64,000 nt of DNA, taken from assembly GCA_018000995.1 (NCBI GenBank), contig JAGNIU010000012.1, positions 1-64,000 of the forward strand, read 5' to 3'. The stretch's first letter is position 1, and every line of letters starts with the position of its first letter. The stretch comes from Bacteroidia bacterium (lineage in GTDB: Bacteria; Bacteroidota; Bacteroidia; B-17B0; Aurantibacillaceae). A program made the translations under genes and the position numbers. The notes beneath the pieces were generated by a model. It ran no database searches. It was not told the DNA's origin and worked only from the letters and a program-made list of their open reading frames with translations. Positions 1 through 64,000 of the stretch are shown here, piece after piece.

Positions 1-497
1 AACCGCGCGGTGTAATTTGTACGACTGAAAAAATAAAAGGTAATATTGTTGATGCGATAAAACATCCTGAAACTATTTATCCTATTGGACGATTAGATAA
101 AGATTCGGAAGGATTAATTTTACTAACGAACCGCGGCGAAATAATTGACAAAATTGCAAACGCTGAATTCGGTCACGAAAAAGAATATATCGTTACGCTT
201 AACTTACCGGTACGAAAAAAATTCTTAGATGAAATTTCGGAAGGCATTGATTTAAATGGTGAAATAACTAAGCCCTGCAAAGTAAGCTTGGTGCCCGATA
301 CTAAACGACTTTTCCGAATTACTTTAACCCAAGGCATGAACCGTCAAATCCGCAGAATGTGCAACGCTTACGATTATCAGGTTATTAAATTACAGAGGGT
401 AAGAGTGATGAATATCGAATTAGGTAAGCTAAAACTCGACGAATGGAGGGTTTTAACCGACGAGGAGCTCGATAAATTAATGGCTTCCCTCAGCTAA
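1..497 (+). CDS. rluF: 23S rRNA pseudouridine synthase RluF (5' partial)
   Basis: The gene enters from the left edge, is read from base 3 and ends at a TAA. It is the C-terminal catalytic part of an RsuA/RluB-family pseudouridine synthase, which isomerises uridine in rRNA. The catalytic motif GRLDKDSEGL is visible, with the aspartate codon at 96-98, followed by the HEKEYIVTL segment and the C-terminal block QGMNRQIRRMCNAYDYQV. The GRLDKDSEGL variant and the RQIRRMC block are typical of RluF (modifies U2604 in E. coli 23S rRNA) and differ from the GRLDRNTTG variant of the second synthase at 5213. The N-terminal S4 domain would lie outside the window. Confidence 0.85.
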   Translation, partial: PRGVICTTEKIKGNIVDAIKHPETIYPIGRLDKDSEGLILLTNRGEIIDKIANAEFGHEKEYIVTLNLPVRKKFLDEISEGIDLNGEITKPCKVSLVPDTKRLFRITLTQGMNRQIRRMCNAYDYQVIKLQRVRVMNIELGKLKLDEWRVLTDEELDKLMASLS

Positions 498-558
498 AAA
501 ACACCTTTACTCTGTTTAGGTAAATCCTCTCTCAATAAATCAAATCGTACGCTCATTG

Positions 559-595
559 CCCCCCTCTGAAACCCTTGATTTTAGGGGGCTTTTCA
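559..595 (+). terminator. Probable intrinsic terminator after rluF
   Basis: A C-run followed by T (to 565) pairs with AGGGGG at 583-588 across a loop of about 17 bases and is followed by CTTTTC. The stem is short and the C-run is one base longer than its partner, so this is a moderate call. Confidence 0.45.
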
Positions 596-629
596 TACAT
601 TTACCCTGTTGTTTGTACCGATTACTCTT

Positions 630-749
630 ATGACTAAGTATTTAAAAACCCGTATTAAAACCGTTAACGATTTTCAGGCCCTACTGTTTTGGGTGTTTCT
701 GACTTTTACTTTAATTGGGATACCTTTATCGGTAATGGCGATTTTCTAA
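630..749 (+). CDS. Possible 39-residue single-span membrane protein
   Basis: A short ATG-started reading frame encodes a basic N-terminus (MTKYLKTRIKTVNDFQ) followed by one hydrophobic stretch of about 22 residues, ending MAIF and then TAA. It ends seven bases before the end of the convergent TPR gene. There is no recognisable family and no clear ribosome-binding site, which is normal in this phylum. Support is only the charge and hydrophobicity pattern of a small membrane protein in an otherwise empty interval, so it may be chance. Confidence 0.3.
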   Translation: MTKYLKTRIKTVNDFQALLFWVFLTFTLIGIPLSVMAIF

Positions 750-755
750 GCCTTG

Positions 756-2174
756 TTATTTACAGAATTTCTTCAGATTTTCTTTCGCTTCAAAACTATT
801 CAAAACTGCAGCAGCTTTCCAATCTTCGCAAGCTTCTTTTTCTAAACCTAATCCGTTTTTACAAATACCGCGGTTTACTAATGCGTCAGAATCTTTTGGT
901 TCCATCAATAAATATTTATCGTAATATTTAATTGCTAAGTCAAATTCCTTTTTATCAAAATGAATATTTCCCAAATTGAAATATGGCCCGGCACTTGTAC
1001 TATCTAATTTTAATGCTTGAAAATAATCTTTAGATGCCACATCTAATAATTCTAAATTGTAATACGAATTACCGCGACTGTAAAAATATTCGCTGGCCGT
1101 ACTGTCAATTGAAATCGCTTTGCTAAAACTTTCAATGGCTTCACGGTAGTAACGGGTCTCATCCTGACAAATTCCAATTTGAAAGTGAACATCCGGATCG
1201 TTAGGAGTAAGTTTTTTTGCCACTTCTAAATCTAATATTGCCGAAGCGCAATTGTCAGTATCAGAATAACATTCTGCACGAGATACGTAAGCATCCGCAT
1301 CATTCGGATCAAGATTAATCATTTTGCTAAAATCAGCAATAGCTGCTGTACTATTTCCGTGAATTTGATAATATGAACCACGAGTGAAATACGCAAAGGA
1401 AAATGTGTTGTCTAATTCAATAGCCTTATTGTAGTTTTTTAATGCTTCAACAGTGTCTTTTAAATTTTCTAAAATTAATCCACGCTCAACATAACCTTCA
1501 GGATTTTTTATATCCGCATTAATAGCGCGGTTAATATGCTTTAAGGCCTGCTTAAATTTTCCTTTCTCATTATACAAAATACTAAGCGAATAATTAGCGC
1601 CGTAAGAATTACTATCGACACGCAAAGCTGTTTCGTAAACATTTATTGCGGCGACTGTATCTTTCAAGGCTTGTAAAATAGAACCTTTAGTTACGTAATT
1701 ATTTCCATCAGCAGGATTTTTTTGCAAGGCTGCATTAATAAATGCTAAAGCTTCTTTTGGTTTTTGCTGACCTTCTAATGTGCGCGACATATTATAATAC
1801 GGACGAAAATCCATGCTGTCTTTACTAATAGCTTGCTTGAAATTTGAAATTGCTCCTAAAGTATCTCCTAAATTTTCGCAAGCCAAACCGCGGGTGTTAT
1901 AGTACATAGCTTTATCGGGATCCAGCTCAACAGCTTTGTCTAAATCTTTTTTGGCATCAGTATTTTTATTTAAATACAGATAACATCGTCCGCGTTGATA
2001 ATAACTATCTGCAAATTTTGGATTTGCTTTTATGGCATTGTTAAATTCAAAAAGTGCTGGCTCGTATTTCTCCTCGTTCATTAACTTAAGTCCTGCGTCC
2101 AAAAACTTTTGCTGTTTTTGAGCCAGAAGGGAAAATGATACAGTTAAAAACAGAATTAGAGTCCGTAAATACAT
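756..2174 (-). CDS. Exported tetratricopeptide-repeat protein
   Basis: A 472-residue protein begins with a hydrophobic signal sequence ending near FSLLAQ and then consists almost entirely of about 13 TPR units of 34 residues (recurring patterns such as YYQRGRCYLYLNKNTDAKKDLDKAVELDP and A.FNLGNIHFDKKEFDLAIKYYDKYL in degenerate form). TPR solenoids hold protein partners; here the likely location is the periplasm or outer membrane. No catalytic domain is seen. It is transcribed divergently from the RNA methyltransferase at 2249 and appears to be a single-gene unit. The specific partner cannot be inferred. Confidence 0.75.
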   Translation of the reverse strand: MYLRTLILFLTVSFSLLAQKQQKFLDAGLKLMNEEKYEPALFEFNNAIKANPKFADSYYQRGRCYLYLNKNTDAKKDLDKAVELDPDKAMYYNTRGLACENLGDTLGAISNFKQAISKDSMDFRPYYNMSRTLEGQQKPKEALAFINAALQKNPADGNNYVTKGSILQALKDTVAAINVYETALRVDSNSYGANYSLSILYNEKGKFKQALKHINRAINADIKNPEGYVERGLILENLKDTVEALKNYNKAIELDNTFSFAYFTRGSYYQIHGNSTAAIADFSKMINLDPNDADAYVSRAECYSDTDNCASAILDLEVAKKLTPNDPDVHFQIGICQDETRYYREAIESFSKAISIDSTASEYFYSRGNSYYNLELLDVASKDYFQALKLDSTSAGPYFNLGNIHFDKKEFDLAIKYYDKYLLMEPKDSDALVNRGICKNGLGLEKEACEDWKAAAVLNSFEAKENLKKFCK

Positions 2175-2213
2175 GGGTATAAATTTAACAAAAAAAACAA
2201 CTATTTACACCCA

Positions 2214-2242
2214 TTGTGCTATAAAACAGTTTATTATCTTCG
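2214..2242 (+). promoter_or_regulatory. Bacteroidota-type promoter directly before the methyltransferase
   Basis: A TTG (2214-2216) lies 18 bp before TATCTTCG (2235-2242), matching the TTG / TAnnTTTG layout. The ATG at 2249 follows only six bases after the -7 element, so the transcript probably starts at or next to the start codon. Confidence 0.5.
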
Positions 2243-2248
2243 TTGTTA

Positions 2249-3436
2249 ATGAAACTACATAAGCCCCTTGTTGAAGCTGTTATTACTTGCCTTAAACAAA
2301 TTGTTCTGGATAATAAATATTCTGATCGCGTACTTGAAAAAATCTTCAAAGCCAATCCTAAATGGGGATCGCGCGACCGTAAATTTATTGCCGAAACTGT
2401 TTACGACATTACACGTCAGTTCCGTTTCTTATCCTACATAGCTGATACTGAAAAAAGTTTCAATCTTATTATTGCTGCTTATTTTTTTGAAAAAGGAATT
2501 CCGTTTCCGGAGTGGCCCGATTTTCAAACTATAAATACTAAACCATTTGAAATAAAAAAGAAGGGAATTACTAATCCCGCCATTTTACATTCGTATCCCG
2601 ATGCACTTTGGCAAATTTGCGAAAATGAATTAGGAAAAGAAAAATGGTTAAAAGAAGCGGTAGCTTTAAACGAAGAAGCAGGGGTTGTGTTGCGCACAAA
2701 TACATTGAAAATAAAAAAATCGGAACTCATTAAAAAATTCAGAGCTGCGGAAATTGAAGTGGATGATTTAAATGTTTTTGAAAACGCTATTCAATTACGT
2801 AAACGTCAGAATATTTTTACGTCCGATTTGTTTAAAGAAGGATTGTTTGAAGTTCAGGATGCGGGTTCGCAATTAATTGCTCCGTTTTTAAAAGCTGAAC
2901 CCGGACAAAAAGTTATTGATGCTTGTGCCGGAGGTGGTGGAAAAACATTACACCTTTCGGCTCTCATGCAAAACAAAGGAAAGATTATTGCCTTAGATGT
3001 TGAAGATTGGAAATTAGAAAATTTACGTAAACGCGCTAAACGTGCCGGCGCAAACAACATTGAAGCGCAAGTAATTGTTGCTGATAAAACTATTGAACAA
3101 TTGCGAAATCATGCCGATCGTTTATTGTTAGATGTGCCTTGCAGTGGTATCGGTGTAATAAAACGTAATCCGGATGCCAAATGGAAATTAAATGCCGAAG
3201 TAATTGAAAAAACAAAAAAACTACAATACAATATTTTAAAAGATTATTCCATCATGCTTAAGCCCGGCGGCCTAATGGTTTATTCTACCTGTAGTATTTT
3301 ACCATCAGAAAACGAATTGCAAGTGATTAAATTTATTGAAGAACAAAATGGTGCGTTTGAGTTAATAAATGATAAAACCATATACCCAAGCGAAGGCTTC
3401 GACGGGTTTTATATGGCCCTTATTAAAAAGAAATAA
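2249..3436 (+). CDS. RsmB/NSUN-family RNA cytosine-5 methyltransferase
   Basis: This 395-residue SAM-dependent methyltransferase makes 5-methylcytosine in RNA, probably rRNA. An N-terminal NusB-like helical region is followed by the Rossmann methyltransferase domain with the SAM loop DACAGGGGKT, motif IV DVPCSGIG (Cys298) and motif VI STCSILPSEN (Cys348, the usual catalytic cysteine). Both cysteines of the family are present. A TTG lies two codons upstream, but the ATG at 2249 sits just behind the -7 promoter element and is the better start. Whether the target is the E. coli RsmB site (C967 of 16S rRNA) cannot be told from sequence. Confidence 0.85.
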   Translation: MKLHKPLVEAVITCLKQIVLDNKYSDRVLEKIFKANPKWGSRDRKFIAETVYDITRQFRFLSYIADTEKSFNLIIAAYFFEKGIPFPEWPDFQTINTKPFEIKKKGITNPAILHSYPDALWQICENELGKEKWLKEAVALNEEAGVVLRTNTLKIKKSELIKKFRAAEIEVDDLNVFENAIQLRKRQNIFTSDLFKEGLFEVQDAGSQLIAPFLKAEPGQKVIDACAGGGGKTLHLSALMQNKGKIIALDVEDWKLENLRKRAKRAGANNIEAQVIVADKTIEQLRNHADRLLLDVPCSGIGVIKRNPDAKWKLNAEVIEKTKKLQYNILKDYSIMLKPGGLMVYSTCSILPSENELQVIKFIEEQNGAFELINDKTIYPSEGFDGFYMALIKKK

Positions 3437-3458
3437 TTACCTTTATAAAAAAATTATC

Positions 3459-3848
3459 ATGAGACAATTAATCACATTAGCCTTATTAGTTTTAACCTTT
3501 TCGGTTTTTGCGCAAAACAAAACTAAAGTTGAAAACGTAGATGCAGCCACATTTAAAAAACACATTGATGAAAAAAAAGGTGTTTTAATTGATTTGCGTA
3601 CTGATGATGAATTAAAAAACAAAGGCATGATTAAAGGTGCAATTCAAATAGATTTTTTAGCAAAAGACGGTGAAGAAAAAATCACCAAACTTGATCACAA
3701 TAAAACTTATCTAATCTATTGTGCAGGTGGTGGCCGTAGTGGTCAAACTGTAGAGCTAATGGAAAAGCAAGGCTTCTCACACGTTATTCATCTTGAAAAA
3801 GGATTTGACGATTGGAAGAAAAAAGGCTTAGAGACGGTTACTAGATAG
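3459..3848 (+). CDS. Exported rhodanese-like protein
   Basis: A 129-residue protein with an N-terminal signal sequence (MRQLITLALLVLTFSVFAQ) and one rhodanese domain. The active-site loop YCAGGGRSG carries the catalytic cysteine, so a persulfide or thiol-transfer role in the periplasm is plausible. The frame is open further upstream into the methyltransferase gene, but the ATG at 3459 begins exactly at the signal peptide and follows the methyltransferase stop by 22 bases, suggesting cotranscription. Its last 8 bases overlap the end of the convergent gene at 3841. Confidence 0.8.
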   Translation: MRQLITLALLVLTFSVFAQNKTKVENVDAATFKKHIDEKKGVLIDLRTDDELKNKGMIKGAIQIDFLAKDGEEKITKLDHNKTYLIYCAGGGRSGQTVELMEKQGFSHVIHLEKGFDDWKKKGLETVTR

Positions 3849-4116
3849 TTTCGTCCCCCTGAGTTTCCTGATGGGTTCCTCTCCAACTGCGCCATAGTGC
3901 AACCAGTTGTTTCCTAAATATAAAAGCGATTAAAATATAAGGCACTGCCATCAGGTATAAAATACCTGTGTTTAAGTTTTTGGCTAACGAGGTTGGGTCT
4001 TTATCTAAACTACTTGAAGCGGCTTGTTTACACATAGCGCATTGGCCCATAACAGAACCGGCCGTTGAATAAACGGCCAGCACTATTAATATAATTATAC
4101 GCGTGGTGCGGTTCAA
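3841..4116 (-). CDS. Small exported membrane protein with a CAMC motif
   Basis: This 91-residue protein has a signal-like N-terminal hydrophobic segment, then QCAMCKQAA (a CxxC pair), a short linker and a second transmembrane segment (GILYLMAVPYILIAFIF) followed by a charged tail. Small proteins of this shape are conserved in Bacteroidota but I know of no assigned function. The CxxC just after the first hydrophobic segment would face the periplasm, so a thiol or metal role is possible. It overlaps the rhodanese gene tail to tail. Confidence 0.65.
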   Translation of the reverse strand: MNRTTRIIILIVLAVYSTAGSVMGQCAMCKQAASSSLDKDPTSLAKNLNTGILYLMAVPYILIAFIFRKQLVALWRSWRGTHQETQGDETI

Positions 4117-4139
4117 ATACTTGTAGTGAGCTTGTCGAA

Positions 4140-4778
4140 CTATTGTTCGAATTTTTTGTAATCTGCAGGGACTGTTAATTTAGCTTCGTCAACTCCACCT
4201 TTAGTAATTTTAGTTACTTCTAAACGTGTAACCAATTTACCATCGCTAATTTGTTTCTCTTCCGATAACATTGGCATTGCACCAGCTGGTAAATCTTTAA
4301 TGTTATTGAAATAAATACTTTGTTTGTCCTTACGGTTCCATAATTTAACTAATGGCGCAAAGAATTCGTATTTACCACCGGCAATCCAATAGCTGATTAC
4401 AGTATTTTCTTCAGTATTTTTTACAACAAACTCATTACACTTAACACCTTGAATGGTTTTTGTGTTTTTAGTTTTAGTGGATTCACAAACACCTTTTAAA
4501 ATTGGAGGCGTATCACTTTTGTGCTCACCCCAAACCTTACGTTTTGGATTCACAAACTTAATGGTGTTAGCCGCTAAGTCGAACACAAAACTACCTTCAA
4601 CTGCACCGGTTTTTTTACCAAACTGGTCAAGCTTTACGGCTTTATCTTTAATGTTATAAATGTTAATGGTGGTGTCTTTTGTGGTAAAGTATTTAAACTC
4701 TATTGATCCGGTAAAAGACTGAGCGCTCATTAAAACAGGCGCTAATAATCCAACTAATACTGCTTTTATTTTAAACAT
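4140..4778 (-). CDS. DUF4412 exported protein
   Basis: A 212-residue protein with signal peptide MFKIKAVLVGLLAPVLMSAQ followed by a beta-rich domain of the DUF4412 type: the start GSIEFKYFTTKDT, central IQGVKCNEFVV and late MPMLSEEKQ segments match the family pattern in Bacteroidota. Function is unknown. It belongs in the periplasm or outer membrane and has no lipobox. It lies 23 bases upstream of the CxxC membrane protein on the same strand, so the two may be cotranscribed. Confidence 0.65.
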   Translation of the reverse strand: MFKIKAVLVGLLAPVLMSAQSFTGSIEFKYFTTKDTTINIYNIKDKAVKLDQFGKKTGAVEGSFVFDLAANTIKFVNPKRKVWGEHKSDTPPILKGVCESTKTKNTKTIQGVKCNEFVVKNTEENTVISYWIAGGKYEFFAPLVKLWNRKDKQSIYFNNIKDLPAGAMPMLSEEKQISDGKLVTRLEVTKITKGGVDEAKLTVPADYKKFEQ

Positions 4779-4829
4779 ATTTTTAATTTTACAGATTACT
4801 AAAGTATAAATTTTTATTTACGTATAAAA

Positions 4830-5198
4830 ATCGCACGCAATAATAAAGATAAAGGTGATTGGGGTGAAGAATTAGCCTTGGCATTCCTCAAAGAAAAGGG
4901 TTATACCATTTTAGAGGCGAATTGGCGATTTATGAAGCTGGAAATTGACATTATTGCCAAAATTGATGACATTTTAGTGTTTATAGAGGTAAAAACACGA
5001 CTAAATGAGAGCCATGGCGACCCGGAAGACGGGGTAACTCTGAAAAAACAACGTTTTATAATAAAAGCAGCCAATTACTATATCACCGAAAAAGACCTTC
5101 ACCTCGAATCGCGATTCGATATTATTAGTGTTTTAAAGGAAAATAACAAAGTCATCGTAAAACATTTACCCGATGCCTTTTATCCTATTGCTAAGTAG
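4830..5198 (+). CDS. yraN: YraN family protein (UPF0102), start codon non-canonical
   Basis: This small endonuclease-fold protein has an unknown cellular role. The core EIDIIAKIDDILVFIEVKTR contains the family's D...E.K nuclease-like triad. The conserved N-terminal block GDWGEELA is encoded upstream of the first ordinary start (TTG 4878), so translation must begin earlier. The frame is open back to 4803 but has no ATG, GTG or TTG there. An ATC at 4830 would give ARNNKDKGDWGEE, which aligns with the usual MARxN start of homologues; ATA at 4824 is the alternative. The coordinates given assume 4830. A base error or mutated start is possible. Confidence 0.7.
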   Translation: MARNNKDKGDWGEELALAFLKEKGYTILEANWRFMKLEIDIIAKIDDILVFIEVKTRLNESHGDPEDGVTLKKQRFIIKAANYYITEKDLHLESRFDIISVLKENNKVIVKHLPDAFYPIAK

Positions 5199-5200
5199 CT

Positions 5201-5208
5201 TACCTTTG
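5201..5208 (+). promoter_or_regulatory. -7 promoter element before the RluB-type gene
   Basis: TACCTTTG is a perfect TAnnTTTG match and ends five bases before the ATG at 5213, predicting a leaderless or nearly leaderless transcript. It overlaps the stop codon region of yraN. Confidence 0.5.
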
Positions 5209-5212
5209 CCAA

Positions 5213-6691
5213 ATGCCAAAATCTGACAATCGTTTTAACAAATCCCGTTCAACGGGTAAAAAACCTGCCTTTAAATCTGACCGAAAAAGCTCTGATTCTA
5301 AAAAATCTTATGGATCAAAAGATTCGTCAGATAAACCACGCTTTGATAAAAGAGAAAGAAGTTCGGGCGGCGATAAAAAGTTTGACAAGCCCTACAAAAA
5401 AAGAGATGATGATGGCGGTGAAAAACGCAGCTATCGTGGCAGTGATGATAAAAAACCATTCCGCAAAAAATTTGGGGATGATAAAGGATTTGGGGAGAAA
5501 AGAAGTTTTGGCGACAGAAAAAAATCTTTTGGTAGCGACGATAAAAAACCGTTTCGCAAAAGAGACGACGATGGAGAGAAAAAACCTTTCCGCAAAAAGT
5601 TTGGTGACGATAAAGGTTTCGGAGAAAAAAGAAGTTTTGGTGATAGAGATAAAAAGAAATCTTTCGACAGCGATGACAAAAAACCGTTTCGCAAAAGAGA
5701 TGATGATAAAGGATTTGGTGAAAAAAGAAGTTTTGGAGATAGAGACAAAAAGAAATCTTTTGGCAGTGATGACAAAAAACCGTTTCGCAAAAGAGAAGAT
5801 AGTGGTGATGAAAAACGCAGCTATCGTGGGAGTGATGATAAAAAACCATTTTACAAAAAACGCGATGATGGTGATGGAGAGAAAAAATCGTTTAATAACG
5901 ATGGTGAAAAAAGAAGAAAGTTTAAACCAAGAGGCGCAAAAAAACCAAATCACAACAGCGATGACTTTCTGCCAAATCCGGATGGCTTAACGCGTTTAAA
6001 TAAATATTTATCTAACGCTGGAATATGTTCTCGCAGAGAAGCAGATGATTTAATTAAAGCGGGAACCGTTAGCGTTAACGGAAAGGTAATTACTGAAATG
6101 GGTTTTAAAGTTGGTCCAACCGACAAGATAACTTATGCGGGAGAAACTTTACGTCACCAAAAGAAAATTTATTTAATGTTGAACAAGCCTAAAGATTATA
6201 TTACTACAACCGACGATCCGCAAGAACGCAAAACGGTTATGGAATTAATTGCAGGCGCTTGTAAAGAAAGAGTTTATCCTGTTGGTCGCTTAGATAGAAA
6301 CACAACCGGATTGTTATTGTTTACCAACGATGGCGAACTGGCCACAAAATTAATGCATCCTAAATTTGGTATTAAAAAAGTTTATCAAGTTACGCTTGAT
6401 AAAAACTTAAAAGCCGAAGATTACGAAAAATTAACTGAAGGTTTTGATTTAGAAGATGGTTTTATTAAACCTGATGAATTATCATACATTAACGGCAACA
6501 AAAAAGAATTAGGTATTGAAGTGCATAGCGGACGTAACCGAATTGTTCGTCGTATTTTTGAACACTTAGATTATGAAGTGATAAAATTAGACCGCGTTGT
6601 TTTTGCCGGACTCACTAAAAAAGATTTACCAAGAGCAAAATGGCGTTTCTTAACCGATAAAGAAGTTGGCTTTTTAAAAATGATTGGTTAG
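5213..6691 (+). CDS. rluB: RluB/RsuA-family pseudouridine synthase with long basic repeat N-terminus
   Basis: A 492-residue protein. Residues 1 to about 250 are low-complexity and highly charged (Lys, Arg, Asp, Gly, Ser, Phe), made of imperfect repeats around DDKKPFRKR and KGFGEKRSFGDR. Residues about 258-320 form an S4 RNA-binding domain (LNKYLSNAGICSRREADDL), followed by the catalytic domain with GRLDRNTTGLLLFTNDGE (Asp361) and the closing NRIVRRIFEHLDYEV block. The catalytic half is of usual length; the extension doubles the protein. The disordered arginine/lysine/phenylalanine-rich tail probably binds RNA or ribosomes. Bacteroidota homologues often carry such extensions. Confidence 0.85.
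   Translation: MPKSDNRFNKSRSTGKKPAFKSDRKSSDSKKSYGSKDSSDKPRFDKRERSSGGDKKFDKPYKKRDDDGGEKRSYRGSDDKKPFRKKFGDDKGFGEKRSFGDRKKSFGSDDKKPFRKRDDDGEKKPFRKKFGDDKGFGEKRSFGDRDKKKSFDSDDKKPFRKRDDDKGFGEKRSFGDRDKKKSFGSDDKKPFRKREDSGDEKRSYRGSDDKKPFYKKRDDGDGEKKSFNNDGEKRRKFKPRGAKKPNHNSDDFLPNPDGLTRLNKYLSNAGICSRREADDLIKAGTVSVNGKVITEMGFKVGPTDKITYAGETLRHQKKIYLMLNKPKDYITTTDDPQERKTVMELIAGACKERVYPVGRLDRNTTGLLLFTNDGELATKLMHPKFGIKKVYQVTLDKNLKAEDYEKLTEGFDLEDGFIKPDELSYINGNKKELGIEVHSGRNRIVRRIFEHLDYEVIKLDRVVFAGLTKKDLPRAKWRFLTDKEVGFLKMIG
5440..5880 (+). repeat. Imperfect tandem coding repeats in the RluB-type N-terminus
   Basis: Several degenerate copies of a unit encoding DDKKPFRK followed by KGFGEKRSFGDRDKKKSF follow one another, with high DNA identity between copies (for example the GATGATAAAGGATTTGG and AAAAAACCGTTTCGCAAAAG runs). 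Because of this low complexity several other reading frames stay open here on both strands; these are shadows. Confidence 0.7.
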
Positions 6692-6711
6692 AATTTTGTT
6701 GAGACAAAAGA

Positions 6712-8283
6712 CTGTTCAGTAAAAAAAATATTAACCTCGCTTTACTTTTAGTACTGTTTGCAATTTCTATTGCAATACGTTACTCTAATTTAAAATCTCC
6801 TTTAACGCGTCAACAAGAATGGCAAACAGGCCATGTACTAAGTACACTTAGTATTTGGGAAAAGAATGGAATTGCGAATCACTATTTTTCGCCCGTATGG
6901 ACTTTCAATAATCCCGCTGATAAAATCACAAATTCATTAGGTGGAGTAAAGGATAAAGAAGGTTATACTTATTATGTGTCTTATCCTCCATTCAGTTTTA
7001 TTCTGCCTTACTTTGTTTTCAAAATTACAGGTCAAGACGCTTCTGTTGGAGGAATTCGGATTTTTAGTTTGTTAATTCATTTTATTTGTGCTTTACTTAT
7101 TTTCTTAATCGTTTATAAATTCAACAAGAAACGTTTAAGCGAAGATTATTTCATTCCAGCTTACGTTGCGTTTTGTTTTTATGTTTTCGCTACCGGAAAT
7201 CTTTGGTTTCATAGTAATTTTTATTTCGCAGATAGTTTAGTGCATGTCTTTGTTCTAGGATTGATAAATGTTTTTCTGTCTATTGTTCAACAACCCGAAA
7301 CAAAGACAAGCAAAAATATTTCTTTATTATTCACACTTACATTTTTAGGAATTTATACCGAGTGGTTAGCGCTTTTTGCTGCGTTTTTCGTTCTTGCACT
7401 TTTCATTTTCAAATCATTCAAAACTAAAATCTACATTAAGTATTCTTTGAGCATTATCCTCGCAACAATTTTTTCTTTAGGATTAACCGTGTTACAATAT
7501 TCTTACATAGCGGGGTTCAATGTCCTTAAAAATTATTCGCTCTTGAAGTTTAGTCGCAGAAGTGGTTTTAACGAACAAACTGCTATTGATGGTACGAGTA
7601 TTTACAATACACAATCGTACAAAACTATCTATAGTTATTATCTTACAAACTACAATTATTTGGTAAGTTTCGCTCTGCTTTTCGGCTTTGCATTTCTAAT
7701 GTTGTACTTCGTAAATCTCAAAACAAAAAAAGTAAAATTTGAATTCAACCCCTTACTTGTTTTGATTCTGATTTCTCTTACGGTTGCCACACATCATGTT
7801 GTGTTTTTTAATTTTACAGCCATTCACGATGTTTCCACATTAAAAATGACTCTTCCCGTCTGCTTGTTTGTGGGATACTTTTTTGCATTAGTGTTTGCTT
7901 ATGCAGGCGAGGTTTCCAAAAAAACAACACAAGTCTTTGCCGTTTTATTTTGCGGCGCTTTTGTGTTTTATTCATCTCAAGAATATTTACGTTTTAGCTC
8001 AGACGATACCGATAAACATTTTCAAAAACTAACAGGCGATGCAGTGGCAAAGTATGCTAACCCTGACGAATTAGTATTTACCAATGTTGGCATTTCGCCT
8101 GTTTTAATGTGGCACGCACAACGAAATTTAGTTCAGTCGGATAACAAAAAAAAATGCGCCGAAATTCTAGATTCCCTAAACTATTCCAAAGGCATTTTCT
8201 TCAAAATTTCTACTCAAAACAACAATGTTTTGTTAAAGGTTACCAGGGTAAATGCGATGGGTGATACCATTGCCTTGAATTAA
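6712..8283 (+). CDS. Polytopic membrane protein, possibly GT-C-type glycosyltransferase
   Basis: The frame is open from 6703 and encodes an N-terminal hydrophobic segment (NINLALLLVLFAISIAIRY), a luminal-type loop beginning with SPLTRQQEWQTGHVLSTLSIW, and then about ten membrane segments, ending in a soluble C-terminal domain. This layout resembles GT-C glycosyltransferases of the PMT/ArnT type, but the usual acidic catalytic pair is not obvious. No ATG, GTG or TTG exists in frame before GTG 6976, which would remove the first membrane span; CTG 6712 is taken here as the most plausible start, with low certainty. Substrate unknown. Confidence 0.55.
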   Translation: MFSKKNINLALLLVLFAISIAIRYSNLKSPLTRQQEWQTGHVLSTLSIWEKNGIANHYFSPVWTFNNPADKITNSLGGVKDKEGYTYYVSYPPFSFILPYFVFKITGQDASVGGIRIFSLLIHFICALLIFLIVYKFNKKRLSEDYFIPAYVAFCFYVFATGNLWFHSNFYFADSLVHVFVLGLINVFLSIVQQPETKTSKNISLLFTLTFLGIYTEWLALFAAFFVLALFIFKSFKTKIYIKYSLSIILATIFSLGLTVLQYSYIAGFNVLKNYSLLKFSRRSGFNEQTAIDGTSIYNTQSYKTIYSYYLTNYNYLVSFALLFGFAFLMLYFVNLKTKKVKFEFNPLLVLILISLTVATHHVVFFNFTAIHDVSTLKMTLPVCLFVGYFFALVFAYAGEVSKKTTQVFAVLFCGAFVFYSSQEYLRFSSDDTDKHFQKLTGDAVAKYANPDELVFTNVGISPVLMWHAQRNLVQSDNKKKCAEILDSLNYSKGIFFKISTQNNNVLLKVTRVNAMGDTIALN

Positions 8284-8346
8284 ATTTTTAGCGGGATTTT
8301 AATAAGAATTATTTGTACATTTACCCTACTAAATTGTGACTTTATT

Positions 8347-10191
8347 ATGTGTGGAATAGTTGGATATATAGGAAACCGTGAAGTTTACCCTATTTTAATT
8401 AAAGGCCTTCGTCGCCTTGAGTACCGCGGCTACGATAGCGCCGGTGTTGCCTTATTAAATAAAAAAGGTGATTTAAATGTTTACAAGCGAAAGGGAAAAG
8501 TTAGCGAATTGGAAGCTTTTGCCAGTGGAAGTGATACTACCGGAAACATGGGCATTGGTCACACCCGTTGGGCAACACACGGTGAGCCTAACGATGTAAA
8601 TTCACATCCTCACTATTCTCAAACAAAAGATTTAGTAATTATTCATAATGGTATTATTGAAAACTATGCTGCCATTAAAGAAGGATTAAAAAAACGCGGA
8701 CATACATTTTTATCTCAAACCGATACTGAAGTTCTTATTCATTTAATTGAAGATATTAAGCAACACGAAAACATGAAATTAGGTCACGCTGTATTAGCGG
8801 CACTTAATCAGGTAATCGGGGCTTACTCCATTGTAGTGATGGATAAAAACGATCCGAATACTTTAGTGGCTGCAAAAAAAGGAAGTCCGATGGTAATTGG
8901 AATTGGCACTGATGAATTTTTTATTGCATCTGATGCTTCTCCAATTGTTGAGTTTACTAAAAATGTTGTTTACCTCGAAGATGAACAGGTTGCTATTATC
9001 CGTCGCGGCGAAGAATTAAAAATCCGTAACTTAAAAGATAAAGAAATTACCCCTTACGTTCAAAAATTAACTATAGAATTAGAAGCGATTGAAAAAGGTG
9101 GTTACGACCACTTCATGTTAAAAGAAATTTATGAGCAACCGCGCTCTGTTAAAGATAGTATGCGCGGAAGATTAAATGCTGAAAAAGGTGAAGTAAAATT
9201 AGGTGGTATTGTTGAGCACGAAGCAAAATTTAAAAATGCAAAACGCATAATATTTATTGCTTGTGGTACATCATGGCATGCCGGTTTAGTGGGAGAATAT
9301 TTATTTGAAGAGTTTGCCCGTATTCCTGTTGAGGTTGAATATGCTTCTGAATTCCGTTATCGTAATCCTGTTATTTATCCGGATGATATTATTATTGCTA
9401 TTTCTCAAAGTGGTGAAACAGCAGATACACTTGCTGCAATTGAATTAGCAAAATCAAAAGGTGCAACTATTGTTGGTGTTTGTAACGTAGTAGGTTCATC
9501 TATTGCCCGCGCCACACATGCGGGTTCGTATACTCACGCTGGACCGGAGATTGGAGTAGCATCAACAAAAGCATTTACAGCGCAAGTAACTGTTTTAACA
9601 TTGATGGCATTGCATGTTGCCAGAATAAAAGGTACAATGGCAGAAAGCCGTTTCCGTCAGATATTATATGAATTGGAAGCAATTCCAAAAAAGATAGAAG
9701 AAGCTTTAAAGCTGAATGATATCATTAAAGAAATCGCTTTCAAATACAAAGATTCTACTAACGCATTATATTTAGGACGAGGCTTTACTTTCCCGGTTGC
9801 ATTAGAAGGTGCTTTAAAATTAAAAGAGATTTCTTACATACATGCAGAAGGATATCCGGCAGCAGAAATGAAACACGGACCAATTGCTTTAATTGATGAA
9901 GAGATGCCGGTATTTGTTATCGCAACCAAAGGTGCTAACTACGAAAAAGTAGTAAGTAACATTCAGGAAGTAAAAGCGCGTAAAGGAAAAGTAATTGCTG
10001 TTGTAACTGCGGGCGACAAAGAAGTAAAAGAGATGGCAGATTATGTAATGGAAATTCCAGAAACAGATGAGGCATTAGTTCCACTTATTTCTGTTATCCC
10101 ATTACAATTATTATCGTATCACATTGCTGTAATGCGCGGCTGTAATGTTGATCAGCCAAGAAATTTAGCTAAGAGTGTAACTGTAGAATAA
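8347..10191 (+). CDS. glmS: Glutamine-fructose-6-phosphate aminotransferase (isomerizing)
   Basis: GlmS makes glucosamine-6-phosphate from fructose-6-phosphate and glutamine, the entry step to UDP-GlcNAc for peptidoglycan and lipid A. The 614 residues match the family length. The N-terminal glutaminase domain begins MCGIVGYIG, with Cys2 as nucleophile and the HTRWATHG and HNGIIENY motifs; two SIS sugar-isomerase domains follow (ISQSGETADT, STKAFTAQV) and the C-terminus ends NLAKSVTVE as expected. No glmS ribozyme is apparent: the gap upstream is only 63 bases. Confidence 0.97.
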   Translation: MCGIVGYIGNREVYPILIKGLRRLEYRGYDSAGVALLNKKGDLNVYKRKGKVSELEAFASGSDTTGNMGIGHTRWATHGEPNDVNSHPHYSQTKDLVIIHNGIIENYAAIKEGLKKRGHTFLSQTDTEVLIHLIEDIKQHENMKLGHAVLAALNQVIGAYSIVVMDKNDPNTLVAAKKGSPMVIGIGTDEFFIASDASPIVEFTKNVVYLEDEQVAIIRRGEELKIRNLKDKEITPYVQKLTIELEAIEKGGYDHFMLKEIYEQPRSVKDSMRGRLNAEKGEVKLGGIVEHEAKFKNAKRIIFIACGTSWHAGLVGEYLFEEFARIPVEVEYASEFRYRNPVIYPDDIIIAISQSGETADTLAAIELAKSKGATIVGVCNVVGSSIARATHAGSYTHAGPEIGVASTKAFTAQVTVLTLMALHVARIKGTMAESRFRQILYELEAIPKKIEEALKLNDIIKEIAFKYKDSTNALYLGRGFTFPVALEGALKLKEISYIHAEGYPAAEMKHGPIALIDEEMPVFVIATKGANYEKVVSNIQEVKARKGKVIAVVTAGDKEVKEMADYVMEIPETDEALVPLISVIPLQLLSYHIAVMRGCNVDQPRNLAKSVTVE

Positions 10192-10198
10192 TTTTATT

Positions 10199-10615
10199 AT
10201 GAAAAGAAATCTGTTTGGTATAATTTGTTGTTTGTTTCTGATTGGAACAAAAATTTCTGCACAAGAAATTCTTTTGCCGGATCAAATATTTACCATTAAG
10301 GTAACTGAGAAAAATGCAAGCGGCTCAACTGAAACTATGCCGGCTGACGAATTAGTTTTAAAGGCTAATCAAATCAGCTCCGCATTTGGGACAAAGAATG
10401 GTTTTGCGGCCGTTCCTTACAGTATAAAACAACAAGGTGCGCCAAATTCATTTATGCTGGATTTTACTGCCGAAAGCACGAATAGTAAAAAAGATGTTTT
10501 AAAATGGAGCGGCACTATTAACGGTAATTCTGTTAGCGGAAAAGCTCAACGTGTCCGGAACGGAAAACCCGCAGGCGAATACACTTTTACGGGAACACGC
10601 AAAAAAAAGAAATAA
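10199..10615 (+). CDS. Exported protein of unknown function
   Basis: A 138-residue protein with a signal sequence (MKRNLFGIICCLFLIGTKISAQ) and a small, probably beta-rich domain ending in a basic tail (TGTRKKKK). It starts seven bases after the glmS stop, so it is probably cotranscribed with it. I do not recognise a family. The central WSGTINGNSVSGKAQ pattern suggests an antiparallel beta structure. Confidence 0.6.
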   Translation: MKRNLFGIICCLFLIGTKISAQEILLPDQIFTIKVTEKNASGSTETMPADELVLKANQISSAFGTKNGFAAVPYSIKQQGAPNSFMLDFTAESTNSKKDVLKWSGTINGNSVSGKAQRVRNGKPAGEYTFTGTRKKKK

Positions 10616-10663
10616 ACTGTTTCTTCCTATTTTTCTTAATTTCTGAATCCATTTTGCCATTAA

Positions 10664-10736
10664 ATGTGAATTATGTCACTATTATTTCAATTTGGCATAA
10701 TTAATAGTGTTTCCGGGCTAAATTAGCCTACCTTCG
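10664..10736 (+). promoter_or_regulatory. Degenerate copy of the island motif
   Basis: ATGTGAATTATGTCACT (10664-10680) matches the island consensus at most positions and is followed by TACCTTCG (10729-10736), a good -7 element. The 21 bp / 28 bp spacing of the other sites is not kept. It lies 109 bp upstream of the intact copy at 10773 and may be an auxiliary site or a remnant. The interval 10616-10957 otherwise contains no gene. Confidence 0.35.
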
Positions 10737-10772
10737 ATTAAGTTAATTTTTACAGAATAAGAAGAGTAAAAA

Positions 10773-10838
10773 GTGTGAATTATGTAACTTGTTTCTAAAG
10801 TTATATAATAATTCAGGGCTCCAATCCCCGCACCTTTA
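10773..10838 (+). promoter_or_regulatory. Island regulon promoter 1 (signalling operon)
   Basis: GTGTGAATTATGTAACT at 10773-10789, second half-site ATATAAT at 10803, and -7 element CACCTTTA at 10831. The distances (21 bp between half-sites, 28 bp to the -7 element) equal those of the other copies. It lies upstream of the small protein, AraC-type regulator, kinase and receiver genes, which implies autoregulation if the AraC protein is the regulator. Confidence 0.7.
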
Positions 10839-10957
10839 CATACATACTCCTATTTACATTAAAGATTTTCCGGGTATTTGTTTCTGAATACAAACTAGTT
10901 TTAAAACTCAACACTATGTTAGCCTTTAACCCACTAAAATATACAAAAGTCATTGTT

Positions 10958-11140
10958 ATGGAAAATAAGTACAAAGAAGGTGATGTTGTTACCGCTAAAG
11001 AAAACCCAACAAAAAAATTGGTAATAAGAAGATATGTTGACAGAATTTATTATTGCAAAATTCAGGGGGAGCCGGACGCAAAAGAACTTGTTTATTTTGA
11101 AAGAGAATTTGTTAATGAGCCAATAACTAAAACAGCATAA
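10958..11140 (+). CDS. Small conserved protein of unknown function
   Basis: A 60-residue protein starting MENKYKEGDVVTAKENP with a central VIRRYVDRIYYCKIQ segment and an acidic C-terminus. It looks like a small beta-barrel-like fold (SH3- or PAZ-like pattern), though this is only an impression. An earlier in-frame ATG (10916) exists, but the MENKY start is the better fit because homologous small proteins I recall begin this way. It is the first gene after the island promoter and lies five bases before the AraC-type gene. Confidence 0.6.
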   Translation: MENKYKEGDVVTAKENPTKKLVIRRYVDRIYYCKIQGEPDAKELVYFEREFVNEPITKTA

Positions 11141-11145
11141 GCTAT

Positions 11146-11733
11146 TTGAAACTATTCATTAAATATATGGTGAGTGCCCGTTGTAAAATGGCGGTCAAAG
11201 AAGCTTTGAAAAAACAAGGACTTCATTTTGTTGTTGTTGACTTAGGCGAAGTAGATATAATGGAAACCATTTCGAACGAACAACGCGAATTACTTAAAGC
11301 TGATTTATTAGTTTCAGGTTTGGAATTAATGGATGATAAAAAAGCCATGCTAATTGAGAAAATTAAAAATGTAATTGTTCAAATGGTTCATCATAGTGAT
11401 GAAATGATTAAAGTTAATTTTTCTGATTTCTTAAGCGAAAAACTAAACCACGATTACACTTATATGGCGAATTTGTTTTCAGAAGTGCAAGGCACTACAA
11501 TAGAACAATACATTATCGCTAACAAAATTGAGCGAATTAAAGAACTAATTATTTACGGCGAACTCAACATAACTGAAATTGCTTGGAAAATGAATTACAG
11601 TAGTGTAGCGCATTTATCTAATCAATTTAAAAAAGTAACCGGACTATCACCTTCGCATTTTAAGCAATTGAAAGATAAACGCAGAAGTCCGATTGAAGAA
11701 ATTGGAAATTCAAAAACCCCTAACGCGAAGTAG
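11146..11733 (+). CDS. AraC-family regulator with HMA-like N-terminus
   Basis: A 195-residue protein with TTG start. Residues 1-70 have a ferredoxin-like pattern resembling heavy-metal-associated domains (MKLFIKYMVSARCKM...), and the C-terminal part is an AraC/XylS double helix-turn-helix: TIEQYIIANKIERIKELI, NITEIAWKMNYSSVAHLSNQFKKVTGLSPSHFK. Relatives usually carry CxxC-like MVCxRC; here the first cysteine is serine and only Cys13 remains, so metal binding may be lost. It is followed directly by the kinase gene and is the best candidate for the protein that reads the shared promoter motif. Direct evidence for this is absent. Confidence 0.85.
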   Translation: MKLFIKYMVSARCKMAVKEALKKQGLHFVVVDLGEVDIMETISNEQRELLKADLLVSGLELMDDKKAMLIEKIKNVIVQMVHHSDEMIKVNFSDFLSEKLNHDYTYMANLFSEVQGTTIEQYIIANKIERIKELIIYGELNITEIAWKMNYSSVAHLSNQFKKVTGLSPSHFKQLKDKRRSPIEEIGNSKTPNAK

Positions 11734-14127
11734 ATGGCTAAAAAGAAAAAATCTGACGAGTTAGTAAATGCTAATAAAGAGCTTGCCTTTCAGGATATTG
11801 AAAAAGAAAAGAGGGCTGCTGAATTAGTTATTGCCAATAAAGAACTGGCTTTTCAGGGTGAAGAGAAGGAGAAACGTGCGGCTGAGTTATTTATTGCTAA
11901 TAAGGAACTTATCTTCCAAAATAAAGAGAAAGAAAAACGAGCAGACGAACTAATTATCGCTAATAAGGAATTAGCATTTCAAAATGAGGAAAAAGAAAAA
12001 CGGGCAGCAGAGTTAATTATTGCCAACAAGGAGCTTGTTTTTCAGAATAAAGAAAAAGAGAAAAGAGCAGAAGAACTGGTTGTTGCTAATAAGGAACTGG
12101 CTTTTCAAAATGATGAGAAAGAAAAACGTGCAGCTGAATTAGTAATTGCGAATTACGCACGTGGACTAATTGAAGCGAGTCGCGACCCTCTATTCACAAT
12201 TAGCATAAAAGGAAAAATTATGGACTTAAATCAAGCCTCTGTAAGAGTAACGGGCTTGTCTCGTGAGAAATTAATTGGCTCTGACTTTTTCGACTATTTC
12301 ACGGATTCCGATAAAGCACGAGCCGGATACGAAGAAGTTTTCGCAAAGGGCTTTGTGGCCGATTATCCATTAACTATCCGCGATCATACGCAAACTGATG
12401 TATTATTTAACGGATCGGTTTATAAAGATGATAAAGGACAGGTTTTAGGGGCTGTAGTTGTTGCACGAGATATTACAGAGCAAAAACGAATTGAAAAAGA
12501 ATTAACAGAAGCAAAAGTTTTTGCAGAATTAGCCACAGAAATTGCAGAAGAAGCAAAAAGCAACGCAGAAGAAGCAACACGTGTTGCAGAAGATGCGGTG
12601 AAATCGAAACAACAATTTTTATCAAACATGAGTCACGAAATTCGTACGCCTATGAATGCGATTATCGGATTTACAAAAGTGGTTCTTAAAACGGATTTAA
12701 ATGTAAAACAAAAGGAGTACCTCACAGCTATTAAAATTAGTGGCGACGCCTTAATTGTTTTAATTAACGATATTTTAGATTTAGCAAAAGTAGATGCCGG
12801 AAAAATGACTTTCGTACAAACGCCTTTCAAAATGGCCTTGTCTCTATCAGCGATGCTACATTTGTTTGAGACAAAAATTCATGAAAAAAATTTACTGCTT
12901 GTAAAAGAGTATGATAAAAATATTCCTGAAGTTTTGGTTGGTGACCCTGTACGTTTGCATCAAATAGTATTAAACTTAGTCAGCAACGCTGTTAAATTTA
13001 CCTCAAAAGGAACAATTACGGTTGGCGTTCGTCTATTAAATGAAGATTCTGAATCTGCAACACTTGAATTTTCGGTTGCCGACACCGGCATTGGAATTCC
13101 CAAAAATAAAATTGAAAAAATATTTGAAAATTTTCAGCAGGCTACAAGCGGCACTTCAAGATTGTATGGAGGAACGGGTTTAGGGCTTGCTATTGTAAAA
13201 CAATTAGTAGAACCGCAAGGCGGATCGATTAAGGTGGAAAGTAAAGTTGGCTACGGCTCAACTTTTAGTTTTATTTTACCCTTTAAGAAAACAAATGTAG
13301 AAGCTGAATTAGAAACTGAACTGATGGAACTAGATGAAGAAATTAAAAACATTAAAGTATTGGTAGTTGAAGACATTGCGCTAAATCAACTATTGATGAG
13401 AACTTTGCTTGATGATTTCGGCTTTAAATGCACAATAGCCTCTAATGGCAAGATTGCAACTGAAAAATTACAAAACCAAACCTTCGATGTAATTTTAATG
13501 GATTTGCAAATGCCGGAAATGAATGGTTTTGAAGCGACAGAATATATTAGAAACACCTTAAAATTAGATATTCCCATTATTGCCTTAACGGCCGATGTAA
13601 CTTCGGTAGATTTAGCAAAATGTAAAGCGGTTGGCATGAACGACTATATTGCAAAGCCTGTTGATGAACGGGTATTGTATAGTAAAATAATTTCCTTGTT
13701 TAAAAAACCAGCTCATACAAAATCAATTAAAGAAAAACAGAACGCTGAAGAAAAAACAATAAAAGCAAAGTGTGTCGACCTTCAGTATTTATATCACCGC
13801 ACTAAATCAGACCCTAAACTAATGATGGAAATGATTTCTCTTTATTTAGAACAAACTCCATCGCTAATAACAGCCATGAAAAAAGGCTTGGAAGAAAAAG
13901 ATTGGAATACCTTGTATGCAGCAGCGCATAAAATGATACCTTCTTTTTCGATAATGGGGATTAGTTCCGATTTTGAAAATAAAGCAAAGAAAGTGCAAGA
14001 ATATGCCAGCTCCCAAAAAGAAACTCATGTGATCCCGGATTTGATTTTGGAATTAGAGGCGATTTGCCTACAAGCTTGTGAAGAATTAACAGAAGAATTT
14101 AATACAATTAAAAAAACGAACTTATGA
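11734..14127 (+). CDS. Cytoplasmic hybrid histidine kinase (coiled coil-PAS-HisKA-HATPase-REC-HPt)
   Basis: A 797-residue protein with no signal peptide or membrane span. Residues 9-140 are six tandem 21-residue coiled-coil repeats plus a partial one; residues about 141-255 a PAS domain; 290-355 HisKA with MSHEIRTPMN (His301); about 400-525 HATPase_c (NLVSNAVKF, DTGIGIP, GGTGLGLAI); 540-655 a receiver with Asp590 in LMDLQMPEMNG; and about 690-790 an HPt domain with His732 (AAAHKMIPS). A full intramolecular phosphorelay is thus encoded. The start codon follows the AraC stop directly, and the stop overlaps the next receiver gene by four bases. The signal sensed is unknown. Confidence 0.93.
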   Translation: MAKKKKSDELVNANKELAFQDIEKEKRAAELVIANKELAFQGEEKEKRAAELFIANKELIFQNKEKEKRADELIIANKELAFQNEEKEKRAAELIIANKELVFQNKEKEKRAEELVVANKELAFQNDEKEKRAAELVIANYARGLIEASRDPLFTISIKGKIMDLNQASVRVTGLSREKLIGSDFFDYFTDSDKARAGYEEVFAKGFVADYPLTIRDHTQTDVLFNGSVYKDDKGQVLGAVVVARDITEQKRIEKELTEAKVFAELATEIAEEAKSNAEEATRVAEDAVKSKQQFLSNMSHEIRTPMNAIIGFTKVVLKTDLNVKQKEYLTAIKISGDALIVLINDILDLAKVDAGKMTFVQTPFKMALSLSAMLHLFETKIHEKNLLLVKEYDKNIPEVLVGDPVRLHQIVLNLVSNAVKFTSKGTITVGVRLLNEDSESATLEFSVADTGIGIPKNKIEKIFENFQQATSGTSRLYGGTGLGLAIVKQLVEPQGGSIKVESKVGYGSTFSFILPFKKTNVEAELETELMELDEEIKNIKVLVVEDIALNQLLMRTLLDDFGFKCTIASNGKIATEKLQNQTFDVILMDLQMPEMNGFEATEYIRNTLKLDIPIIALTADVTSVDLAKCKAVGMNDYIAKPVDERVLYSKIISLFKKPAHTKSIKEKQNAEEKTIKAKCVDLQYLYHRTKSDPKLMMEMISLYLEQTPSLITAMKKGLEEKDWNTLYAAAHKMIPSFSIMGISSDFENKAKKVQEYASSQKETHVIPDLILELEAICLQACEELTEEFNTIKKTNL
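11758..12135 (+). repeat. Six 63-bp tandem coding repeats in the kinase
   Basis: Each unit encodes 21 residues (three heptads) of the form ELVIANKELAFQ then xEEKEKRAA. Units begin at residues 9, 30, 51, 72, 93 and 114. The exact three-heptad length points to a long parallel coiled coil whose length could change by slippage or recombination. Confidence 0.9.
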
Positions 14128-14552
14128 GTGATGCAAAAATTAAACTTTTTTTAGTAGATGACGACGCTGTGTTTTTAAAATCACTTGAAATTGAATTTCT
14201 TCAACACGCCGATTTTGAGATTGAAACATATTCAACGGGCGAACTTTGTGTGGCCAGTTTATCACACGGCCCGGATGTTATTATTTTAGACTACCAGTTA
14301 GACGGCATTCAAAAAGGCGCCATGAATGGAATTGATACCTTAGACAGAATTAAAGCTTTTAATCAGGATATTCCTGTAGTGATGTTATCTTCTCAGGATA
14401 AAATTGATGTCGCTGTTAATTGCATGCACCACCGCGCATTTGATTACGTTATTAAAAGCGAAACGGCTTTCGTAAGATTGCAAAAAATTATCACCACCAT
14501 TTTCAAATACAAAAAAATGGAAAAGGAATTAAACTGGTATATGAACAGATAA
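14124..14552 (+). CDS. Stand-alone receiver-domain response regulator
   Basis: This 142-residue protein is almost only a receiver domain: acidic pocket LVDDDAVFL, phospho-acceptor in VIILDYQLDG, conserved Ser in VMLSSQDK and Lys in YVIKSE. A short basic C-terminal helix (KYKKMEKELNWYMNR) follows, with no DNA-binding or enzymatic output domain. It overlaps the kinase gene by ATGA, so the kinase's HPt is the likely phosphodonor. It may act by protein-protein contact or as a phosphate sink. A second receiver of similar sequence lies at 30898. Confidence 0.88.
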   Translation: MSDAKIKLFLVDDDAVFLKSLEIEFLQHADFEIETYSTGELCVASLSHGPDVIILDYQLDGIQKGAMNGIDTLDRIKAFNQDIPVVMLSSQDKIDVAVNCMHHRAFDYVIKSETAFVRLQKIITTIFKYKKMEKELNWYMNR

Positions 14553-14595
14553 AGTTCATTTCTTAACTCGCTTCCTAATCATCTTGACTCTTGAT

Positions 14596-14661
14596 GTGTT
14601 AATTGTGTAACATTTAGTCTAAATTTTACAACACTCTTTACTCTTCTAATGCACAACTTTA
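14596..14661 (+). promoter_or_regulatory. Island regulon promoter 2 (PorE-like gene)
   Basis: GTGTTAATTGTGTAACA at 14596-14612, second half-site TTACAAC at 14626, -7 element CAACTTTA at 14654. Spacings are 21 and 28 bp as in the other copies, although the second half-site and -7 element are weaker. The downstream leader of about 140 bases contains the 24-codon frame at 14684. Confidence 0.6.
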
Positions 14662-14683
14662 CGCCATAGCACTGTGCATTGAA

Positions 14684-14758
14684 ATGAAACACAAATCCAT
14701 CCATAATATTATTACTGTTTTAGTGGTTCTTGCATTTGCAATACTGCTCGCATATTAA
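14684..14758 (+). CDS. Possible 24-residue membrane peptide
   Basis: ATG to TAA encodes MKHKSIHNIITVLVVLAFAI followed by LLAY: a short basic head and one hydrophobic span. It lies between the regulated promoter at 14596 and the PorE-like gene, within the predicted transcript. It could be a small membrane protein, a regulatory leader or chance. Confidence 0.3.
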   Translation: MKHKSIHNIITVLVVLAFAILLAY

Positions 14759-14807
14759 TATAGCTATTATCAACCCGAATTATACAAACTAAACCATACA
14801 CAATTAA

Positions 14808-16826
14808 ATGAAAACAACATTACTAATAGGATGTATTGCTTTGCTAAGCCTAGGTAAACTACAATCGCAAAACAACAAAACAAGCCCTGAAGAAGATTTT
14901 AAGCGGGCTGAAAAAATATTTTCAGCTATTTACTCCGACAATAAAGTGGAGTCGGCTTCCCAATCGAAAAGAGGTTATGCAGAAGCCCTGCCAATTTTTT
15001 TGAATCTGTACAAAAAAGATACCGCTAATAAGAACTTAGCTTTTAAAATTGGGGTTTGCTACCAAGCAACACGCAGATATCGAATACAAGCCACTCCCTA
15101 TTTTAACAAAGCCGTTACTTCAACCACAAAGGAGTATAATGGCAGTACCTACGAAGAAAAACAAGCGCCATTTGTTGCTTATAAATTTTTAGGTGACGCT
15201 TACCATTTAGAATATAAGTTCGATAAAGCCATGGAAGCCTATGAAAAATTTATTGCGTTATCAGAAAACAACGTTTCTGATAAAGCTATGGTGGCCGAAG
15301 CAAAACACAGCATTGAGATGTGTAAGACAGGAAAAGTTTTAGTAGCTACTCCGCTTAATATTAAATTGCAAAACCTTGGAAACACAGTAAATTCCTCCTC
15401 AGGAGATTACTCTCCGGTTTTATCAGCGGATCAGAATACATTATTTTTTACTTCCCGTCGCCCACAAACTACTGGTTCACAAAAAGACAGTGATGGAAAT
15501 TTTATGGAAGATATTTACATGTCAACCAAAACAAAAACAGGTTGGTCGCCTGCTAAAAACATTGGTACTCCAATTAACACCGAATGGCATGAAGCAACAG
15601 TTGGCCTCTCTCCCGATGGACAAACTATTTTAATTTACAGAGATGATTCCGGTGATGGAAATATTTACAGCACAAGTTTAGATGGTGATGTTTGGAGCAC
15701 TCCCGTTAAATTAAATGACAATATTAATTCTAAACATTGGGAACCAAGTGCATTTATATCAGCCAATGGTCTTAAACTTTATTTTGTAAGTGATAAACCG
15801 GGCGGATATGGTGGACGAGATTTATACGTAAGTAAAAGAGAAGTTGATGGCGATTGGGAAAAAGCAACTAATATGGGGGCTTCTATAAATACGCAATACG
15901 ATGAGGATGCTCCGTTTATACATCCTGACGGGGTTACTTTATCATTTAGCTCTAACGGTCACAACACAATGGGTGGCTTCGATATTTTTAGTAGCTTTTT
16001 GTCAAGCGAAGAAACTTGGTCGGAACCTGTTAACGTAGGCTTTCCAATAAATACAACTGATGACGATATTTTTTATGTGATAAGTCCAGATGGTAAAACA
16101 GCTTACTTTTCTTCATTTCGGGAAGGTGGAATGGGAGAAAAAGATAATTTCTTGGCCACATTCCCAGATATAAAAGAAAAACCGTTAACACTAGTGAAAG
16201 GTACTATCATCGACGAATCAGGCAAACCTGCTAAGTATGCGGTAATAACTGTTACAGATAATGAAACTGAAAAAGTGGTTGGTGTTTATAAAGCCAATAG
16301 TAAAACGGGTGCATTCCTTTTTATTCTAACGCCGGGTAAAAATTATAATATTACTTATCAGTCTCAGGGACATTTGTTCTATTCTGAAAATATAGAAATT
16401 CCAAAGGAATCAAATTACCATGAAATAAACAAAGCTGTTACACTTAATCCAATTACTGTCGGGTCAAAAATAGTTCTGAATAATATTTTCTTTGATTTTG
16501 ATAAGGCGACTTTACGTCCGCTATCTAACGTAGAAATTAAAAATCTAGTCACGATAATGCGAGCTAACCCTACTATGAAAGTAGAGATTTCTGGTCATAC
16601 AGATAGTAAAGGCAACGACGAATACAATAAAAAACTTTCTGAAGAACGCGCGCAGGCGGTAGTAAATAAATTAATTGAGAGTGGCATTAGTGCTAATAGA
16701 TTTAAAGCTAAGGGCTATGGTGAAACTAAACATGTTGCGCCCAACACAAATGCAGATGGTTCTGATAATCCGGAAGGGCGACAGTTAAATCGCAGAGTTG
16801 AATTAACCATTACTGAGATTAATTAA
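14808..16826 (+). CDS. PorE-like OmpA protein (TPR, beta-propeller, CRD, OmpA)
   Basis: A 672-residue exported protein. After a signal sequence (to about residue 20) there is a TPR-like helical region (residues 25-175), WD40-like PD40 propeller repeats (about 190-460; SSGDYSPVLSADQNTLFFTSRRP, HEATVGLSPDGQTILIY and others), a carboxypeptidase-regulatory-like beta domain (about 465-545; VKGTIIDESGKPAKYAVI) and a C-terminal OmpA peptidoglycan-binding domain (IFFDFDKATLRPLS, ISGHTDSKGNDEYN, RRVELTI). This order is that of PorE, an accessory protein linking the type IX secretion machinery to the cell wall. Several paralogues usually exist per genome, so T9SS function is an inference. Confidence 0.8.
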   Translation: MKTTLLIGCIALLSLGKLQSQNNKTSPEEDFKRAEKIFSAIYSDNKVESASQSKRGYAEALPIFLNLYKKDTANKNLAFKIGVCYQATRRYRIQATPYFNKAVTSTTKEYNGSTYEEKQAPFVAYKFLGDAYHLEYKFDKAMEAYEKFIALSENNVSDKAMVAEAKHSIEMCKTGKVLVATPLNIKLQNLGNTVNSSSGDYSPVLSADQNTLFFTSRRPQTTGSQKDSDGNFMEDIYMSTKTKTGWSPAKNIGTPINTEWHEATVGLSPDGQTILIYRDDSGDGNIYSTSLDGDVWSTPVKLNDNINSKHWEPSAFISANGLKLYFVSDKPGGYGGRDLYVSKREVDGDWEKATNMGASINTQYDEDAPFIHPDGVTLSFSSNGHNTMGGFDIFSSFLSSEETWSEPVNVGFPINTTDDDIFYVISPDGKTAYFSSFREGGMGEKDNFLATFPDIKEKPLTLVKGTIIDESGKPAKYAVITVTDNETEKVVGVYKANSKTGAFLFILTPGKNYNITYQSQGHLFYSENIEIPKESNYHEINKAVTLNPITVGSKIVLNNIFFDFDKATLRPLSNVEIKNLVTIMRANPTMKVEISGHTDSKGNDEYNKKLSEERAQAVVNKLIESGISANRFKAKGYGETKHVAPNTNADGSDNPEGRQLNRRVELTITEIN

Positions 16827-16828
16827 AC

Positions 16829-17698
16829 ATGAAAAAGGCAGTCAAATTAATAAGCCTTTTTTTATTGATATTAATAATTACTGCCGGCATTTTTGTGTTT
16901 GTTTTCAGAGCACGGATTGTAACACATTACAGGCCGGAAATAAAACAAATAGGAACCATTTATATTAATCTGAAAGGTGACACTTCGTATATCTGTTCGA
17001 AACTTGAAATCCGGAACAAAACATTTTTTAAACTCGGCGTCGATACTATCAAATACAAAATAGCTTTATTTGATAAAACGTATTTACAAAGCACAACTTT
17101 TTTAGGAATACAACTCCCTTCCTTTGGTAAAGATACAATCGACTTTATGGTAAAGATTCCTCACAAAAGCCTTATGCGAGGAATAAAAACCGAAAGAAAA
17201 AAAGCAGACAGTGCAGGATATACAATTAATATCTCTCTTCAAATTTCCACTCCCGTTTGGGATGGCGAAATCCCTTTTAATAAGTCTGCTAAACTAAAAA
17301 TACCTACTCCCCCTGAATTGAAATTAGTAGAAATAAAATATGCAAAAGTTAGACTTAAATTAATACTGGCTGATGTGAAGATTAAAATAATAAATCACAC
17401 CAATGTGGTTTTATCTGTTAAAGATATGTCCTATTCGATGCGAATTTCAAAACAAGGAGATGTAAAAGGAAAATATATAAAAACAATTCACATTAAACCA
17501 AAAGGTGCCACTATTATTACTCTTCCATTGGAAATTAATATTCATCACATGGGGCAAATTGCCTGGGATGTGTTGAGAGATAAAGATAGTTACGATTATA
17601 ATTTATCAATGGACGCCATTATTGAATCTACAAGTCTAATGAAAGAATCATTTAAAGTTGAATTAACCACAAGCGGCACAATGGAATTACGGAAATAG
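16829..17698 (+). CDS. Membrane-anchored LEA type 2 (WHy)-like protein
   Basis: A 289-residue protein with one N-terminal membrane segment (LISLFLLILIITAGIFVFVF) and an extracytoplasmic region that looks like two tandem beta-sandwich units of the LEA14/WHy type (YINLKGDTSYICSKLEIRNKT..., and later VKIKIINHTNVVLSVKDMSYSM). Such domains are known from desiccation- and stress-associated proteins. It starts two bases after the PorE-like stop, so the two are cotranscribed under promoter 14596. The domain assignment rests on pattern only. Confidence 0.55.
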   Translation: MKKAVKLISLFLLILIITAGIFVFVFRARIVTHYRPEIKQIGTIYINLKGDTSYICSKLEIRNKTFFKLGVDTIKYKIALFDKTYLQSTTFLGIQLPSFGKDTIDFMVKIPHKSLMRGIKTERKKADSAGYTINISLQISTPVWDGEIPFNKSAKLKIPTPPELKLVEIKYAKVRLKLILADVKIKIINHTNVVLSVKDMSYSMRISKQGDVKGKYIKTIHIKPKGATIITLPLEINIHHMGQIAWDVLRDKDSYDYNLSMDAIIESTSLMKESFKVELTTSGTMELRK

Positions 17699-17710
17699 CT
17701 ATCACGTAAG

Positions 17711-17775
17711 GTGTGAATGATGTAACTATTCTAAAAAAAGTACAACACATCGCCACTTGGCATTCCGCATCTTTG
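17711..17775 (+). promoter_or_regulatory. Island regulon promoter 3 (Gly/Asn-rich protein)
   Basis: GTGTGAATGATGTAACT at 17711-17727, second half-site GTACAAC at 17740 and -7 element CATCTTTG at 17768. Half-site spacing is 20 bp here; the 28 bp to the -7 element is kept. The gene starts 19 bases after the -7 element. Confidence 0.65.
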
Positions 17776-17793
17776 TTCTATAAAATAAAGAAT

Positions 17794-18390
17794 ATGAAAA
17801 AAATTAAAGGGTTAGTAATTGTACTTTTCATGCTTTTTTTGAGCACTACAAATGCACAAGTATCAGTTAATGTAAATATTGGCTCGCCTCCATTGTGGGG
17901 ACCGGTTGGCTATACAGAAGTTCAATACTACTATTTGCCCGATGTGGAAGCTTATTATGATGTGCATACATCAATGTTCATTTATTATGGCGGTGGTGTT
18001 TGGATACGCAGAGCTTATCTTCCAACACGTTACAGATACTATGATCTTTATAGTGGATACAAAGTAGTGTTAACTGATTATCGCGGTAATGAACCTTACA
18101 TTCATTTTAAAAATCACAAAGTAAAATATTACAAAGGTTATAAAGGTGGAAATCAAAAAACAATTGGTGAAAAACCGGGAAAAGGAAATAATAAAGCAAG
18201 CAGTCCTTCTAATAATGGTGGAAATAAAAAGTCTCACCAGGTTAATGGCAATGATGGCGGACAAAAAAAGGGAAATGGCGGTTCTTATAGTAATGATAAA
18301 AAAAGCGGAGGAAACTCTAATGGCGGTTCGAAAGGTGGAGGAAAAAATAATCAGGGCGGTGGTCATGGTGGTGGTGGCAAGAAAAAGTAA
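17794..18390 (+). CDS. Exported protein with Gly/Asn/Lys-rich tail
   Basis: A 198-residue protein: signal peptide MKKIKGLVIVLFMLFLSTTNAQ, a compact aromatic domain rich in Tyr (PPLWGPVGYTEVQYYYLPDV, GGGVWIRRAYLP, YDLYSGYKVV), then from about residue 118 a low-complexity tail of Gly, Asn, Lys and Ser. The frame is open upstream to 17713, but the -7 element at 17768 lies inside that part, so the ATG at 17794 is the start. I recall related Tyr-rich exported proteins in Bacteroidota but no function. The tail may be disordered and surface-associated. Confidence 0.65.
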   Translation: MKKIKGLVIVLFMLFLSTTNAQVSVNVNIGSPPLWGPVGYTEVQYYYLPDVEAYYDVHTSMFIYYGGGVWIRRAYLPTRYRYYDLYSGYKVVLTDYRGNEPYIHFKNHKVKYYKGYKGGNQKTIGEKPGKGNNKASSPSNNGGNKKSHQVNGNDGGQKKGNGGSYSNDKKSGGNSNGGSKGGGKNNQGGGHGGGGKKK

Positions 18391-18411
18391 TTCAGTATAA
18401 AAAAGATGTTT

Positions 18412-18445
18412 AAATCGCAGGCCTATTCGCTTGCGATTTTTTTAT
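18412..18445 (+). terminator. Intrinsic terminator
   Basis: AAATCGCA (18412-18419) pairs with TGCGATTT (18432-18439), loop of 12, followed by a T-run. It closes the single-gene unit at 17794. Confidence 0.8.
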
Positions 18446-18460
18446 GGCCCCACTATGTAA

Positions 18461-18526
18461 GTGTGAATTATGAAAGCTTTTGCTTTAGTTATGTAATACT
18501 GTTCGGCGCCTTCTAACCCATCTTTG
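18461..18526 (+). promoter_or_regulatory. Island regulon promoter 4 (DUF3494-OmpA operon)
   Basis: GTGTGAATTATGAAAGC at 18461-18477, second half-site ATGTAAT at 18491 and -7 element CATCTTTG at 18519, with 21 and 28 bp spacing. The first box is degenerate at its right end, while the second is nearly perfect. Confidence 0.65.
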
Positions 18527-18561
18527 TCCAATAAATTAATAATTCACTTTAATAGAATAAC

Positions 18562-20280
18562 ATGAAACTTTTAAAAAGAAAAATAGTAATTATTGCTTCG
18601 GCGATAGCTTTATTGTCTACTGCATTTATTGCAGGATGTAAAAAAGATAAATATATAGAACCAATAAGTGTTTGTCCTATTGTAATAGCAACAAGCCCTT
18701 CTAATCTTGAAACCGGCGTATTGGTTAACAAAGTAATAACAGTAACCTTTAACGAAAAAATGAATCCTGCAACATTAACGCAGTCATCATTCATTATTAC
18801 AGGAGCATCTGTTCTTACAGGTACTATTACTTATGATGGAACAGGTACAACAATGAGTTTTACGCCAACTAATAGTTTAAGTCCGAACACAACTTATACA
18901 GGAAGAGTAACCACGAAAGCGAAAGACATGATGGGTAATGCTTTGCAAAAAGATTATGTGTGGACGTTTAGTACAGGCACAACAGTTGCGCCAATGGTAA
19001 CTGCTACCGATCCTACTAACACAGCTACCGGTGTATTTTTAAATAAAATTATTGAGGCTACTTTTAATATGCCAATGAATCCAAGCACATTGAATTCTGC
19101 AACTTTTTTAATGAAGCAAGGTACCACGCCAGTAACAGGTACCGTTTCGTATTCAGGCCTAAACGCCTATTTTACACCTTCAGCTGATTTAATACCTAAC
19201 ACGCTTTATACTTGTACTATCACTACCGGCGCACAAAACACAACTGCAACACCTATAGCTAACGATTACATTTGGTCGTTTACTACAGGAGCTATTTCTG
19301 CACCGAAAGTTATTTCAACCGATCCGATAAACAATGCAACGGGAGTTGTTTTAACGAAAGTTATCACAGCCACTTTTGATATGCCGATGAATCCTTTAAC
19401 TATTAATGGAACAACTTTTCTTTTAAAGCAAGGAACTAATGTTGTTGCAGGAACTGTAACTTATGCAGGATCTACAGCTTCATTTACACCTTCTTCTAAT
19501 CTTTTATCAGGAGTAGTTTATACTGCAACTATAACAACAGGTGCACAAAATCCGGGAGGAACTTCAATAGCAAATAATTATATATGGAGTTTTAGCACAG
19601 TACTTCCAAGTGGTCCGGCTACTGTTAATTTAAACAGTGTTGGTGGTTTTGGAATTATTGCAGGAGTTGGAGTTAGTAATAACGCAGGCTTTAGTGTAAT
19701 TAATAACATGGATGTTGGTATTAGTCCGGGTGTACGCAGTTCTATCACAGGTTTTCCTCCTGCAATTGTAGTTGGTGGTGCAATTTATGCATCGGATGAT
19801 TTAACCCCGGTTGGTATAGCAGCAACTCTAACTCAAGCTAAACAAGATCTTACCAACGCTTATCTTTTTGCTGAAGGTGCAACAGCACCCGCACCGGCAA
19901 CTGTTGCAGGTGATATTGGAGGTTTAACTTTAGCTCCGGGAATTTATAAATCAACTTCAACACTTTTAATTCAATCCGGCGATTTAACGCTTGACGGACA
20001 AGGTGACGCAAATGCAACATGGATTTTCCAAATAGCATCTGCGTTTACAACTGTTGGCGGAGCAGGTGGAAATGTCATACTAACAGGTGGAGCACAAGCA
20101 AAAAATGTGTTTTGGCAAACAGGAAGTTCTGCAACTATAGGAAATAACACTTCCTTTAATGGCACTGTTTTAGCATTAACCTCTATTACTATGGGTTCAA
20201 ACGCAACTGCTGTTGGAAGAATGTTAGCACGAAATGGTTCTGTAGTATTAACAAGTACAAATATTTTAAATAAGCCTTAA
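18562..20280 (+). CDS. Lipoprotein with three Ig-like domains and a DUF3494 (ice-binding-like) domain
   Basis: A 572-residue protein. The signal sequence ends in lipobox FIAGC (Cys near residue 26). Three tandem Ig-like domains of the Big_5 type follow (about residues 37-137, 143-241 and 247-347), each opening with P.VIATSPSN.ETGV-like and closing with NDYIWSFTTG-like motifs. The C-terminal third (about 350-572) is DUF3494, the beta-solenoid fold of bacterial ice-binding proteins: DVGISPG, GDIGGLTLAPGIYKSTS, NVFWQTGSSATIG. Ice binding is likely for this fold but not certain for every member. It forms a two-gene operon with the OmpA-type protein five bases downstream. Confidence 0.85.
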   Translation: MKLLKRKIVIIASAIALLSTAFIAGCKKDKYIEPISVCPIVIATSPSNLETGVLVNKVITVTFNEKMNPATLTQSSFIITGASVLTGTITYDGTGTTMSFTPTNSLSPNTTYTGRVTTKAKDMMGNALQKDYVWTFSTGTTVAPMVTATDPTNTATGVFLNKIIEATFNMPMNPSTLNSATFLMKQGTTPVTGTVSYSGLNAYFTPSADLIPNTLYTCTITTGAQNTTATPIANDYIWSFTTGAISAPKVISTDPINNATGVVLTKVITATFDMPMNPLTINGTTFLLKQGTNVVAGTVTYAGSTASFTPSSNLLSGVVYTATITTGAQNPGGTSIANNYIWSFSTVLPSGPATVNLNSVGGFGIIAGVGVSNNAGFSVINNMDVGISPGVRSSITGFPPAIVVGGAIYASDDLTPVGIAATLTQAKQDLTNAYLFAEGATAPAPATVAGDIGGLTLAPGIYKSTSTLLIQSGDLTLDGQGDANATWIFQIASAFTTVGGAGGNVILTGGAQAKNVFWQTGSSATIGNNTSFNGTVLALTSITMGSNATAVGRMLARNGSVVLTSTNILNKP

Positions 20281-20285
20281 TTAAC

Positions 20286-22340
20286 ATGAAAAATAAAACC
20301 AAATTCAAAAAAGTATTGCGCAATGCGCGAACTTTAATTTCAAGTACAAAAAAAATAAGTCTTTCACTTCTACTTTTATCAGGTATTAGTGCGCCACTTT
20401 ATTCTCAAACAGATTCTATAAAACAACCGTCATGGTGGTTTGGTGTAGCTGCAGGTGCAAATTTTAATTTTTACCGTGGCTCAACACAACAATTAAATTC
20501 CGAACTAACAACTCCGGTTGCTTTTCACAATGGGTTTGGTGCCGGACTTTATCTAGCACCATTAGTTGAATTTCATCGTCCCGATTCAAAATGGGGTGTA
20601 ATGTTACAAGCGGGATATGATAATCGTAATGGAAAATTTAAAGAAGTACTTTCTCCTTGTAATTGCCCAAGAGATTTATCTACAAAACTTAGTTATATAA
20701 CGGTAGAACCAAGTTTGCGTTTTGCACCGCTTAAAAACGGATTTTATTTATATGCCGGACCAAGAGTGGCTTTTAATATCGAAAAATCATTTACGTATAT
20801 TCAAAAAACCAATCCTGATTATCCTGAACAAGAAGCGGAACCGGATGTTAAGGGAGATTTAAGTAATGTAAATTCAACTTTAATATCAATGCAAGTTGGA
20901 GCAGGATACGATATTCCTCTTTCTTCAAAAAATAAACAATCTCAATTTGTTCTATCACCATTTGTTTCATTTCAACCTTATTTTGGACAATCTCCAAGAT
21001 CAATTGAAACTTGGAATATAACTACAGTAAGAGTTGGAGCGGCATTCAAATTCGGACATGGTAAAAAAACGCAAGCATCCAAACCTCTTTTGGTGACGGA
21101 AGAAGCTGTTACTCCTGAAAATAATTTGCCTGAGGCATTAGTTGTATTTATTGTTGATGCACCAAAAAATGTACCAGTTGAGCGAAGAGTAAGAGAAACT
21201 TTCCCTATTCGTAATTATGTTTTCTTTAATTTAGGTTCCACTAAAATACCAAATCGTTACGTTTTACTTAAAAAGGATCAGGTTAAAGATTTTAAAGAAG
21301 ATCAATTAGAAGTATTTAAACCAAAAAAATTATCCGGCCGTTCGGCAAGACAAATGGTTGCATACTATAATGTTTTAAATATTTTAGGTGATCGCATGCA
21401 GAAGAAACCTACAACAACTATTAAATTAGCCGGCTCTTCTGAAAGCGGTATTGCTGACGGAAAAGAAATGGCAGAATCCATTAAAAAATATTTAGTAGAT
21501 GTTTTTGCTATTGAACCATCCAGAATTGTAACTGAAGGCCTTGATAAACCAAAGAACGCTGCTGTTAAAGAAAATAGTGTGAAGGATCTTACGCTTCTTC
21601 AAGAAGGAGATCGTAGAGTAACCATTGAAACTTCATCACCAACATTATTAATGCAATTTCAAAGCGGACCCGAAGCGCCTTTGTTACCGGTTGAAATAGA
21701 TGCGGTACAACAAGCACCTCTTGATAGTTATGTTACATTTAATGCTCAAGGTGCAAGTCAAGCATTTACGTCTTGGTCACTGGAAGTGAAAGACGAAAAA
21801 GGAAAAATTCAGCATTTCGGTCCATATACTCACGATAAGGTAAGTCTACCCGGAAAATCAATTTTAGGCACTCAACCTCAAGGTGATTATAAAGTAACAA
21901 TGGTTGGCACAAGTAAAGCCGGAGTGAAAGTAAGAAAAGAAACTTCTGTGCATCTGGTTCTTTGGACACCTTCAAAAGATGAGCAAGGAATGCGATTTAG
22001 TGTTCTCTTTGATTTTAATAAATCGCAAACGGCTGATGTTTATGAAAAATATCTAACTGAAATCGTAACTCCAAAAATTCCAACCGGTGGAACTGTTATA
22101 ATACATGGTTACACTGACATTATTGGTGAAGAATCTAATAATGACAATTTATCTTTAGCAAGAGCTAATGACGTGAAATCAATTCTTGAGAAAAGCTTAG
22201 CTGCCAACGGAAGAAGTGATGTTAAATTTGAAGTATTAGGATTAGGTGAAGATGAAAAATTGGCTCAGTTCGACAATAAATATCCTGAACAACGTTTTTA
22301 TAACCGATCAGTTGTAATAGATATCATTCCGAAAAAATAA
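20286..22340 (+). CDS. Outer-membrane barrel fused to OmpA-like domains
   Basis: A 684-residue protein: signal sequence ending near PLYSQ, an N-terminal beta-barrel of PorT/OMP_b-brl type (about residues 45-265; WWFGVAAGANFNFYRG, YLYAGPRVAFNIE, VRVGAAFKFG), a degenerate OmpA-like unit (about 300-455; GSSESGIADGKEMAESIKKY, then RRVTIE), a beta-sandwich linker, and a C-terminal OmpA domain (about 560-684; VLFDFNKSQ, IHGYTDIIGEESNN, LARANDVKSIL). It probably anchors the outer membrane to peptidoglycan. Its operon position suggests that it supports display of the DUF3494 lipoprotein, which is an inference. Confidence 0.78.
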   Translation: MKNKTKFKKVLRNARTLISSTKKISLSLLLLSGISAPLYSQTDSIKQPSWWFGVAAGANFNFYRGSTQQLNSELTTPVAFHNGFGAGLYLAPLVEFHRPDSKWGVMLQAGYDNRNGKFKEVLSPCNCPRDLSTKLSYITVEPSLRFAPLKNGFYLYAGPRVAFNIEKSFTYIQKTNPDYPEQEAEPDVKGDLSNVNSTLISMQVGAGYDIPLSSKNKQSQFVLSPFVSFQPYFGQSPRSIETWNITTVRVGAAFKFGHGKKTQASKPLLVTEEAVTPENNLPEALVVFIVDAPKNVPVERRVRETFPIRNYVFFNLGSTKIPNRYVLLKKDQVKDFKEDQLEVFKPKKLSGRSARQMVAYYNVLNILGDRMQKKPTTTIKLAGSSESGIADGKEMAESIKKYLVDVFAIEPSRIVTEGLDKPKNAAVKENSVKDLTLLQEGDRRVTIETSSPTLLMQFQSGPEAPLLPVEIDAVQQAPLDSYVTFNAQGASQAFTSWSLEVKDEKGKIQHFGPYTHDKVSLPGKSILGTQPQGDYKVTMVGTSKAGVKVRKETSVHLVLWTPSKDEQGMRFSVLFDFNKSQTADVYEKYLTEIVTPKIPTGGTVIIHGYTDIIGEESNNDNLSLARANDVKSILEKSLAANGRSDVKFEVLGLGEDEKLAQFDNKYPEQRFYNRSVVIDIIPKK

Positions 22341-22358
22341 ATTAGTGATCAACTATTT

Positions 22359-22392
22359 AAAAGGCTGTCCGCTTCAAGTGGATGGCCTTTTT
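22359..22392 (+). terminator. Intrinsic terminator
   Basis: AAAAGGC (22359-22365) pairs with GCCTTTT (22385-22391), with a further inner TCC/GGA pairing, and ends in a T-run. It follows the OmpA-type gene by 18 bases. Confidence 0.75.
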
Positions 22393-22414
22393 AATTATAT
22401 TAATTTTTAATCAG

Positions 22415-22480
22415 GTGTGAATTATATAACTATTTAATAGAAGGGTGTAACCATTGTAGCCTTTAATAAGCTCACCTTTG
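22415..22480 (+). promoter_or_regulatory. Island regulon promoter 5 (DUF3494 lipoprotein)
   Basis: GTGTGAATTATATAACT at 22415-22431, second half-site GTGTAAC at 22445, -7 element CACCTTTG at 22473. Spacings 21 and 28 bp, exact. No TTG stands at -33; the second half-site overlaps that place. Confidence 0.75.
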
Positions 22481-22484
22481 CTAC

Positions 22485-22500
22485 GTGAAAATCTATTCGC
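22485..22500 (+). other. 5'-terminal mRNA hairpin (copy 1)
   Basis: GTGAA pairs with TTCGC (one G-T pair) across the six-base loop AATCTA. It begins about five bases after the -7 element, hence at the predicted 5' end of the mRNA, as in the copies at 23428 and 25218. Confidence 0.5.
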
Positions 22501-22537
22501 ATCTGTCCCGCCACAAGCGGAAAACTAAAACCAAAAA

Positions 22538-23293
22538 ATGAAAATAAAAAACATATTGACAACTTTTGCAATAGCAACTGTTGTTTTGATTGCAGGATGT
22601 AAAAAAGAGACACCTGCGCCAGCATCATCATCAGGAACATCTACACCAATTGTTATTCCAACACAAACAACTTCTCAGGCACCAATTGCAATGGCCGGCG
22701 CATCTAATCTCGCTATACTAGCAGGTTCAGGTATAACTAATACCGGCGCAACAGTAATTACAGGTGATATGGGTTTAAGTCCCGGAACATCTGTTGGTGG
22801 TTTTCCTCCGGGAATACTAAACGGAGCGCTTCATATTAATGATGCTATAGCAACTCAAGCTAAATTGGATTTGACAGCAGCTTATAATGACGCTGCCGGA
22901 AGAACCAGTACAGGAATAGTTACTTTATCAGGAAACATCGGCGGACTTACTTTAACTCCCGGTCTGTATAAATCAACTTCTACACTGGCTTTATCTTCAG
23001 GTAACGTTACTTTTGATGCGAAAGGAAATGCAAGTGCAGTATTTATCATTCAGATTGCTTCAGCACTTACAGTTACATCAGGCCGACAAGTTATTTTGGC
23101 GGGTGGTGCTTTAGCATCTAACATTTTCTGGCAAGTAGGCAGTTCTGCAACTTTTGGAACTACATCTTCTTTTAAAGGAACTATAATGGCTATGCAATCT
23201 ATTTCATTTGATACCGGAGCTTCCTTAACAGGAAGAGCTCTTGCTCGTAGCGGTGCAGTTACTATGGCCGGTAACACCATTGTGAAACAATAA
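22538..23293 (+). CDS. DUF3494 (ice-binding-like) lipoprotein
   Basis: A 251-residue protein with a lipoprotein signal (VVLIAGCKKE, lipid-modified Cys about residue 21), a Ser/Thr/Pro-rich spacer, and one DUF3494 domain from about residue 50 to the end: ILAGSGITNTGATVITGDMGLSPG, GNIGGLTLTPGLYKSTS, IFWQVGSSATFGTTSSFKG, LTGRALARSGAVT. It would sit on a membrane surface. It is a single-gene unit with its own regulon promoter and terminator. It is closely related to the DUF3494 domain at 18562, so local duplication is likely. Confidence 0.85.
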   Translation: MKIKNILTTFAIATVVLIAGCKKETPAPASSSGTSTPIVIPTQTTSQAPIAMAGASNLAILAGSGITNTGATVITGDMGLSPGTSVGGFPPGILNGALHINDAIATQAKLDLTAAYNDAAGRTSTGIVTLSGNIGGLTLTPGLYKSTSTLALSSGNVTFDAKGNASAVFIIQIASALTVTSGRQVILAGGALASNIFWQVGSSATFGTTSSFKGTIMAMQSISFDTGASLTGRALARSGAVTMAGNTIVKQ

Positions 23294-23310
23294 AATTCAA
23301 TTATAAAGTT

Positions 23311-23341
23311 AAAGCGCACATTAGACTGTGCGCTTTTTTTT
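23311..23341 (+). terminator. Intrinsic terminator
   Basis: AAAGCGCACA (23311-23320) pairs perfectly with TGTGCGCTTT (23327-23336), loop TTAGAC, then a long T-run. It is one of the strongest terminators in the window. Confidence 0.9.
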
Positions 23342-23358
23342 GTGCCTAAAAGTGCAAT

Positions 23359-23424
23359 GTGTGAATGATGTAACTTATCAAGTTAGTTATATAACAACTG
23401 TACATCATTACTTACTCATCTTTG
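23359..23424 (+). promoter_or_regulatory. Island regulon promoter 6 (secreted double DUF3494 protein)
   Basis: GTGTGAATGATGTAACT at 23359-23375, second half-site ATATAAC at 23389, -7 element CATCTTTG at 23417. Spacings 21 and 28 bp, exact. Confidence 0.75.
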
Positions 23425-23427
23425 CTC

Positions 23428-23445
23428 TGTGAAAATTCATTCACA
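23428..23445 (+). other. 5'-terminal mRNA hairpin (copy 2)
   Basis: TGTGAA pairs with TTCACA across loop AATTCA, directly downstream of the -7 element. Compared with the copy at 25218 the fifth stem pair is A-T here and G-C there, a compensatory change. Confidence 0.55.
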
Positions 23446-23461
23446 ATTAAAAAAATACAAA

Positions 23462-25078
23462 ATGAAAAAACTAATACTCATGGCAGCAACAGTTGCTTTA
23501 TCAATGTCTCCAAAATCAAACTTTGGACAAGCCCCTAATTTAGGAAGCACAGTGAATTTTGAACTTTTCACTTCAGTTGGTGCAGTTACCAATTCGGGAA
23601 TTTCTCATGTTACAGGTCATGTTGGAACCAACAGTGGTTCAAGCACGGGTTTTGGAAATGTGAATGGTGTTATGAACGACAATAACGGAGCCAGTGCACT
23701 TGCTGCAACGGATCTGTTAACTGCCTATAACCAATTGAATGCAACTATTTCAACTTTTTTTCCGGCACCTTTATTAGGTAATGGTCAAATTTTGAATGCA
23801 GGTGTTTATTCGGTTTCAGGTGCTGCAACTCTTAATTTAGATCTTACTTTAAACGGTCAAGGAAATCCAAATGCGGTTTTTATTATTAAAATCTCCGGAC
23901 CTTTATCTACTAACGCAGGATCAAAAGTTAAATTGATCAACAGTGCTAAAGCATGTAATGTGTTTTGGAAAATTGAAGGATTAGTTAGCATGGGAGCAGG
24001 AACTTCAATGAAAGGAACTATCATTGCAAATAATGCAGCAATTAATATGAATGCAGGCGACACATTAGAAGGACGCGCATTATCAATAAATGGTGCTGTT
24101 ACTGTTGATGGCGTAATGGCATACACACCTGTTGGTTGTGGAAGTCCTACTTTAACGGGACCGGCTGCGCCAAATTTAGCTTCAACAGCTTGTTATGGTA
24201 TATTTACAGCAAGTGGTCCGCTCACAAACACCGGAATTACTTTTGTTACCGGTGATGTAGGAACAAATGTTGGATTATGTACAGGTTTCAATACTTTGAA
24301 TGTAACGGGTATGGTTCATCCTATTCCTGATGGTTCAACTGCAGCAGCTGCAGCTGATCTAGGAAATGTTTACACTTATCTTAATGCTTTACCTTATGAT
24401 ATTGAATTATTATACCCGGCTCAATTTGGAAATAATTTAGTTCTTACTCCGCACACATACATTATGAATGCTGCTGCAAGTTTAACGGATACGCTTTATT
24501 TAAACGGAATGGGAAATGCAAACGCTGTGTTTGTGATTAAAATAAACGGAGCATTATCTACAAGCACATACGCTAAAGTTATTCTAACAAATGGTACGCA
24601 ATCGAAAAATATTTTTTGGTTAGTTAATGGCGCAGTAAACCTTAATAGTTACGCGGATTTTAAAGGTACAATTGTTGCTAATAACGGAGCTGTAAGTTTA
24701 AATACAGGAGTTATGTTAGATGGAAGAGCTTTTACTACAACTGGAACTTTTCTTACAGATGCAATGACTGCTAATATGCCGGCAGGTTGTTTAGGTATGG
24801 GAATTGCTGATTATGAAAATGGAAGCGAATCAAATGCAGTTACTATTTATCCAAATCCTTTTACGAATCAGTTAAACTTAATCTTAAATAAAACAATAGG
24901 AATAAGCAACGGTCAACTAATCATATTAAATGTTTTAGGAGAAGTAGTTATGAAAACCAGTATCATTAAGCAATTAACTACACTTGAAACAAGTAGTCTT
25001 CCTTCAGGCATTTATTTTTACCGAGTTATGGCTAATGATAAATCTGTACAATCAGGACGCGTGATTTCACAAAACTAA
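23462..25078 (+). CDS. Secreted protein with two DUF3494 domains and T9SS sorting domain
   Basis: A 538-residue protein with signal sequence MKKLILMAATVALSMSPKS, two tandem DUF3494 domains (about residues 20-220 and 235-445; paired motifs VTGHVGTNSG / VTGDVGTNVG, NVFWKIEG / NIFWLVNG, GRALSINGAVT / GRAFTTTGTF) and a C-terminal type A sorting domain (about 460-538; VTIYPNPFTNQLNL, LPSGIYFYRVM) recognised by the type IX secretion system. A GTG 33 bases upstream is also in frame but lies in the leader hairpin, so the ATG at 23462 is the start. It is predicted to be released or attached to the cell surface, probably as an ice-binding or adhesive protein. Confidence 0.85.
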   Translation: MKKLILMAATVALSMSPKSNFGQAPNLGSTVNFELFTSVGAVTNSGISHVTGHVGTNSGSSTGFGNVNGVMNDNNGASALAATDLLTAYNQLNATISTFFPAPLLGNGQILNAGVYSVSGAATLNLDLTLNGQGNPNAVFIIKISGPLSTNAGSKVKLINSAKACNVFWKIEGLVSMGAGTSMKGTIIANNAAINMNAGDTLEGRALSINGAVTVDGVMAYTPVGCGSPTLTGPAAPNLASTACYGIFTASGPLTNTGITFVTGDVGTNVGLCTGFNTLNVTGMVHPIPDGSTAAAAADLGNVYTYLNALPYDIELLYPAQFGNNLVLTPHTYIMNAAASLTDTLYLNGMGNANAVFVIKINGALSTSTYAKVILTNGTQSKNIFWLVNGAVNLNSYADFKGTIVANNGAVSLNTGVMLDGRAFTTTGTFLTDAMTANMPAGCLGMGIADYENGSESNAVTIYPNPFTNQLNLILNKTIGISNGQLIILNVLGEVVMKTSIIKQLTTLETSSLPSGIYFYRVMANDKSVQSGRVISQN

Positions 25079-25092
25079 ACTAACTTAAAAAG

Positions 25093-25125
25093 AGCCCTCT
25101 ATACTATGTATAGGGGGCTTTTTCT
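25093..25125 (+). terminator. Intrinsic terminator
   Basis: AGCCCTCTATA (25093-25103) pairs with TATAGGGGGCT (25109-25119, one G-T pair), loop CTATG, then TTTTTC. Strong. Confidence 0.88.
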
Positions 25126-25148
25126 ATTATATACGTTTCTTATTTAAG

Positions 25149-25214
25149 GTGTGAATGATGTAAGTTATGGAATAAGTCGTGTAACACTTTCACCTCACTA
25201 GTTACGCACCTTTG
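25149..25214 (+). promoter_or_regulatory. Island regulon promoter 7 (CsbD operon)
   Basis: GTGTGAATGATGTAAGT at 25149-25165, second half-site GTGTAAC at 25179, -7 element CACCTTTG at 25207. Spacings 21 and 28 bp, exact. Confidence 0.75.
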
Positions 25215-25217
25215 CTA

Positions 25218-25235
25218 TGTGGAAATTAATCCACA
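25218..25235 (+). other. 5'-terminal mRNA hairpin (copy 3)
   Basis: TGTGGA pairs with TCCACA across loop AATTAA at the same place relative to the -7 element as the copies at 22485 and 23428. The stem is kept although two bases differ from copy 2. Confidence 0.55.
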
Positions 25236-25250
25236 CTTAAACAAAAGATC

Positions 25251-25439
25251 ATGACAAACTTAACTGAATTAAAAGGAAACTGGAACGAAACAAAAGGGAA
25301 ACTGAAACAAAAGTATGCTATCCTTACCGATAACGATGTGTTATTAGTAGAAGGCAAACAAGACGAATTATTAGGAAGACTCCAAATTAAATTGGGTGTT
25401 ACTAAAGAAGAAATTCATAAAATCATTTCACAACTATAA
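25251..25439 (+). CDS. CsbD-family stress protein
   Basis: A 62-residue hydrophilic protein with the family signature LKGNWNETKGKLKQKYAILTDNDV and GKQDELLGRLQIKLG. CsbD-like proteins are general-stress proteins (sigma-B dependent in Bacillus) of unknown biochemistry. It is the first gene of a probable operon reaching 30789 and is preceded by a regulon promoter, which fits a stress role. Confidence 0.88.
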   Translation: MTNLTELKGNWNETKGKLKQKYAILTDNDVLLVEGKQDELLGRLQIKLGVTKEEIHKIISQL

Positions 25440-25472
25440 ATTATAAACTAATTAATACTTAATTATTAAACC

Positions 25473-25904
25473 ATGAAAAAATCAATCTTAACCATTGCCG
25501 CAATTACAAGTATAGCATTAATGAGTTGTGGTACCAAAGCCGAAAAAGTAGAAAACGCTGAAGAGAAACTAATCGAAGCTAATCAAGACTTAAACAAAGC
25601 AAATGAAGATTACTTAACTGAAGTTGAAGCATACAAAAAAGAAACAGCTGAAAAAATTGCAGCTAACGAACAAAGTATTGCCGAATTCAAATTAAGAGTT
25701 GAAAATGAGAAAAAGGAAGCAAAGGAAGATTATAAAAAAAGAATTGCTGAACTGGAACAAAAAAATAGCGACATGAAAAAAGTAATTGATGAATACCAGG
25801 CTGAAGGAAAAGATAAGTGGGAGTCATTTAAAACTGAATTTAACCACGATATGGAAGAATTAGGTCAAGCGTTTAAAGATTTAGGAAAAAACAAGGTTAA
25901 GTAA
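25473..25904 (+). CDS. Coiled-coil lipoprotein
   Basis: A 143-residue protein with lipobox (SIALMSCGT, Cys near residue 19) and a long charged coiled coil (residues 25-115), ending with WESFKTEFNHDMEELGQAFKDLGKN. The C-terminal block is shared with the protein at 38691 (WTSFKQEFNHDMNELGLAIKDIG), so the two are paralogues under the same promoter type. A structural periplasmic role similar to small Lpp-like or YtxH-like proteins is possible; no function is known to me. Confidence 0.65.
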   Translation: MKKSILTIAAITSIALMSCGTKAEKVENAEEKLIEANQDLNKANEDYLTEVEAYKKETAEKIAANEQSIAEFKLRVENEKKEAKEDYKKRIAELEQKNSDMKKVIDEYQAEGKDKWESFKTEFNHDMEELGQAFKDLGKNKVK

Positions 25905-25926
25905 TTACGATTCTAAAACACACACT

Positions 25927-26577
25927 ATGAAAAAATTAATTTTAACTATAGCCGCTGTCACTTCGCTTATAGCGGGTTCAAAAGCTCAAGATAACGAAAC
26001 TGATTTCAGAGAAAAATTTACATTCGGTTTAAAAGCCGGACTAAACTACTCTAACGTTTACGATTCACAGGGCGAAGAATTCAGAGCGGACCCAAAATTT
26101 GGTTTAGCAGCGGGTGTTTTTGTAGCTATCCCCATTGGAAAATACTTTGGTATTCAACCTGAGGCTTTAATTTCTCAAAAAGGGTTTAGTGCTACAGGAA
26201 GAATTCTTGGAAACACTTACAAATTCACAAGAACTACAACTTATTTGGATGTGCCTTTATTTTTTGCGCTAAAGCCTAGCGAGTTTATAACAATTTTAGC
26301 AGGCCCTCAGTATTCTTATCTTCTTAAACAAAGTGATGTGTTCGCAAATGCATCAACAAGTATAGAGCAAGAAACTGAATTTGTAAATGATAATATCCGT
26401 AAAAACACTTTCGGCCTGGCTGTTGGTGTAGATATTAATCTGAAACATATTGTACTTGGCGCACGAGCAGGTTGGGATGTTACAAATAACAATGGTGACG
26501 GAACTTCAACAACACCGCGTTATAAAAACGCTTGGTATCAAGCAACAATTGGTTACAGATTTTATAGTAATAAATAA
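25927..26577 (+). CDS. PorT-family outer-membrane beta-barrel protein
   Basis: A 216-residue protein with signal sequence ending GSKAQ and an eight-strand-type barrel pattern: FTFGLKAGLNYSNVYD, FGLAAGVFVAIPIGKYFGIQPEALISQKGF, YLDVPLFFALKPSEFITILAGPQYSYLL, and a terminal aromatic residue pattern (YQATIGYRFYS). It matches the broad PorT/OMP_b-brl_2 family common in Bacteroidota. It is not specific enough to call the T9SS protein PorT itself. It lies in the CsbD operon. Confidence 0.78.
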   Translation: MKKLILTIAAVTSLIAGSKAQDNETDFREKFTFGLKAGLNYSNVYDSQGEEFRADPKFGLAAGVFVAIPIGKYFGIQPEALISQKGFSATGRILGNTYKFTRTTTYLDVPLFFALKPSEFITILAGPQYSYLLKQSDVFANASTSIEQETEFVNDNIRKNTFGLAVGVDINLKHIVLGARAGWDVTNNNGDGTSTTPRYKNAWYQATIGYRFYSNK

Positions 26578-26582
26578 ACAAT

Positions 26583-26966
26583 ATGGCTAGTAAAGAAAAT
26601 ATCGGCATTTGGATGGATCATTCAATAGCCCACATAATAGAATTGACGGGTGAAGGCATCGTTAAAAGTACCATTGCTTCTGATTTTACTCACCAGGAAA
26701 AGGAACACAGCTTAAGTAAAAACGAAAATCTGGCTCATAATAAGGAACAACATCAACAATCTAAATATTACAATAAGATTAAAGATGCCGTTAAAGATCA
26801 TAAGAACATACTCCTTTTTGGTCCAACAACCGCAAAAAACGAGTTAGTAAATCTTTTAAAAGAAGATCATCACTTTGAAAAAACAAAAATTGAAGTGAAG
26901 CCTGCTGATAAAATGACCGATAATCAACAACATGCTTTTGTTAAAGATCACTTTCAAATTAAATAA
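26583..26966 (+). CDS. Small eRF1/host-attachment-like domain protein
   Basis: A 127-residue cytoplasmic protein: NIGIWMDHSIAHIIELTGEG at the N-terminus, a charged His-rich middle, and NILLFGPTTAKNELVNLLKEDHHFEKTKIEVKPADKMTDNQ toward the C-terminus. The two halves resemble the domain-2 fold of peptide release factor 1 seen in bacterial BaeRF and host attachment proteins (IxIWIDHxxA then xILLFGPxxAKxEL). These proteins are thought to act at stressed ribosomes, but no function is shown. It lies five bases after the barrel gene, so it is cotranscribed. Confidence 0.55.
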   Translation: MASKENIGIWMDHSIAHIIELTGEGIVKSTIASDFTHQEKEHSLSKNENLAHNKEQHQQSKYYNKIKDAVKDHKNILLFGPTTAKNELVNLLKEDHHFEKTKIEVKPADKMTDNQQHAFVKDHFQIK

Positions 26967-26992
26967 CTAAATAATTCTCAATTAAAAATAAA

Positions 26993-28483
26993 ATGAAAAA
27001 ATTATTACTTATGATAGCTGGTTGTTTAGCCCTATCAGCTACTTATTCCCAAACTGACGAAAAAAAATGGAACATCGGATTTTACGGTGGTATTACCCAA
27101 TATAACGGTGACAAAGGAATGAACTTTTACAGTACAACTCAACCTGCAACTTATGCTTTCGCGAGTGTTTCAATTTCACGTTACTTAGGTAAACATTTTG
27201 ATGCTTCTATGTTTTTTACTCGCGGTGAATTAGGAAATACTGAGCCTCGCACATCGTGGACAAAAAGTACTGATGAACCAAACCATTTCAGAGTTCGACT
27301 AAATACATTCAACTTGTTATTACGTTACAATATTCTTGCGCCAAAATGGGCGGTGCGTCCATATTTATATTTAGGCGCAGGCGGAATAATGCATGAAGGT
27401 ATACATTCATTAAAAGATAAAGAACGTTTTGATTACGCCTTACCATCTTTTGGTGGTGGATTAAACTTCCGCTTAAGTCCTGTTGTATCTTTCCAAATCG
27501 AAGAATCTTTTATGTATACAACTGCTGATGATATTGACGGTGATGTAAATGAAGCTAACGATGGTTACTTGTTTCATAAAGTTGGTTTAACTTTTAATTT
27601 AGGAAAACAAAAAGATACAGATGGTGACGGCGTTGCTGATAAAAAAGACAAATGTGCAAATACTCCACAAGGGGTATCGGTTGATGCTGTAGGTTGTCCG
27701 CTTGACCGCGATAACGATGGTATTGCTGATTACTTAGATGCATGTGCTGATGTGTCTGGAATTGCTGCTCTTAAAGGTTGTCCGGATAAAGACATGGATG
27801 GGATCACCGATAAAGAAGATCGTTGTCCGGATGTGTTTGGTCCGACTGAATTTAAAGGTTGTCCTGATACAGACAAAGATGGTGTTATTGATATTGAAGA
27901 CAAATGTGCAGGTACAACAGCAGGTTACAAAGTTGATGCAACAGGTTGTACTTTGGATAATGACAAAGACGGAATTGTAAATGAAGATGATCTTTGTCCT
28001 GAACTAGCAGGTACACTTGCTTTCAAAGGTTGTCCTGATACCGATGGTGATGGTGTTTCTGATAAAACAGATCGTTGTCCAACTGTAAAAGGTACAATTG
28101 AAAATAAAGGATGTCCTGAAATTCCGAAAGTAGATATTCAAAGAATTACTTTAATTGCGAGTAAAATTTATTTCGAAACAGGAAGCGCTAAGTTGAAATT
28201 GATTTCGAATGCATCTTTAGATGATCTTTCTGAAATTTTGAAACGTAACGAAGCTGTTAATTTAACTATCGAAGGCCATACAGATAATGTTGGTGATGAT
28301 AATTACAATATGAATTTGTCTCAACAAAGAACTGAATCAGTTAGAGCTTACTTAATCGCAAAAGGAATTTCAGAAACACGTTTAACTGCTGTAGGTTATG
28401 GCGAAACTAAACCCGTTGCCGATAATGCAAAAGCTGCAGGTAAAGCTAAAAACAGAAGAGTTGAACTTAAAACTTCATACTAA
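26993..28483 (+). CDS. OmpA-family protein with thrombospondin type 3 repeats
   Basis: A 496-residue protein: signal sequence ending ATYSQ, an N-terminal barrel (about residues 22-205), a calcium-binding linker of thrombospondin type 3 repeats (about 208-375; repeated DTDGDGVADKKDKC-type units with paired cysteines and GCPD), and a C-terminal OmpA domain (about 380-496; KIYFETGSAKL, IEGHTDNVGDDNYN, NRRVELK). It is a typical outer-membrane-to-peptidoglycan tether in Bacteroidota, similar in build to OprF-like porins. It lies in the CsbD operon. Confidence 0.9.
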   Translation: MKKLLLMIAGCLALSATYSQTDEKKWNIGFYGGITQYNGDKGMNFYSTTQPATYAFASVSISRYLGKHFDASMFFTRGELGNTEPRTSWTKSTDEPNHFRVRLNTFNLLLRYNILAPKWAVRPYLYLGAGGIMHEGIHSLKDKERFDYALPSFGGGLNFRLSPVVSFQIEESFMYTTADDIDGDVNEANDGYLFHKVGLTFNLGKQKDTDGDGVADKKDKCANTPQGVSVDAVGCPLDRDNDGIADYLDACADVSGIAALKGCPDKDMDGITDKEDRCPDVFGPTEFKGCPDTDKDGVIDIEDKCAGTTAGYKVDATGCTLDNDKDGIVNEDDLCPELAGTLAFKGCPDTDGDGVSDKTDRCPTVKGTIENKGCPEIPKVDIQRITLIASKIYFETGSAKLKLISNASLDDLSEILKRNEAVNLTIEGHTDNVGDDNYNMNLSQQRTESVRAYLIAKGISETRLTAVGYGETKPVADNAKAAGKAKNRRVELKTSY

Positions 28484-28576
28484 TCACTGCTAAAATATAA
28501 ATAATATGAAAAAACTATTTATAGTGCAATGGGCAAAAACAAAACAAATAAAATACTAAACTAAACAACAAGCAAA

Positions 28577-29167
28577 ATGAAAACACTACTCTTTACATCA
28601 TTATTTTTCTTAGCCGCGGCAGGAACAAATATAAAAGCGCAAGACAACGTAGTAATAACAGAAAAACCGGCTTATGAAAAATACGGTAAAACATTAAACC
28701 TGGGAGCCGGAATTGGATACTATGGATACATTGGTAACACTGTGCCGGTGGGAACTCTGAACTTTGAATTCGATGTGGCACGACATTTTACATTAGCACC
28801 GTTTGTTGGAATATACTCGTATCAACGATCGTACTATTGGGGTAATCCTAATAAAAGCGACTCTTATCGTTATTACTCATACAGAGAAACAGCAGTTCCG
28901 GTTGGTATCAAAGGAACTTACTACTTCGACAAATTATTTCACGCAAATGCTAAATGGGATTTTTATGCATCCGGTTCTGCAGGATTTGTTTTCAGAAGTG
29001 TGACCTGGGAAAATGGATACTATGGCGATCAGCACGTATACAAAAGTGCAAGTCCTTTATATCTTGATGCACATATTGGTGCTGAGTATCACATGACTCA
29101 AAAAGCTGGTATATTCTTAGACTTATCTACAGGAGTTTCAACATTTGGTTTCGCCTTTCACTTTTAA
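28577..29167 (+). CDS. Outer-membrane beta-barrel protein
   Basis: A 196-residue protein with signal sequence MKTLLFTSLFFLAAAGTNIKAQ and alternating Tyr/Gly-rich strands (TLNLGAGIGYYGYIG, GTLNFEFDVARHFTLAPFVGIYSYQ, KWDFYASGSAGFVFRS), ending STFGFAFHF with a C-terminal Phe as in barrels inserted by BAM. No closer family is recognised. It is separated by 93 bases from the OmpA gene and 11 from the next one. Confidence 0.65.
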   Translation: MKTLLFTSLFFLAAAGTNIKAQDNVVITEKPAYEKYGKTLNLGAGIGYYGYIGNTVPVGTLNFEFDVARHFTLAPFVGIYSYQRSYYWGNPNKSDSYRYYSYRETAVPVGIKGTYYFDKLFHANAKWDFYASGSAGFVFRSVTWENGYYGDQHVYKSASPLYLDAHIGAEYHMTQKAGIFLDLSTGVSTFGFAFHF

Positions 29168-29178
29168 CCATAAGAACT

Positions 29179-29451
29179 ATGAAAGATTTAATTTTTTTAA
29201 AAGAAGAAAAGGCTAACATAATTTTTAGCAAAGGTTCCGATAAAACAAAACCGGACAAAGATGCAGACAAATCGGGTACCGATAAAGATTCTGATAAAAC
29301 TGAGACTGAACCCTCAAAAGAAAAAGACAGATTTGATAAACCGAAGCGTGAAGTAGATCCAGATACAACTGAGATAGATATTGTACCGCCTACAACACAA
29401 AAGGAAAATCAACCGGCAGCTAACCCTGCTAAAACAAATAGTTCAAAATAA
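29179..29451 (+). CDS. Small highly charged, probably disordered protein
   Basis: A 90-residue protein without signal peptide. From residue 18 on it is almost only Lys, Asp, Glu, Thr, Ser and Pro (SDKTKPDKDADKSGTDKDSD). Composition resembles hydrophilin-like stress proteins, but this is a compositional remark, not a family match. Its position within an apparent operon supports it being a real gene. Confidence 0.5.
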   Translation: MKDLIFLKEEKANIIFSKGSDKTKPDKDADKSGTDKDSDKTETEPSKEKDRFDKPKREVDPDTTEIDIVPPTTQKENQPAANPAKTNSSK

Positions 29452-29477
29452 TTTATTAATAATTAAAAATAGAAAAA

Positions 29478-29633
29478 ATGGGAAACTTACTTTATGTGCT
29501 TGCAGTAATACTAGTTATTATTTGGGGAATCGGATTCTTAGGATACAATACCGGTGGTATTATACATATATTATTAGTAATAGCAATTATAGCTGTTCTA
29601 CTAAGAGTTATCAGTGGCAGAAAAGCATTGTAA
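29478..29633 (+). CDS. lmo0937-family small membrane protein
   Basis: A 51-residue protein with two hydrophobic spans: MGNLLYVLAVILVIIWGIGF, then GYNTGGIIHILLVIAIIAVL and LRVISGRKAL. This matches the short lmo0937 / DUF5670 family of membrane proteins found in many stress-related loci; function unknown. It begins 26 bases after the charged protein and its end overlaps the start of the DUF4421 gene by 20 bases. Confidence 0.8.
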   Translation: MGNLLYVLAVILVIIWGIGFLGYNTGGIIHILLVIAIIAVLLRVISGRKAL

Positions 29634-30789
29634 GCGATTTGTTTATCACATCTTCTTATTACTGGTAATTGTCTTTGAAGCAACGGCACAAGAGCCAATA
29701 CCAAAAAAAAGAAGTGCTCAGGTAAAAACTATTTGGGATATACCACACAAAACCTTTCGAGAAAAGTGGATGTGGATACACAGAAGCGTTGCTTTTAATA
29801 TTGTTAGGAATAAAGCTATCAAACACGATACGCTTTACATAAACGTATATGATAAACGATTAGTTGTTACTATTCCTGTGGCTAACCGTTTTCTAAAATT
29901 CACATTAGTGGATTTGGAAAGTGGAAATAAATTAAATTTTGCTCCCAACTCCGAATATAATCTCGGAATTAGCATAAGTTCAAGATGGGCCAGTTTTATA
30001 GTTAGTACACGAATAAAAGTATTTGGTGGCGATGAAGGCACGCGTGGCAAAACAAACTTCAGAGACTATCAGCTAAATCTTTATGGACGGAAATTGACTA
30101 CTGATATGTTTGTTCAGTACTACAATGGTTTCTATATCCGGAATTCAAAAGACTACACTTCTTATCTTAGCGAAAAGCCTTACGAAATCCGTGAAGACGT
30201 TTACGCGATTCATATGGGTGTAAGTTCATATTACATTTTAAATAACAAACGATTCTCGTACAGAAACTCTTTTGCATTTACCGAACGTCAGAAAAAAAGC
30301 GCAGGCTCTCTCCTACTAGGGGTCTACTATTCGTATTTTACAGCAACCGGAAATCCTTCTTTGGTTTCTCCTACTTTTCGTTCAAGCTTTGATACTCTCT
30401 CTTTAATAAAGAGTGGGCAAACTCATAATTTCGGAATTAATCTCGGTTACATTTATACGTTAGTATTTCTAAAAAAGTGCTATGCCACAGCTTCATTTGT
30501 TCAGGGTGTTGGCGGACAACATATTTCTTTCGTTAGGGATAATAATTCATATTTTAATCAATTAATCGGCGGTGCCGGAAAATTACATTTGCGTTTTGGT
30601 TTAGGATACGATCACGGCAGGTATTTTGCAGGGGTAATGGGCATGACAGATTACATTCTGCCTATAAAAAAGTCCACCGCAAGGTTTGATTACAGTTACG
30701 GAAAATTCATGATTTATACAGGATATCGCTTTTCTGTATTAAAAGCAGAACGTAAAATGCTACGCCGCCTCAAACTTATTGAGTACTAG
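29614..30789 (+). CDS. DUF4421 protein, predicted outer-membrane barrel
   Basis: A 391-residue protein starting with GTG inside the end of the preceding gene. It has a signal sequence (FLLLVIVFEATAQ), then the DUF4421 pattern: NFAPNSEYNLGISISSRWASFIVSTRI, KTNFRDYQLNLYGRKLTTDMFVQYYNGFY, and later SAGSLLLGVYYSYF and LRFGLGYDHGRYFAGVMG. DUF4421 proteins are predicted barrels in Bacteroidota with no known function. It is the last gene of the CsbD operon; a new regulon promoter follows at 30795. Confidence 0.75.
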   Translation: MAEKHCKRFVYHIFLLLVIVFEATAQEPIPKKRSAQVKTIWDIPHKTFREKWMWIHRSVAFNIVRNKAIKHDTLYINVYDKRLVVTIPVANRFLKFTLVDLESGNKLNFAPNSEYNLGISISSRWASFIVSTRIKVFGGDEGTRGKTNFRDYQLNLYGRKLTTDMFVQYYNGFYIRNSKDYTSYLSEKPYEIREDVYAIHMGVSSYYILNNKRFSYRNSFAFTERQKKSAGSLLLGVYYSYFTATGNPSLVSPTFRSSFDTLSLIKSGQTHNFGINLGYIYTLVFLKKCYATASFVQGVGGQHISFVRDNNSYFNQLIGGAGKLHLRFGLGYDHGRYFAGVMGMTDYILPIKKSTARFDYSYGKFMIYTGYRFSVLKAERKMLRRLKLIEY

Positions 30790-30794
30790 CTAAT

Positions 30795-30860
30795 GTGGGA
30801 ATAATGTAACATTCCCTAAATTTTATGTAACTGTTATAGAGCATGCAAAGCTCATCTTTG
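30795..30860 (+). promoter_or_regulatory. Island regulon promoter 8 (receiver-to-DUF748 operon)
   Basis: GTGGGAATAATGTAACA at 30795-30811, second half-site ATGTAAC at 30825 (perfect), -7 element CATCTTTG at 30853. Spacings 21 and 28 bp, exact. Confidence 0.75.
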
Positions 30861-30897
30861 TAACAGTTCATACATCCATTAACTAAAAAAATACAAT

Positions 30898-31407
30898 ATG
30901 AATACTCAAGGATTAAATCTGTTTATTGTTGATGATAATGCATTAATGTTGACAGGACTGAAAAATTATCTGACTACCAGATTTGGTAAGGATCTTTGCA
31001 TAACAACTTTTCTTACCGGTGAAAGCGCTTTAAAAAAAGTAGACGCCACTACTAATATTGTTATTCTGGATTACTATTTAGAAAACGAAAATGGCAATGA
31101 GATTCTGAAATCTATAAAAGAAATTAATCCCAAAACGGAAGTTATCATGCTTTCCGGGAATGAGGATATGGGTGTTGCGATAGATTCTTTTAGAAAAGGC
31201 GCAACAGATTACGTAGTAAAAGGCGATAAAGCCTGGAAGAAAATTTCAAATGTGATTTTAGACATAATTACCTATCCTGTCAGGATTTTAGTTCAAGAAT
31301 TTAAAGTCACAAAGTTTGTAGCCATATTTCTTCTAACGTTTGTAACAATGGGAATTGTTGTAGCCGTTACAATGAAGTATATGGATTGGAACACAATTGC
31401 TAAATAA
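30898..31407 (+). CDS. Receiver domain protein with C-terminal membrane anchor
   Basis: A 169-residue protein. Residues 1-125 are a complete receiver domain: LFIVDDNALML, phospho-acceptor in IVILDYYLENENG, MLSGNED and YVVKGDKAW with the conserved Lys. Residues about 140-165 form one hydrophobic span (FVAIFLLTFVTMGIVVAVTM). There is no DNA-binding or catalytic output domain. The middle resembles the stand-alone receiver at 14124. Anchoring a receiver in the membrane suggests control of a membrane complex, perhaps one encoded downstream in the same operon; the phosphodonor could be the kinase at 11734. Confidence 0.85.
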   Translation: MNTQGLNLFIVDDNALMLTGLKNYLTTRFGKDLCITTFLTGESALKKVDATTNIVILDYYLENENGNEILKSIKEINPKTEVIMLSGNEDMGVAIDSFRKGATDYVVKGDKAWKKISNVILDIITYPVRILVQEFKVTKFVAIFLLTFVTMGIVVAVTMKYMDWNTIAK

Positions 31408-31433
31408 ATTAAACTTCAATAAAAAAATAAACC

Positions 31434-31682
31434 ATGGAAAATTCAAACAACACAGGAAAAATGATTGGCGCTCTATTAGTAGGTGCAGCAATTGGCGGCG
31501 TATTAGGAATTCTTTTTGCGCCTGACAAAGGAAGTGAAACTCGTAAAAAAATTGCAGGTCAAACAAATGATTTAGCCGAATCTTTAAAAGAAAAATTCGA
31601 TACACTTATGGAAGAAGCCAAAAAAGAAATTGAAATGGCTAAGGAAAAAGCAGGCGAATTTGCTAATCATGTAAAGAGTTAA
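31434..31682 (+). CDS. YtxH-family protein
   Basis: An 82-residue protein with one N-terminal Gly-rich membrane segment ([21 protein letters not shown]), the [10 protein letters not shown] motif and a C-terminal amphipathic or coiled region. YtxH (general stress protein) family, function unknown. It is cotranscribed with its neighbours (gaps of 26 and 21 bases). Confidence 0.88.
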
Positions 31683-31703
31683 TAACATTCTAATTACAAA
31701 CAA

Positions 31704-32045
31704 ATGGAAGATCAAGCATCATTAGTAGAGGTATTGTTTGAAAGAACAGGAGAGTTTACCAAAAAAAGCGTTGAGTTATATAGATTAAAAGCGATCAGCA
31801 AGTCGGCTGAAGTTATTTCAAACTTAGCAATGCGTTTTGCAATTATCTCTATAGCGATTTTGTTCTTCCTTGTTTTCAACATTGGAGTTGCTTTATTCTT
31901 AGGTGAACAACTTGGCAAAGATTACTATGGCTTTTTTAGCGTGGCTGGTTTTTACGCTGTTATAGGAATACTGATTTACGCTTTTCGTAACAGTTGGATA
32001 AAAGAGCCCGTGAGAGATTCGGTATTAATTCAAGCCTTAAATTAA
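31704..32045 (+). CDS. Holin-like / DUF1469-type membrane protein
   Basis: A 113-residue protein: an amphipathic N-terminal helix (FERTGEFTKKSVELYRLKAISKSAEVIS), two membrane spans (FAIISIAILFFLVFNIGVALFLG and FSVAGFYAVIGILIYAF) and a short tail. This is the layout of the 'phage holin family' / DUF1469 proteins that in many bacteria sit beside YtxH and small stress genes; it is not evidence of a phage. Cotranscribed, six bases before the next gene. Confidence 0.65.
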   Translation: MEDQASLVEVLFERTGEFTKKSVELYRLKAISKSAEVISNLAMRFAIISIAILFFLVFNIGVALFLGEQLGKDYYGFFSVAGFYAVIGILIYAFRNSWIKEPVRDSVLIQALN

Positions 32046-32051
32046 ATTTGA

Positions 32052-32435
32052 ATGAAAAAATCAGAACGCGCCTTAGCACTTGAAGAATTAATACTTCGCA
32101 AAGAAGAGGAACTTGCTTTAGAAGGAAGATTACTGAAAATTCATTTTCATGAAACTTACGAAAGTTTAAAGCCACTTAATTTAATTAAGAACACTATTAA
32201 GCAAGCAATAAAGTCGCATGATTTAAAAGAAAATCTTGTTAACACTGTTATGGGATTGGCTTCTGGCTTTGTAGCTAAAAAGTTAATCGTTGGGAAAACA
32301 AATAATCCCTTAAGTAGTGTTTTGGGAAGCATTATTGAATTGGCAGTCACCAATAAAGTTGTGAATAATGCCGGAGATATTAAGGCTATTGGATCTATTA
32401 TTCTAAAAAAATTGCTCGAAAAAGCGAAATCTTAA
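32052..32435 (+). CDS. Conserved hypothetical protein of the YtxH cluster
   Basis: A 127-residue protein with a charged N-terminal helix (KKSERALALEELILRKEEELALEGRLLK), KPLNLIKNT in the middle and a C-terminal half with two weakly hydrophobic helices (LVNTVMGLASGFVAKKLIV, LSSVLGSIIELAVTNKVV). Proteins of this shape regularly follow the YtxH and holin-like genes in Bacteroidota, so a common function at the membrane is likely. I cannot name it. Confidence 0.6.
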   Translation: MKKSERALALEELILRKEEELALEGRLLKIHFHETYESLKPLNLIKNTIKQAIKSHDLKENLVNTVMGLASGFVAKKLIVGKTNNPLSSVLGSIIELAVTNKVVNNAGDIKAIGSIILKKLLEKAKS

Positions 32436-32440
32436 AAGTA

Positions 32441-33541
32441 ATGGACAGTGCTGAATTGAAATTTCCCCGATATGCTAAACTCGCATTTGTATTATTGAGT
32501 TTGTGTATGATTGTTACTATACTTTACTATGGTCAGCACATTTTAATTCCTCTTATCCTTTCCTTACTGTTTGCTATTCTTTTGCGACCGGTTGTAATAC
32601 TTCTAAATGTAAAACTCCGATTTCCTAATGTAATTGCTGTTTTTGTAACAGTTGTTTTTTTCGTTTTATCCATTGCCACTATATTATTATTTGTGTCTTG
32701 GCAAGTGGCCGACATAACCGATGACTGGAATAAAATAAAAATAAATCTCTCGATTCATTTTGAAAATGTTCAACAGTGGATTAAACAACGCTTTCATGTT
32801 AGCTATCGTAAACAAGAAAATTACATTCAGCAAGTAACTCAGGAAACTTTAAAAGGCAATAGTGATTTAATGGGTAATACATTAAGTTCTTTCACAGATA
32901 CATTAGTTAGTTTAGTATTAATTCCTATCTACACTTTTTTAATTCTTTTATACAGAAGTCACTTTACTAAATTTCTTTATAAAATTGTAAGTCCGAAAAA
33001 CGAACTCGTATTGCAAGATATACTAACTAAAGTTAAAACAGTTGTTCAGAGTTATATTGTTGGATTAATAATTGAAATGGGTATTGTTGGTGTATTAACT
33101 ACAACAGGATTAATGCTGCTCGGGGTTGAGTACGCCATCTTTCTTGGTTTAATAACGGCTATTCTAAATTTAATCCCCTACTTAGGAATTCTAGTCGCTG
33201 CCTTTATTTCTATTCTGGCTACCCTTGTCAACTCTAACGAAATTTCTATGATCATTGGCATAATTATTCTCAACATGGCGGTTCAACTTATTGATAATAA
33301 CATTATAGTCCCAAAAATTGTTGGTAACAAGGTGCGAATTAATGCTCTGGCAACTATGGTTGGAGTTATTATTGGAGGTGCTGTTTCCGGTGTTGCGGGA
33401 ATGATTTTATCCATTCCTTTAATTGCTATTCTTAAAGTCATCTTCGATCATATTGAACCATTAAAGCCATTAGGTTTTTTAATGGGAAACGATATTTCCG
33501 ATAATCTTAAATCTGCACTTATTAAAAAAAATAAAAAATAA
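32441..33541 (+). CDS. AI-2E family transporter
   Basis: A 366-residue polytopic membrane protein of the AI-2E (PerM/TqsA) family: N-terminal spans (LAFVLLSLCMIVTILYYGQHILIPLILSLL), a soluble segment with VQQWIKQRFHVS, and C-terminal spans with the characteristic ILNLIPYLGILVAA, NNIIVPKIVGNKVRINALATMVGVIIGG and VAGMILSIPLIAI. Members export small molecules or ions; the name does not prove autoinducer transport. No luxS is seen in the window. Confidence 0.9.
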   Translation: MDSAELKFPRYAKLAFVLLSLCMIVTILYYGQHILIPLILSLLFAILLRPVVILLNVKLRFPNVIAVFVTVVFFVLSIATILLFVSWQVADITDDWNKIKINLSIHFENVQQWIKQRFHVSYRKQENYIQQVTQETLKGNSDLMGNTLSSFTDTLVSLVLIPIYTFLILLYRSHFTKFLYKIVSPKNELVLQDILTKVKTVVQSYIVGLIIEMGIVGVLTTTGLMLLGVEYAIFLGLITAILNLIPYLGILVAAFISILATLVNSNEISMIIGIIILNMAVQLIDNNIIVPKIVGNKVRINALATMVGVIIGGAVSGVAGMILSIPLIAILKVIFDHIEPLKPLGFLMGNDISDNLKSALIKKNKK

Positions 33542-33545
33542 ACCA

Positions 33546-34019
33546 ATGAAACCAAACATCGGCATATCAGAAAAAAATCTAAAACAAAGCATCTCTCTAT
33601 TAGAAGTTGTTTTAGCTAACGAAATGACATTATACATCAAAACCAGAAAAGCGCATTGGAATGTTGCAGGAGAAAGCTTTATGGAACTTCATAAATTATT
33701 TGAAGATCAATACAAAGGTTTGGAAGAAGCAATTGATGAAATTGCTGAGCGAATTGGGAAATTAGGTCAGAAAACAATTGGCACTATGACAGAATTTTCG
33801 AAACTCTCTAAACTTAAGGAGCATCCCGGAAAATATCATTCCTCAAAAGACACTCTAAAGGAATTATTAAAGGATCACGAAGAAGTGATTGTTTGTTTAC
33901 GTTGTGATGTTGAAACTTGTTCCGAAAAAAACAAAGACGCCGGCACTGCTGATTTCTTAACCGGTTTAATGGAGCATCACGAAACCACGGCATGGATACT
34001 AAGACGTTATTTAAACTAA
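33546..34019 (+). CDS. dps: Dps-family DNA-binding ferritin
   Basis: A 157-residue four-helix ferritin-like protein. The ferroxidase motif is present: KTRKAHWNVAGESFMELHKLFEDQYKGLEEAIDEIAERI, with the family His and Asp/Glu ligands in place. Dps oxidises Fe(II) with hydrogen peroxide, stores iron and protects DNA in stress and stationary phase. Four bases after the AI-2E gene, it belongs to the regulon operon, which supports a general stress role for the island. Confidence 0.92.
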   Translation: MKPNIGISEKNLKQSISLLEVVLANEMTLYIKTRKAHWNVAGESFMELHKLFEDQYKGLEEAIDEIAERIGKLGQKTIGTMTEFSKLSKLKEHPGKYHSSKDTLKELLKDHEEVIVCLRCDVETCSEKNKDAGTADFLTGLMEHHETTAWILRRYLN

Positions 34020-34041
34020 TTAGCTATTCAAATTTAAACAG

Positions 34042-34839
34042 GTGAAGGCGCAAATAAAACTATCCGAAAATCAACACTTAAAAAGTGTAAAAGATTTTTT
34101 TGAAGAAATAACTATGCTCACGCGGTTTATTGGTCGCTTTTTAAAAGAGTTGATTAAGTCGCCTTATGAGTTTAAAGAGTTTATTAAACAATCTTATTTA
34201 ATCGGATACAAATCATTTCCTCTGGTAATCATTACCGGTTTTATTATGGGATTGGTTCTCACAATTCAATCACAGCCTACTCTTGCTAAATTCGGAGCCG
34301 AATCTTGGTTACCTGCAATGGTAGCCGTTTCTATCATCCGTGAAATTGGCCCTGTAATTACCGCTTTGATATTTGCAGGAAAAGTGGGTTCGAGCATTGG
34401 CGCCGAATTAGCATCTATGAAAGTAACTGAGCAAATAGATGCTATGGAAGTTTCAGGAATTAATCCTTTCAAATATTTAGTGGTGACAAGAGTTGTTGCT
34501 GCTACTTTAATGCTGCCGGTGCTGGTAATTTTAGCTGATGCCGTTTCATTATACGGCGCTTACATTGGCGTTAATTTAAAGGGAGATGTCAGTTTTGATC
34601 TGTTTGTTGTAAAAGTGTTTGAGAAACTCACGTTTATGGATGTATTTCCTGCTATTATAAAAACATTTTTCTTCGGATTTATGATTGCAATAATCGGTTG
34701 TTACAAAGGTTATAATTCCAGCAAAGGAACTGAAGGTGTCGCCATAGCAGCTAACTCTGCAGTAGTCATTGCGTCCTTGTCTGTTTTTATAATTGATATG
34801 GTAGCTGTACAAATCACCAGTCTTTTTACTATTACATAA
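34042..34839 (+). CDS. mlaE: MlaE-type ABC permease (lipid transport)
   Basis: A 265-residue permease starting at GTG. Five or so spans carry the MlaE signature: QSQPTLAKFGAESWLPAMVAVSIIREIGPVITALIFAGKVGSSIGAELASMKVTEQIDAMEV, then NPFKYLVVTRVVAATLMLPVL. Together with the ATPase and MCE protein it forms a phospholipid transporter between inner and outer membrane. The start overlaps nothing, and the stop overlaps the mlaF start by one base. Placing mlaEFD in a stress operon suggests lipid-asymmetry maintenance during stress. Confidence 0.93.
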   Translation: MKAQIKLSENQHLKSVKDFFEEITMLTRFIGRFLKELIKSPYEFKEFIKQSYLIGYKSFPLVIITGFIMGLVLTIQSQPTLAKFGAESWLPAMVAVSIIREIGPVITALIFAGKVGSSIGAELASMKVTEQIDAMEVSGINPFKYLVVTRVVAATLMLPVLVILADAVSLYGAYIGVNLKGDVSFDLFVVKVFEKLTFMDVFPAIIKTFFFGFMIAIIGCYKGYNSSKGTEGVAIAANSAVVIASLSVFIIDMVAVQITSLFTIT

Positions 34840-35564
34840 TGGGGGCCGTAGCTGAAATACAACATTTGAAAAAATCGTTTGGCACTAATCATGTTTTAAC
34901 AGATATAAATTTCACAATAGAAAAAGGTGAGAATCTAGTTGTATTCGGAAAGTCAGGAAGCGGGAAATCCGTTTTAATAAAATGCCTTGTTGGTTTAGTG
35001 GAACCTGATGAAGGGAAAGTTGAACTTATAGGAGAAAATATTCTGGAACTAAAAGATGACTCCTTAAATACACTCCGAAAAAAAATTGGCTTCTTGTTTC
35101 AAGGCGCCGCTCTATATGATTCGATGACAGTAAGAGAAAATCTTGAGTTTCCGCTGAGGGGCTCAAAATCACAAACACAGGAAGAAATTGATGAGATAGT
35201 TTTGGAGGCTTTAGGAAACGTTGGACTAGTTGAGGCTATTGACAAAATGCCTTCCGAACTTTCGGGTGGTATGCGAAAACGTATCGGACTTGCACGAGCA
35301 ATAATATTAAAGCCTGAAATAATATTTTACGATGAACCTACTACAGGTTTAGATACTATTACAGCTAAAGAAATTAGTCAGCTCATTTTAAACATACAGA
35401 AAAAATACAATACATCGAGCATCATTATTACACACGATGTTGAATGCGCGCGAATGACTGCTAATAAAATGATTGTTCTTAAAAATGGGACGTCGGCAGC
35501 TTCAGGCACATTCAAAGAATTAGAAGCATCGAAAGATGAATGGGTAAGTGCTTTTTTTAAATAA
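34839..35564 (+). CDS. mlaF: MlaF-type ABC ATPase
   Basis: A 241-residue ATPase: Walker A GKSGSGKS (residues 37-44), Q-loop FLFQGAALYDSMTVREN, signature LSGGMRKR, Walker B IIFYDEPTTGLD, and H-loop IIITHDVECA. The SGGMRKR form is typical of the MlaF/Mkl subfamily. It shares the operon with mlaE and mlaD. Confidence 0.95.
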   Translation: MGAVAEIQHLKKSFGTNHVLTDINFTIEKGENLVVFGKSGSGKSVLIKCLVGLVEPDEGKVELIGENILELKDDSLNTLRKKIGFLFQGAALYDSMTVRENLEFPLRGSKSQTQEEIDEIVLEALGNVGLVEAIDKMPSELSGGMRKRIGLARAIILKPEIIFYDEPTTGLDTITAKEISQLILNIQKKYNTSSIIITHDVECARMTANKMIVLKNGTSAASGTFKELEASKDEWVSAFFK

Positions 35565-35575
35565 CAATATACATT

Positions 35576-36268
35576 ATGAAAAACGAAACTGGCGGTAAAT
35601 TAAAACTCGGAATATTTGTTTCCTTAGCTCTGGCCCTATTTATAGCAGGAATATATTTGATTGGCGAACGACAACAATTATTCAGTAGTACATTTCATGT
35701 GAGCGGTGTATTTAAAGATATAAGCGGATTACAAATTGGTAACAACGTCCGCTTTTCCGGAATCAATGTTGGGGTTATAGAAGACATTCAACAAATAACG
35801 GATACAACTGTAAAAGTGGACATGCAAATAGATGAAAAATCCCGAAAGTTCATCAAGAAAAATGCTAATGCAATTATTGGTTCGGATGGTTTAATGGGAA
35901 ACAGAATAGTAATTATTACGCCAGGCTTCGGAAACACAAAAGAACTGGAAGATGATGATTTTATAAAAACAGCACAAGCGGTGAGCATGGATGAAATTTT
36001 ATCTAAACTAAAAGTAACAGCTGATAACGCTGCAGATATAACAGGTAATCTCGCGGCCGTTATGGAAAACATTAAACAAGGAAAGGGAACCGTTGGAAAA
36101 TTATTAATGGATAGTACAATGGCTACAGATGTGAGCGCCGCCTTAGTAAATATTAAACAGGGTGCCGGGGGCTTTAAACAAAACATGAACGCCGCAAGTA
36201 AAAATGTATTGTTAAGAGGTTACTTCAAGAAAAAGAAGAAGAATACTAATGATAAAGAAGAAAAGTAA
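35576..36268 (+). CDS. mlaD: MlaD-type MCE-domain protein
   Basis: A 230-residue protein with an N-terminal membrane anchor (LGIFVSLALALFIAGIYLIG) and an MCE domain (about residues 35-115: FHVSGVFKDISGLQIGNNVRFSGINVGVIEDIQ ... GLMGNRIVIITPG), followed by a helical tail and a very basic C-terminus (KKKKKNTNDKEEK). It is the periplasmic lipid-binding component of the transporter. Eleven bases after mlaF and nine before the DUF748 gene. Confidence 0.92.
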   Translation: MKNETGGKLKLGIFVSLALALFIAGIYLIGERQQLFSSTFHVSGVFKDISGLQIGNNVRFSGINVGVIEDIQQITDTTVKVDMQIDEKSRKFIKKNANAIIGSDGLMGNRIVIITPGFGNTKELEDDDFIKTAQAVSMDEILSKLKVTADNAADITGNLAAVMENIKQGKGTVGKLLMDSTMATDVSAALVNIKQGAGGFKQNMNAASKNVLLRGYFKKKKKNTNDKEEK

Positions 36269-36277
36269 AAATAGCAG

Positions 36278-38599
36278 ATGGACTCTCCTGACAAAAAAAT
36301 TAAAAAGTTCAGACATTCAAAGAGAACGTTGCTTATTTTCTCAGCAACAATCATTGCTCTTGCAGCAGGCATAATTATTTTTATTTCTCCACTTACTAAA
36401 TACTTGGTCGAAAAATACGACGAAAAGTATCTTGGCCGGCAAGTTAAAATGGATTGGGCTTATGTAAATCCTTTTACAGGATATGTACACCTCGATAATT
36501 TAAAAATTTATGAATTGAATAGTGACAGTATTTTCTTTTCTTCAAAAGGCGTAAGCGCGAATCTTCAAATGCGTAAACTATTCTCTAAAGACTACATTAT
36601 AGATGAATTGGTACTGGATAAACCATTTGGAACAATTATTCAGGATACCAGTAAAAGCCGACTTAATTTTAGAGATCTCATTGATAAGTTTACACCTAAA
36701 AAATCATTAGTACGCAAATCTCCTGCTCATTTTAGTATTTTAAAAATCAAAATAAATAATGGTACTTTCTATTATCGCGAAAACACAATTCCGATAAACT
36801 ATTTTATCAAGCAAGTAAATATTGAAAGCTCGGGTTTACATTGGGATGCAGATACTATGCTGGTGAAATTTTCTTTTTTGCCGGGTATTGGTAAAGGCGA
36901 GTCGCAGGGTGATTTTACACTTAACATTAAGAACTTAGATTACCGTCTTTCCACGAACATAAAAAAATATGACCTTCAGTTCATTGAACAGTATTTAAAA
37001 CAATTGAGTAACTACGGGCGCTTTACAGCAAATTTAGATGCAACCATTAAAGCCCGTGGAAATCTTAGAAATGCCCGCGACCTATATGCTAAAGGAGCAT
37101 TAACACTAAATGAATTTCATTTTGGAAAGGATTCGACTGAAGATTATGCTTCCTTCACTAAGTTTAAAGTTGGTATTATAGATTTAAGTCCACAAAATAA
37201 GAAGTACGTGTTTGACTCAGTAATCCTTCATCAACCGTATTTCAAATATGAACGTTATGATCGTTTAGATAATATTCAAACTATATTTGGTAAAAGGGGG
37301 TCGAACATTTCTGCTGCCAATACAAATTCCCAACGCTCGAATCTTATTCTTGAAATTGCTAAGTACGTGGAGAAGTTGGCTAAGAATTTTTTTAGAAGCT
37401 ATTATAAAATTAACCGGCTAGAAATTGATAGTGCAAACTTTCAGTACAACGATTACTCACTAAGCGAAAAATTTTCAGTCGCCGTAAATCCGCTTTTTAT
37501 CGCAGCCGACTCTATCGAGAAAAGTAGAGAGCGCGTAAAACTACATTTAAAATCAAATCTTAAACCTTATGGCTCTTTAGCTGTTGAGCTAAGTATTAAC
37601 CCTAAAGATAGTAGCGATTTTGATTTGACCTATAATCTTAGAAAAATTCCGCTCACCGTCTTTAATCCTTATCTCATTAAATACACTTCCTTTCCTATGG
37701 ACAAGGGAACTATTAATGTTAAAGGTGTTTGGAATGTACGGAATGGAAATATAAAAAGCAGCAATCATTTAATTATACTTTATCCCCATATATCTGAGCG
37801 TGTAAAAAATAAGGATTCAAAATGGATTCCAATACCCTTAGTAATGGCCTTTGTTCGTGAACGTCGGGAAGTAATAGATTACGAAATGCCAATCACCGGA
37901 AATTTAAATGATCCCAAATTCCATTTGAAAGATGTTGTGCTTGATTTACTGAAAAACATTTTGGTTAAACCACCTACAACGCCTGAAGCCTTTCAAGATC
38001 TGATTTTAGAAAACGAAATTGAAGAAGCGCTGACTTTAAAATGGGGGTTTTCTCAAAGTGTACTCAAATCAAACCAAGAAAAATTTATTCGTGCTGCGGC
38101 TGATTTTCTTGAAGAGCATCCTGAAGCTTCATTATCTGTTACACCTTTCCAATACACATTGAAAGAAAAAGAACATATTTTGTTTTATGAAGCAAAAAAG
38201 AAGTATTTCCTTATTCATACAAATAAGGAAAACCGATTTTTTACTGAAGAGGATTCACTGCGCGTTGTAAAAATGTCTGTTAAAGATTCTGCCTTCGTAA
38301 AATATCTTAACAAACATCACTCAGGAGATTTAGTTTTTACTATGCAAGAGAAATGCAGTCGCTTTGTGGGAAATGATTTGGTAGATAAAAGATTTGTTCA
38401 TCTTGCAAAACAACGCGAAAAAGTATTTAAGAGCTATTTTTCAAATAACAAAACAGATAAACGTTTAACACTACACGAAAACAAGAATACAATCCCTTTT
38501 AATGGATTTTCTTATTACAAACTAAATTATAAAGGCGCACAACCTAAATCCTTATCGGAAGCTTATCAGAAAAAGAGTGAATTACAGAATAAGAAATAA
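36278..38599 (+). CDS. DUF748 / AsmA-like envelope protein
   Basis: A 773-residue protein with a single N-terminal membrane span (TLLIFSATIIALAAGIIIFIS) and a long periplasmic region. The DUF748 motif VNPFTGYVHLDNLKIYE appears near residue 55 and an AsmA-like repeat beta structure follows. The C-terminal part is rich in charged helices. AsmA-like and DUF748 proteins are thought to bridge the periplasm and carry lipids. Its place directly after mlaEFD supports a lipid-transport partnership, which is an inference. Confidence 0.78.
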   Translation: MDSPDKKIKKFRHSKRTLLIFSATIIALAAGIIIFISPLTKYLVEKYDEKYLGRQVKMDWAYVNPFTGYVHLDNLKIYELNSDSIFFSSKGVSANLQMRKLFSKDYIIDELVLDKPFGTIIQDTSKSRLNFRDLIDKFTPKKSLVRKSPAHFSILKIKINNGTFYYRENTIPINYFIKQVNIESSGLHWDADTMLVKFSFLPGIGKGESQGDFTLNIKNLDYRLSTNIKKYDLQFIEQYLKQLSNYGRFTANLDATIKARGNLRNARDLYAKGALTLNEFHFGKDSTEDYASFTKFKVGIIDLSPQNKKYVFDSVILHQPYFKYERYDRLDNIQTIFGKRGSNISAANTNSQRSNLILEIAKYVEKLAKNFFRSYYKINRLEIDSANFQYNDYSLSEKFSVAVNPLFIAADSIEKSRERVKLHLKSNLKPYGSLAVELSINPKDSSDFDLTYNLRKIPLTVFNPYLIKYTSFPMDKGTINVKGVWNVRNGNIKSSNHLIILYPHISERVKNKDSKWIPIPLVMAFVRERREVIDYEMPITGNLNDPKFHLKDVVLDLLKNILVKPPTTPEAFQDLILENEIEEALTLKWGFSQSVLKSNQEKFIRAAADFLEEHPEASLSVTPFQYTLKEKEHILFYEAKKKYFLIHTNKENRFFTEEDSLRVVKMSVKDSAFVKYLNKHHSGDLVFTMQEKCSRFVGNDLVDKRFVHLAKQREKVFKSYFSNNKTDKRLTLHENKNTIPFNGFSYYKLNYKGAQPKSLSEAYQKKSELQNKK

Positions 38600-38601
38600 A
38601 G

Positions 38602-38666
38602 GTGTGAATTTTGCAACTAAAATTTTAAGTTTTGCAAGAGTTGATATGGCCGTTAAAATACCTTTA
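38602..38666 (+). promoter_or_regulatory. Island regulon promoter 9 (coiled-coil protein)
   Basis: GTGTGAATTTTGCAACT at 38602-38618, second half-site TTGCAAG at 38632 (21 bp), -7 element TACCTTTA at 38659 (27 bp). Both half-sites carry the same change (TTGCAA in place of ATGTAA), which suggests they evolve together. Confidence 0.6.
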
Positions 38667-38690
38667 TCGAAACAACTAAATCTAAAAAAA

Positions 38691-39125
38691 ATGAAAAAGA
38701 AAATTTTGACCCTAACAGCATTGGTGATGGTGACCGGTTTTACTGCGTTTTCACAAGAAGATAAAAAAGCTAAGGAAGCAAGAAAAGATGTTGCTGAAGC
38801 AAAACAGGATTTAAAAGAGGCGCGAATTGATTCGGCTGCTGATTTTCAAAAATTCAAGAAAGACGCTGAAACTATTATTGCCGAAAACAAAACTAAGATT
38901 TCTGATTTAAAAATCAAGAAAATAGACGGAAGCAAAGAAGATAAACAAAAGTATGATAAAAAAATTGCAGCCCTAGAGAAAAGAAATAATGAACTAAGAA
39001 AGAAAATTGAAACCTGCGATTCTACAAAAACAAGTATGTGGACATCCTTCAAACAAGAATTCAATCACGATATGAACGAATTAGGATTAGCTATTAAAGA
39101 TATAGGCGTTGATAATAAAAAATAA
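38691..39125 (+). CDS. Exported coiled-coil protein, paralogue of 25473
   Basis: A 144-residue protein with signal sequence MKKKILTLTALVMVTGFTAFSQ and a long charged coiled coil (residues 24-115), ending with WTSFKQEFNHDMNELGLAIKDIG. The C-terminal block is shared with the lipoprotein at 25473, but this protein has no lipobox and should be soluble in the periplasm. The frame is open upstream to 38577, but that part contains the promoter, so the ATG at 38691 is the start. Confidence 0.68.
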   Translation: MKKKILTLTALVMVTGFTAFSQEDKKAKEARKDVAEAKQDLKEARIDSAADFQKFKKDAETIIAENKTKISDLKIKKIDGSKEDKQKYDKKIAALEKRNNELRKKIETCDSTKTSMWTSFKQEFNHDMNELGLAIKDIGVDNKK

Positions 39126-39138
39126 AAGACAATTTAAG

Positions 39139-39162
39139 GGCGGAATTTATTCCGCCTTTTTT
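39139..39162. terminator. Bidirectional intrinsic terminator
   Basis: GGCGGAA (39139-39145) pairs with TTCCGCC (39150-39156), loop TTTA, T-run behind it. It serves the rightward coiled-coil gene and overlaps the last codons of the convergent DedA gene; the A-rich left flank offers a weaker T-run for the leftward unit. Confidence 0.75.
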
Positions 39163-39770
39163 GTTTTTAGAAATGTGGTTATGATTGGCAATGCAGTCAA
39201 AATAATTAAGGCGCCAAAAACATATCCTAAATAACTTTCAATTTCCGGAAATTTTTTTCCTAAATAAAAAGCAATAGTGCCAATACTTCCAATCCAAGCA
39301 ACAGCGCCTATCACATTGTAAAGCATAAACTTTTTAAATTCTATTTTAATGACGCCGGCTAGTATGGGTGCAAATGTTCTGATAATGGGAATAAACCGTC
39401 CTATTATTAATGTTTTTCCGCCATGTTTTTCGTAATAGGCTTTTGTCATTTCAAGGTGCCTCTTCCTGAAAAAGAAACTGTCCTTTCGGCTATATAATTT
39501 TTCGCCGGCTTTTTTTCCGAACCAAAATCCAAACATATTTCCGATAATAGCTGCCAACATCATGCTGATTAAAAGTACAGGTAACGAAACATTCATTAGT
39601 TCGGGCTTCATCGCACATAACAGTCCCGCAATAAAAACTAAATTATCACCCGGTAAAAAAAATCCCACAAATAAACCGGTCTCAGCAAATATCACAAACA
39701 ATAACAAGGCAAGTCCGCCGTATTTAATAATACTTTCCGGATCGGTTAATTGTTTTAAAAACTCGAACAT
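39147..39770 (-). CDS. DedA-family membrane protein
   Basis: A 207-residue polytopic protein of the DedA/SNARE-associated family: ETGLFVGFFLPGDNLVFIAGLL, then IIGNMFGFWFGKKAGEKLY, YYEKHGGKTLIIGRFIPIIRTFAPILAGV with the functional Arg/Pro motif, and C-terminal spans. DedA proteins act as lipid (undecaprenyl phosphate or phosphatidylethanolamine) flippases or in membrane homeostasis. The start overlaps the stop of the upstream gene (39770) by one base. Confidence 0.92.
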   Translation of the reverse strand: MFEFLKQLTDPESIIKYGGLALLLFVIFAETGLFVGFFLPGDNLVFIAGLLCAMKPELMNVSLPVLLISMMLAAIIGNMFGFWFGKKAGEKLYSRKDSFFFRKRHLEMTKAYYEKHGGKTLIIGRFIPIIRTFAPILAGVIKIEFKKFMLYNVIGAVAWIGSIGTIAFYLGKKFPEIESYLGYVFGALIILTALPIITTFLKTKKAE

Positions 39771-40234
39771 TATTTTTTTGCGCCTTCCTTAATGCGCAGT
39801 AATTCTTGAAGAAATAGTTCCGGATTATACTTAGCATCACAGTTCACATTTTTAAATTTAGAGCCATTGGCGCTCCCGGATTTTGTTTTACAATACAAAT
39901 CGAATTCAGTTGTGCTTGTACACGTTTGTTTATTGTTTTTAATGAAGTAATTTGTTGATGCTTTATAATTATTGATAAATGCCTGATATTTTTTTGCCGA
40001 AAGTTTCTTTTCAACCAAGCCCGTGTCAGTTTTCATTATAAGTTTTCTCTCGCCCGATTTTTGCTTACATAATTTCACTTCCAAAACATAAGCGTGAAAA
40101 CACCCTGAATTATCGGCCACAAAATAAACGGTATCGGCTTTACTAATTAATGTAATTAAACTTGAAACAGATTTAGATTGTGAGAAAATCTGAAAAGAAA
40201 CGAAAAACAATATTGATGTAATTAAATACTTCAT
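39770..40234 (-). CDS. Exported protein of unknown function
   Basis: A 154-residue protein with signal peptide MKYLITSILFFVSFQIFSQ and a small domain with four cysteines after the signal (NSGCFHAYVLEVKLCKQ, KQTCTSTTEFDLYCK, NVNCDAKY), probably forming disulfides in the periplasm. I do not recognise the family. It overlaps dedA by one base and is cotranscribed with it. Confidence 0.6.
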   Translation of the reverse strand: MKYLITSILFFVSFQIFSQSKSVSSLITLISKADTVYFVADNSGCFHAYVLEVKLCKQKSGERKLIMKTDTGLVEKKLSAKKYQAFINNYKASTNYFIKNNKQTCTSTTEFDLYCKTKSGSANGSKFKNVNCDAKYNPELFLQELLRIKEGAKK

Positions 40235-40245
40235 GAATTCCGTTA

Positions 40246-42057
40246 TTAGGAATTAACAAGCAGTGAACTTTTTTTGTCGATACTCGATTGAATATCTTCT
40301 AATCGCCCTTTTGGAATTGAGTTGATTAAGTTTTGAGTGTATTCTGATTTCGGACTATTACAAATATCGTCAGCATCACCAATCTCTTCCACTCTACCTT
40401 TATTCATTACAACCATTCGGTCGCTCATGAATTTCACAACGCTTAAATCGTGAGAAATAAATATATAAGTAAACTTAAATTCTTTCTTTAAATCATTCAA
40501 TAAATTCAACACTTGCGCCTGAACACTCACATCTAACGCACTTACACTTTCATCACAAATTAAAAACTGAGGACTCACTGCTAAAGCGCGAGCAATACAA
40601 ACACGCTGACGTTGACCGCCACTAAACTCGTGAGGATAACGGCCAAAATGCTTTTCTTCCAAGCCAACTTTTTTCAATAAATCATAAACTTTTTCCTTAC
40701 GCTCCTTTGCGCTTCCTAAAATATTATGGAAAGTCATTGGTTCTTTAATCGCTTCTCCAATTGTGATACGCGGGTTCAAAGACGAGTACGGGTCCTGAAA
40801 AATAATTTGCATGTTTCGGCGTAATGGCCTGAAGGCATCTTCAGAAATTCCTAAAATTTCTTGTTGTTTGAAATATACTTTCCCTTCATGAGCATCAACT
40901 AATTTCAAAATCGTTCTTCCCAAAGTTGTTTTTCCACAACCGCTCTCCCCTACCAGTCCAAGTGTTTCTCCTTCATAAACATCGAATGTAACATCATCAA
41001 CAGCCTTAGTAAATGATTTAACATTGCCGAAAAAACCTTTTTCAGCAGGGAACCAGGTTTTTAAACCTTGCAATTCAAGTATTTTGTTTCCTGAATACAA
41101 TTCAGAATGTGCGTTTTCACGTTCTTCTCGCGTGATACTTACACTACCTATCGCTTCAGAAACAGTTTTCGGAATTTCAACAATATCTCCTTGAGCATTC
41201 TGATTCATAAAATCACTTACAACAGGTAAGCGTTTTAAACGACGATCTAAAGGCGGGCGACAAGCTAATAAACTTTTTGTGTAAGGATGTTTAGGGTTAC
41301 GGAAAATATCCATAACCGGACCTTGCTCCACAATTTTTCCCTTATACATCACCACCACTTTATCGGCTAATTCTGCAATTACACCTAAATCGTGTGTAAT
41401 AAACAGAATGCCCATATTGTGCTGACGTTGTAATTTCATCATCACTTCTAAAATTGTTTTCTGTACTGTAACATCTAATGCGGTTGTTGGTTCATCTGCA
41501 ATTAAAACACCGGGATTACAACTAATTGCCATCGCAATCATTACCCTTTGTTTTTGTCCGCCCGATAATTGATGCGGATATCTGTCCAACATTAATTCAG
41601 GTGTAGGTAATTGTACTTGCGAAAATAATTCGAGTGTGCGCAAACGTGCTGCACGTTTAGAAACTTTGTTATGAATCATAATGGCTTCCATAACCTGGTC
41701 GCCACATTTTATTACAGGATTCAATGAGGTCATTGGCTCCTGAAAAATCATTCCGATTTCATTACCACGGAAACTGCGCATTTCTTTGCCGCTTACTTTG
41801 GTAAGGTCAACCGTACGATGATCTTTTGTATGATACAAAATTTGTCCGCCACTAATTCGTCCCGGAGGATTTGGAATTAATTGCATAATAGATAACGCTG
41901 TAACCGATTTTCCCGAACCACTCTCTCCAACTATTCCAATGGTTTCCCCTTTATGTAGTGTAAAACTAACATCGTTAACTGCTCGTATATACTCGTCCTC
42001 TGTTTTAAAATCAGTGACAAGGTTTTTAACTTCAAGTAATACTTCTTTATTGAGCAT
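40246..42057 (-). CDS. Double ABC ATPase, oligopeptide-type (DppD-DppF fusion)
   Basis: A 603-residue protein with two complete ABC ATPase domains of the peptide/nickel import type. First: GESGSGKSVTALSIMQL, QLSGGQKQRVMIAMAI, VLIADEPTTALDVTVQ. Second: GESGCGKTTLGRTI, FSGGQRQRVCIARALAV, FLICDESVSALDVSVQ. The oligopeptide C-terminal extensions are present (MYKGKIVEQGPVMDIFRNPKHPYTKSLL). This matches GsiA/YejF-like fused ATPases. No permease or binding protein gene lies nearby in the window, so the partners are elsewhere. Confidence 0.93.
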   Translation of the reverse strand: MLNKEVLLEVKNLVTDFKTEDEYIRAVNDVSFTLHKGETIGIVGESGSGKSVTALSIMQLIPNPPGRISGGQILYHTKDHRTVDLTKVSGKEMRSFRGNEIGMIFQEPMTSLNPVIKCGDQVMEAIMIHNKVSKRAARLRTLELFSQVQLPTPELMLDRYPHQLSGGQKQRVMIAMAISCNPGVLIADEPTTALDVTVQKTILEVMMKLQRQHNMGILFITHDLGVIAELADKVVVMYKGKIVEQGPVMDIFRNPKHPYTKSLLACRPPLDRRLKRLPVVSDFMNQNAQGDIVEIPKTVSEAIGSVSITREERENAHSELYSGNKILELQGLKTWFPAEKGFFGNVKSFTKAVDDVTFDVYEGETLGLVGESGCGKTTLGRTILKLVDAHEGKVYFKQQEILGISEDAFRPLRRNMQIIFQDPYSSLNPRITIGEAIKEPMTFHNILGSAKERKEKVYDLLKKVGLEEKHFGRYPHEFSGGQRQRVCIARALAVSPQFLICDESVSALDVSVQAQVLNLLNDLKKEFKFTYIFISHDLSVVKFMSDRMVVMNKGRVEEIGDADDICNSPKSEYTQNLINSIPKGRLEDIQSSIDKKSSLLVNS

Positions 42058-42184
42058 AAATGGGGTAAACGGGGACTAAAGTAAGTAAAAAATAGGCGGA
42101 TTTGAAAGGTATTTGTCTATAAAACCCTGTTTTTAGTCTGATTAATTGCCCTAATGCTCATTTTTTACTATTTTTAGTGGTGAA

Positions 42185-42925
42185 ATGAGGTCGATTTTAT
42201 TAATACTATTCTGTTTTCCTATTGTTTTGCTTTCGCAGAATAAAAGTGTTTTTTTTATTGAGGGTGGGACCTGTTTTAATACTGCAACAAATAGAAGTTT
42301 TCACGTTAAGGATCCGGGTGGCTCAACCTCTAGTTTTGAATATGAGGGAACTATAAGTTCAAAACCATCGTATTATATAAAAGGCGGACTTGAAAAGCAG
42401 TTTAGCTTATGCGCGAAATCGTCTTTGTCTTTTCCTGTTTCAATTAATTACTTTAACGAAGCACAAAAAATAAAAGCAATCGGAGGATGGAGTGGATGTA
42501 TGGGAGGAGAAAGTGGTCATTATACTTTTAATCGCAATAACCATACAGCAGGATTATCTTTAGGCCTTAAATTTATTTATAACCTAAGTGAAAAGCTCTC
42601 TCTTCAAAATGGAATTAACTTCAATCCAACTATTTTAGCGTATCGTGAAGACAATATTAAAGTAGTAAATGAAAGCGGAACAACTGGTTATTATGCCGGA
42701 TATGGTCTTGGTAAAATATGTATTTCTTTAAGCGCACAAACAGGTTTGTTTTATACTATTCACCCTTCCACAAAACTTGGTCTAACTACAGAATATTTCT
42801 TTTATACAAAACACATTCTTCCTAAAGATGATTATCGATTTCAGGATATGTTTGATTTTGAGTTTGGTTACAAAGGTTATTCTGCCATGCTTAATTTCGG
42901 TCTAAGACTTCAACATTCATTCTAA
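42185..42925 (+). CDS. Predicted outer-membrane barrel protein
   Basis: A 246-residue protein with signal sequence MRSILLILFCFPIVLLSQ and a barrel-like series of strands (KPSYYIKGGLEKQFSLCAKSSLSFPVSINYF, HTAGLSLGLKFIYNLSEKLSLQNGINFNP, SAMLNFGLRLQHSF with terminal Phe). No named family is recognised. Divergent from the ABC ATPase gene, with a 127-base gap that shows no clear -7 element. Confidence 0.6.
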   Translation: MRSILLILFCFPIVLLSQNKSVFFIEGGTCFNTATNRSFHVKDPGGSTSSFEYEGTISSKPSYYIKGGLEKQFSLCAKSSLSFPVSINYFNEAQKIKAIGGWSGCMGGESGHYTFNRNNHTAGLSLGLKFIYNLSEKLSLQNGINFNPTILAYREDNIKVVNESGTTGYYAGYGLGKICISLSAQTGLFYTIHPSTKLGLTTEYFFYTKHILPKDDYRFQDMFDFEFGYKGYSAMLNFGLRLQHSF

Positions 42926-43023
42926 ATTTCACTTTAGAATCTTTCCAAATAAGCCTTTTTTATAATTATCGGGCATTTTTAGCCTAATGTTACATTTTTA
43001 GTGATAAGGAATTGCATTTTTTA

Positions 43024-43054
43024 TTGGGAAAAACCATTAGCAATTATACATTTG
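43024..43054 (+). promoter_or_regulatory. Promoter of sdhCAB
   Basis: TTG at 43024-43026 and TACATTTG at 43047-43054, about 20 bp between them, a good fit to the phylum's consensus. The sdhC ATG follows 33 bases later. Confidence 0.6.
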
Positions 43055-43087
43055 CAAAGATAATTTCTAAATCAAAATTTTAACCTT

Positions 43088-43777
43088 ATGAGTAAATCAG
43101 GTTTCTTAAAATCTTCAATCGGTAAAAAGTTTTTAATGGGCATTACAGGCCTTTTTTTAATATCGTTTTTAGTAGTGCATTGCTTTGTAAATGCGCTCAT
43201 TTTTATTAATGACGGCGGCGAAACATTCGACTTAGGCTGCGAATTTATGGGCACCAACTGGATTATCCGCGCTATGGAAATAGTTTTATTTGCGGGAATT
43301 CTAGTTCACATTTTCCAAGCTTTAATTTTAACCTTGGAAAACCGTAAAGCACGCCCAATCGCTTATGGTGTTACAAACGGAAACGCGAATTCAAAATGGT
43401 ACAGTCGCTGGATGGGTTTATTAGGAACATTAATTTTAATGTTTTTAATTGTTCACTTAGCTCACTTCTGGGTACAAAGCCGTTTTACCGATAATCTTGC
43501 TCACACCCGCGAACATATTGAAGGCAGTCAAATCACCATGTTCGATAGAATGAAATTTGTTTTTTCTGAATTATGGGTAGTGATTGTGTATTGCTTAGGA
43601 ATGGTTTCTTTAGCGTATCACTTATTACACGGTTTTCAATCAGCTTTCCAAACTTTAGGATTAAACCACAATAAATATACACCATGTATTAAAGTATGTG
43701 GCGTTGCATTTTCAATTATCGTTCCATTAATCTTTGCAGCGATGCCAATTGCATTACATTTTAAATTAATTGTATAA
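43088..43777 (+). CDS. sdhC: Succinate dehydrogenase cytochrome b558 subunit
   Basis: A 229-residue membrane anchor with five predicted spans and haem-ligand histidines (FLVVHCFVNAL, GILVHIFQALIL, MFLIVHLAHFWV, YHLLHGFQSAF). It is of the single-subunit di-haem b558 type, as in Bacteroidota and Bacillus, rather than the SdhC/SdhD pair. It carries electrons between the quinone pool and the catalytic subunits and starts the sdhCAB operon. Confidence 0.93.
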   Translation: MSKSGFLKSSIGKKFLMGITGLFLISFLVVHCFVNALIFINDGGETFDLGCEFMGTNWIIRAMEIVLFAGILVHIFQALILTLENRKARPIAYGVTNGNANSKWYSRWMGLLGTLILMFLIVHLAHFWVQSRFTDNLAHTREHIEGSQITMFDRMKFVFSELWVVIVYCLGMVSLAYHLLHGFQSAFQTLGLNHNKYTPCIKVCGVAFSIIVPLIFAAMPIALHFKLIV

Positions 43778-43815
43778 CCCTTTTGATTTTTGACTTCTAA
43801 CTTTTAAATATTTAT

Positions 43816-45804
43816 ATGGCAAGTTCACCAAAATTAAACGCTAAAATTCCTGAAGGGGTTTTAGAGAACAAATGGACAAAGTACCGTTCTACAGTTCATT
43901 TAGTAAATCCTGCTAACAAACGCAGTTTAGAAGTGATTGTAGTTGGTTCCGGTTTAGCCGGAGCATCAGCTGCTGCAACTTTAGCGGAGATGGGATACAA
44001 AGTAAAAGTATTATGTTTTCAGGATTCTCCTCGTCGCGCGCACAGTATTGCTGCACAAGGCGGAGTTAATGCTGCAAAAAATTATCAGAATGATGGTGAC
44101 AGCGTTTACCGTTTATTCTACGATACTATTAAAGGTGGTGATTACCGCGCACGTGAAGCTAACGTACACCGCCTTGCGGAAGTGTCGGGAAATATTATTG
44201 ACCAATGTGTTGCGCAAGGCGTTCCTTTTGCCCGTGAATACGGCGGAACATTAAGTAACCGTTCATTCGGTGGAACTCAAGTTCAACGTACATTTTATGC
44301 GGCAGGACAAACAGGACAACAATTATTATTAGGCGCCTACTCTGCATTACAACGTCAGGTTGGAATGGGAGCTGTACAATTATTAGCGCGTCATGAAATG
44401 ATGGACATTGTAAATATCGATGGTAAATGCCGCGGTATTATTGCCCGCGATTTAGTGACCGGAAAATTAGAAAAACATTTTGGTCACGCTGTATTATTAT
44501 GTACAGGTGGTTATGGTAACGTATTCTATCTTTCTACAAACGCTATGGGCAGTAACGTAACTGCAGCTTGGAAAGCACATAAAAAAGGAGCGTTCTTCGG
44601 AAATCCTTGCTATACACAAATTCACCCAACTTGTATTCCTGTTTCAGGTGATCACCAATCGAAATTAACGTTAATGAGTGAATCATTACGTAATGATGGA
44701 CGTATTTGGGTTCCAAAAAAGAAAGATGACAATCGTAAAGCAATTGATATTCCTGAAGACGAAAGAGATTATTATTTAGAAAGAAGATATCCTGCCTTCG
44801 GAAATTTAGTTCCGCGCGACGTAGCATCACGTGCTGCTAAAGAACGTTGTGATGCAGGTTACGGAGTTGGTACAAGTAAAATGGCGGTGTATTTAGATTT
44901 CGCTGCTAATACAGAGCGTTACGGAAAAATTGAAGCCAACAAAAAAGGACTTCACAACCCAAGCAAAGAAGAGATTATTAAAATGGGTAAAGAGGTTGTG
45001 AAGGAAAAATATGGTAACCTGTTTGACATGTACAAACAAATTACCGGCGAAGATCCTTACGAACAACCAATGCGTATTTATCCTGCAGTTCACTACACAA
45101 TGGGTGGACTATGGGTAGATTATAATTTACAAACTACAGTTGAAGGTTTATATGCTTTAGGAGAAGCAAACTTCTCTGATCACGGAGCAAATCGTTTAGG
45201 AGCTTCTGCATTAATGCAAGGATTAGCCGACGGATATTTTGTAATTCCTTATACTATTGGCGAATATTTATCTGAAGAGATTCGCACAAAAGCAATTCCA
45301 ACCGATAGCGAAGCATTTGTAAAAGCTGAAGCTGAAGTTCAGGAACGTATTAATAAATTATTCTCAATTAAAGGAACTAAATCTGTTGACCACTTCCACA
45401 AACGTTTAGGAAAAATTATGTGGGACAAATGTGGAATGGCTCGTAACAAAGAAGGATTAACTTCTGCCATTACTGAAATTCAACAGTTGAAAGCAGAATT
45501 CTGGTCAAACGTTCGTGTTCCGGGTGAGGCTAACGAGTTTAATCCTGAATTAGAAAAAGCGCATCGTGTTGCTGACTTTATTGAATTAGGAGAATTGATG
45601 TGTAAAGATGCATTGCACCGTAACGAAAGTTGTGGCGGACATTTCCGTGAAGAATACCAAACTAAAGATGGAGAAGCTTTACGTGATGACGATAACTTCG
45701 CTTATGTTGCTGCATGGGAATACAAAGGCGAAAGCAACTTTGAATTACACAAAGAAGAATTGAAATTCGAGAATATTAAATTAGCTCAGCGTAATTACGC
45801 TTAG
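43816..45804 (+). CDS. sdhA: Succinate dehydrogenase/fumarate reductase flavoprotein subunit
   Basis: A 662-residue catalytic subunit. FAD-binding [22 protein letters not shown] near residue 40, the covalent flavin site [14 protein letters not shown], active-site regions [15 protein letters not shown] and [21 protein letters not shown]. It oxidises succinate to fumarate in the citric acid cycle. The downstream sdhB is normally adjacent, but here 466 bases carrying a separate gene intervene. Confidence 0.96.
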
Positions 45805-46270
45805 TAGGATTAAGGATATAGGATTTTAGGATATAGTGGGAAGTATAAAGTCATATAAGGATTTGATAATTTGGCAGAAGTCGATTGATTTGGCTGTTGA
45901 AGTCTATAAGCTGTCTGCAAAATTTCCAAAAGAGGAGATTTATGGAATGACTAGTCAAATAAGAAGAGCTGTTAGTTCTATTTCCTTAAATATTGCCGAG
46001 GGTTACGGACGGAACACAACTAAAAATTATATTAACTCACTTTATATTGCACAAGGCAGTTTACAAGAAGTTGAATCCGCGATTATATTAAGCATTCGAT
46101 TAAATTTTATCAAAGAAGAAGATTGCGAAAAGGTCAATTCTATAATGTTAGAGGAATTCAAAATGTTCAATGCATTAATTAATTCATTAGAAAATAAAAT
46201 AAACAATACAAATTTGGTTAAAGAAGAAGGAACCACTTACTCCTGAATCCTAAACCCTAAATCCTAAATT
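45805..46270 (+). mobile_element. Small TIR-flanked element carrying an S23-type gene, between sdhA and sdhB
   Basis: The segment exactly fills the space from the sdhA stop to the sdhB start. Its left end (45805-45835) consists of TAGGATT-type units, and its right end (46241-46270), read on the other strand, contains TAGGATT and TTTAGGG/TTAGGATT units in the same order; the two ends form imperfect terminal inverted repeats of about 26-28 bp. Between them is only the four-helix-bundle gene. Elements of this kind (S23 or intervening-sequence ORFs between AGGATT-like repeats) recur in Bacteroidota genomes. No transposase is encoded, so mobility would depend on another factor. Confidence 0.6.
45836..46246 (+). 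CDS. Four-helix-bundle protein (S23 / 23S rRNA intervening-sequence family)
   Basis: A 136-residue protein starting at GTG. Signature: YKDLIIWQKSIDLAVEVYKLSAKFPKEEIYGMTSQIRRAVSSISLNIAEGYGRNTTKNYINSLYIAQGSLQEVES. This is the S23/IVP family, related in fold to the Avd accessory proteins of diversity-generating retroelements; basic surfaces suggest nucleic-acid binding. No reverse transcriptase or variable repeat is near. It lies inside the inverted repeats of the element and is cotranscribed with sdh by position. Confidence 0.88.
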   Translation: MGSIKSYKDLIIWQKSIDLAVEVYKLSAKFPKEEIYGMTSQIRRAVSSISLNIAEGYGRNTTKNYINSLYIAQGSLQEVESAIILSIRLNFIKEEDCEKVNSIMLEEFKMFNALINSLENKINNTNLVKEEGTTYS

Positions 46271-47035
46271 ATGAGTCACGGAAATATGAATCTCACACTT
46301 AAAGTGTGGAAACAAAAAAACAAAGACACTAAAGGTAAATTTGAAACTTATCTTGCAAAAGGTATTTCACCCGATATGTCTTTCTTAGAAATGTTTGATG
46401 TTGTGAATGAACAACTCATCAACGAAGGAAAAGAACCAATTGCGTTTGACCACGACTGTCGCGAAGGTATCTGCGGTATGTGCTCAATGTATATTAATGG
46501 TCGCCCACACGGGCCGAAAGAAGGTGTTACAACTTGTCAGTTACACATGCGTAGCTTTAAAGATGGCGATACAATTGTAGTTGAACCTTGGAGAAGCGCT
46601 GCGTTTCCGGTGATAAAAGATCTTGCTGTAGACCGTTCTTCGTTTGATAGAATTATGTCGGCCGGCGGATTCGTTTCTGTAAATACTGGTAATGCAAAAG
46701 ACGCAAACAATATTTTAATTCCGAAAACTGATGCAGACGAAGCGTTTGAAGCGGCGGCTTGTATTGGTTGTGGTGCTTGTGTAGCAGCTTGTAAAAATAG
46801 TTCTGCAATGTTATTTGTGTCTGCAAAAGTTTCTCAATTAGCATTATTACCACAGGGAAAAATTGAAGCACAACAACGTGTATTAAACATGGTACATCAA
46901 ATGGATGAAGAAGGATTTGGAAATTGTACAAACACCGGTGCTTGCGAAGCAGAGTGTCCTAAATCTATTTCATTAGAGAATATCGCTCGTATGAACAGAG
47001 AATATTTAGTATCATCAGCTATTTCTAAAAAATAG
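46271..47035 (+). CDS. sdhB: Succinate dehydrogenase/fumarate reductase iron-sulfur subunit
   Basis: A 254-residue protein. The 2Fe-2S cysteines lie in [19 protein letters not shown] and TTCQ; the 4Fe-4S cluster in [13 protein letters not shown]; the 3Fe-4S and last cluster in [15 protein letters not shown]. All family cysteines are present. It passes electrons from the flavin of SdhA to the haem subunit SdhC. The last gene of the operon, it is followed by a terminator. Confidence 0.96.
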
Positions 47036-47057
47036 TCTCTATTATAATTGAAATTTA

Positions 47058-47086
47058 AGAGCCGCTCAGAAATGCGCGGCTTTTTT
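47058..47086 (+). terminator. Intrinsic terminator of sdhCAB
   Basis: AGCCGC (47060-47065) pairs with GCGGCT (47076-47081), loop of ten, followed by TTTTTT. Confidence 0.8.
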
Positions 47087-47102
47087 ATTTGTGCTGAGCT
47101 TG

Positions 47103-47813
47103 TTACCAGATCCCAAATTGCTCATGCCACATCTCCTTGAACCACTTTTCTTTGCCGTAACGCTTTTCCATATCATCCTTTAACTCCTTCGTTGTAAAGA
47201 CCTTTTTCTTTTTGGGAGGCACTAACGCAAGTGCATCTGTCTTTATTAATTCAATTGTCTTGGCAAAGTAAACAACTCCTCCGTCCTCGGTGGCTAAACC
47301 TAATATTACGCCCGGCAAACCGTAAAAACTTTCAGGACCTGTTGATGTTGTTAAATCATAACTGAACCAAGCATAAATTCGTGTGCTGTCATTCGCTCTC
47401 CAAACCGCTTTTCTACAATTGTATCCTGCTATTTTTCTTGAGCTTTCTGTAATGTGCCATACTCTCTTTCTTAAACTATCTTTAATATGTAATTGTTCGC
47501 CCCACATATCTTTAATGGTATAACGAAGTGTAGTATTGAAGTTTTGATACACAGTACTTTTCTGTGTAGCCCAACCAAAACTTTCTTTTAATTCACTTTC
47601 CTGAGGCTTAAAGACAGAACAAGTATCATTAAAATATAATTCGAAATAATCCAACTTAATTTTATCAGCTTCCTTTATCCAATCCTTTACATTGCCACCC
47701 TTCATCTTTTTATACAAGTTTGTTTTTCGCTCGTAAACAACTTTGCCCGAAGTAATCTGTGCGTTAACACTAAACGTAAAGCACATAATAACTACTATCA
47801 AAATCCTAATCAT
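47103..47813 (-). CDS. GLPGLI-family exported protein
   Basis: A 236-residue protein with signal sequence MIRILIVVIMCFTFSVNAQ. The GLPGLI-family core is present: GKVVYERKTNLYK, KIAGYNCRKAVWR, IYAWFSYDLTTSTGPESFYGLPGVILGL. GLPGLI genes regularly stand beside TonB-receptor-like genes in Bacteroidota; function unknown. The frame is open further upstream, but the start that gives a signal peptide is at 47813, overlapping the receptor gene by eight bases, so the two are translated from one mRNA. Confidence 0.82.
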   Translation of the reverse strand: MIRILIVVIMCFTFSVNAQITSGKVVYERKTNLYKKMKGGNVKDWIKEADKIKLDYFELYFNDTCSVFKPQESELKESFGWATQKSTVYQNFNTTLRYTIKDMWGEQLHIKDSLRKRVWHITESSRKIAGYNCRKAVWRANDSTRIYAWFSYDLTTSTGPESFYGLPGVILGLATEDGGVVYFAKTIELIKTDALALVPPKKKKVFTTKELKDDMEKRYGKEKWFKEMWHEQFGIW

Positions 47814-50535
47814 ACTCCTCCTCCTGTTTTTCTTTCTGACTGGTGAATTTATAGGTAATACGGCCAAGGAAATACTGACGAATAATTTGTGTTTTCGAGT
47901 CCACAATTTTATTCGCCTGAATATCGCGGCGATTATTAATATTCTGATTTAATATATCGTTAGCATCAATACCTAAAATTAAATTCTTCGCTTTTAAAAA
48001 TGAGTAACTGATGTTTGCATTCACAATCGTATAATCAATGTTATATCCCACAGCACGGTTACCATTGTTGGTGTAATTAGCTTCAGCATCAAAATTCAAT
48101 CGCTCAAATAGTTTTATGCGGAACCCCGCTTCCAAACCATAATTATAGTATGGCTTATTAGATTGCAAGCTGATGGTTTGCTTCGGCACATTATAATTGT
48201 AATCGCCGCCAATTCTAATTTCAATATCTTCTCCAAATTCTTTTTCAAAAGTAAGCCCTCCTGCATACTGTGAGTTTTGGGTTACGTTTTTCTGATCATT
48301 CACAAAACCAACATTATTATTATGACTTAAACTAACCCTGTAATCAATCTTAAATAACTTTTTAAACACCGGAAGTCCGCCTCCTAAATAAATGTTTCCA
48401 AAATAATTTCCATCCACATTTACAGGAACAGTAATTGAACGGCCAATAGAATCGAAAGTTGTTTTTTCATTTATTTCTCCTATTACACTATTGTAATTTC
48501 CGCCTGCATAAAAATTAATATCACTAATGCCTTTGTAGAAATAGTAATTCATGTTTACATTATTCGTAAAGGCTTGCTTAAGGTCAGGATTTCCAATACT
48601 AATATTATTCGGGTCTGTATTATCAATTACCGGCTGCATTTGTTTCAAATCTGGCAATTGCGATTGCATGTTATAGAAAACAGAAAGATTCGAGCCCTGA
48701 TTAGGACGGTAATTAAATGAAGCGGTTGGTAAAACATTATTCACATTTAAGCTTAAATGCTGACCGGTTGTTACATTAATATTTTCTTGATAGATGTTGC
48801 GGTAATTAGCTCCTAAACTTACACGGTATTTTTTTACCTCATAAATTAATTTTCCACCTGCTCTGTTAGAAATACGCTTGTTCTTAAAATTATTAGACTG
48901 AGTAGTATTAAGCGCGTCAAAAGCAATGCCGTCAAAATCAAGAGTTGTTCTGTTACTTGAATTCTCATTGTGTGAAAAACCATAACCAATCTCAACTTTA
49001 AATTTTTTAGTAAGTGGCTCAATATAATTTACAGTAGCGTTGTGCTCCATTCTGCTATTCTCACTAGTCCGTTTTTGTTTTAAAATCGAATCCGCAGCTT
49101 GTCCCAGATAATATCTGAAATCTGTATTTAAAGTTGATTTCGTAATTGAATTATAATAAGTAGGTTGATAGGTAACCGTAAATTGTCTGTCTTTTTTCTT
49201 AAAATTCCTTTGCAATTTAATCATCACGTTTGCATCTGTGGTTTCCGACTTACTACTATTATAGATATCTGTCGCACGGGTTAATTCGTTTGTAGCTGAA
49301 ATAAATTTATCGTTTTGTGAACTTGTATTTGATGAAGTGTTATAATTAATTTTTGGCTTAACGGTTAGCTCAGTTAATGAATCTAAATTTTGAACCCAGC
49401 GTAAATTAAAGTTATGTGTTTGATTAAATAGTTTTGTGTTAACTGTTTTTGCGTTGGTATAGGAGGTGTCTTCTAAAAAAAACTGTGTGTTTGTTTCCTG
49501 ACTTGTTGTTAGTTGGTTTTCTTTAAAAGTGTAATCAGTATTCAATTTTATTTTTTTACTCAGCTTGTCGTTATAATAAAATCCGCCCTTTAAAGTTTGC
49601 GGTACACCTGGTTTGCTATTACCGGAACTGGTCCATGAATTTGACTCCGGATCATAACTCCAATCGTTTTCATTCTCTAAACCATAAGTCCAATTATCAT
49701 TTCCGCCGAAAGCTTGTTTAGGCGTGTTCGCAAACAAGCCGAATATGGATAATTTTCTGTTCTTCTTAAATCTGTTCAACAATAATTCATTCTCATAAAA
49801 TTTCTGAAAATCCGAGGCCACAGATGCTTTTCCGAAATATCCTTTCTTCGCGTCTTCTTTTAATTGCAAGTTCAACACCTTAACTGTTTCATCCTGACTC
49901 TCTGCATCTTCATTTTTCTTTTCATACACCTGTACATTCTCAACTGATTTTGCATTTAAATTTTTTGTGGCAATTGTTGGGTCACTACCAAAAAACTCAT
50001 CGCCATCAACTAAAACCTGACTAACTTCTTTTCCCTGCACAGTAATTTTTCCAGCAGCATCCACTTTAACGCCTGGTAATTTTTTTAATAAGTCTTCTAC
50101 GGTTGCGTCTTGTTTCAACTTAAACGAATCTGCAGTAAACATTAATGTATCACCTTTATAATACATTTTTTCTTTGCTTGCCACAATCTCAACTTCATTT
50201 AATAAAAAAGATTTTGGTGGAAGAACAACATTCTTAAAATTAAAAACAGAATCTTTCGCGGTTGGCACTAATAAATAAGTTTTGTCGCTGAAGTTTGGAT
50301 TAGAAATAACAACCAAATAAGTATCAACAGGAACTTTTATGTTTTTAAATAATCCGTTTTTATCAGTTCTTGAATAATTTACTAATGTTGAATCCTTGAA
50401 TTTAGTAACCATTAAAATGGAATTCTTCATTACACCATTTGAAGTAGTATCTTGAATATTGCCGCTTAACTTAATGCTTTGCGCGCTAACACCTAAACAT
50501 AAAATTGAAAAAAGCGTAATTAGGCTAAGGCGCAT
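47806..50535 (-). CDS. TonB-dependent-receptor-like outer-membrane protein
   Basis: A 909-residue protein: signal sequence MRLSLITLFSILCLGVSAQ, a carboxypeptidase-regulatory-like domain (residues about 22-105, SGNIQDTTSNGVMKNSILMVTKF), a plug domain (about 115-220, ATVEDLLKKLPGVKVDAAGKITVQGKEVSQVLVDGDEFFGSDPTIATKNL) and a long beta-barrel of the OMP_b-brl_3 type to the end. The plug resembles that of SusC/FecA-type receptors, but no SusD partner lies nearby. An ATG-like alternative 15 codons upstream is unlikely because it would precede the signal peptide. Substrate unknown. Confidence 0.88.
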   Translation of the reverse strand: MRLSLITLFSILCLGVSAQSIKLSGNIQDTTSNGVMKNSILMVTKFKDSTLVNYSRTDKNGLFKNIKVPVDTYLVVISNPNFSDKTYLLVPTAKDSVFNFKNVVLPPKSFLLNEVEIVASKEKMYYKGDTLMFTADSFKLKQDATVEDLLKKLPGVKVDAAGKITVQGKEVSQVLVDGDEFFGSDPTIATKNLNAKSVENVQVYEKKNEDAESQDETVKVLNLQLKEDAKKGYFGKASVASDFQKFYENELLLNRFKKNRKLSIFGLFANTPKQAFGGNDNWTYGLENENDWSYDPESNSWTSSGNSKPGVPQTLKGGFYYNDKLSKKIKLNTDYTFKENQLTTSQETNTQFFLEDTSYTNAKTVNTKLFNQTHNFNLRWVQNLDSLTELTVKPKINYNTSSNTSSQNDKFISATNELTRATDIYNSSKSETTDANVMIKLQRNFKKKDRQFTVTYQPTYYNSITKSTLNTDFRYYLGQAADSILKQKRTSENSRMEHNATVNYIEPLTKKFKVEIGYGFSHNENSSNRTTLDFDGIAFDALNTTQSNNFKNKRISNRAGGKLIYEVKKYRVSLGANYRNIYQENINVTTGQHLSLNVNNVLPTASFNYRPNQGSNLSVFYNMQSQLPDLKQMQPVIDNTDPNNISIGNPDLKQAFTNNVNMNYYFYKGISDINFYAGGNYNSVIGEINEKTTFDSIGRSITVPVNVDGNYFGNIYLGGGLPVFKKLFKIDYRVSLSHNNNVGFVNDQKNVTQNSQYAGGLTFEKEFGEDIEIRIGGDYNYNVPKQTISLQSNKPYYNYGLEAGFRIKLFERLNFDAEANYTNNGNRAVGYNIDYTIVNANISYSFLKAKNLILGIDANDILNQNINNRRDIQANKIVDSKTQIIRQYFLGRITYKFTSQKEKQEEEYD

Positions 50536-50729
50536 TAATTGGGTTTTGTTGTATAATTCACATTTCGTGAAAAGTAACAAGTGCTAAAGTAAAAAACCAA
50601 TTTGAAGTTAATTTAGTGCGAGTCTGTTAATTAGTGATTTTTAACATGGGCCACTTATTCGCTTGGTTATTAGCAAGATGCGCGCCTAAGGAAATCCCTT
50701 AATTTCTGAACATTTTTAATAATTAAATG

Positions 50730-50737
50730 TACTTTTG
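50730..50737 (+). promoter_or_regulatory. -7 promoter element of gcvT
   Basis: TACTTTTG fits TAnnTTTG and lies 17 bases before the ATG. The interval 50536-50754 shows nothing else. Confidence 0.5.
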
Positions 50738-50754
50738 TTTCAAATCATCCACTT

Positions 50755-51837
50755 ATGAAAAACACAGCTCTTACCAACAAACACATTAGTTTAGGCGCTA
50801 AAATGGTGCCATTTGCAGGTTACAATATGCCTGTTTCTTATTCAGGTTTAAACGACGAACATTTAGCAGTACGTAATAGTGTTGGTGTTTTTGATGTGAG
50901 TCACATGGGCGAATTTAAAATTAAAGGTCCGGGTGCATTAGATTTAATACAAAGAGTAACTTCAAATGACGCGTCGAAACTTACAGACTGGAAAGTTCAG
51001 TATTCATGTTTACCAAATGATAAAGGCGGAATTGTTGATGATCTTTTAGTTTATCGTGTTAGTCAGGATGAATATTATTTAGTAGTAAACGCCTCTAATA
51101 TTGAAAAAGATTGGAATTGGATTAAGAAACACAATACTGATAACGTGGAGATGATTGATACCTCTGACAAAACAAGTTTGTTAGCGGTGCAAGGTCCGAA
51201 AGCATTAGCAACTTTACAGAAATTAACGAAAGTTGATTTATCGAAAATGGAATACTACACATTTACTGTTGGAACAATGGCAGGAATTGATAATGTAGTT
51301 ATTTCGAATACAGGTTATACAGGCGCGGGCGGATTTGAATTATATGTTGGAAATGAGAATGCAGAAAAAATGTGGGATGCTGTTTTTGAAGCGGGAAAAG
51401 AATTCGGCATTAAACCAATTGGCTTAGGCGCGCGTGATACTTTACGTTTAGAAATGGGTTTCTGTTTATACGGAAATGATATTGATGATACTACTTCTCC
51501 AATTGAAGCAGGTTTAGGATGGATTACTAAATTCACAAAAGATTTCACTAACCGTACTGAAATTGAAAAACACAAAACAAATGGTGTTAGTAAAAAATTA
51601 GTCGGTTTTGAAATGATTGACCGTGGTATTCCACGTCACGATTATCAAATTGCTGATGCTAATGGAAATATTATTGGCAAAGTGACTTCAGGAACACAAT
51701 CGCCAAGTTTAAATAAAGCGATTGGTATGGGTTATGTAAAAACTGAATTAGCTACGCCTGATTCTGAAATATTTATTTTAATTCGCGACAAACCTATTAA
51801 AGCAAAGGTTTCTAAAATTCCTTTCTTGAAAAAATAA
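50755..51837 (+). CDS. gcvT: Glycine cleavage system aminomethyltransferase (T protein)
   Basis: A 360-residue protein that transfers the methylene group from the H-protein aminomethyl arm to tetrahydrofolate, releasing ammonia. Family blocks: [69 protein letters not shown], and the closing [16 protein letters not shown]. The length is normal. The P and H proteins are not in the window. It is followed two bases later by the ComB-like gene. Confidence 0.95.
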
Positions 51838-51839
51838 TT

Positions 51840-52571
51840 TTGAGCGAAGACAACAAATATAAAATCGACGCGTGTTTTTCTCCACACCTTTATCCGGTTT
51901 ATGCCGATGATGAAAGTATTGTTGTGGTGATTGATGTGTTTCGTGCAACCTCAGCTATTTGTGTGGCGTTTCATAATGGTGCTGATAAAATTATTCCCGT
52001 TGCAACCGTTGAAGAAGCTCAGTCGTACAAGAGCCAAGGTTTTCTTGCAGGGGCAGAACGCAACGCTATTAAATTAGATGGTTTTGATTTTGGAAACTCA
52101 CCTTTCGATTATATGGGTGACCATGTGAAAGGAAAAACAATTGCACTTACTACTACTAATGGAACACAAGCTATTGAAGCTGCGCGTAATGCTTATAAAG
52201 TTGTAGTAGGTTCATTTTTAAATATTGATGTGTTGTGTGAGTGGTTAATGAAACAAGATCGAGGCATTACTTTACTTTGTTCAGGTTGGAAAAATAAATT
52301 TAATCTGGAAGACGCCTTATACGCAGGAGCCGTTACTGAAAAAATATTCTCTCTCTCAAAAAACTACAAACTAGGTGATGGCTGTTTAGCGTTGAAATAT
52401 TTATACGAACAAGCGCAGCACGAACCGATAAAGTTTTTAGTGAACGCATCTCACAAAGAACGTTTAGCAAGATTGGGTTTGAAAAAAGATATTAAATATT
52501 GCTTAACACCAAATCTTGCGCCCGTAATTCCTGTTCTTGAAGGAAAGTATCTAGTGAAATTAAATTCTTAA
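51840..52571 (+). CDS. comB: ComB-family 2-phosphosulfolactate phosphatase
   Basis: A 243-residue protein, TTG start two bases after the gcvT stop, so cotranscribed. Signature segments: VVVIDVFRATSAICVAFHNGADKIIPVATVEEA, GFDFGNSPFDYM, TTTNGTQAIEAAR and CSGWKNKFNLEDALYAGAV. ComB hydrolyses 2-phosphosulfolactate, a step in coenzyme M synthesis in archaea. In Bacteroidota it may make sulfolactate or feed other sulfonates; the pathway is unknown. Its end overlaps the convergent rodA by four bases. Confidence 0.88.
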   Translation: MSEDNKYKIDACFSPHLYPVYADDESIVVVIDVFRATSAICVAFHNGADKIIPVATVEEAQSYKSQGFLAGAERNAIKLDGFDFGNSPFDYMGDHVKGKTIALTTTNGTQAIEAARNAYKVVVGSFLNIDVLCEWLMKQDRGITLLCSGWKNKFNLEDALYAGAVTEKIFSLSKNYKLGDGCLALKYLYEQAQHEPIKFLVNASHKERLARLGLKKDIKYCLTPNLAPVIPVLEGKYLVKLNS

Positions 52572-53881
52572 CGCAGAATCAGAAGTCGGTTCGCGTCCAG
52601 CTTAATAAAAATAAAAAGGAGAATCGTAAAACTCCACAAAGAAGAACCACCGTAACTGAAAAATGGTAGCGGAATTCCAATTACCGGCATTAAGCCGATC
52701 GTCATTCCGATATTTATGCACACATGAAAAAATAAAACTGATGCCACTCCGTAACCATAAATTCGGCTAAAAGGAGAGCGTTGCCGTTCCGATAAAAATA
52801 TAACGCGCAATATTAAAAACAACTCCAATAAAACTACTACTGTGCTTCCAAAAAAGCCCCACTCTTCACCAACCGTACAAAAAATAAAATCTGTATCCTG
52901 CTCAGGAACAAAATTATATTTGGTTTGCGTGCCCTGCAAATAACCCTTACCTGCCCAACCGCCCGAACCAATAGCAATCTTCGACTGATCAACATTATAT
53001 GCTTCATTTTTCTTATCTACTTCGCCTGTGCCTAACAGAACATCTATACGTACTTTCTGGTGCGGTTCTAAATGTTCATAAACTTTTTTTGTGCCTAATA
53101 CCATGCCGCTTGCCATTGCTAAGATCAATCCGGCCCAAATAAAATTTCGCGTAGTGCGCTTTACAAATAAAAACGAAGCAGCGGTGATACATCCCAATAC
53201 GATTATTAAAGTTGAAATGTGCGCCACCACTAATGACAAAATGAAAAGGATCACAGCCAGCAATCCAAACAATAAAAAATTTATTGATAATCCTTCGCGG
53301 TAAAGAACTATGATCAGCGATACAAATACAATTGCTAATCCTGTTTCATCCTGTAACACTTTAATAATTATAAGAGGAGCGGCAAGAAATAGAACTGCAA
53401 TTAAAGTATTCTTATAATTTTTAAAGAGATCTTTCAGTCGCAAACGATAGCGACTCACGATAACAAGATTTTCGTTACTTAAAAATTTTGCAAGGGCGAG
53501 ACAAGTTGCAAATTTCATGAACTCAGCAGGCTGAATTCCAAATCCCCCAACCCCGAACCATGAGCGACTGCCTTTGATCTCTCTTCCAAAATAAGGAACT
53601 AACAAACAAAGCAACAATACAATTCCGTAGAACCAATAGGCAAACACAGTATAAAAACCGGCATCAATCAATAAAATTGAAAATGCTATTAAGGCCGCTG
53701 TTCCTATCCATATTAATTGCTTACCATATTTTTGTGTGGTGTCAAAAATATTCTGGTGCTCTTCGTTATAAACCGCTGCGTAAATATTAAGCCAACCCAT
53801 GAATACCAAGAGAGCGTAAGTGAGGACCGTTATCTTGTCGACACCATAGAATAAACTATTTTCACTTTGCCTTAATGCCAT
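52568..53881 (-). CDS. rodA: Rod-shape peptidoglycan polymerase RodA
   Basis: A 437-residue SEDS glycosyltransferase with about ten spans. Family segments: GIQPAEFMKFATCLALAKFLS, QDETGLAIVFVSLIIVLYR, YLQGTQTKYNFVPEQDTDFIFCTVGEEWGF, and PVIGIPLPFFSYGGSSLW. It polymerises glycan chains with PBP2 in the elongasome. The start overlaps the mrdA stop by one base. Longer than E. coli RodA (370), mainly through extra membrane segments in the middle. Confidence 0.93.
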   Translation of the reverse strand: MALRQSENSLFYGVDKITVLTYALLVFMGWLNIYAAVYNEEHQNIFDTTQKYGKQLIWIGTAALIAFSILLIDAGFYTVFAYWFYGIVLLLCLLVPYFGREIKGSRSWFGVGGFGIQPAEFMKFATCLALAKFLSNENLVIVSRYRLRLKDLFKNYKNTLIAVLFLAAPLIIIKVLQDETGLAIVFVSLIIVLYREGLSINFLLFGLLAVILFILSLVVAHISTLIIVLGCITAASFLFVKRTTRNFIWAGLILAMASGMVLGTKKVYEHLEPHQKVRIDVLLGTGEVDKKNEAYNVDQSKIAIGSGGWAGKGYLQGTQTKYNFVPEQDTDFIFCTVGEEWGFFGSTVVVLLELFLILRVIFLSERQRSPFSRIYGYGVASVLFFHVCINIGMTIGLMPVIGIPLPFFSYGGSSLWSFTILLFIFIKLDANRLLILR

Positions 53882-55740
53882 TAGTGGAATTCGGTTGTTA
53901 TTAAATTCTTGCCTCTAATTAAGTCAACAGCTTCCATTCTCTTTTCCAATTCAGGTCGCGTAATTTTTCCCGTTAAATATTTTTCTATCATCAAACTTAC
54001 GATTGGTGCAGTCCAGGTTCCACCGAAACCTGCGTTCTCAATAATACCTGCTATTACAATCTTAGGATTATCGCGCGGAGCAAATGCCATAAATACAGCA
54101 TGTGATTTTCCGTGCGGATTTTCGGCAGTTCCTGTTTTTCCACAAGCCGTATAACCGGGGATGCGGGATGCGTATGCAGTACCGCCGGGCTCAAAACATT
54201 TTTGCATCCCATCAATCACATTGATATAATATTCTTCTTTCTGAACCGCCACATAATGTTTCTCAGTATACTTTTTATCAATTGTCTTTTCTGCACCAAC
54301 TCCTCTTACACAATGCGGAACATAATAATATCCTTTATTCGCAATTGTAGCCACAACGTTTGCCATCTGTAAAGGAACAAGTGTAAGTTCGGCCTGACCA
54401 ATGCCTAATGATACAATTGTATTTCCAAACCATCTTCCTTTCCCAAATACTTTATCATAATACTTTGCAGAGGGAACGTTCCCGGGAGCATCATACGGAA
54501 GGTCTGTTCCTAAATGTGTGCCCGGACCAAATGTCATAACCTTTTCACGCCAGTTATTAAAACCATCAACATATTTTGGAAATTTACTTTGACTTGTAAT
54601 ATCATGAAAAGCATAACTGAAATAAGAGTTACAAGATTGAGCGATCGCGTTCACAAGATCTAAAGTATGACGGCCGTGACATTTTGGTTTATTTCCCATT
54701 GGAGGATAACCTCCGCTGCAATGGTACATGGTGTTGCGCGTAATTACTCCTTCATCTTGTCCAACCAAGGCATCAATCAATTTAAATGTAGATCCCGGAG
54801 GATACATCGCTTGTAATGCACGATTGAATAATGGCAAAGTTGAATCATTTCTTAGCACAGGATAATTTTTAGATCTTTCCTTTACACCCACAAATAAATT
54901 AGGATCATAGCTTGGAGCTGAAATGATGGCGAGAATTTCTCCTGTTGATGGTTCAATAGCTACTAGCGCGCCTATTTTTCCTTTCATTAATCGCTCACCG
55001 TATTCCTGCAAATCCATATCAAGTGTGGAGTATAACGATTTCCCGGCAACGGCTGCGGTATCCCATTGTCCTTCCATGAAACTTCCAACTTCTTTGTTGT
55101 GTACGTCTTTAAGAATTTTTCTTTTCCCTTTTATTCCTCGTAAAGCTTCTTCATAACCACGTTCCATTCCGGTAATACCAATGTAATCTCCGTCTTTGTA
55201 GTAAGGATTTTTCTTTGTCACATCTCCGTTCACCTCTCCAACATATCCTAATAGATGCGCTGCAATTGGTTTAGGATATTTTCTTACACTACGTACCTGC
55301 ACATAAAAACCTTTGAAGAGATACATTTTCTCTTGTAAAGTAGCGTAACGCTGCGAGGTCATTTGCTTCTCGAATATACTTTCCTTGCGGGGAGAATTAG
55401 GCGCTTGGCATGCTTTCTTTATCCGCTTAAGAAATTCTGCTTTTGTTATTTCAAGTGTTTGACATAAGGCTACGGTATCGCATCCTTTCACAAGTCTTGG
55501 CGTTACCATTAAATCGTAAGAAGGTTCGTTCTTCACTAAATATTTTCCGTTTCTGTCGTAAACAACTCCTCGCTGAGGATAATCTACACGAACTTCAATG
55601 GCTTGTTGTTGAGCTTTTATTGTATAGCTTTCATCAATAATCTGGATGTAAAATAAACGGAAGATGTAAACCAAAATAATAAGCACGAAGAATCCTCCGA
55701 TAATAAATTTTCTGTCGCCTAAATGAGCATTGTTGTTCAT
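53881..55740 (-). CDS. mrdA: Penicillin-binding protein 2
   Basis: A 619-residue class B transpeptidase: one N-terminal span (IIGGFFVLIILVYIFRLFYIQ), the PBP dimerisation domain (VDYPQRGVVYDRNGKYLV), and the transpeptidase domain with PGSTFK (Ser317), SCNSY (SxN) and CGKTGTAE (KTG). It cross-links wall peptides in the elongation complex with RodA and MreBCD. Translationally coupled to both neighbours by one-base overlaps. Confidence 0.95.
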   Translation of the reverse strand: MNNNAHLGDRKFIIGGFFVLIILVYIFRLFYIQIIDESYTIKAQQQAIEVRVDYPQRGVVYDRNGKYLVKNEPSYDLMVTPRLVKGCDTVALCQTLEITKAEFLKRIKKACQAPNSPRKESIFEKQMTSQRYATLQEKMYLFKGFYVQVRSVRKYPKPIAAHLLGYVGEVNGDVTKKNPYYKDGDYIGITGMERGYEEALRGIKGKRKILKDVHNKEVGSFMEGQWDTAAVAGKSLYSTLDMDLQEYGERLMKGKIGALVAIEPSTGEILAIISAPSYDPNLFVGVKERSKNYPVLRNDSTLPLFNRALQAMYPPGSTFKLIDALVGQDEGVITRNTMYHCSGGYPPMGNKPKCHGRHTLDLVNAIAQSCNSYFSYAFHDITSQSKFPKYVDGFNNWREKVMTFGPGTHLGTDLPYDAPGNVPSAKYYDKVFGKGRWFGNTIVSLGIGQAELTLVPLQMANVVATIANKGYYYVPHCVRGVGAEKTIDKKYTEKHYVAVQKEEYYINVIDGMQKCFEPGGTAYASRIPGYTACGKTGTAENPHGKSHAVFMAFAPRDNPKIVIAGIIENAGFGGTWTAPIVSLMIEKYLTGKITRPELEKRMEAVDLIRGKNLITTEFH

Positions 55741-56258
55741 TATCTCCTCCGTGTAGTTTTATAAAACAAAAACTGGATAACGTACACAAAAGCAAATGTG
55801 CCGATTGAACTTAGTATAACACGACCTAGTGTAGAAAAAAATTCACTCCATCTGAAAATTTCCAAATAGAAAAAAAACAAGTGATGAATGAAAATTAAAA
55901 CACCGGCGTACGTTGTAAACCATGCGCCTCCCATATCATCAATGTTTGGTTCTAAGCCTGCTTCATAACCATCACGTGGGGCAATAAATTTTAAAAGATA
56001 GTATCTGGAAAATGCCATCAATGTGCAAGCGGCCGCATGCATTCCTGCGGTGTCGTAAAATACATCCACTGTTAATCCCACTAAAAAAGAAAAGCCCAGC
56101 AACATTACTTTAGGCATATCAAAAGGAAACAATAAAATAATTAGAACATAAGGCAACAAAATAATGTAACTGCCCAAATGTATGTTCTGAACAATTAACA
56201 CTTGCATTAAAACAAGAATTATAAAACGGCCTATGTTGTTTATTAAACTACTTGTCAT
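55740..56258 (-). CDS. mreD: Rod-shape-determining protein MreD
   Basis: A 172-residue membrane protein with about five spans (IIGRF-type start, VLIVQNIHLGSYIILLPYVLIILLFPFDMPKVMLLGFSFLVGLTVDVFYDTAGMHAAACTLMAFSRYYLL). The NIHLGSYI..LPYVLII and GLTVDVFYDTAG.HA segments are the MreD hallmarks in this phylum. It overlaps mreC by 11 bases and mrdA by one. Confidence 0.88.
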   Translation of the reverse strand: MTSSLINNIGRFIILVLMQVLIVQNIHLGSYIILLPYVLIILLFPFDMPKVMLLGFSFLVGLTVDVFYDTAGMHAAACTLMAFSRYYLLKFIAPRDGYEAGLEPNIDDMGGAWFTTYAGVLIFIHHLFFFYLEIFRWSEFFSTLGRVILSSIGTFAFVYVIQFLFYKTTRRR

Positions 56259-57087
56259 TTTGAATCTGCGTAGCCGCTTCTAAAGAATCGCGCTCCACTT
56301 TAAATTTATTTTTAATTACGAATAAGTAATTCAGTTTTTTGAAGTCTGTAGTTAGTTTTACTTTAACCGTTAAAAAAGGTTCGCCTGAACGTTGCTCGTA
56401 ACTATCAACCGTTCCCACTTTGATCCCTTCAGGAAAAATGCCGGATTGTTCACTGGTCTCAACAATATCTCCTTTTTTTATTTTGGTGTGAACCGGAATA
56501 TCTTTTAGCTGACAATACTGATAATCTTTCCCGTCCCAAATCAGTGGACCATACGTTCCATCGTTCTTCAATTGACAATTCACAATATTATCTTTATGCA
56601 ATAAACTCATTACCGTAGCAAAGTTAGCCGACACATCTGTTACTCTTCCAACAACGCCATCACTATTTACTACAGCCATATGACGAGTGATGCCTTGATT
56701 AGCGCCAATGTTTATGGTGATGTAATTGTTTCTTCGATTAATAGAAGAGTTAACCGCTTTTGCGCTCACGTAAGTATACTGTTGTTTATAGAGCGTGTCT
56801 TTTTTTGTGTACTGACCAAGAGGCACCGCCATGTACCCCGACCGAAGCATGTTATATAACCTTGCGTTTTCTTCAGCCAATCTTTTATTTTCATCCTTCA
56901 ACAATAAATATTCGCGCACACTTGCCGCTGTTTGGTAAACGTTAGCTGAAATTTTATTAGAAGAATTAAAAATACTGGAACCTTGATAACCATCGTTGCG
57001 ATACATTAAGTAAAAGCAAACGAACTCCATAAATAAAAAAAGGAAAATAAAATTATGGCGGTATATGAAGGCTAAAAGAGATCTCAC
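56248..57087 (-). CDS. mreC: Rod-shape-determining protein MreC
   Basis: A 279-residue protein: N-terminal membrane span, a coiled coil (YLLLKDENKRLAEENARLYNMLR) and the periplasmic beta-sandwich region with NNYITINIGANQGITRHMAVVNSDGVVGRV and KKGDIVETSEQSGIFPEGIKVGTV. It bridges MreB to PBP2/RodA. It overlaps mreD by 11 bases. Confidence 0.93.
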   Translation of the reverse strand: MRSLLAFIYRHNFIFLFLFMEFVCFYLMYRNDGYQGSSIFNSSNKISANVYQTAASVREYLLLKDENKRLAEENARLYNMLRSGYMAVPLGQYTKKDTLYKQQYTYVSAKAVNSSINRRNNYITINIGANQGITRHMAVVNSDGVVGRVTDVSANFATVMSLLHKDNIVNCQLKNDGTYGPLIWDGKDYQYCQLKDIPVHTKIKKGDIVETSEQSGIFPEGIKVGTVDSYEQRSGEPFLTVKVKLTTDFKKLNYLFVIKNKFKVERDSLEAATQIQNDK

Positions 57088-57169
57088 GCTGTAAAATATT
57101 AAATCACAATTTTTCAGTATGAAAAACCGCGTTTGCTTGTTCTATAAAACTACAATGTAAGCGCTGTGT

Positions 57170-58192
57170 TTACTTAATGAGGAAAGGGAATTTATCAACA
57201 TTTTTGAGTGCAATTCCTGTACCACGAGCAACCGCTCTAAGTGGGTCTTCACAAACGTGAACCGGTAATTTTGTTTTCAAAGAAATACGCTTATCTAAAC
57301 CACGTAACAACGAACCGCCACCAGCCATAAAGATACCTTTACGGTAAATATCGGCAGCTAATTCCGGAGGCGTCATCTCTAAGGCATTTAAAATCGCTTC
57401 TTCAATTTTAGAGATAGATTTATCTAAACAATGTGCTATTTCAACGTAACTGATATAAACTTCTTTGGGAATACCACTCATTAGATCTCTCCCTTGTACA
57501 GCGAAATCTGCCGGAGGATTTTCAATCTCCGTCATAGCGGCACCTACTTCAATTTTCACTCTTTCTGCGCTACGCTCACCAATTAAAATGTTGTGTTGAC
57601 GACGCATGTATTCTTCAATATTCGCATTGAAATCATCACCTGCAATTCGGGTTGATTTATCACAAACGATACCGCCTAAGGCGATAACGGCAATTTCAGA
57701 AGTACCACCACCGATATCGATGATCATATTTCCCATTGGCTCTTCAACGTCAATTCCCATACCGATAGCCGCAGCCATTGGTTCGTGAATCATATAAACT
57801 TCTTTTGCGCCTGCGTGTTCAGCACTATCTCGAACCGCACGTTTCTCTACCTCTGTAATACCTGAAGGAATACAAATAACCATTTTTAAGGATGGTTTAA
57901 AAAAACGATTTCCCGGGTTAATCATTTTGATCATTCCCTTAATCATTTCTTCAGCTGCCTGAAAATCGGCAATTACTCCATCTCGTAACGGACGAATAGT
58001 TTTAATGTTTTCGTGTGTTTTCCCGTGCATCATTTGCGCTGCACGCCCAACGGCAATGACCTTACCGTTAGTTCTGTCAACCGCAACTATACTAGGTTCG
58101 TCAACAACAACTTTGTCGTTCGAAATAATAATTGTGTTAGCTGTTCCTAAGTCAATTGCTATATCCTGTGTTAAAAAGTCAAATAATCCCAT
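57170..58192 (-). CDS. mreB: Rod-shape-determining protein MreB
   Basis: A 340-residue bacterial actin: phosphate loop IAIDLGTANTII, MVICIPSGITEVEKRAV, IDIGGGTSEIAVIALGGIV and the C-terminal GIFMAGGGSLLRGLDKRI. It forms membrane filaments that position the wall-elongation machinery. It is the first gene of the shape cluster; the gap to mreC is 82 bases with no promoter that I can see. Confidence 0.96.
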   Translation of the reverse strand: MGLFDFLTQDIAIDLGTANTIIISNDKVVVDEPSIVAVDRTNGKVIAVGRAAQMMHGKTHENIKTIRPLRDGVIADFQAAEEMIKGMIKMINPGNRFFKPSLKMVICIPSGITEVEKRAVRDSAEHAGAKEVYMIHEPMAAAIGMGIDVEEPMGNMIIDIGGGTSEIAVIALGGIVCDKSTRIAGDDFNANIEEYMRRQHNILIGERSAERVKIEVGAAMTEIENPPADFAVQGRDLMSGIPKEVYISYVEIAHCLDKSISKIEEAILNALEMTPPELAADIYRKGIFMAGGGSLLRGLDKRISLKTKLPVHVCEDPLRAVARGTGIALKNVDKFPFLIK

Positions 58193-58261
58193 AGTGGTGT
58201 TTCTAAAATTACTGTTTATTTATACGTGATAAACCTCGTATAGTTATTAATTTACCATTTT

Positions 58262-59788
58262 TTAATGTTTGAAGTGTCGTGTACCTGTAAACACCATACT
58301 CAATCCGTTTGCTTCGCAATAAGCAATACTGTCCTTGTCTTTTATAGAGCCGCCGGGCTGAACTACTGCTGTAATCCCAACTTTATGAGCTATCTCTACA
58401 CAATCCGGAAAAGGGAAAAATGCATCGCTTGCCATAACGGCCCCTTTCAAGTCGAAGCCAAAGCTCAAAGCCTTGTTGATGGCTTGTTTCAGAGCATCTA
58501 CCCTTGAGGTTTGGCCAGTGCCACTCGCTAACAACTGACCGTTTTTTGCAAAGACAATGGTGTTGGATTTGGTATGTTTCACCAGCTTATTCGCGAACAA
58601 TAAATCTGCAACCTCACTTGCCGTAGGAACCTTGGTGGTAGCGGGTTTCAGGTCGGTAGCGACTTCTGTTTTTAAGTCTTTATCTTGTTCTATTACCCCG
58701 TTTAATAAGGTTCTGAAATTCTTATCGGCTAAGGCTACTTTTTTCTGAACTAGGATAATTCTATTCGGTTTTGATTTTAAAATTTCAACTGCCTTTTCGC
58801 TGTATGATGGAGCAATAACTACCTCGCAAAACAACTTGTTTACCTCAGCGGCTGTCTCTTCATCAATTTCTTTATTTGCTATTAAAATCCCTCCGAAAGC
58901 CGAAACAGGATCTCCTGCTAAAGCATCCAAATACGCTTGTTTTATGGTTGGGCGACTCGCTACTCCGCAAGCATTGTTATGTTTTAAGATGGCGAAAGTC
59001 GGTTCTGTAAAATCTGCAATCAGGTTTACTGCGGCATCAACATCTAAAAGGTTATTGTAAGAAAGTTCTTTTCCTGCTAGTTTATCAAACATTGCGTCTA
59101 AGTCGCCATAGAAAACTCCTTTTTGGTGAGGGTTTTCGCCGTAACGTAAAACCTGCGCGGTTTGTATGCTTTGTTTGAATTGCGGAATGTTTTCGGTTTG
59201 ATTGAAATAATTGAAGATAGCTGAATCGTAATGTGAACTCGTTGCAAAAGCTTTTGCAGCGAATGTTTTTCTGTCAGCGATATCCGAAAAACCATTTTTA
59301 CTCTCTAATAAATCTAACAAAGGTTTGTAATCGTGACGGGAAGAAACAATTACTACATCGTTAAAGTTTTTTGCAGCAGCGCGAATCAAAGAAATTCCGC
59401 CAATGTCAATTTTCTCAATGATATCTTGCTCTGATGCGCCTTTACCAACTGTTTCTTCGAACGGATAAAGATCAACAATTACTAAATCTATATTGGGAAT
59501 ATCGTGTTGTTCCATTTGAGCGACATCACTTTTCAATTCTCTTCTTCCAAGAATACCACCAAAAATTTTTGGGTGTAAAGTTTTAACTCGTCCGCCTAAA
59601 ATTTCAGGGAAAGAGGTTAATGACTCCACTGCTTTTACAGGGACTTTTAAATTTTCGATAAAAGTTTGAGTACCGCCGGTGCTGTAAATTGTTACACCTA
59701 AGTCGTTCAATTTTTTAATTACAGGTTCAAGGTTATCCTTATAAAAAACCGAAATAAGGGCGCTGTTTATTTTCTTCAATTCGCTCAT
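58262..59788 (-). CDS. purH: Bifunctional AICAR formyltransferase/IMP cyclohydrolase
   Basis: A 508-residue enzyme of the last two steps of IMP synthesis. IMP cyclohydrolase domain N-terminal (ALISVFYKDNLEPVIKKLNDLGVTIYSTGGTQTF, GRVKTLHPKIFGGIL); AICAR transformylase C-terminal (RYGENPHQKGVFYG, KHNNACGVASR, MASDAFFPFPDCVE). The start MSELKK at 59788 is preferred; a TTG six codons upstream lies within the -7 promoter region (TATCTTTG on the minus strand). A gap of 69 bases separates it from mreB. Confidence 0.96.
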   Translation of the reverse strand: MSELKKINSALISVFYKDNLEPVIKKLNDLGVTIYSTGGTQTFIENLKVPVKAVESLTSFPEILGGRVKTLHPKIFGGILGRRELKSDVAQMEQHDIPNIDLVIVDLYPFEETVGKGASEQDIIEKIDIGGISLIRAAAKNFNDVVIVSSRHDYKPLLDLLESKNGFSDIADRKTFAAKAFATSSHYDSAIFNYFNQTENIPQFKQSIQTAQVLRYGENPHQKGVFYGDLDAMFDKLAGKELSYNNLLDVDAAVNLIADFTEPTFAILKHNNACGVASRPTIKQAYLDALAGDPVSAFGGILIANKEIDEETAAEVNKLFCEVVIAPSYSEKAVEILKSKPNRIILVQKKVALADKNFRTLLNGVIEQDKDLKTEVATDLKPATTKVPTASEVADLLFANKLVKHTKSNTIVFAKNGQLLASGTGQTSRVDALKQAINKALSFGFDLKGAVMASDAFFPFPDCVEIAHKVGITAVVQPGGSIKDKDSIAYCEANGLSMVFTGTRHFKH

Positions 59789-59887
59789 AAATAATACAAA
59801 GAGCAAAGATAGGATAAGACCCCACTTTTGAGGGGGATGTTGAAAAAATGTAAAAATTAGAAGGCAGAACCCAACGTTATCGGTTAC

Positions 59888-60343
59888 CTATTTATACCCG
59901 TTTTTAATATAGCTTTCCAAATCAATTTTAATGGTTGGCAAATACTTTTCTACCATTAAATTTTGTACTCCCTTGCTAATTTCGGGGCTTTTCTCAAGAT
60001 ATTTCTTTCCGACAGCAGAGCTGTAAAATTTTACCAGTTCCTTTAGTTCATCGTCAGTGTAGATTTTTTTGAACAATGGGACTAAATCATTTTCTACCAT
60101 TGCCTTAAGAATATTTCTCATATTGCCCAAGGCGTAATTCATAAATTTTACATAATTTGAATCAAGCTCATTTTTATATGTGGTTAAAGCAATCTGTTTG
60201 AAATAATTTTGATAATTATCAATCATCTTATTGACTGTATTCTCGGAGTAAAGAGTTTTAACCAATAAAGTCGCGTCGTCCTGAGACTTAACCGTCAAAT
60301 TAAAAACGAAAATTGTTATCAAAGAGAAAATAATCTTGTTCAT
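59888..60343 (-). CDS. DUF2059 exported protein
   Basis: A 151-residue protein with signal sequence MNKIIFSLITIFVFNLTVKSQ and a helical domain of the DUF2059 type (YTDDELKELVKFYSSAVGKKYLEKSPEISKGVQ). Function unknown; exported. It stands alone between purH and the dioxygenase gene. Confidence 0.8.
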   Translation of the reverse strand: MNKIIFSLITIFVFNLTVKSQDDATLLVKTLYSENTVNKMIDNYQNYFKQIALTTYKNELDSNYVKFMNYALGNMRNILKAMVENDLVPLFKKIYTDDELKELVKFYSSAVGKKYLEKSPEISKGVQNLMVEKYLPTIKIDLESYIKNGYK

Positions 60344-60375
60344 TATTTATGGATAAAAATCGTTAAGTCCAAGAT

Positions 60376-60897
60376 TTAAGCAATAACCGGAGGCGGTTCC
60401 ATTACGTGATTGCAGCTTTTACAAGTTCTTAAATCCTTAGAATTATAGAACTTTGTAAATACCGACTGGAACTGGGTAGCAATATCCGTCAATGTAAAAT
60501 ACTCTTCGTAAAGCTTAGTGTTACACTTTTCACAGAACCACATTAAACCGTCTTTTTCCCCTTCACGGCGGCGGCGTTCCATTACTAAACCGATGGTATT
60601 GTCGAAACGTTTTGGGTTATGAGGGACTTTTGGAGGCAACAAGAAAATATCACCTTCATTAATAGGAACATCAACCGCTTTTCCGTTTTCCTGAATCTGA
60701 ACAACAACGTTACCTTGTAATTGGTAAAAGAACTCTTCACTCTCATTAAAGTGATAATCCTTGCGGGAGTTTGGTCCGCCTACTACCATTACAATAAATT
60801 CTGTATCCTTATAAACTACCTTGTTATTAACGGGTGGCTTAAGTAAGTGACGATTTTCATCGATCCACTTTTTGAAATTGAACGGACGTGTTACCAT
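60376..60897 (-). CDS. nbaC: 3-hydroxyanthranilate 3,4-dioxygenase
   Basis: A 173-residue cupin enzyme opening the ring of 3-hydroxyanthranilate, the last oxygenase of the kynurenine route to NAD or of tryptophan breakdown. Iron ligands are visible in DYHFNESEEFFYQLQG (His and Glu) and in PPKVPHNPKRF (His). The C-terminal rubredoxin-like zinc site has both CxxC pairs (CEKC and CKSC). The length matches bacterial enzymes. No other kynurenine gene lies in the window. Confidence 0.93.
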   Translation of the reverse strand: MVTRPFNFKKWIDENRHLLKPPVNNKVVYKDTEFIVMVVGGPNSRKDYHFNESEEFFYQLQGNVVVQIQENGKAVDVPINEGDIFLLPPKVPHNPKRFDNTIGLVMERRRREGEKDGLMWFCEKCNTKLYEEYFTLTDIATQFQSVFTKFYNSKDLRTCKSCNHVMEPPPVIA

Positions 60898-60934
60898 AGG
60901 ATGAAGTTAAAGGTAAAAAGTTAAAAGTCAAATT

Positions 60935-61924
60935 TTAAACCAGTTTGTTTTTCATCAAATACTCGGCAATTTGAACGGCATTTGTTGCCGCTCCCTTGCG
61001 TAAGTTATCGGCCACTACCCATAAGTTTAGGGTTTTGGGTTGCGATTCATCGCGACGGATACGTCCTACGAAAACTTCATCCTTATTGTGGGCGTTCATT
61101 GGCATGGGGTAAATTTGATTGGCGATGTCGTCTTGCAAAATAACTCCCTCCGTATTTTTCATCATTTCAAAAATGTCCTTTATATCAAAGTCATTCTCGA
61201 ATTCAATATTCACGCTTTCGCTATGTCCACCCATTACCGGAATGCGAACTGTGGTAGCCGTTAAACCAATGGAATTATCACCCATAATTTTTTTGGTTTC
61301 GTTTACCATTTTCATTTCTTCTTTGGTATAACCATTATCAGTAAACACGTCAATTTGGGGAATTACGTTTAGGTCGATTGGGTATTTATAGGCCATTTCG
61401 CCTTTAGTTCCTGCGCGCTCGTTGTTTAATTGAGCAACTGCTTTTACGCCAGTTCCAGTTACAGATTGGTAAGTTGAAACAACAACACGTTTGATTTTAT
61501 ATTTTTTATGAAGCGGATTTAAAACCACCACCATCTGAATAGTAGAACAATTTGGGTTTGCAATTACTTTATCAGCTTTAGTTAAAACATTTGCGTTTAC
61601 TTCAGGAACTATTAATTTTTTTGTCGGGTCCATTCTCCATGCTGAAGAATTATCAATTACAATAATTCCGGCCTCAGCAAATTTTGGCGCCCACTCTAAA
61701 GAAGTGCTGCCTCCTGCCGAAAATAAAGCGATGGCTGGTTTAGCATCAATAGCTTGTTGCATGGAATGTACTTTGTGTTTCTTTCCCTTGAACTCTAATT
61801 CTTTTCCAACAGAGCGTTCAGAGGCAACGGGAATTAATTCTGTTACAGGAAAATTTCTTTCCTCTAATACTTTTAACATTACGGTGCCTACTAATCCTGT
61901 GGCACCAACTACTGCAACTTTCAT
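60935..61924 (-). CDS. asd: Aspartate-semialdehyde dehydrogenase
   Basis: A 329-residue enzyme reducing aspartyl phosphate to aspartate semialdehyde, the branch point to lysine/diaminopimelate, threonine, isoleucine and methionine. NADP loop GATGLVGTVML, active-site NPNCSTIQ (Cys126), and the catalytic His in MGGHSESVN. The leader on this strand (61925-62058) carries a candidate attenuator, suggesting control by an end-product amino acid. Confidence 0.96.
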   Translation of the reverse strand: MKVAVVGATGLVGTVMLKVLEERNFPVTELIPVASERSVGKELEFKGKKHKVHSMQQAIDAKPAIALFSAGGSTSLEWAPKFAEAGIIVIDNSSAWRMDPTKKLIVPEVNANVLTKADKVIANPNCSTIQMVVVLNPLHKKYKIKRVVVSTYQSVTGTGVKAVAQLNNERAGTKGEMAYKYPIDLNVIPQIDVFTDNGYTKEEMKMVNETKKIMGDNSIGLTATTVRIPVMGGHSESVNIEFENDFDIKDIFEMMKNTEGVILQDDIANQIYPMPMNAHNKDEVFVGRIRRDESQPKTLNLWVVADNLRKGAATNAVQIAEYLMKNKLV

Positions 61925-61945
61925 ATTTACTTATTTAATTATAAA

Positions 61946-61977
61946 ACAAAAAAGCCTCTCCGGTTCAGGAAAGGCTT
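61946..61977 (-). terminator. Attenuator terminator in the asd leader
   Basis: On the minus strand AAGCCTTTCC (61977-61968) pairs with GGAGAGGCTT (61961-61952, one G-T pair), loop TGAACC, then TTTTTTG. It lies between the leader peptide and the asd start, so it would stop asd transcription unless the alternative pairing with the upstream GGAGAGGC (62013-62006) forms. Confidence 0.75.
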
Positions 61978-62013
61978 GCTATTATTTTCATAATAAAACA
62001 TTCGCGCCTCTCC

Positions 62014-62058
62014 TTAACGGAAAAGTTTCTTAGAGTGTTTTATCTTTTTAGTTATCAT
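62014..62058 (-). CDS. Putative Lys-rich leader peptide of asd
   Basis: A 14-codon frame from ATG to TAA encodes MITKKIKHSKKLFR: five lysines, one threonine and two isoleucines, all products of the aspartate pathway started by asd. Its stop codon directly abuts GGAGAGGC, the first of two copies that can pair with the same downstream GCCTTTCC. The order leader peptide - antiterminator strand - terminator is that of a ribosome-mediated attenuator. A -7-like element, GATATTTG on the minus strand, lies just upstream. Confidence 0.55.
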   Translation of the reverse strand: MITKKIKHSKKLFR

Positions 62059-62115
62059 TTACGCCAGCAAATATCATAAGTTTTTAATCAATTCCAAAAA
62101 TTATTTAATTAACAC

Positions 62116-62123
62116 TACCTTCA
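62116..62123 (+). promoter_or_regulatory. -7 promoter element of the EamA gene
   Basis: TACCTTCA, close to TAnnTTTG, ends five bases before the GTG start at 62128, predicting a leaderless transcript. Confidence 0.4.
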
Positions 62124-62127
62124 CAAG

Positions 62128-63003
62128 GTGAAACAAAGCTCCCTCTCGTGGGTATACCTCATTTTACTTTCCCTAATTTGGGGAAGTTCTTTTATTTTGA
62201 TGAAAGAGGGACTTGTCGCCTTTTCGAGTGATGAGGTGGCGGCTTTACGAATCGCAATTGCCTTCCTGTTTTTGTTGCCCTTTCTTTTCAAACATTTAAA
62301 AAGTGTAAACCTTAAAAAAGACTGGAAAGGATTAGTGATTATGGGCGTATTCGGAAATTTACTTCCCGCCTTTTTATTTACCAAAGCGGAAACAGAAATC
62401 AGTAGTAGTTTAACGGGAATGCTGAATGCATTAACTCCGCTTTTCACAATCGTATTGGGAATTTTAATTTTCAAAAATAAAGTTCAGCGTTATCAAATAA
62501 TTGGCGTTGCCATTGGATTAATTGGTGCTTTGTTTTTATTGGGATTTGCAGATAGTAATGAAGAATCGAAAAACATTAATTACAGTTTATTAGTTGTAGC
62601 CGCTACATTTTGTTACGCCATTAGTGTAAACGGCATTAAAAAATATTTATCGCATGTGAATTCCGTTGCGGCTTCGGTTTGGTCGTTCACGATTATTGGA
62701 CCAATTGCAATAATTTATTTATTTGTGAATACAGACTTTCAATTGCATTTGACACAGCACCCTAATGGTTATTCTGCTTTAGGATTTATTACTCTGTTAG
62801 CAGTATTCGGAACTTCTATTGCAATTATTGTTTTTAACACACTGATTAAACAAGCGGGAACGGTTTTTGCTTCCACTTGTACTTACTTAATTCCGATTGT
62901 TGCTATTGGTTGGGGATTGTTAGATGGAGAAATTGTTACAATGGTTCAGTTTCTTTCCGTGGGCGTGATTATTCTTGGTGTTTGGTTAATCAACAAAAAG
63001 TAA
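62128..63003 (+). CDS. EamA/DMT-family transporter
   Basis: A 291-residue protein with about ten spans in two EamA halves: LILLSLIWGSSFILMKEGLVAFSSDEVAALRIAIAFLFLLPF (first) and VAATFCYAISVNGIKKYLSHVNSVAASVWSF ... FNTLIKQAGTVFASTCTYLIPIVAIGWGLLDGEIV (second). Members export amino acids or other metabolites. It is divergent from asd and shares the control region with it, so export of an aspartate-family amino acid is a possible but unproven role. The start is GTG. Confidence 0.9.
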   Translation: MKQSSLSWVYLILLSLIWGSSFILMKEGLVAFSSDEVAALRIAIAFLFLLPFLFKHLKSVNLKKDWKGLVIMGVFGNLLPAFLFTKAETEISSSLTGMLNALTPLFTIVLGILIFKNKVQRYQIIGVAIGLIGALFLLGFADSNEESKNINYSLLVVAATFCYAISVNGIKKYLSHVNSVAASVWSFTIIGPIAIIYLFVNTDFQLHLTQHPNGYSALGFITLLAVFGTSIAIIVFNTLIKQAGTVFASTCTYLIPIVAIGWGLLDGEIVTMVQFLSVGVIILGVWLINKK

Positions 63004-64000
63004 ACTGGAACTTTATCTGATTACACAAACGAATGTAGTCATATTCATTCTTCCCGCTTTTTTCCTGAATGAATTTTTTTAATTTGGCTTTATCACTTGC
63101 AGAAAGTTTTTCAGTTTTCAAACATAAGCCATAAAACAAATTGAGCTTCTTAGAAGAAACGCCTAATTCTTTTTTCATTTTGGAGTTACAATATTTTTCA
63201 GCAGCGGTTCTGTCGCCGTCAAATTGCTTTACAATTTGTAATGAAATATATTTACTAATATCAGAAGGGTTAATTGGTTTTGGATGATTAGAAAAATTTA
63301 CGCAGACATTCGATTTGGTAAATAATTTTAAGGTTGAAATTGGCGAGCGGTATTTTTTGTCAGCCTGAATTTTTTGAGACTCTTCAGTCGCTAATTTATT
63401 TAGTTGTTCATCTACCGGACGGAAACCAAAACGATAATAAAACCAAAATGCGCCTGATTGTAATCCTTCCGGATTATCTTTTCCGAATTGATATGGCTCT
63501 ACTTCAAAATAATCGGCACCAAAGGCATTTTTATAAGAACGTAATAATTGCGCAAACACAAAAGCAGATTCTCCGCCGCGGAAGGCTTCAAAAATATTTA
63601 TTCCTAGCAATGAACGCTTTCCAAATAACCATCCGCCGCCATAAGCCATCGGATAACCATTCTTAAACATCATAAATCCGATGTAAGATTCCAAAGGCAA
63701 TCTTCTTTCGGGCAACATGCTGAATAAAGCAATTGATAAACCGTGTTCTAATTCATAATACAAAAGTCCGTCTTCATTGCAATAAGTAACAGGGTCTGTT
63801 TCTCTATTTAATAAACATAAGGCAACGCGGGAAGAATTTATTATCTCTTGCTTCTGTTGCAAGGATAGTTTTTTTGGTGATGGAAGTTTTCGATTTATCA
63901 ACTCTCTTTCATCAAACTTTTTCAAAATTCCTTTATCGTGAAAAAATGTTTTGTCTTGTTTTAGTTTTCCAAAACTTCTTGAGAAATTTTCTTCTTTGGG
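62990..64000 (-). CDS. Unknown protein, GNAT-like region (5' partial)
   Basis: The frame is open to the right edge, so the start lies outside; the TTG at 63925 is internal. The visible 336 residues include YIGFMMFKNGYPMAYGGGWLFGKRSLLGINIFEAFRGGESAFVFAQLLRSYKNAFGADYFEVEPYQFGKDN and YYRFGFRPVDEQ, which resemble the core of GNAT-type acyltransferases, and a C-terminal helical part. I do not recognise the family. It overlaps the convergent EamA gene by 14 bases. Confidence 0.55.
   Translation of the reverse strand, partial: PKEENFSRSFGKLKQDKTFFHDKGILKKFDERELINRKLPSPKKLSLQQKQEIINSSRVALCLLNRETDPVTYCNEDGLLYYELEHGLSIALFSMLPERRLPLESYIGFMMFKNGYPMAYGGGWLFGKRSLLGINIFEAFRGGESAFVFAQLLRSYKNAFGADYFEVEPYQFGKDNPEGLQSGAFWFYYRFGFRPVDEQLNKLATEESQKIQADKKYRSPISTLKLFTKSNVCVNFSNHPKPINPSDISKYISLQIVKQFDGDRTAAEKYCNSKMKKELGVSSKKLNLFYGLCLKTEKLSASDKAKLKKFIQEKSGKNEYDYIRLCNQIKFQFTFC

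Follow-up and report, generated by a model that had tools for sequence, protein, structure and literature searches.

A Lys-rich leader upstream of asd and dapA in Bacteroidota is a candidate ribosome-mediated attenuator

RESULTS

A Lys-rich leader and alternative RNA pairings precede asd

The asd leader in the window (the whole 64,000-nucleotide stretch of Bacteroidia bacterium DNA analyzed here) is very probably a ribosome-mediated transcription attenuator of the trp/his type that senses charged tRNA-Lys. This reading draws on the parts of the leader, on how these are conserved, covary, and are spaced, and on the genes that follow it, all of which can be read from the sequence. The leader region (62058 to 61948, minus strand) lies directly upstream of the asd ATG at 61924. 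As the first-pass annotation had described, a 14-codon minus-strand peptide with five Lys ends in a TAA that abuts GGAGAGGC, and we confirmed both at the positions given below. The same annotation had proposed that GCCTTTCC (61975 to 61968) can pair either with this copy of GGAGAGGC (62013 to 62006) or with a second copy located before a T run, and all of these elements are present. The 64-kb window contains two copies of GGAGAGGC (versus 0.31 expected), both within the asd leader. Three further parts had been overlooked: a hairpin formed by segments 1 and 2, a 9-bp helix between alpha and alpha', and a -7-like box. The features, all on the minus strand and listed from the promoter side, are as follows.

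62068 to 62075, minus: -7-like box GATATTTG, differing at one position from TAnnTTTG, the sigma-A -7 box of Bacteroidota, and located 9 nt upstream of the ATG of the leader.
62014 to 62058, minus: leader ORF MITKKIKHSKKLFR (ATG at 62058, TAA ending at 62014; 14 codons, five Lys), from the ORF reading, the codon-position pattern, and an aligned frame that is open and ATG-started in 86 of 86 distinct relatives.
62036 to 62044, minus: alpha, the strand that leader codons contribute to the long protector helix (9 bp; partner 62000 to 61992), from covariation and folding.
62026 to 62031, minus: Lys-Lys codon pair (AAG AAA), the proposed stall site; a Lys pair occupies the aligned position in 75 of 86 sequences.
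62019 to 62025, minus: segment 1 (CUUUUCC), predicted by folding to pair with GGAGAGG (62013 to 62007) of segment 2; family-wide covariation is weak.
62006 to 62014, minus: segment 2 (AGGAGAGGC), 5' arm of the antiterminator, predicted to lie under a ribosome that has reached the stop codon.
61992 to 62000, minus: alpha', lying between segments 2 and 3 and pairing with the leader codons, from covariation and folding.
61967 to 61977, minus: segment 3 (AAGCCUUUCCU), common to antiterminator and terminator, from pairing tests and folding.
61954 to 61961, minus: segment 4 (GGAGAGGC), 3' arm of the terminator, from repeat count, covariation, and folding.
61948 to 61953, minus: U run (TTTTTT in the DNA) of the predicted intrinsic terminator, from sequence.
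60935 to 61924, minus: asd, the proposed regulated gene, whose 329-aa product scores above the NCBIfam cutoffs for aspartate-semialdehyde dehydrogenase (TIGR01296 and NF011456).

The intergenic region that holds the leader is shared with a divergent gene (62128 to 63003, plus strand) encoding an EamA-type transporter, for which the best NCBIfam match, a carboxylate/amino acid/amine transporter model, falls below its cutoff.

The genes downstream point to lysine as the signal

Among 86 distinct leader sequences, the gene on the 3' side was asd in 79 and dapA in 7, and 8 further dapA copies carry the leader. Where a genome has two copies, the second precedes dapA without exception (15/15), and the protein encoded by this dapA passes the TIGR00674 cutoff. 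Because dapA, which performs the first committed step toward diaminopimelate and lysine, is the only other target, the signal is expected to be Lys rather than Thr, Met, or His. The clade leaders KKIKHSKK, KNKKHGKK, KHTKRTKK, and KKYSSKK have Lys in common but not Thr or His; the family-level group f36 additionally conserves Thr and His (KHTKR), in part through the alpha helix.

These data bear on the possibility that the same attenuator responds to something other than lysine alone, namely, Thr or Lys together with Thr. Such a response could be expected of asd, which also feeds threonine and methionine, and would fit the f36 consensus KHTKRTKK, in which one Thr column is kept (ACA in 52 of 86) and often a second. 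However, dapA is lysine specific, the Thr column sits in the alpha helix, and the dapA leader of genus g226 (MNSIKKYSSKKNISEREDA), the f21 leaders (KNKKHGKK), and those of the window's own genus (KKIKHSKK) keep Lys with few or no Thr. We consider threonine sensing unlikely. A lysine riboswitch was found in none of 119 Chitinophagaceae genomes (four control genomes were positive), and the lysine riboswitch covariance model (RF00168) has no match in the window.

The leader is widespread in Chitinophagaceae and conserved across families

We built a covariance model from 27 leaders, with which true members scored above ∼60 bits and noise at or below ∼52 bits; two diverged members scored 50 to 54 bits, below the usual member range. 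One copy was detected in the window's own genome. The element was also found in 168 of 296 Chitinophagaceae genomes (64 of 103 genera), in 12 of 36 genomes of a further family, in 11 of 87 genomes from the same order as the window (E < 1e-6; E values are rough, owing to a short calibration), and in 16 of 395 genomes drawn from the class. It was absent from G004, a member of the window's genus, and from most genomes of its order. From these searches, what appears to be the same switch is present in about 190 Bacteroidota genomes, with asd or dapA downstream in all copies checked. Matches of 40 to 52 bits were rejected as noise; those inspected were ordinary terminators or coding sequence, except for one his and one ilv attenuator.

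The first-pass annotation had named conservation in related genomes as a check on its proposal and a conserved stem without a Lys-rich frame as evidence against it. The Lys codons and both pairings are kept in the three main family-level groups (f1, f21, and f36) and in one genome of a fourth group (f28). In genomes that lacked a strict model match, 29 asd loci were inspected, and none carried the stem in the absence of a Lys-rich frame: 27 had neither, the few terminators there being unrelated, and L243 and L247 combined a diverged stem with a Lys-rich leader (MIINITIKKHTKMKRVLHGRL and MLKIYKYTTKHVLIKEG). Related leaders (consensus KHTKRxKK) were seen at about two dozen of 80 named asd loci in GTDB genomes, mainly in Chitinophagaceae such as Niabella, Niastella, and Flavihumibacter. 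Closer to the window, five congeneric genomes (G001, G003, G005, G006, and G007) encode KKIKHSKKLFR, KKIKHAKKLFR, KKIKHTKKLF, or KKIKCAKKLFR, with AAA/AAG swaps and, in G001, a stop codon shifted by one codon.

Conservation of this kind is also relevant to nascent-peptide arrest of the TnaC/SpeFL type, in which the peptide in the exit tunnel would bind lysine or another small molecule and so stall the ribosome. Although the f36 peptide is conserved beyond its Lys residues (KHTKRxKK), only Lys is kept across clades, while the flanking residues and the C-terminal tail differ freely. Moreover, the controlled pathway makes Lys, as would suit a ribosome that stalls when Lys is scarce, and we regard arrest by the peptide itself as very unlikely.

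Codon-level patterns suggest that the leader is translated

The ATG-started ORF is open in the same aligned frame in all 86 distinct sequences, and stops in the stretch were counted in 2 sequences in this frame versus 82 and 48 in the other two. Within the conserved block, pairs differing at no more than three sites showed 95, 108, and 494 substitutions at codon positions 1, 2, and 3, respectively; among such close pairs, third positions are about five times more variable than the others, and AAA and AAG replace each other at Lys. In one Lys column, AAA occurs in 41 sequences and AAG in 40; in another, AAA occurs in 59 and AAG in 20; neither contains AAT or AAC. Lys makes up 28% of leader residues, whereas the other two frames have 9% and 14% Lys codons; the leader value is twice the expectation from the leaders' own composition and above expectation in 50 of 51 non-redundant sequences. 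In one f21 locus (L180:1501-1619), a one-base deletion disrupts the Lys-rich frame upstream of the Lys pair, reflecting either a sequencing error or a decayed attenuator.

Together, the conserved frame and the codon-position pattern suggest that the leader ORF is translated, since such a pattern is not expected from structured RNA without translation. The same evidence speaks against a structured riboswitch, for lysine or another ligand, that works without translation. Such an element could explain the strongly conserved structure with its terminator, but the loops are variable with no conserved unpaired core and there is no Rfam match; this reading is extremely improbable and was rejected.

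Antiterminator, terminator, and a long protector helix are supported by covariation and folding

RNA folding, another check that had been proposed, supported both pairings (2:3 and 3:4). The 136-nt leader RNA folds far better than shuffled sequences (z = -5.1; 0 of 200 shuffles as good). We then compared duplex energies of native and permuted partners in 51 non-redundant sequences, treating these without regard to their tree. Native 2:3, 3:4, and alpha:alpha' beat 20,000 of 20,000 permutations, whereas for the inner 1:2 hairpin, which covaries weakly, 132 of 20,000 reached the native value; two control pairings gave no signal. This approach was used for 2:3 in place of column counts because its alignment columns are out of register between clades. 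For the terminator and alpha:alpha', two-sided changes occur at 16 of 19 pairs, above all shuffles and slides. Both 2:3 and 3:4 are possible in nearly all sequences.

Folding of partial transcripts suggests how these pairings could succeed one another. Before segment 3 is made, the window RNA is predicted to form alpha:alpha' and 1:2 (-13.9 kcal/mol), and alpha:alpha' is predicted at this stage in 85 of 86 sequences. A protector hairpin that hides segment 2 by default is thus predicted, with alpha:alpha' as its firm part and the inner 1:2 hairpin as its weaker one. When most of the leader was removed, mimicking a stalled ribosome, 2:3 formed; when segment 2 was removed, mimicking a finishing ribosome, 3:4 formed. 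Folding predictions for the naked window RNA at full length favor 2:3 with 1:4, so that the default state would depend on cotranscriptional folding.

An ordinary intrinsic terminator, or repeats placed by chance, can be dismissed as practically negligible and is contradicted by the comparative data: GCCTTTCC...GGAGAGGC-T6 makes a good terminator by itself, but the upstream gene is divergent and offers no transcript to end, and neither idea accounts for the three-way covariation or the conservation in about 190 genomes.

A predicted transcription start leaves a very short 5' UTR

In 54 of 86 family members (versus 4.3 expected), the 5' stretch contains an exact TAnnTTTG box, usually separated from the leader ATG by 7 to 9 nt. 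The box maps to -12 to -5 in Flavobacterium psychrophilum (PMC9723704), which would give the family a 5' UTR of about 3 to 5 nt. For the window, the predicted transcription start is ∼62063, so that a 5' UTR of ∼5 nt would precede the leader ATG. The predicted 3- to 5-nt 5' UTR of the leader mRNA is unusually short for Bacteroidota; in Bacteroides, 5' UTRs of <10 nt are rare (3.7%; PMC7366714).

Ribosome position could select between the two structures

A distance of 8 to 15 nt separates the end of the conserved Lys pair from segment 2 in 85 of 86 sequences. The stop codon begins either 1 to 6 nt before segment 2, as in the window, or 4 to 15 nt after the start of segment 2. A ribosome covers ∼10 nt beyond its A-site codon; at the Lys pair, it would thus leave segment 2 free, and at the stop codon, in both layouts, it would cover segment 2. 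From these features, we infer a course of transcription start, translation, stalling, termination, and lysine response. Transcription would start a few nucleotides before the leader ATG, and the first RNA would fold as the long hairpin (alpha:alpha' plus 1:2). With segment 2 hidden, segment 3 would be free for segment 4, giving the terminator. A translating ribosome would open the hairpin. With enough lysine, it would reach the stop codon and cover segment 2, 3:4 would form, and transcription would end before asd. When lysine is short, the ribosome would stall at the Lys codons, above all at the Lys pair, which lies 12 nt upstream of segment 2, and would cover only alpha and segment 1; 2:3 would then pair, the terminator would be blocked, and asd would be made. 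In two-copy Chitinophagaceae, the same switch would also control dapA.

The leader therefore has the features by which trp/his/thr-type attenuators are recognized: a Lys-rich leader ORF, mutually exclusive 2:3 and 3:4 pairings, a predicted protector hairpin, sensor codons and stop placed accordingly, and a pathway gene downstream. The attenuation logic first proposed from the window alone is supported, at the level of sequence, by the frame, pairings, spacing, and target genes.

Similar leaders precede hisG and ilvE

Outside the window but in the same genome, hisG (G000:C6, ∼53,320 to 53,460; L138:1429-1560) is preceded by the leader MKTTAQIHHHHTYSNKVSVGEFCTL, which contains four consecutive His. 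A box matching TAnnTTTG exactly lies 9 nt before its ATG, and AAGGTAAGC, GCTTACC, and GGTAAGC plus a T run take the places of segments 2, 3, and 4. With alternative GGTAAGC pairings ending in a terminator, and a best Rfam match far below its cutoff, it reads as a textbook his attenuator. In G086, ilvE (L151, about 1500 to 1610) has the leader MKNNTTYINIIISLS, with GGGAAGG and a GCCTTTC terminator, and this is likely an isoleucine attenuator of the same layout. The two leaders support the view that this lineage makes general use of attenuation mediated by the ribosome. Bacteroidota may even possess an attenuation platform of their own, an idea to which we give an even chance. It would combine a near-leaderless mRNA (3 to 5 nt before the uORF), sensor codons that double as a strand of the protector helix, and a GGAAGG/CCTTCC switch, reused for lysine (asd and dapA), histidine (hisG), and branched-chain amino acids (ilvE), in a phylum for which Shine-Dalgarno loading is not expected.

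DISCUSSION

The asd/dapA lysine route of Bacteroidota gains a concrete and widespread candidate regulator, where 119 Chitinophagaceae showed no lysine riboswitch, and one that makes precise predictions by codon replacement. The proposed attenuation takes place on a transcript with apparently almost no 5' UTR and no Shine-Dalgarno sequence, raising the question of how ribosome loading keeps time with polymerase.

While the mechanism is of the trp/his/thr kind, we rate the asd/dapA leader itself as new and widespread as far as Rfam and the literature were searched. Rfam 15, including its T-box and amino acid leader families, gave no window match at gathering score, and on relatives (E up to 1) it gave two weak matches, neither to a leader of the asd/dapA type. 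A literature search found no description of an asd/dapA leader, although subscription papers were mostly outside its coverage and an earlier mention is possible.

Among known systems, the ilvB-II RNA motif of Corynebacterium turned out to be an attenuator based on a uORF and recognized by its codon pattern (PMC10272879); it differs from the asd leader in serving branched-chain amino acids in Actinomycetota. For F. psychrophilum, clues to leader-peptide attenuation before amino acid operons have been mentioned, with no detail in the main text (PMC9723704). The lysine riboswitch (L-box, RF00168) likewise controls lysine pathway genes, in other phyla, through a terminator switch, but there free lysine is sensed by an aptamer. 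To our knowledge, ribosome-mediated lysine attenuation has one precedent, in Thermus thermophilus, where a Lys-rich leader peptide reportedly governs attenuation of lysine synthesis. The Thermus attenuator reportedly serves the alpha-aminoadipate pathway and not the asd/dapA route; compared by description, it shares with the asd leader a Lys-rich peptide and differs in phylum and pathway. There is a close likeness to the trp/his/thr attenuators of enterobacteria, with which the asd leader shares a peptide rich in the amino acid of its pathway, alternative 1:2, 2:3, and 3:4 pairings, a stop codon placed for the finishing ribosome to cover segment 2, and an intrinsic terminator before the structural gene. 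Unlike these, it has a putative lysine signal, asd and dapA as targets, Bacteroidota as hosts, a predicted 5' UTR of 3 to 5 nt with no Shine-Dalgarno sequence, and sensor codons that themselves form the 5' strand of a long protector helix.
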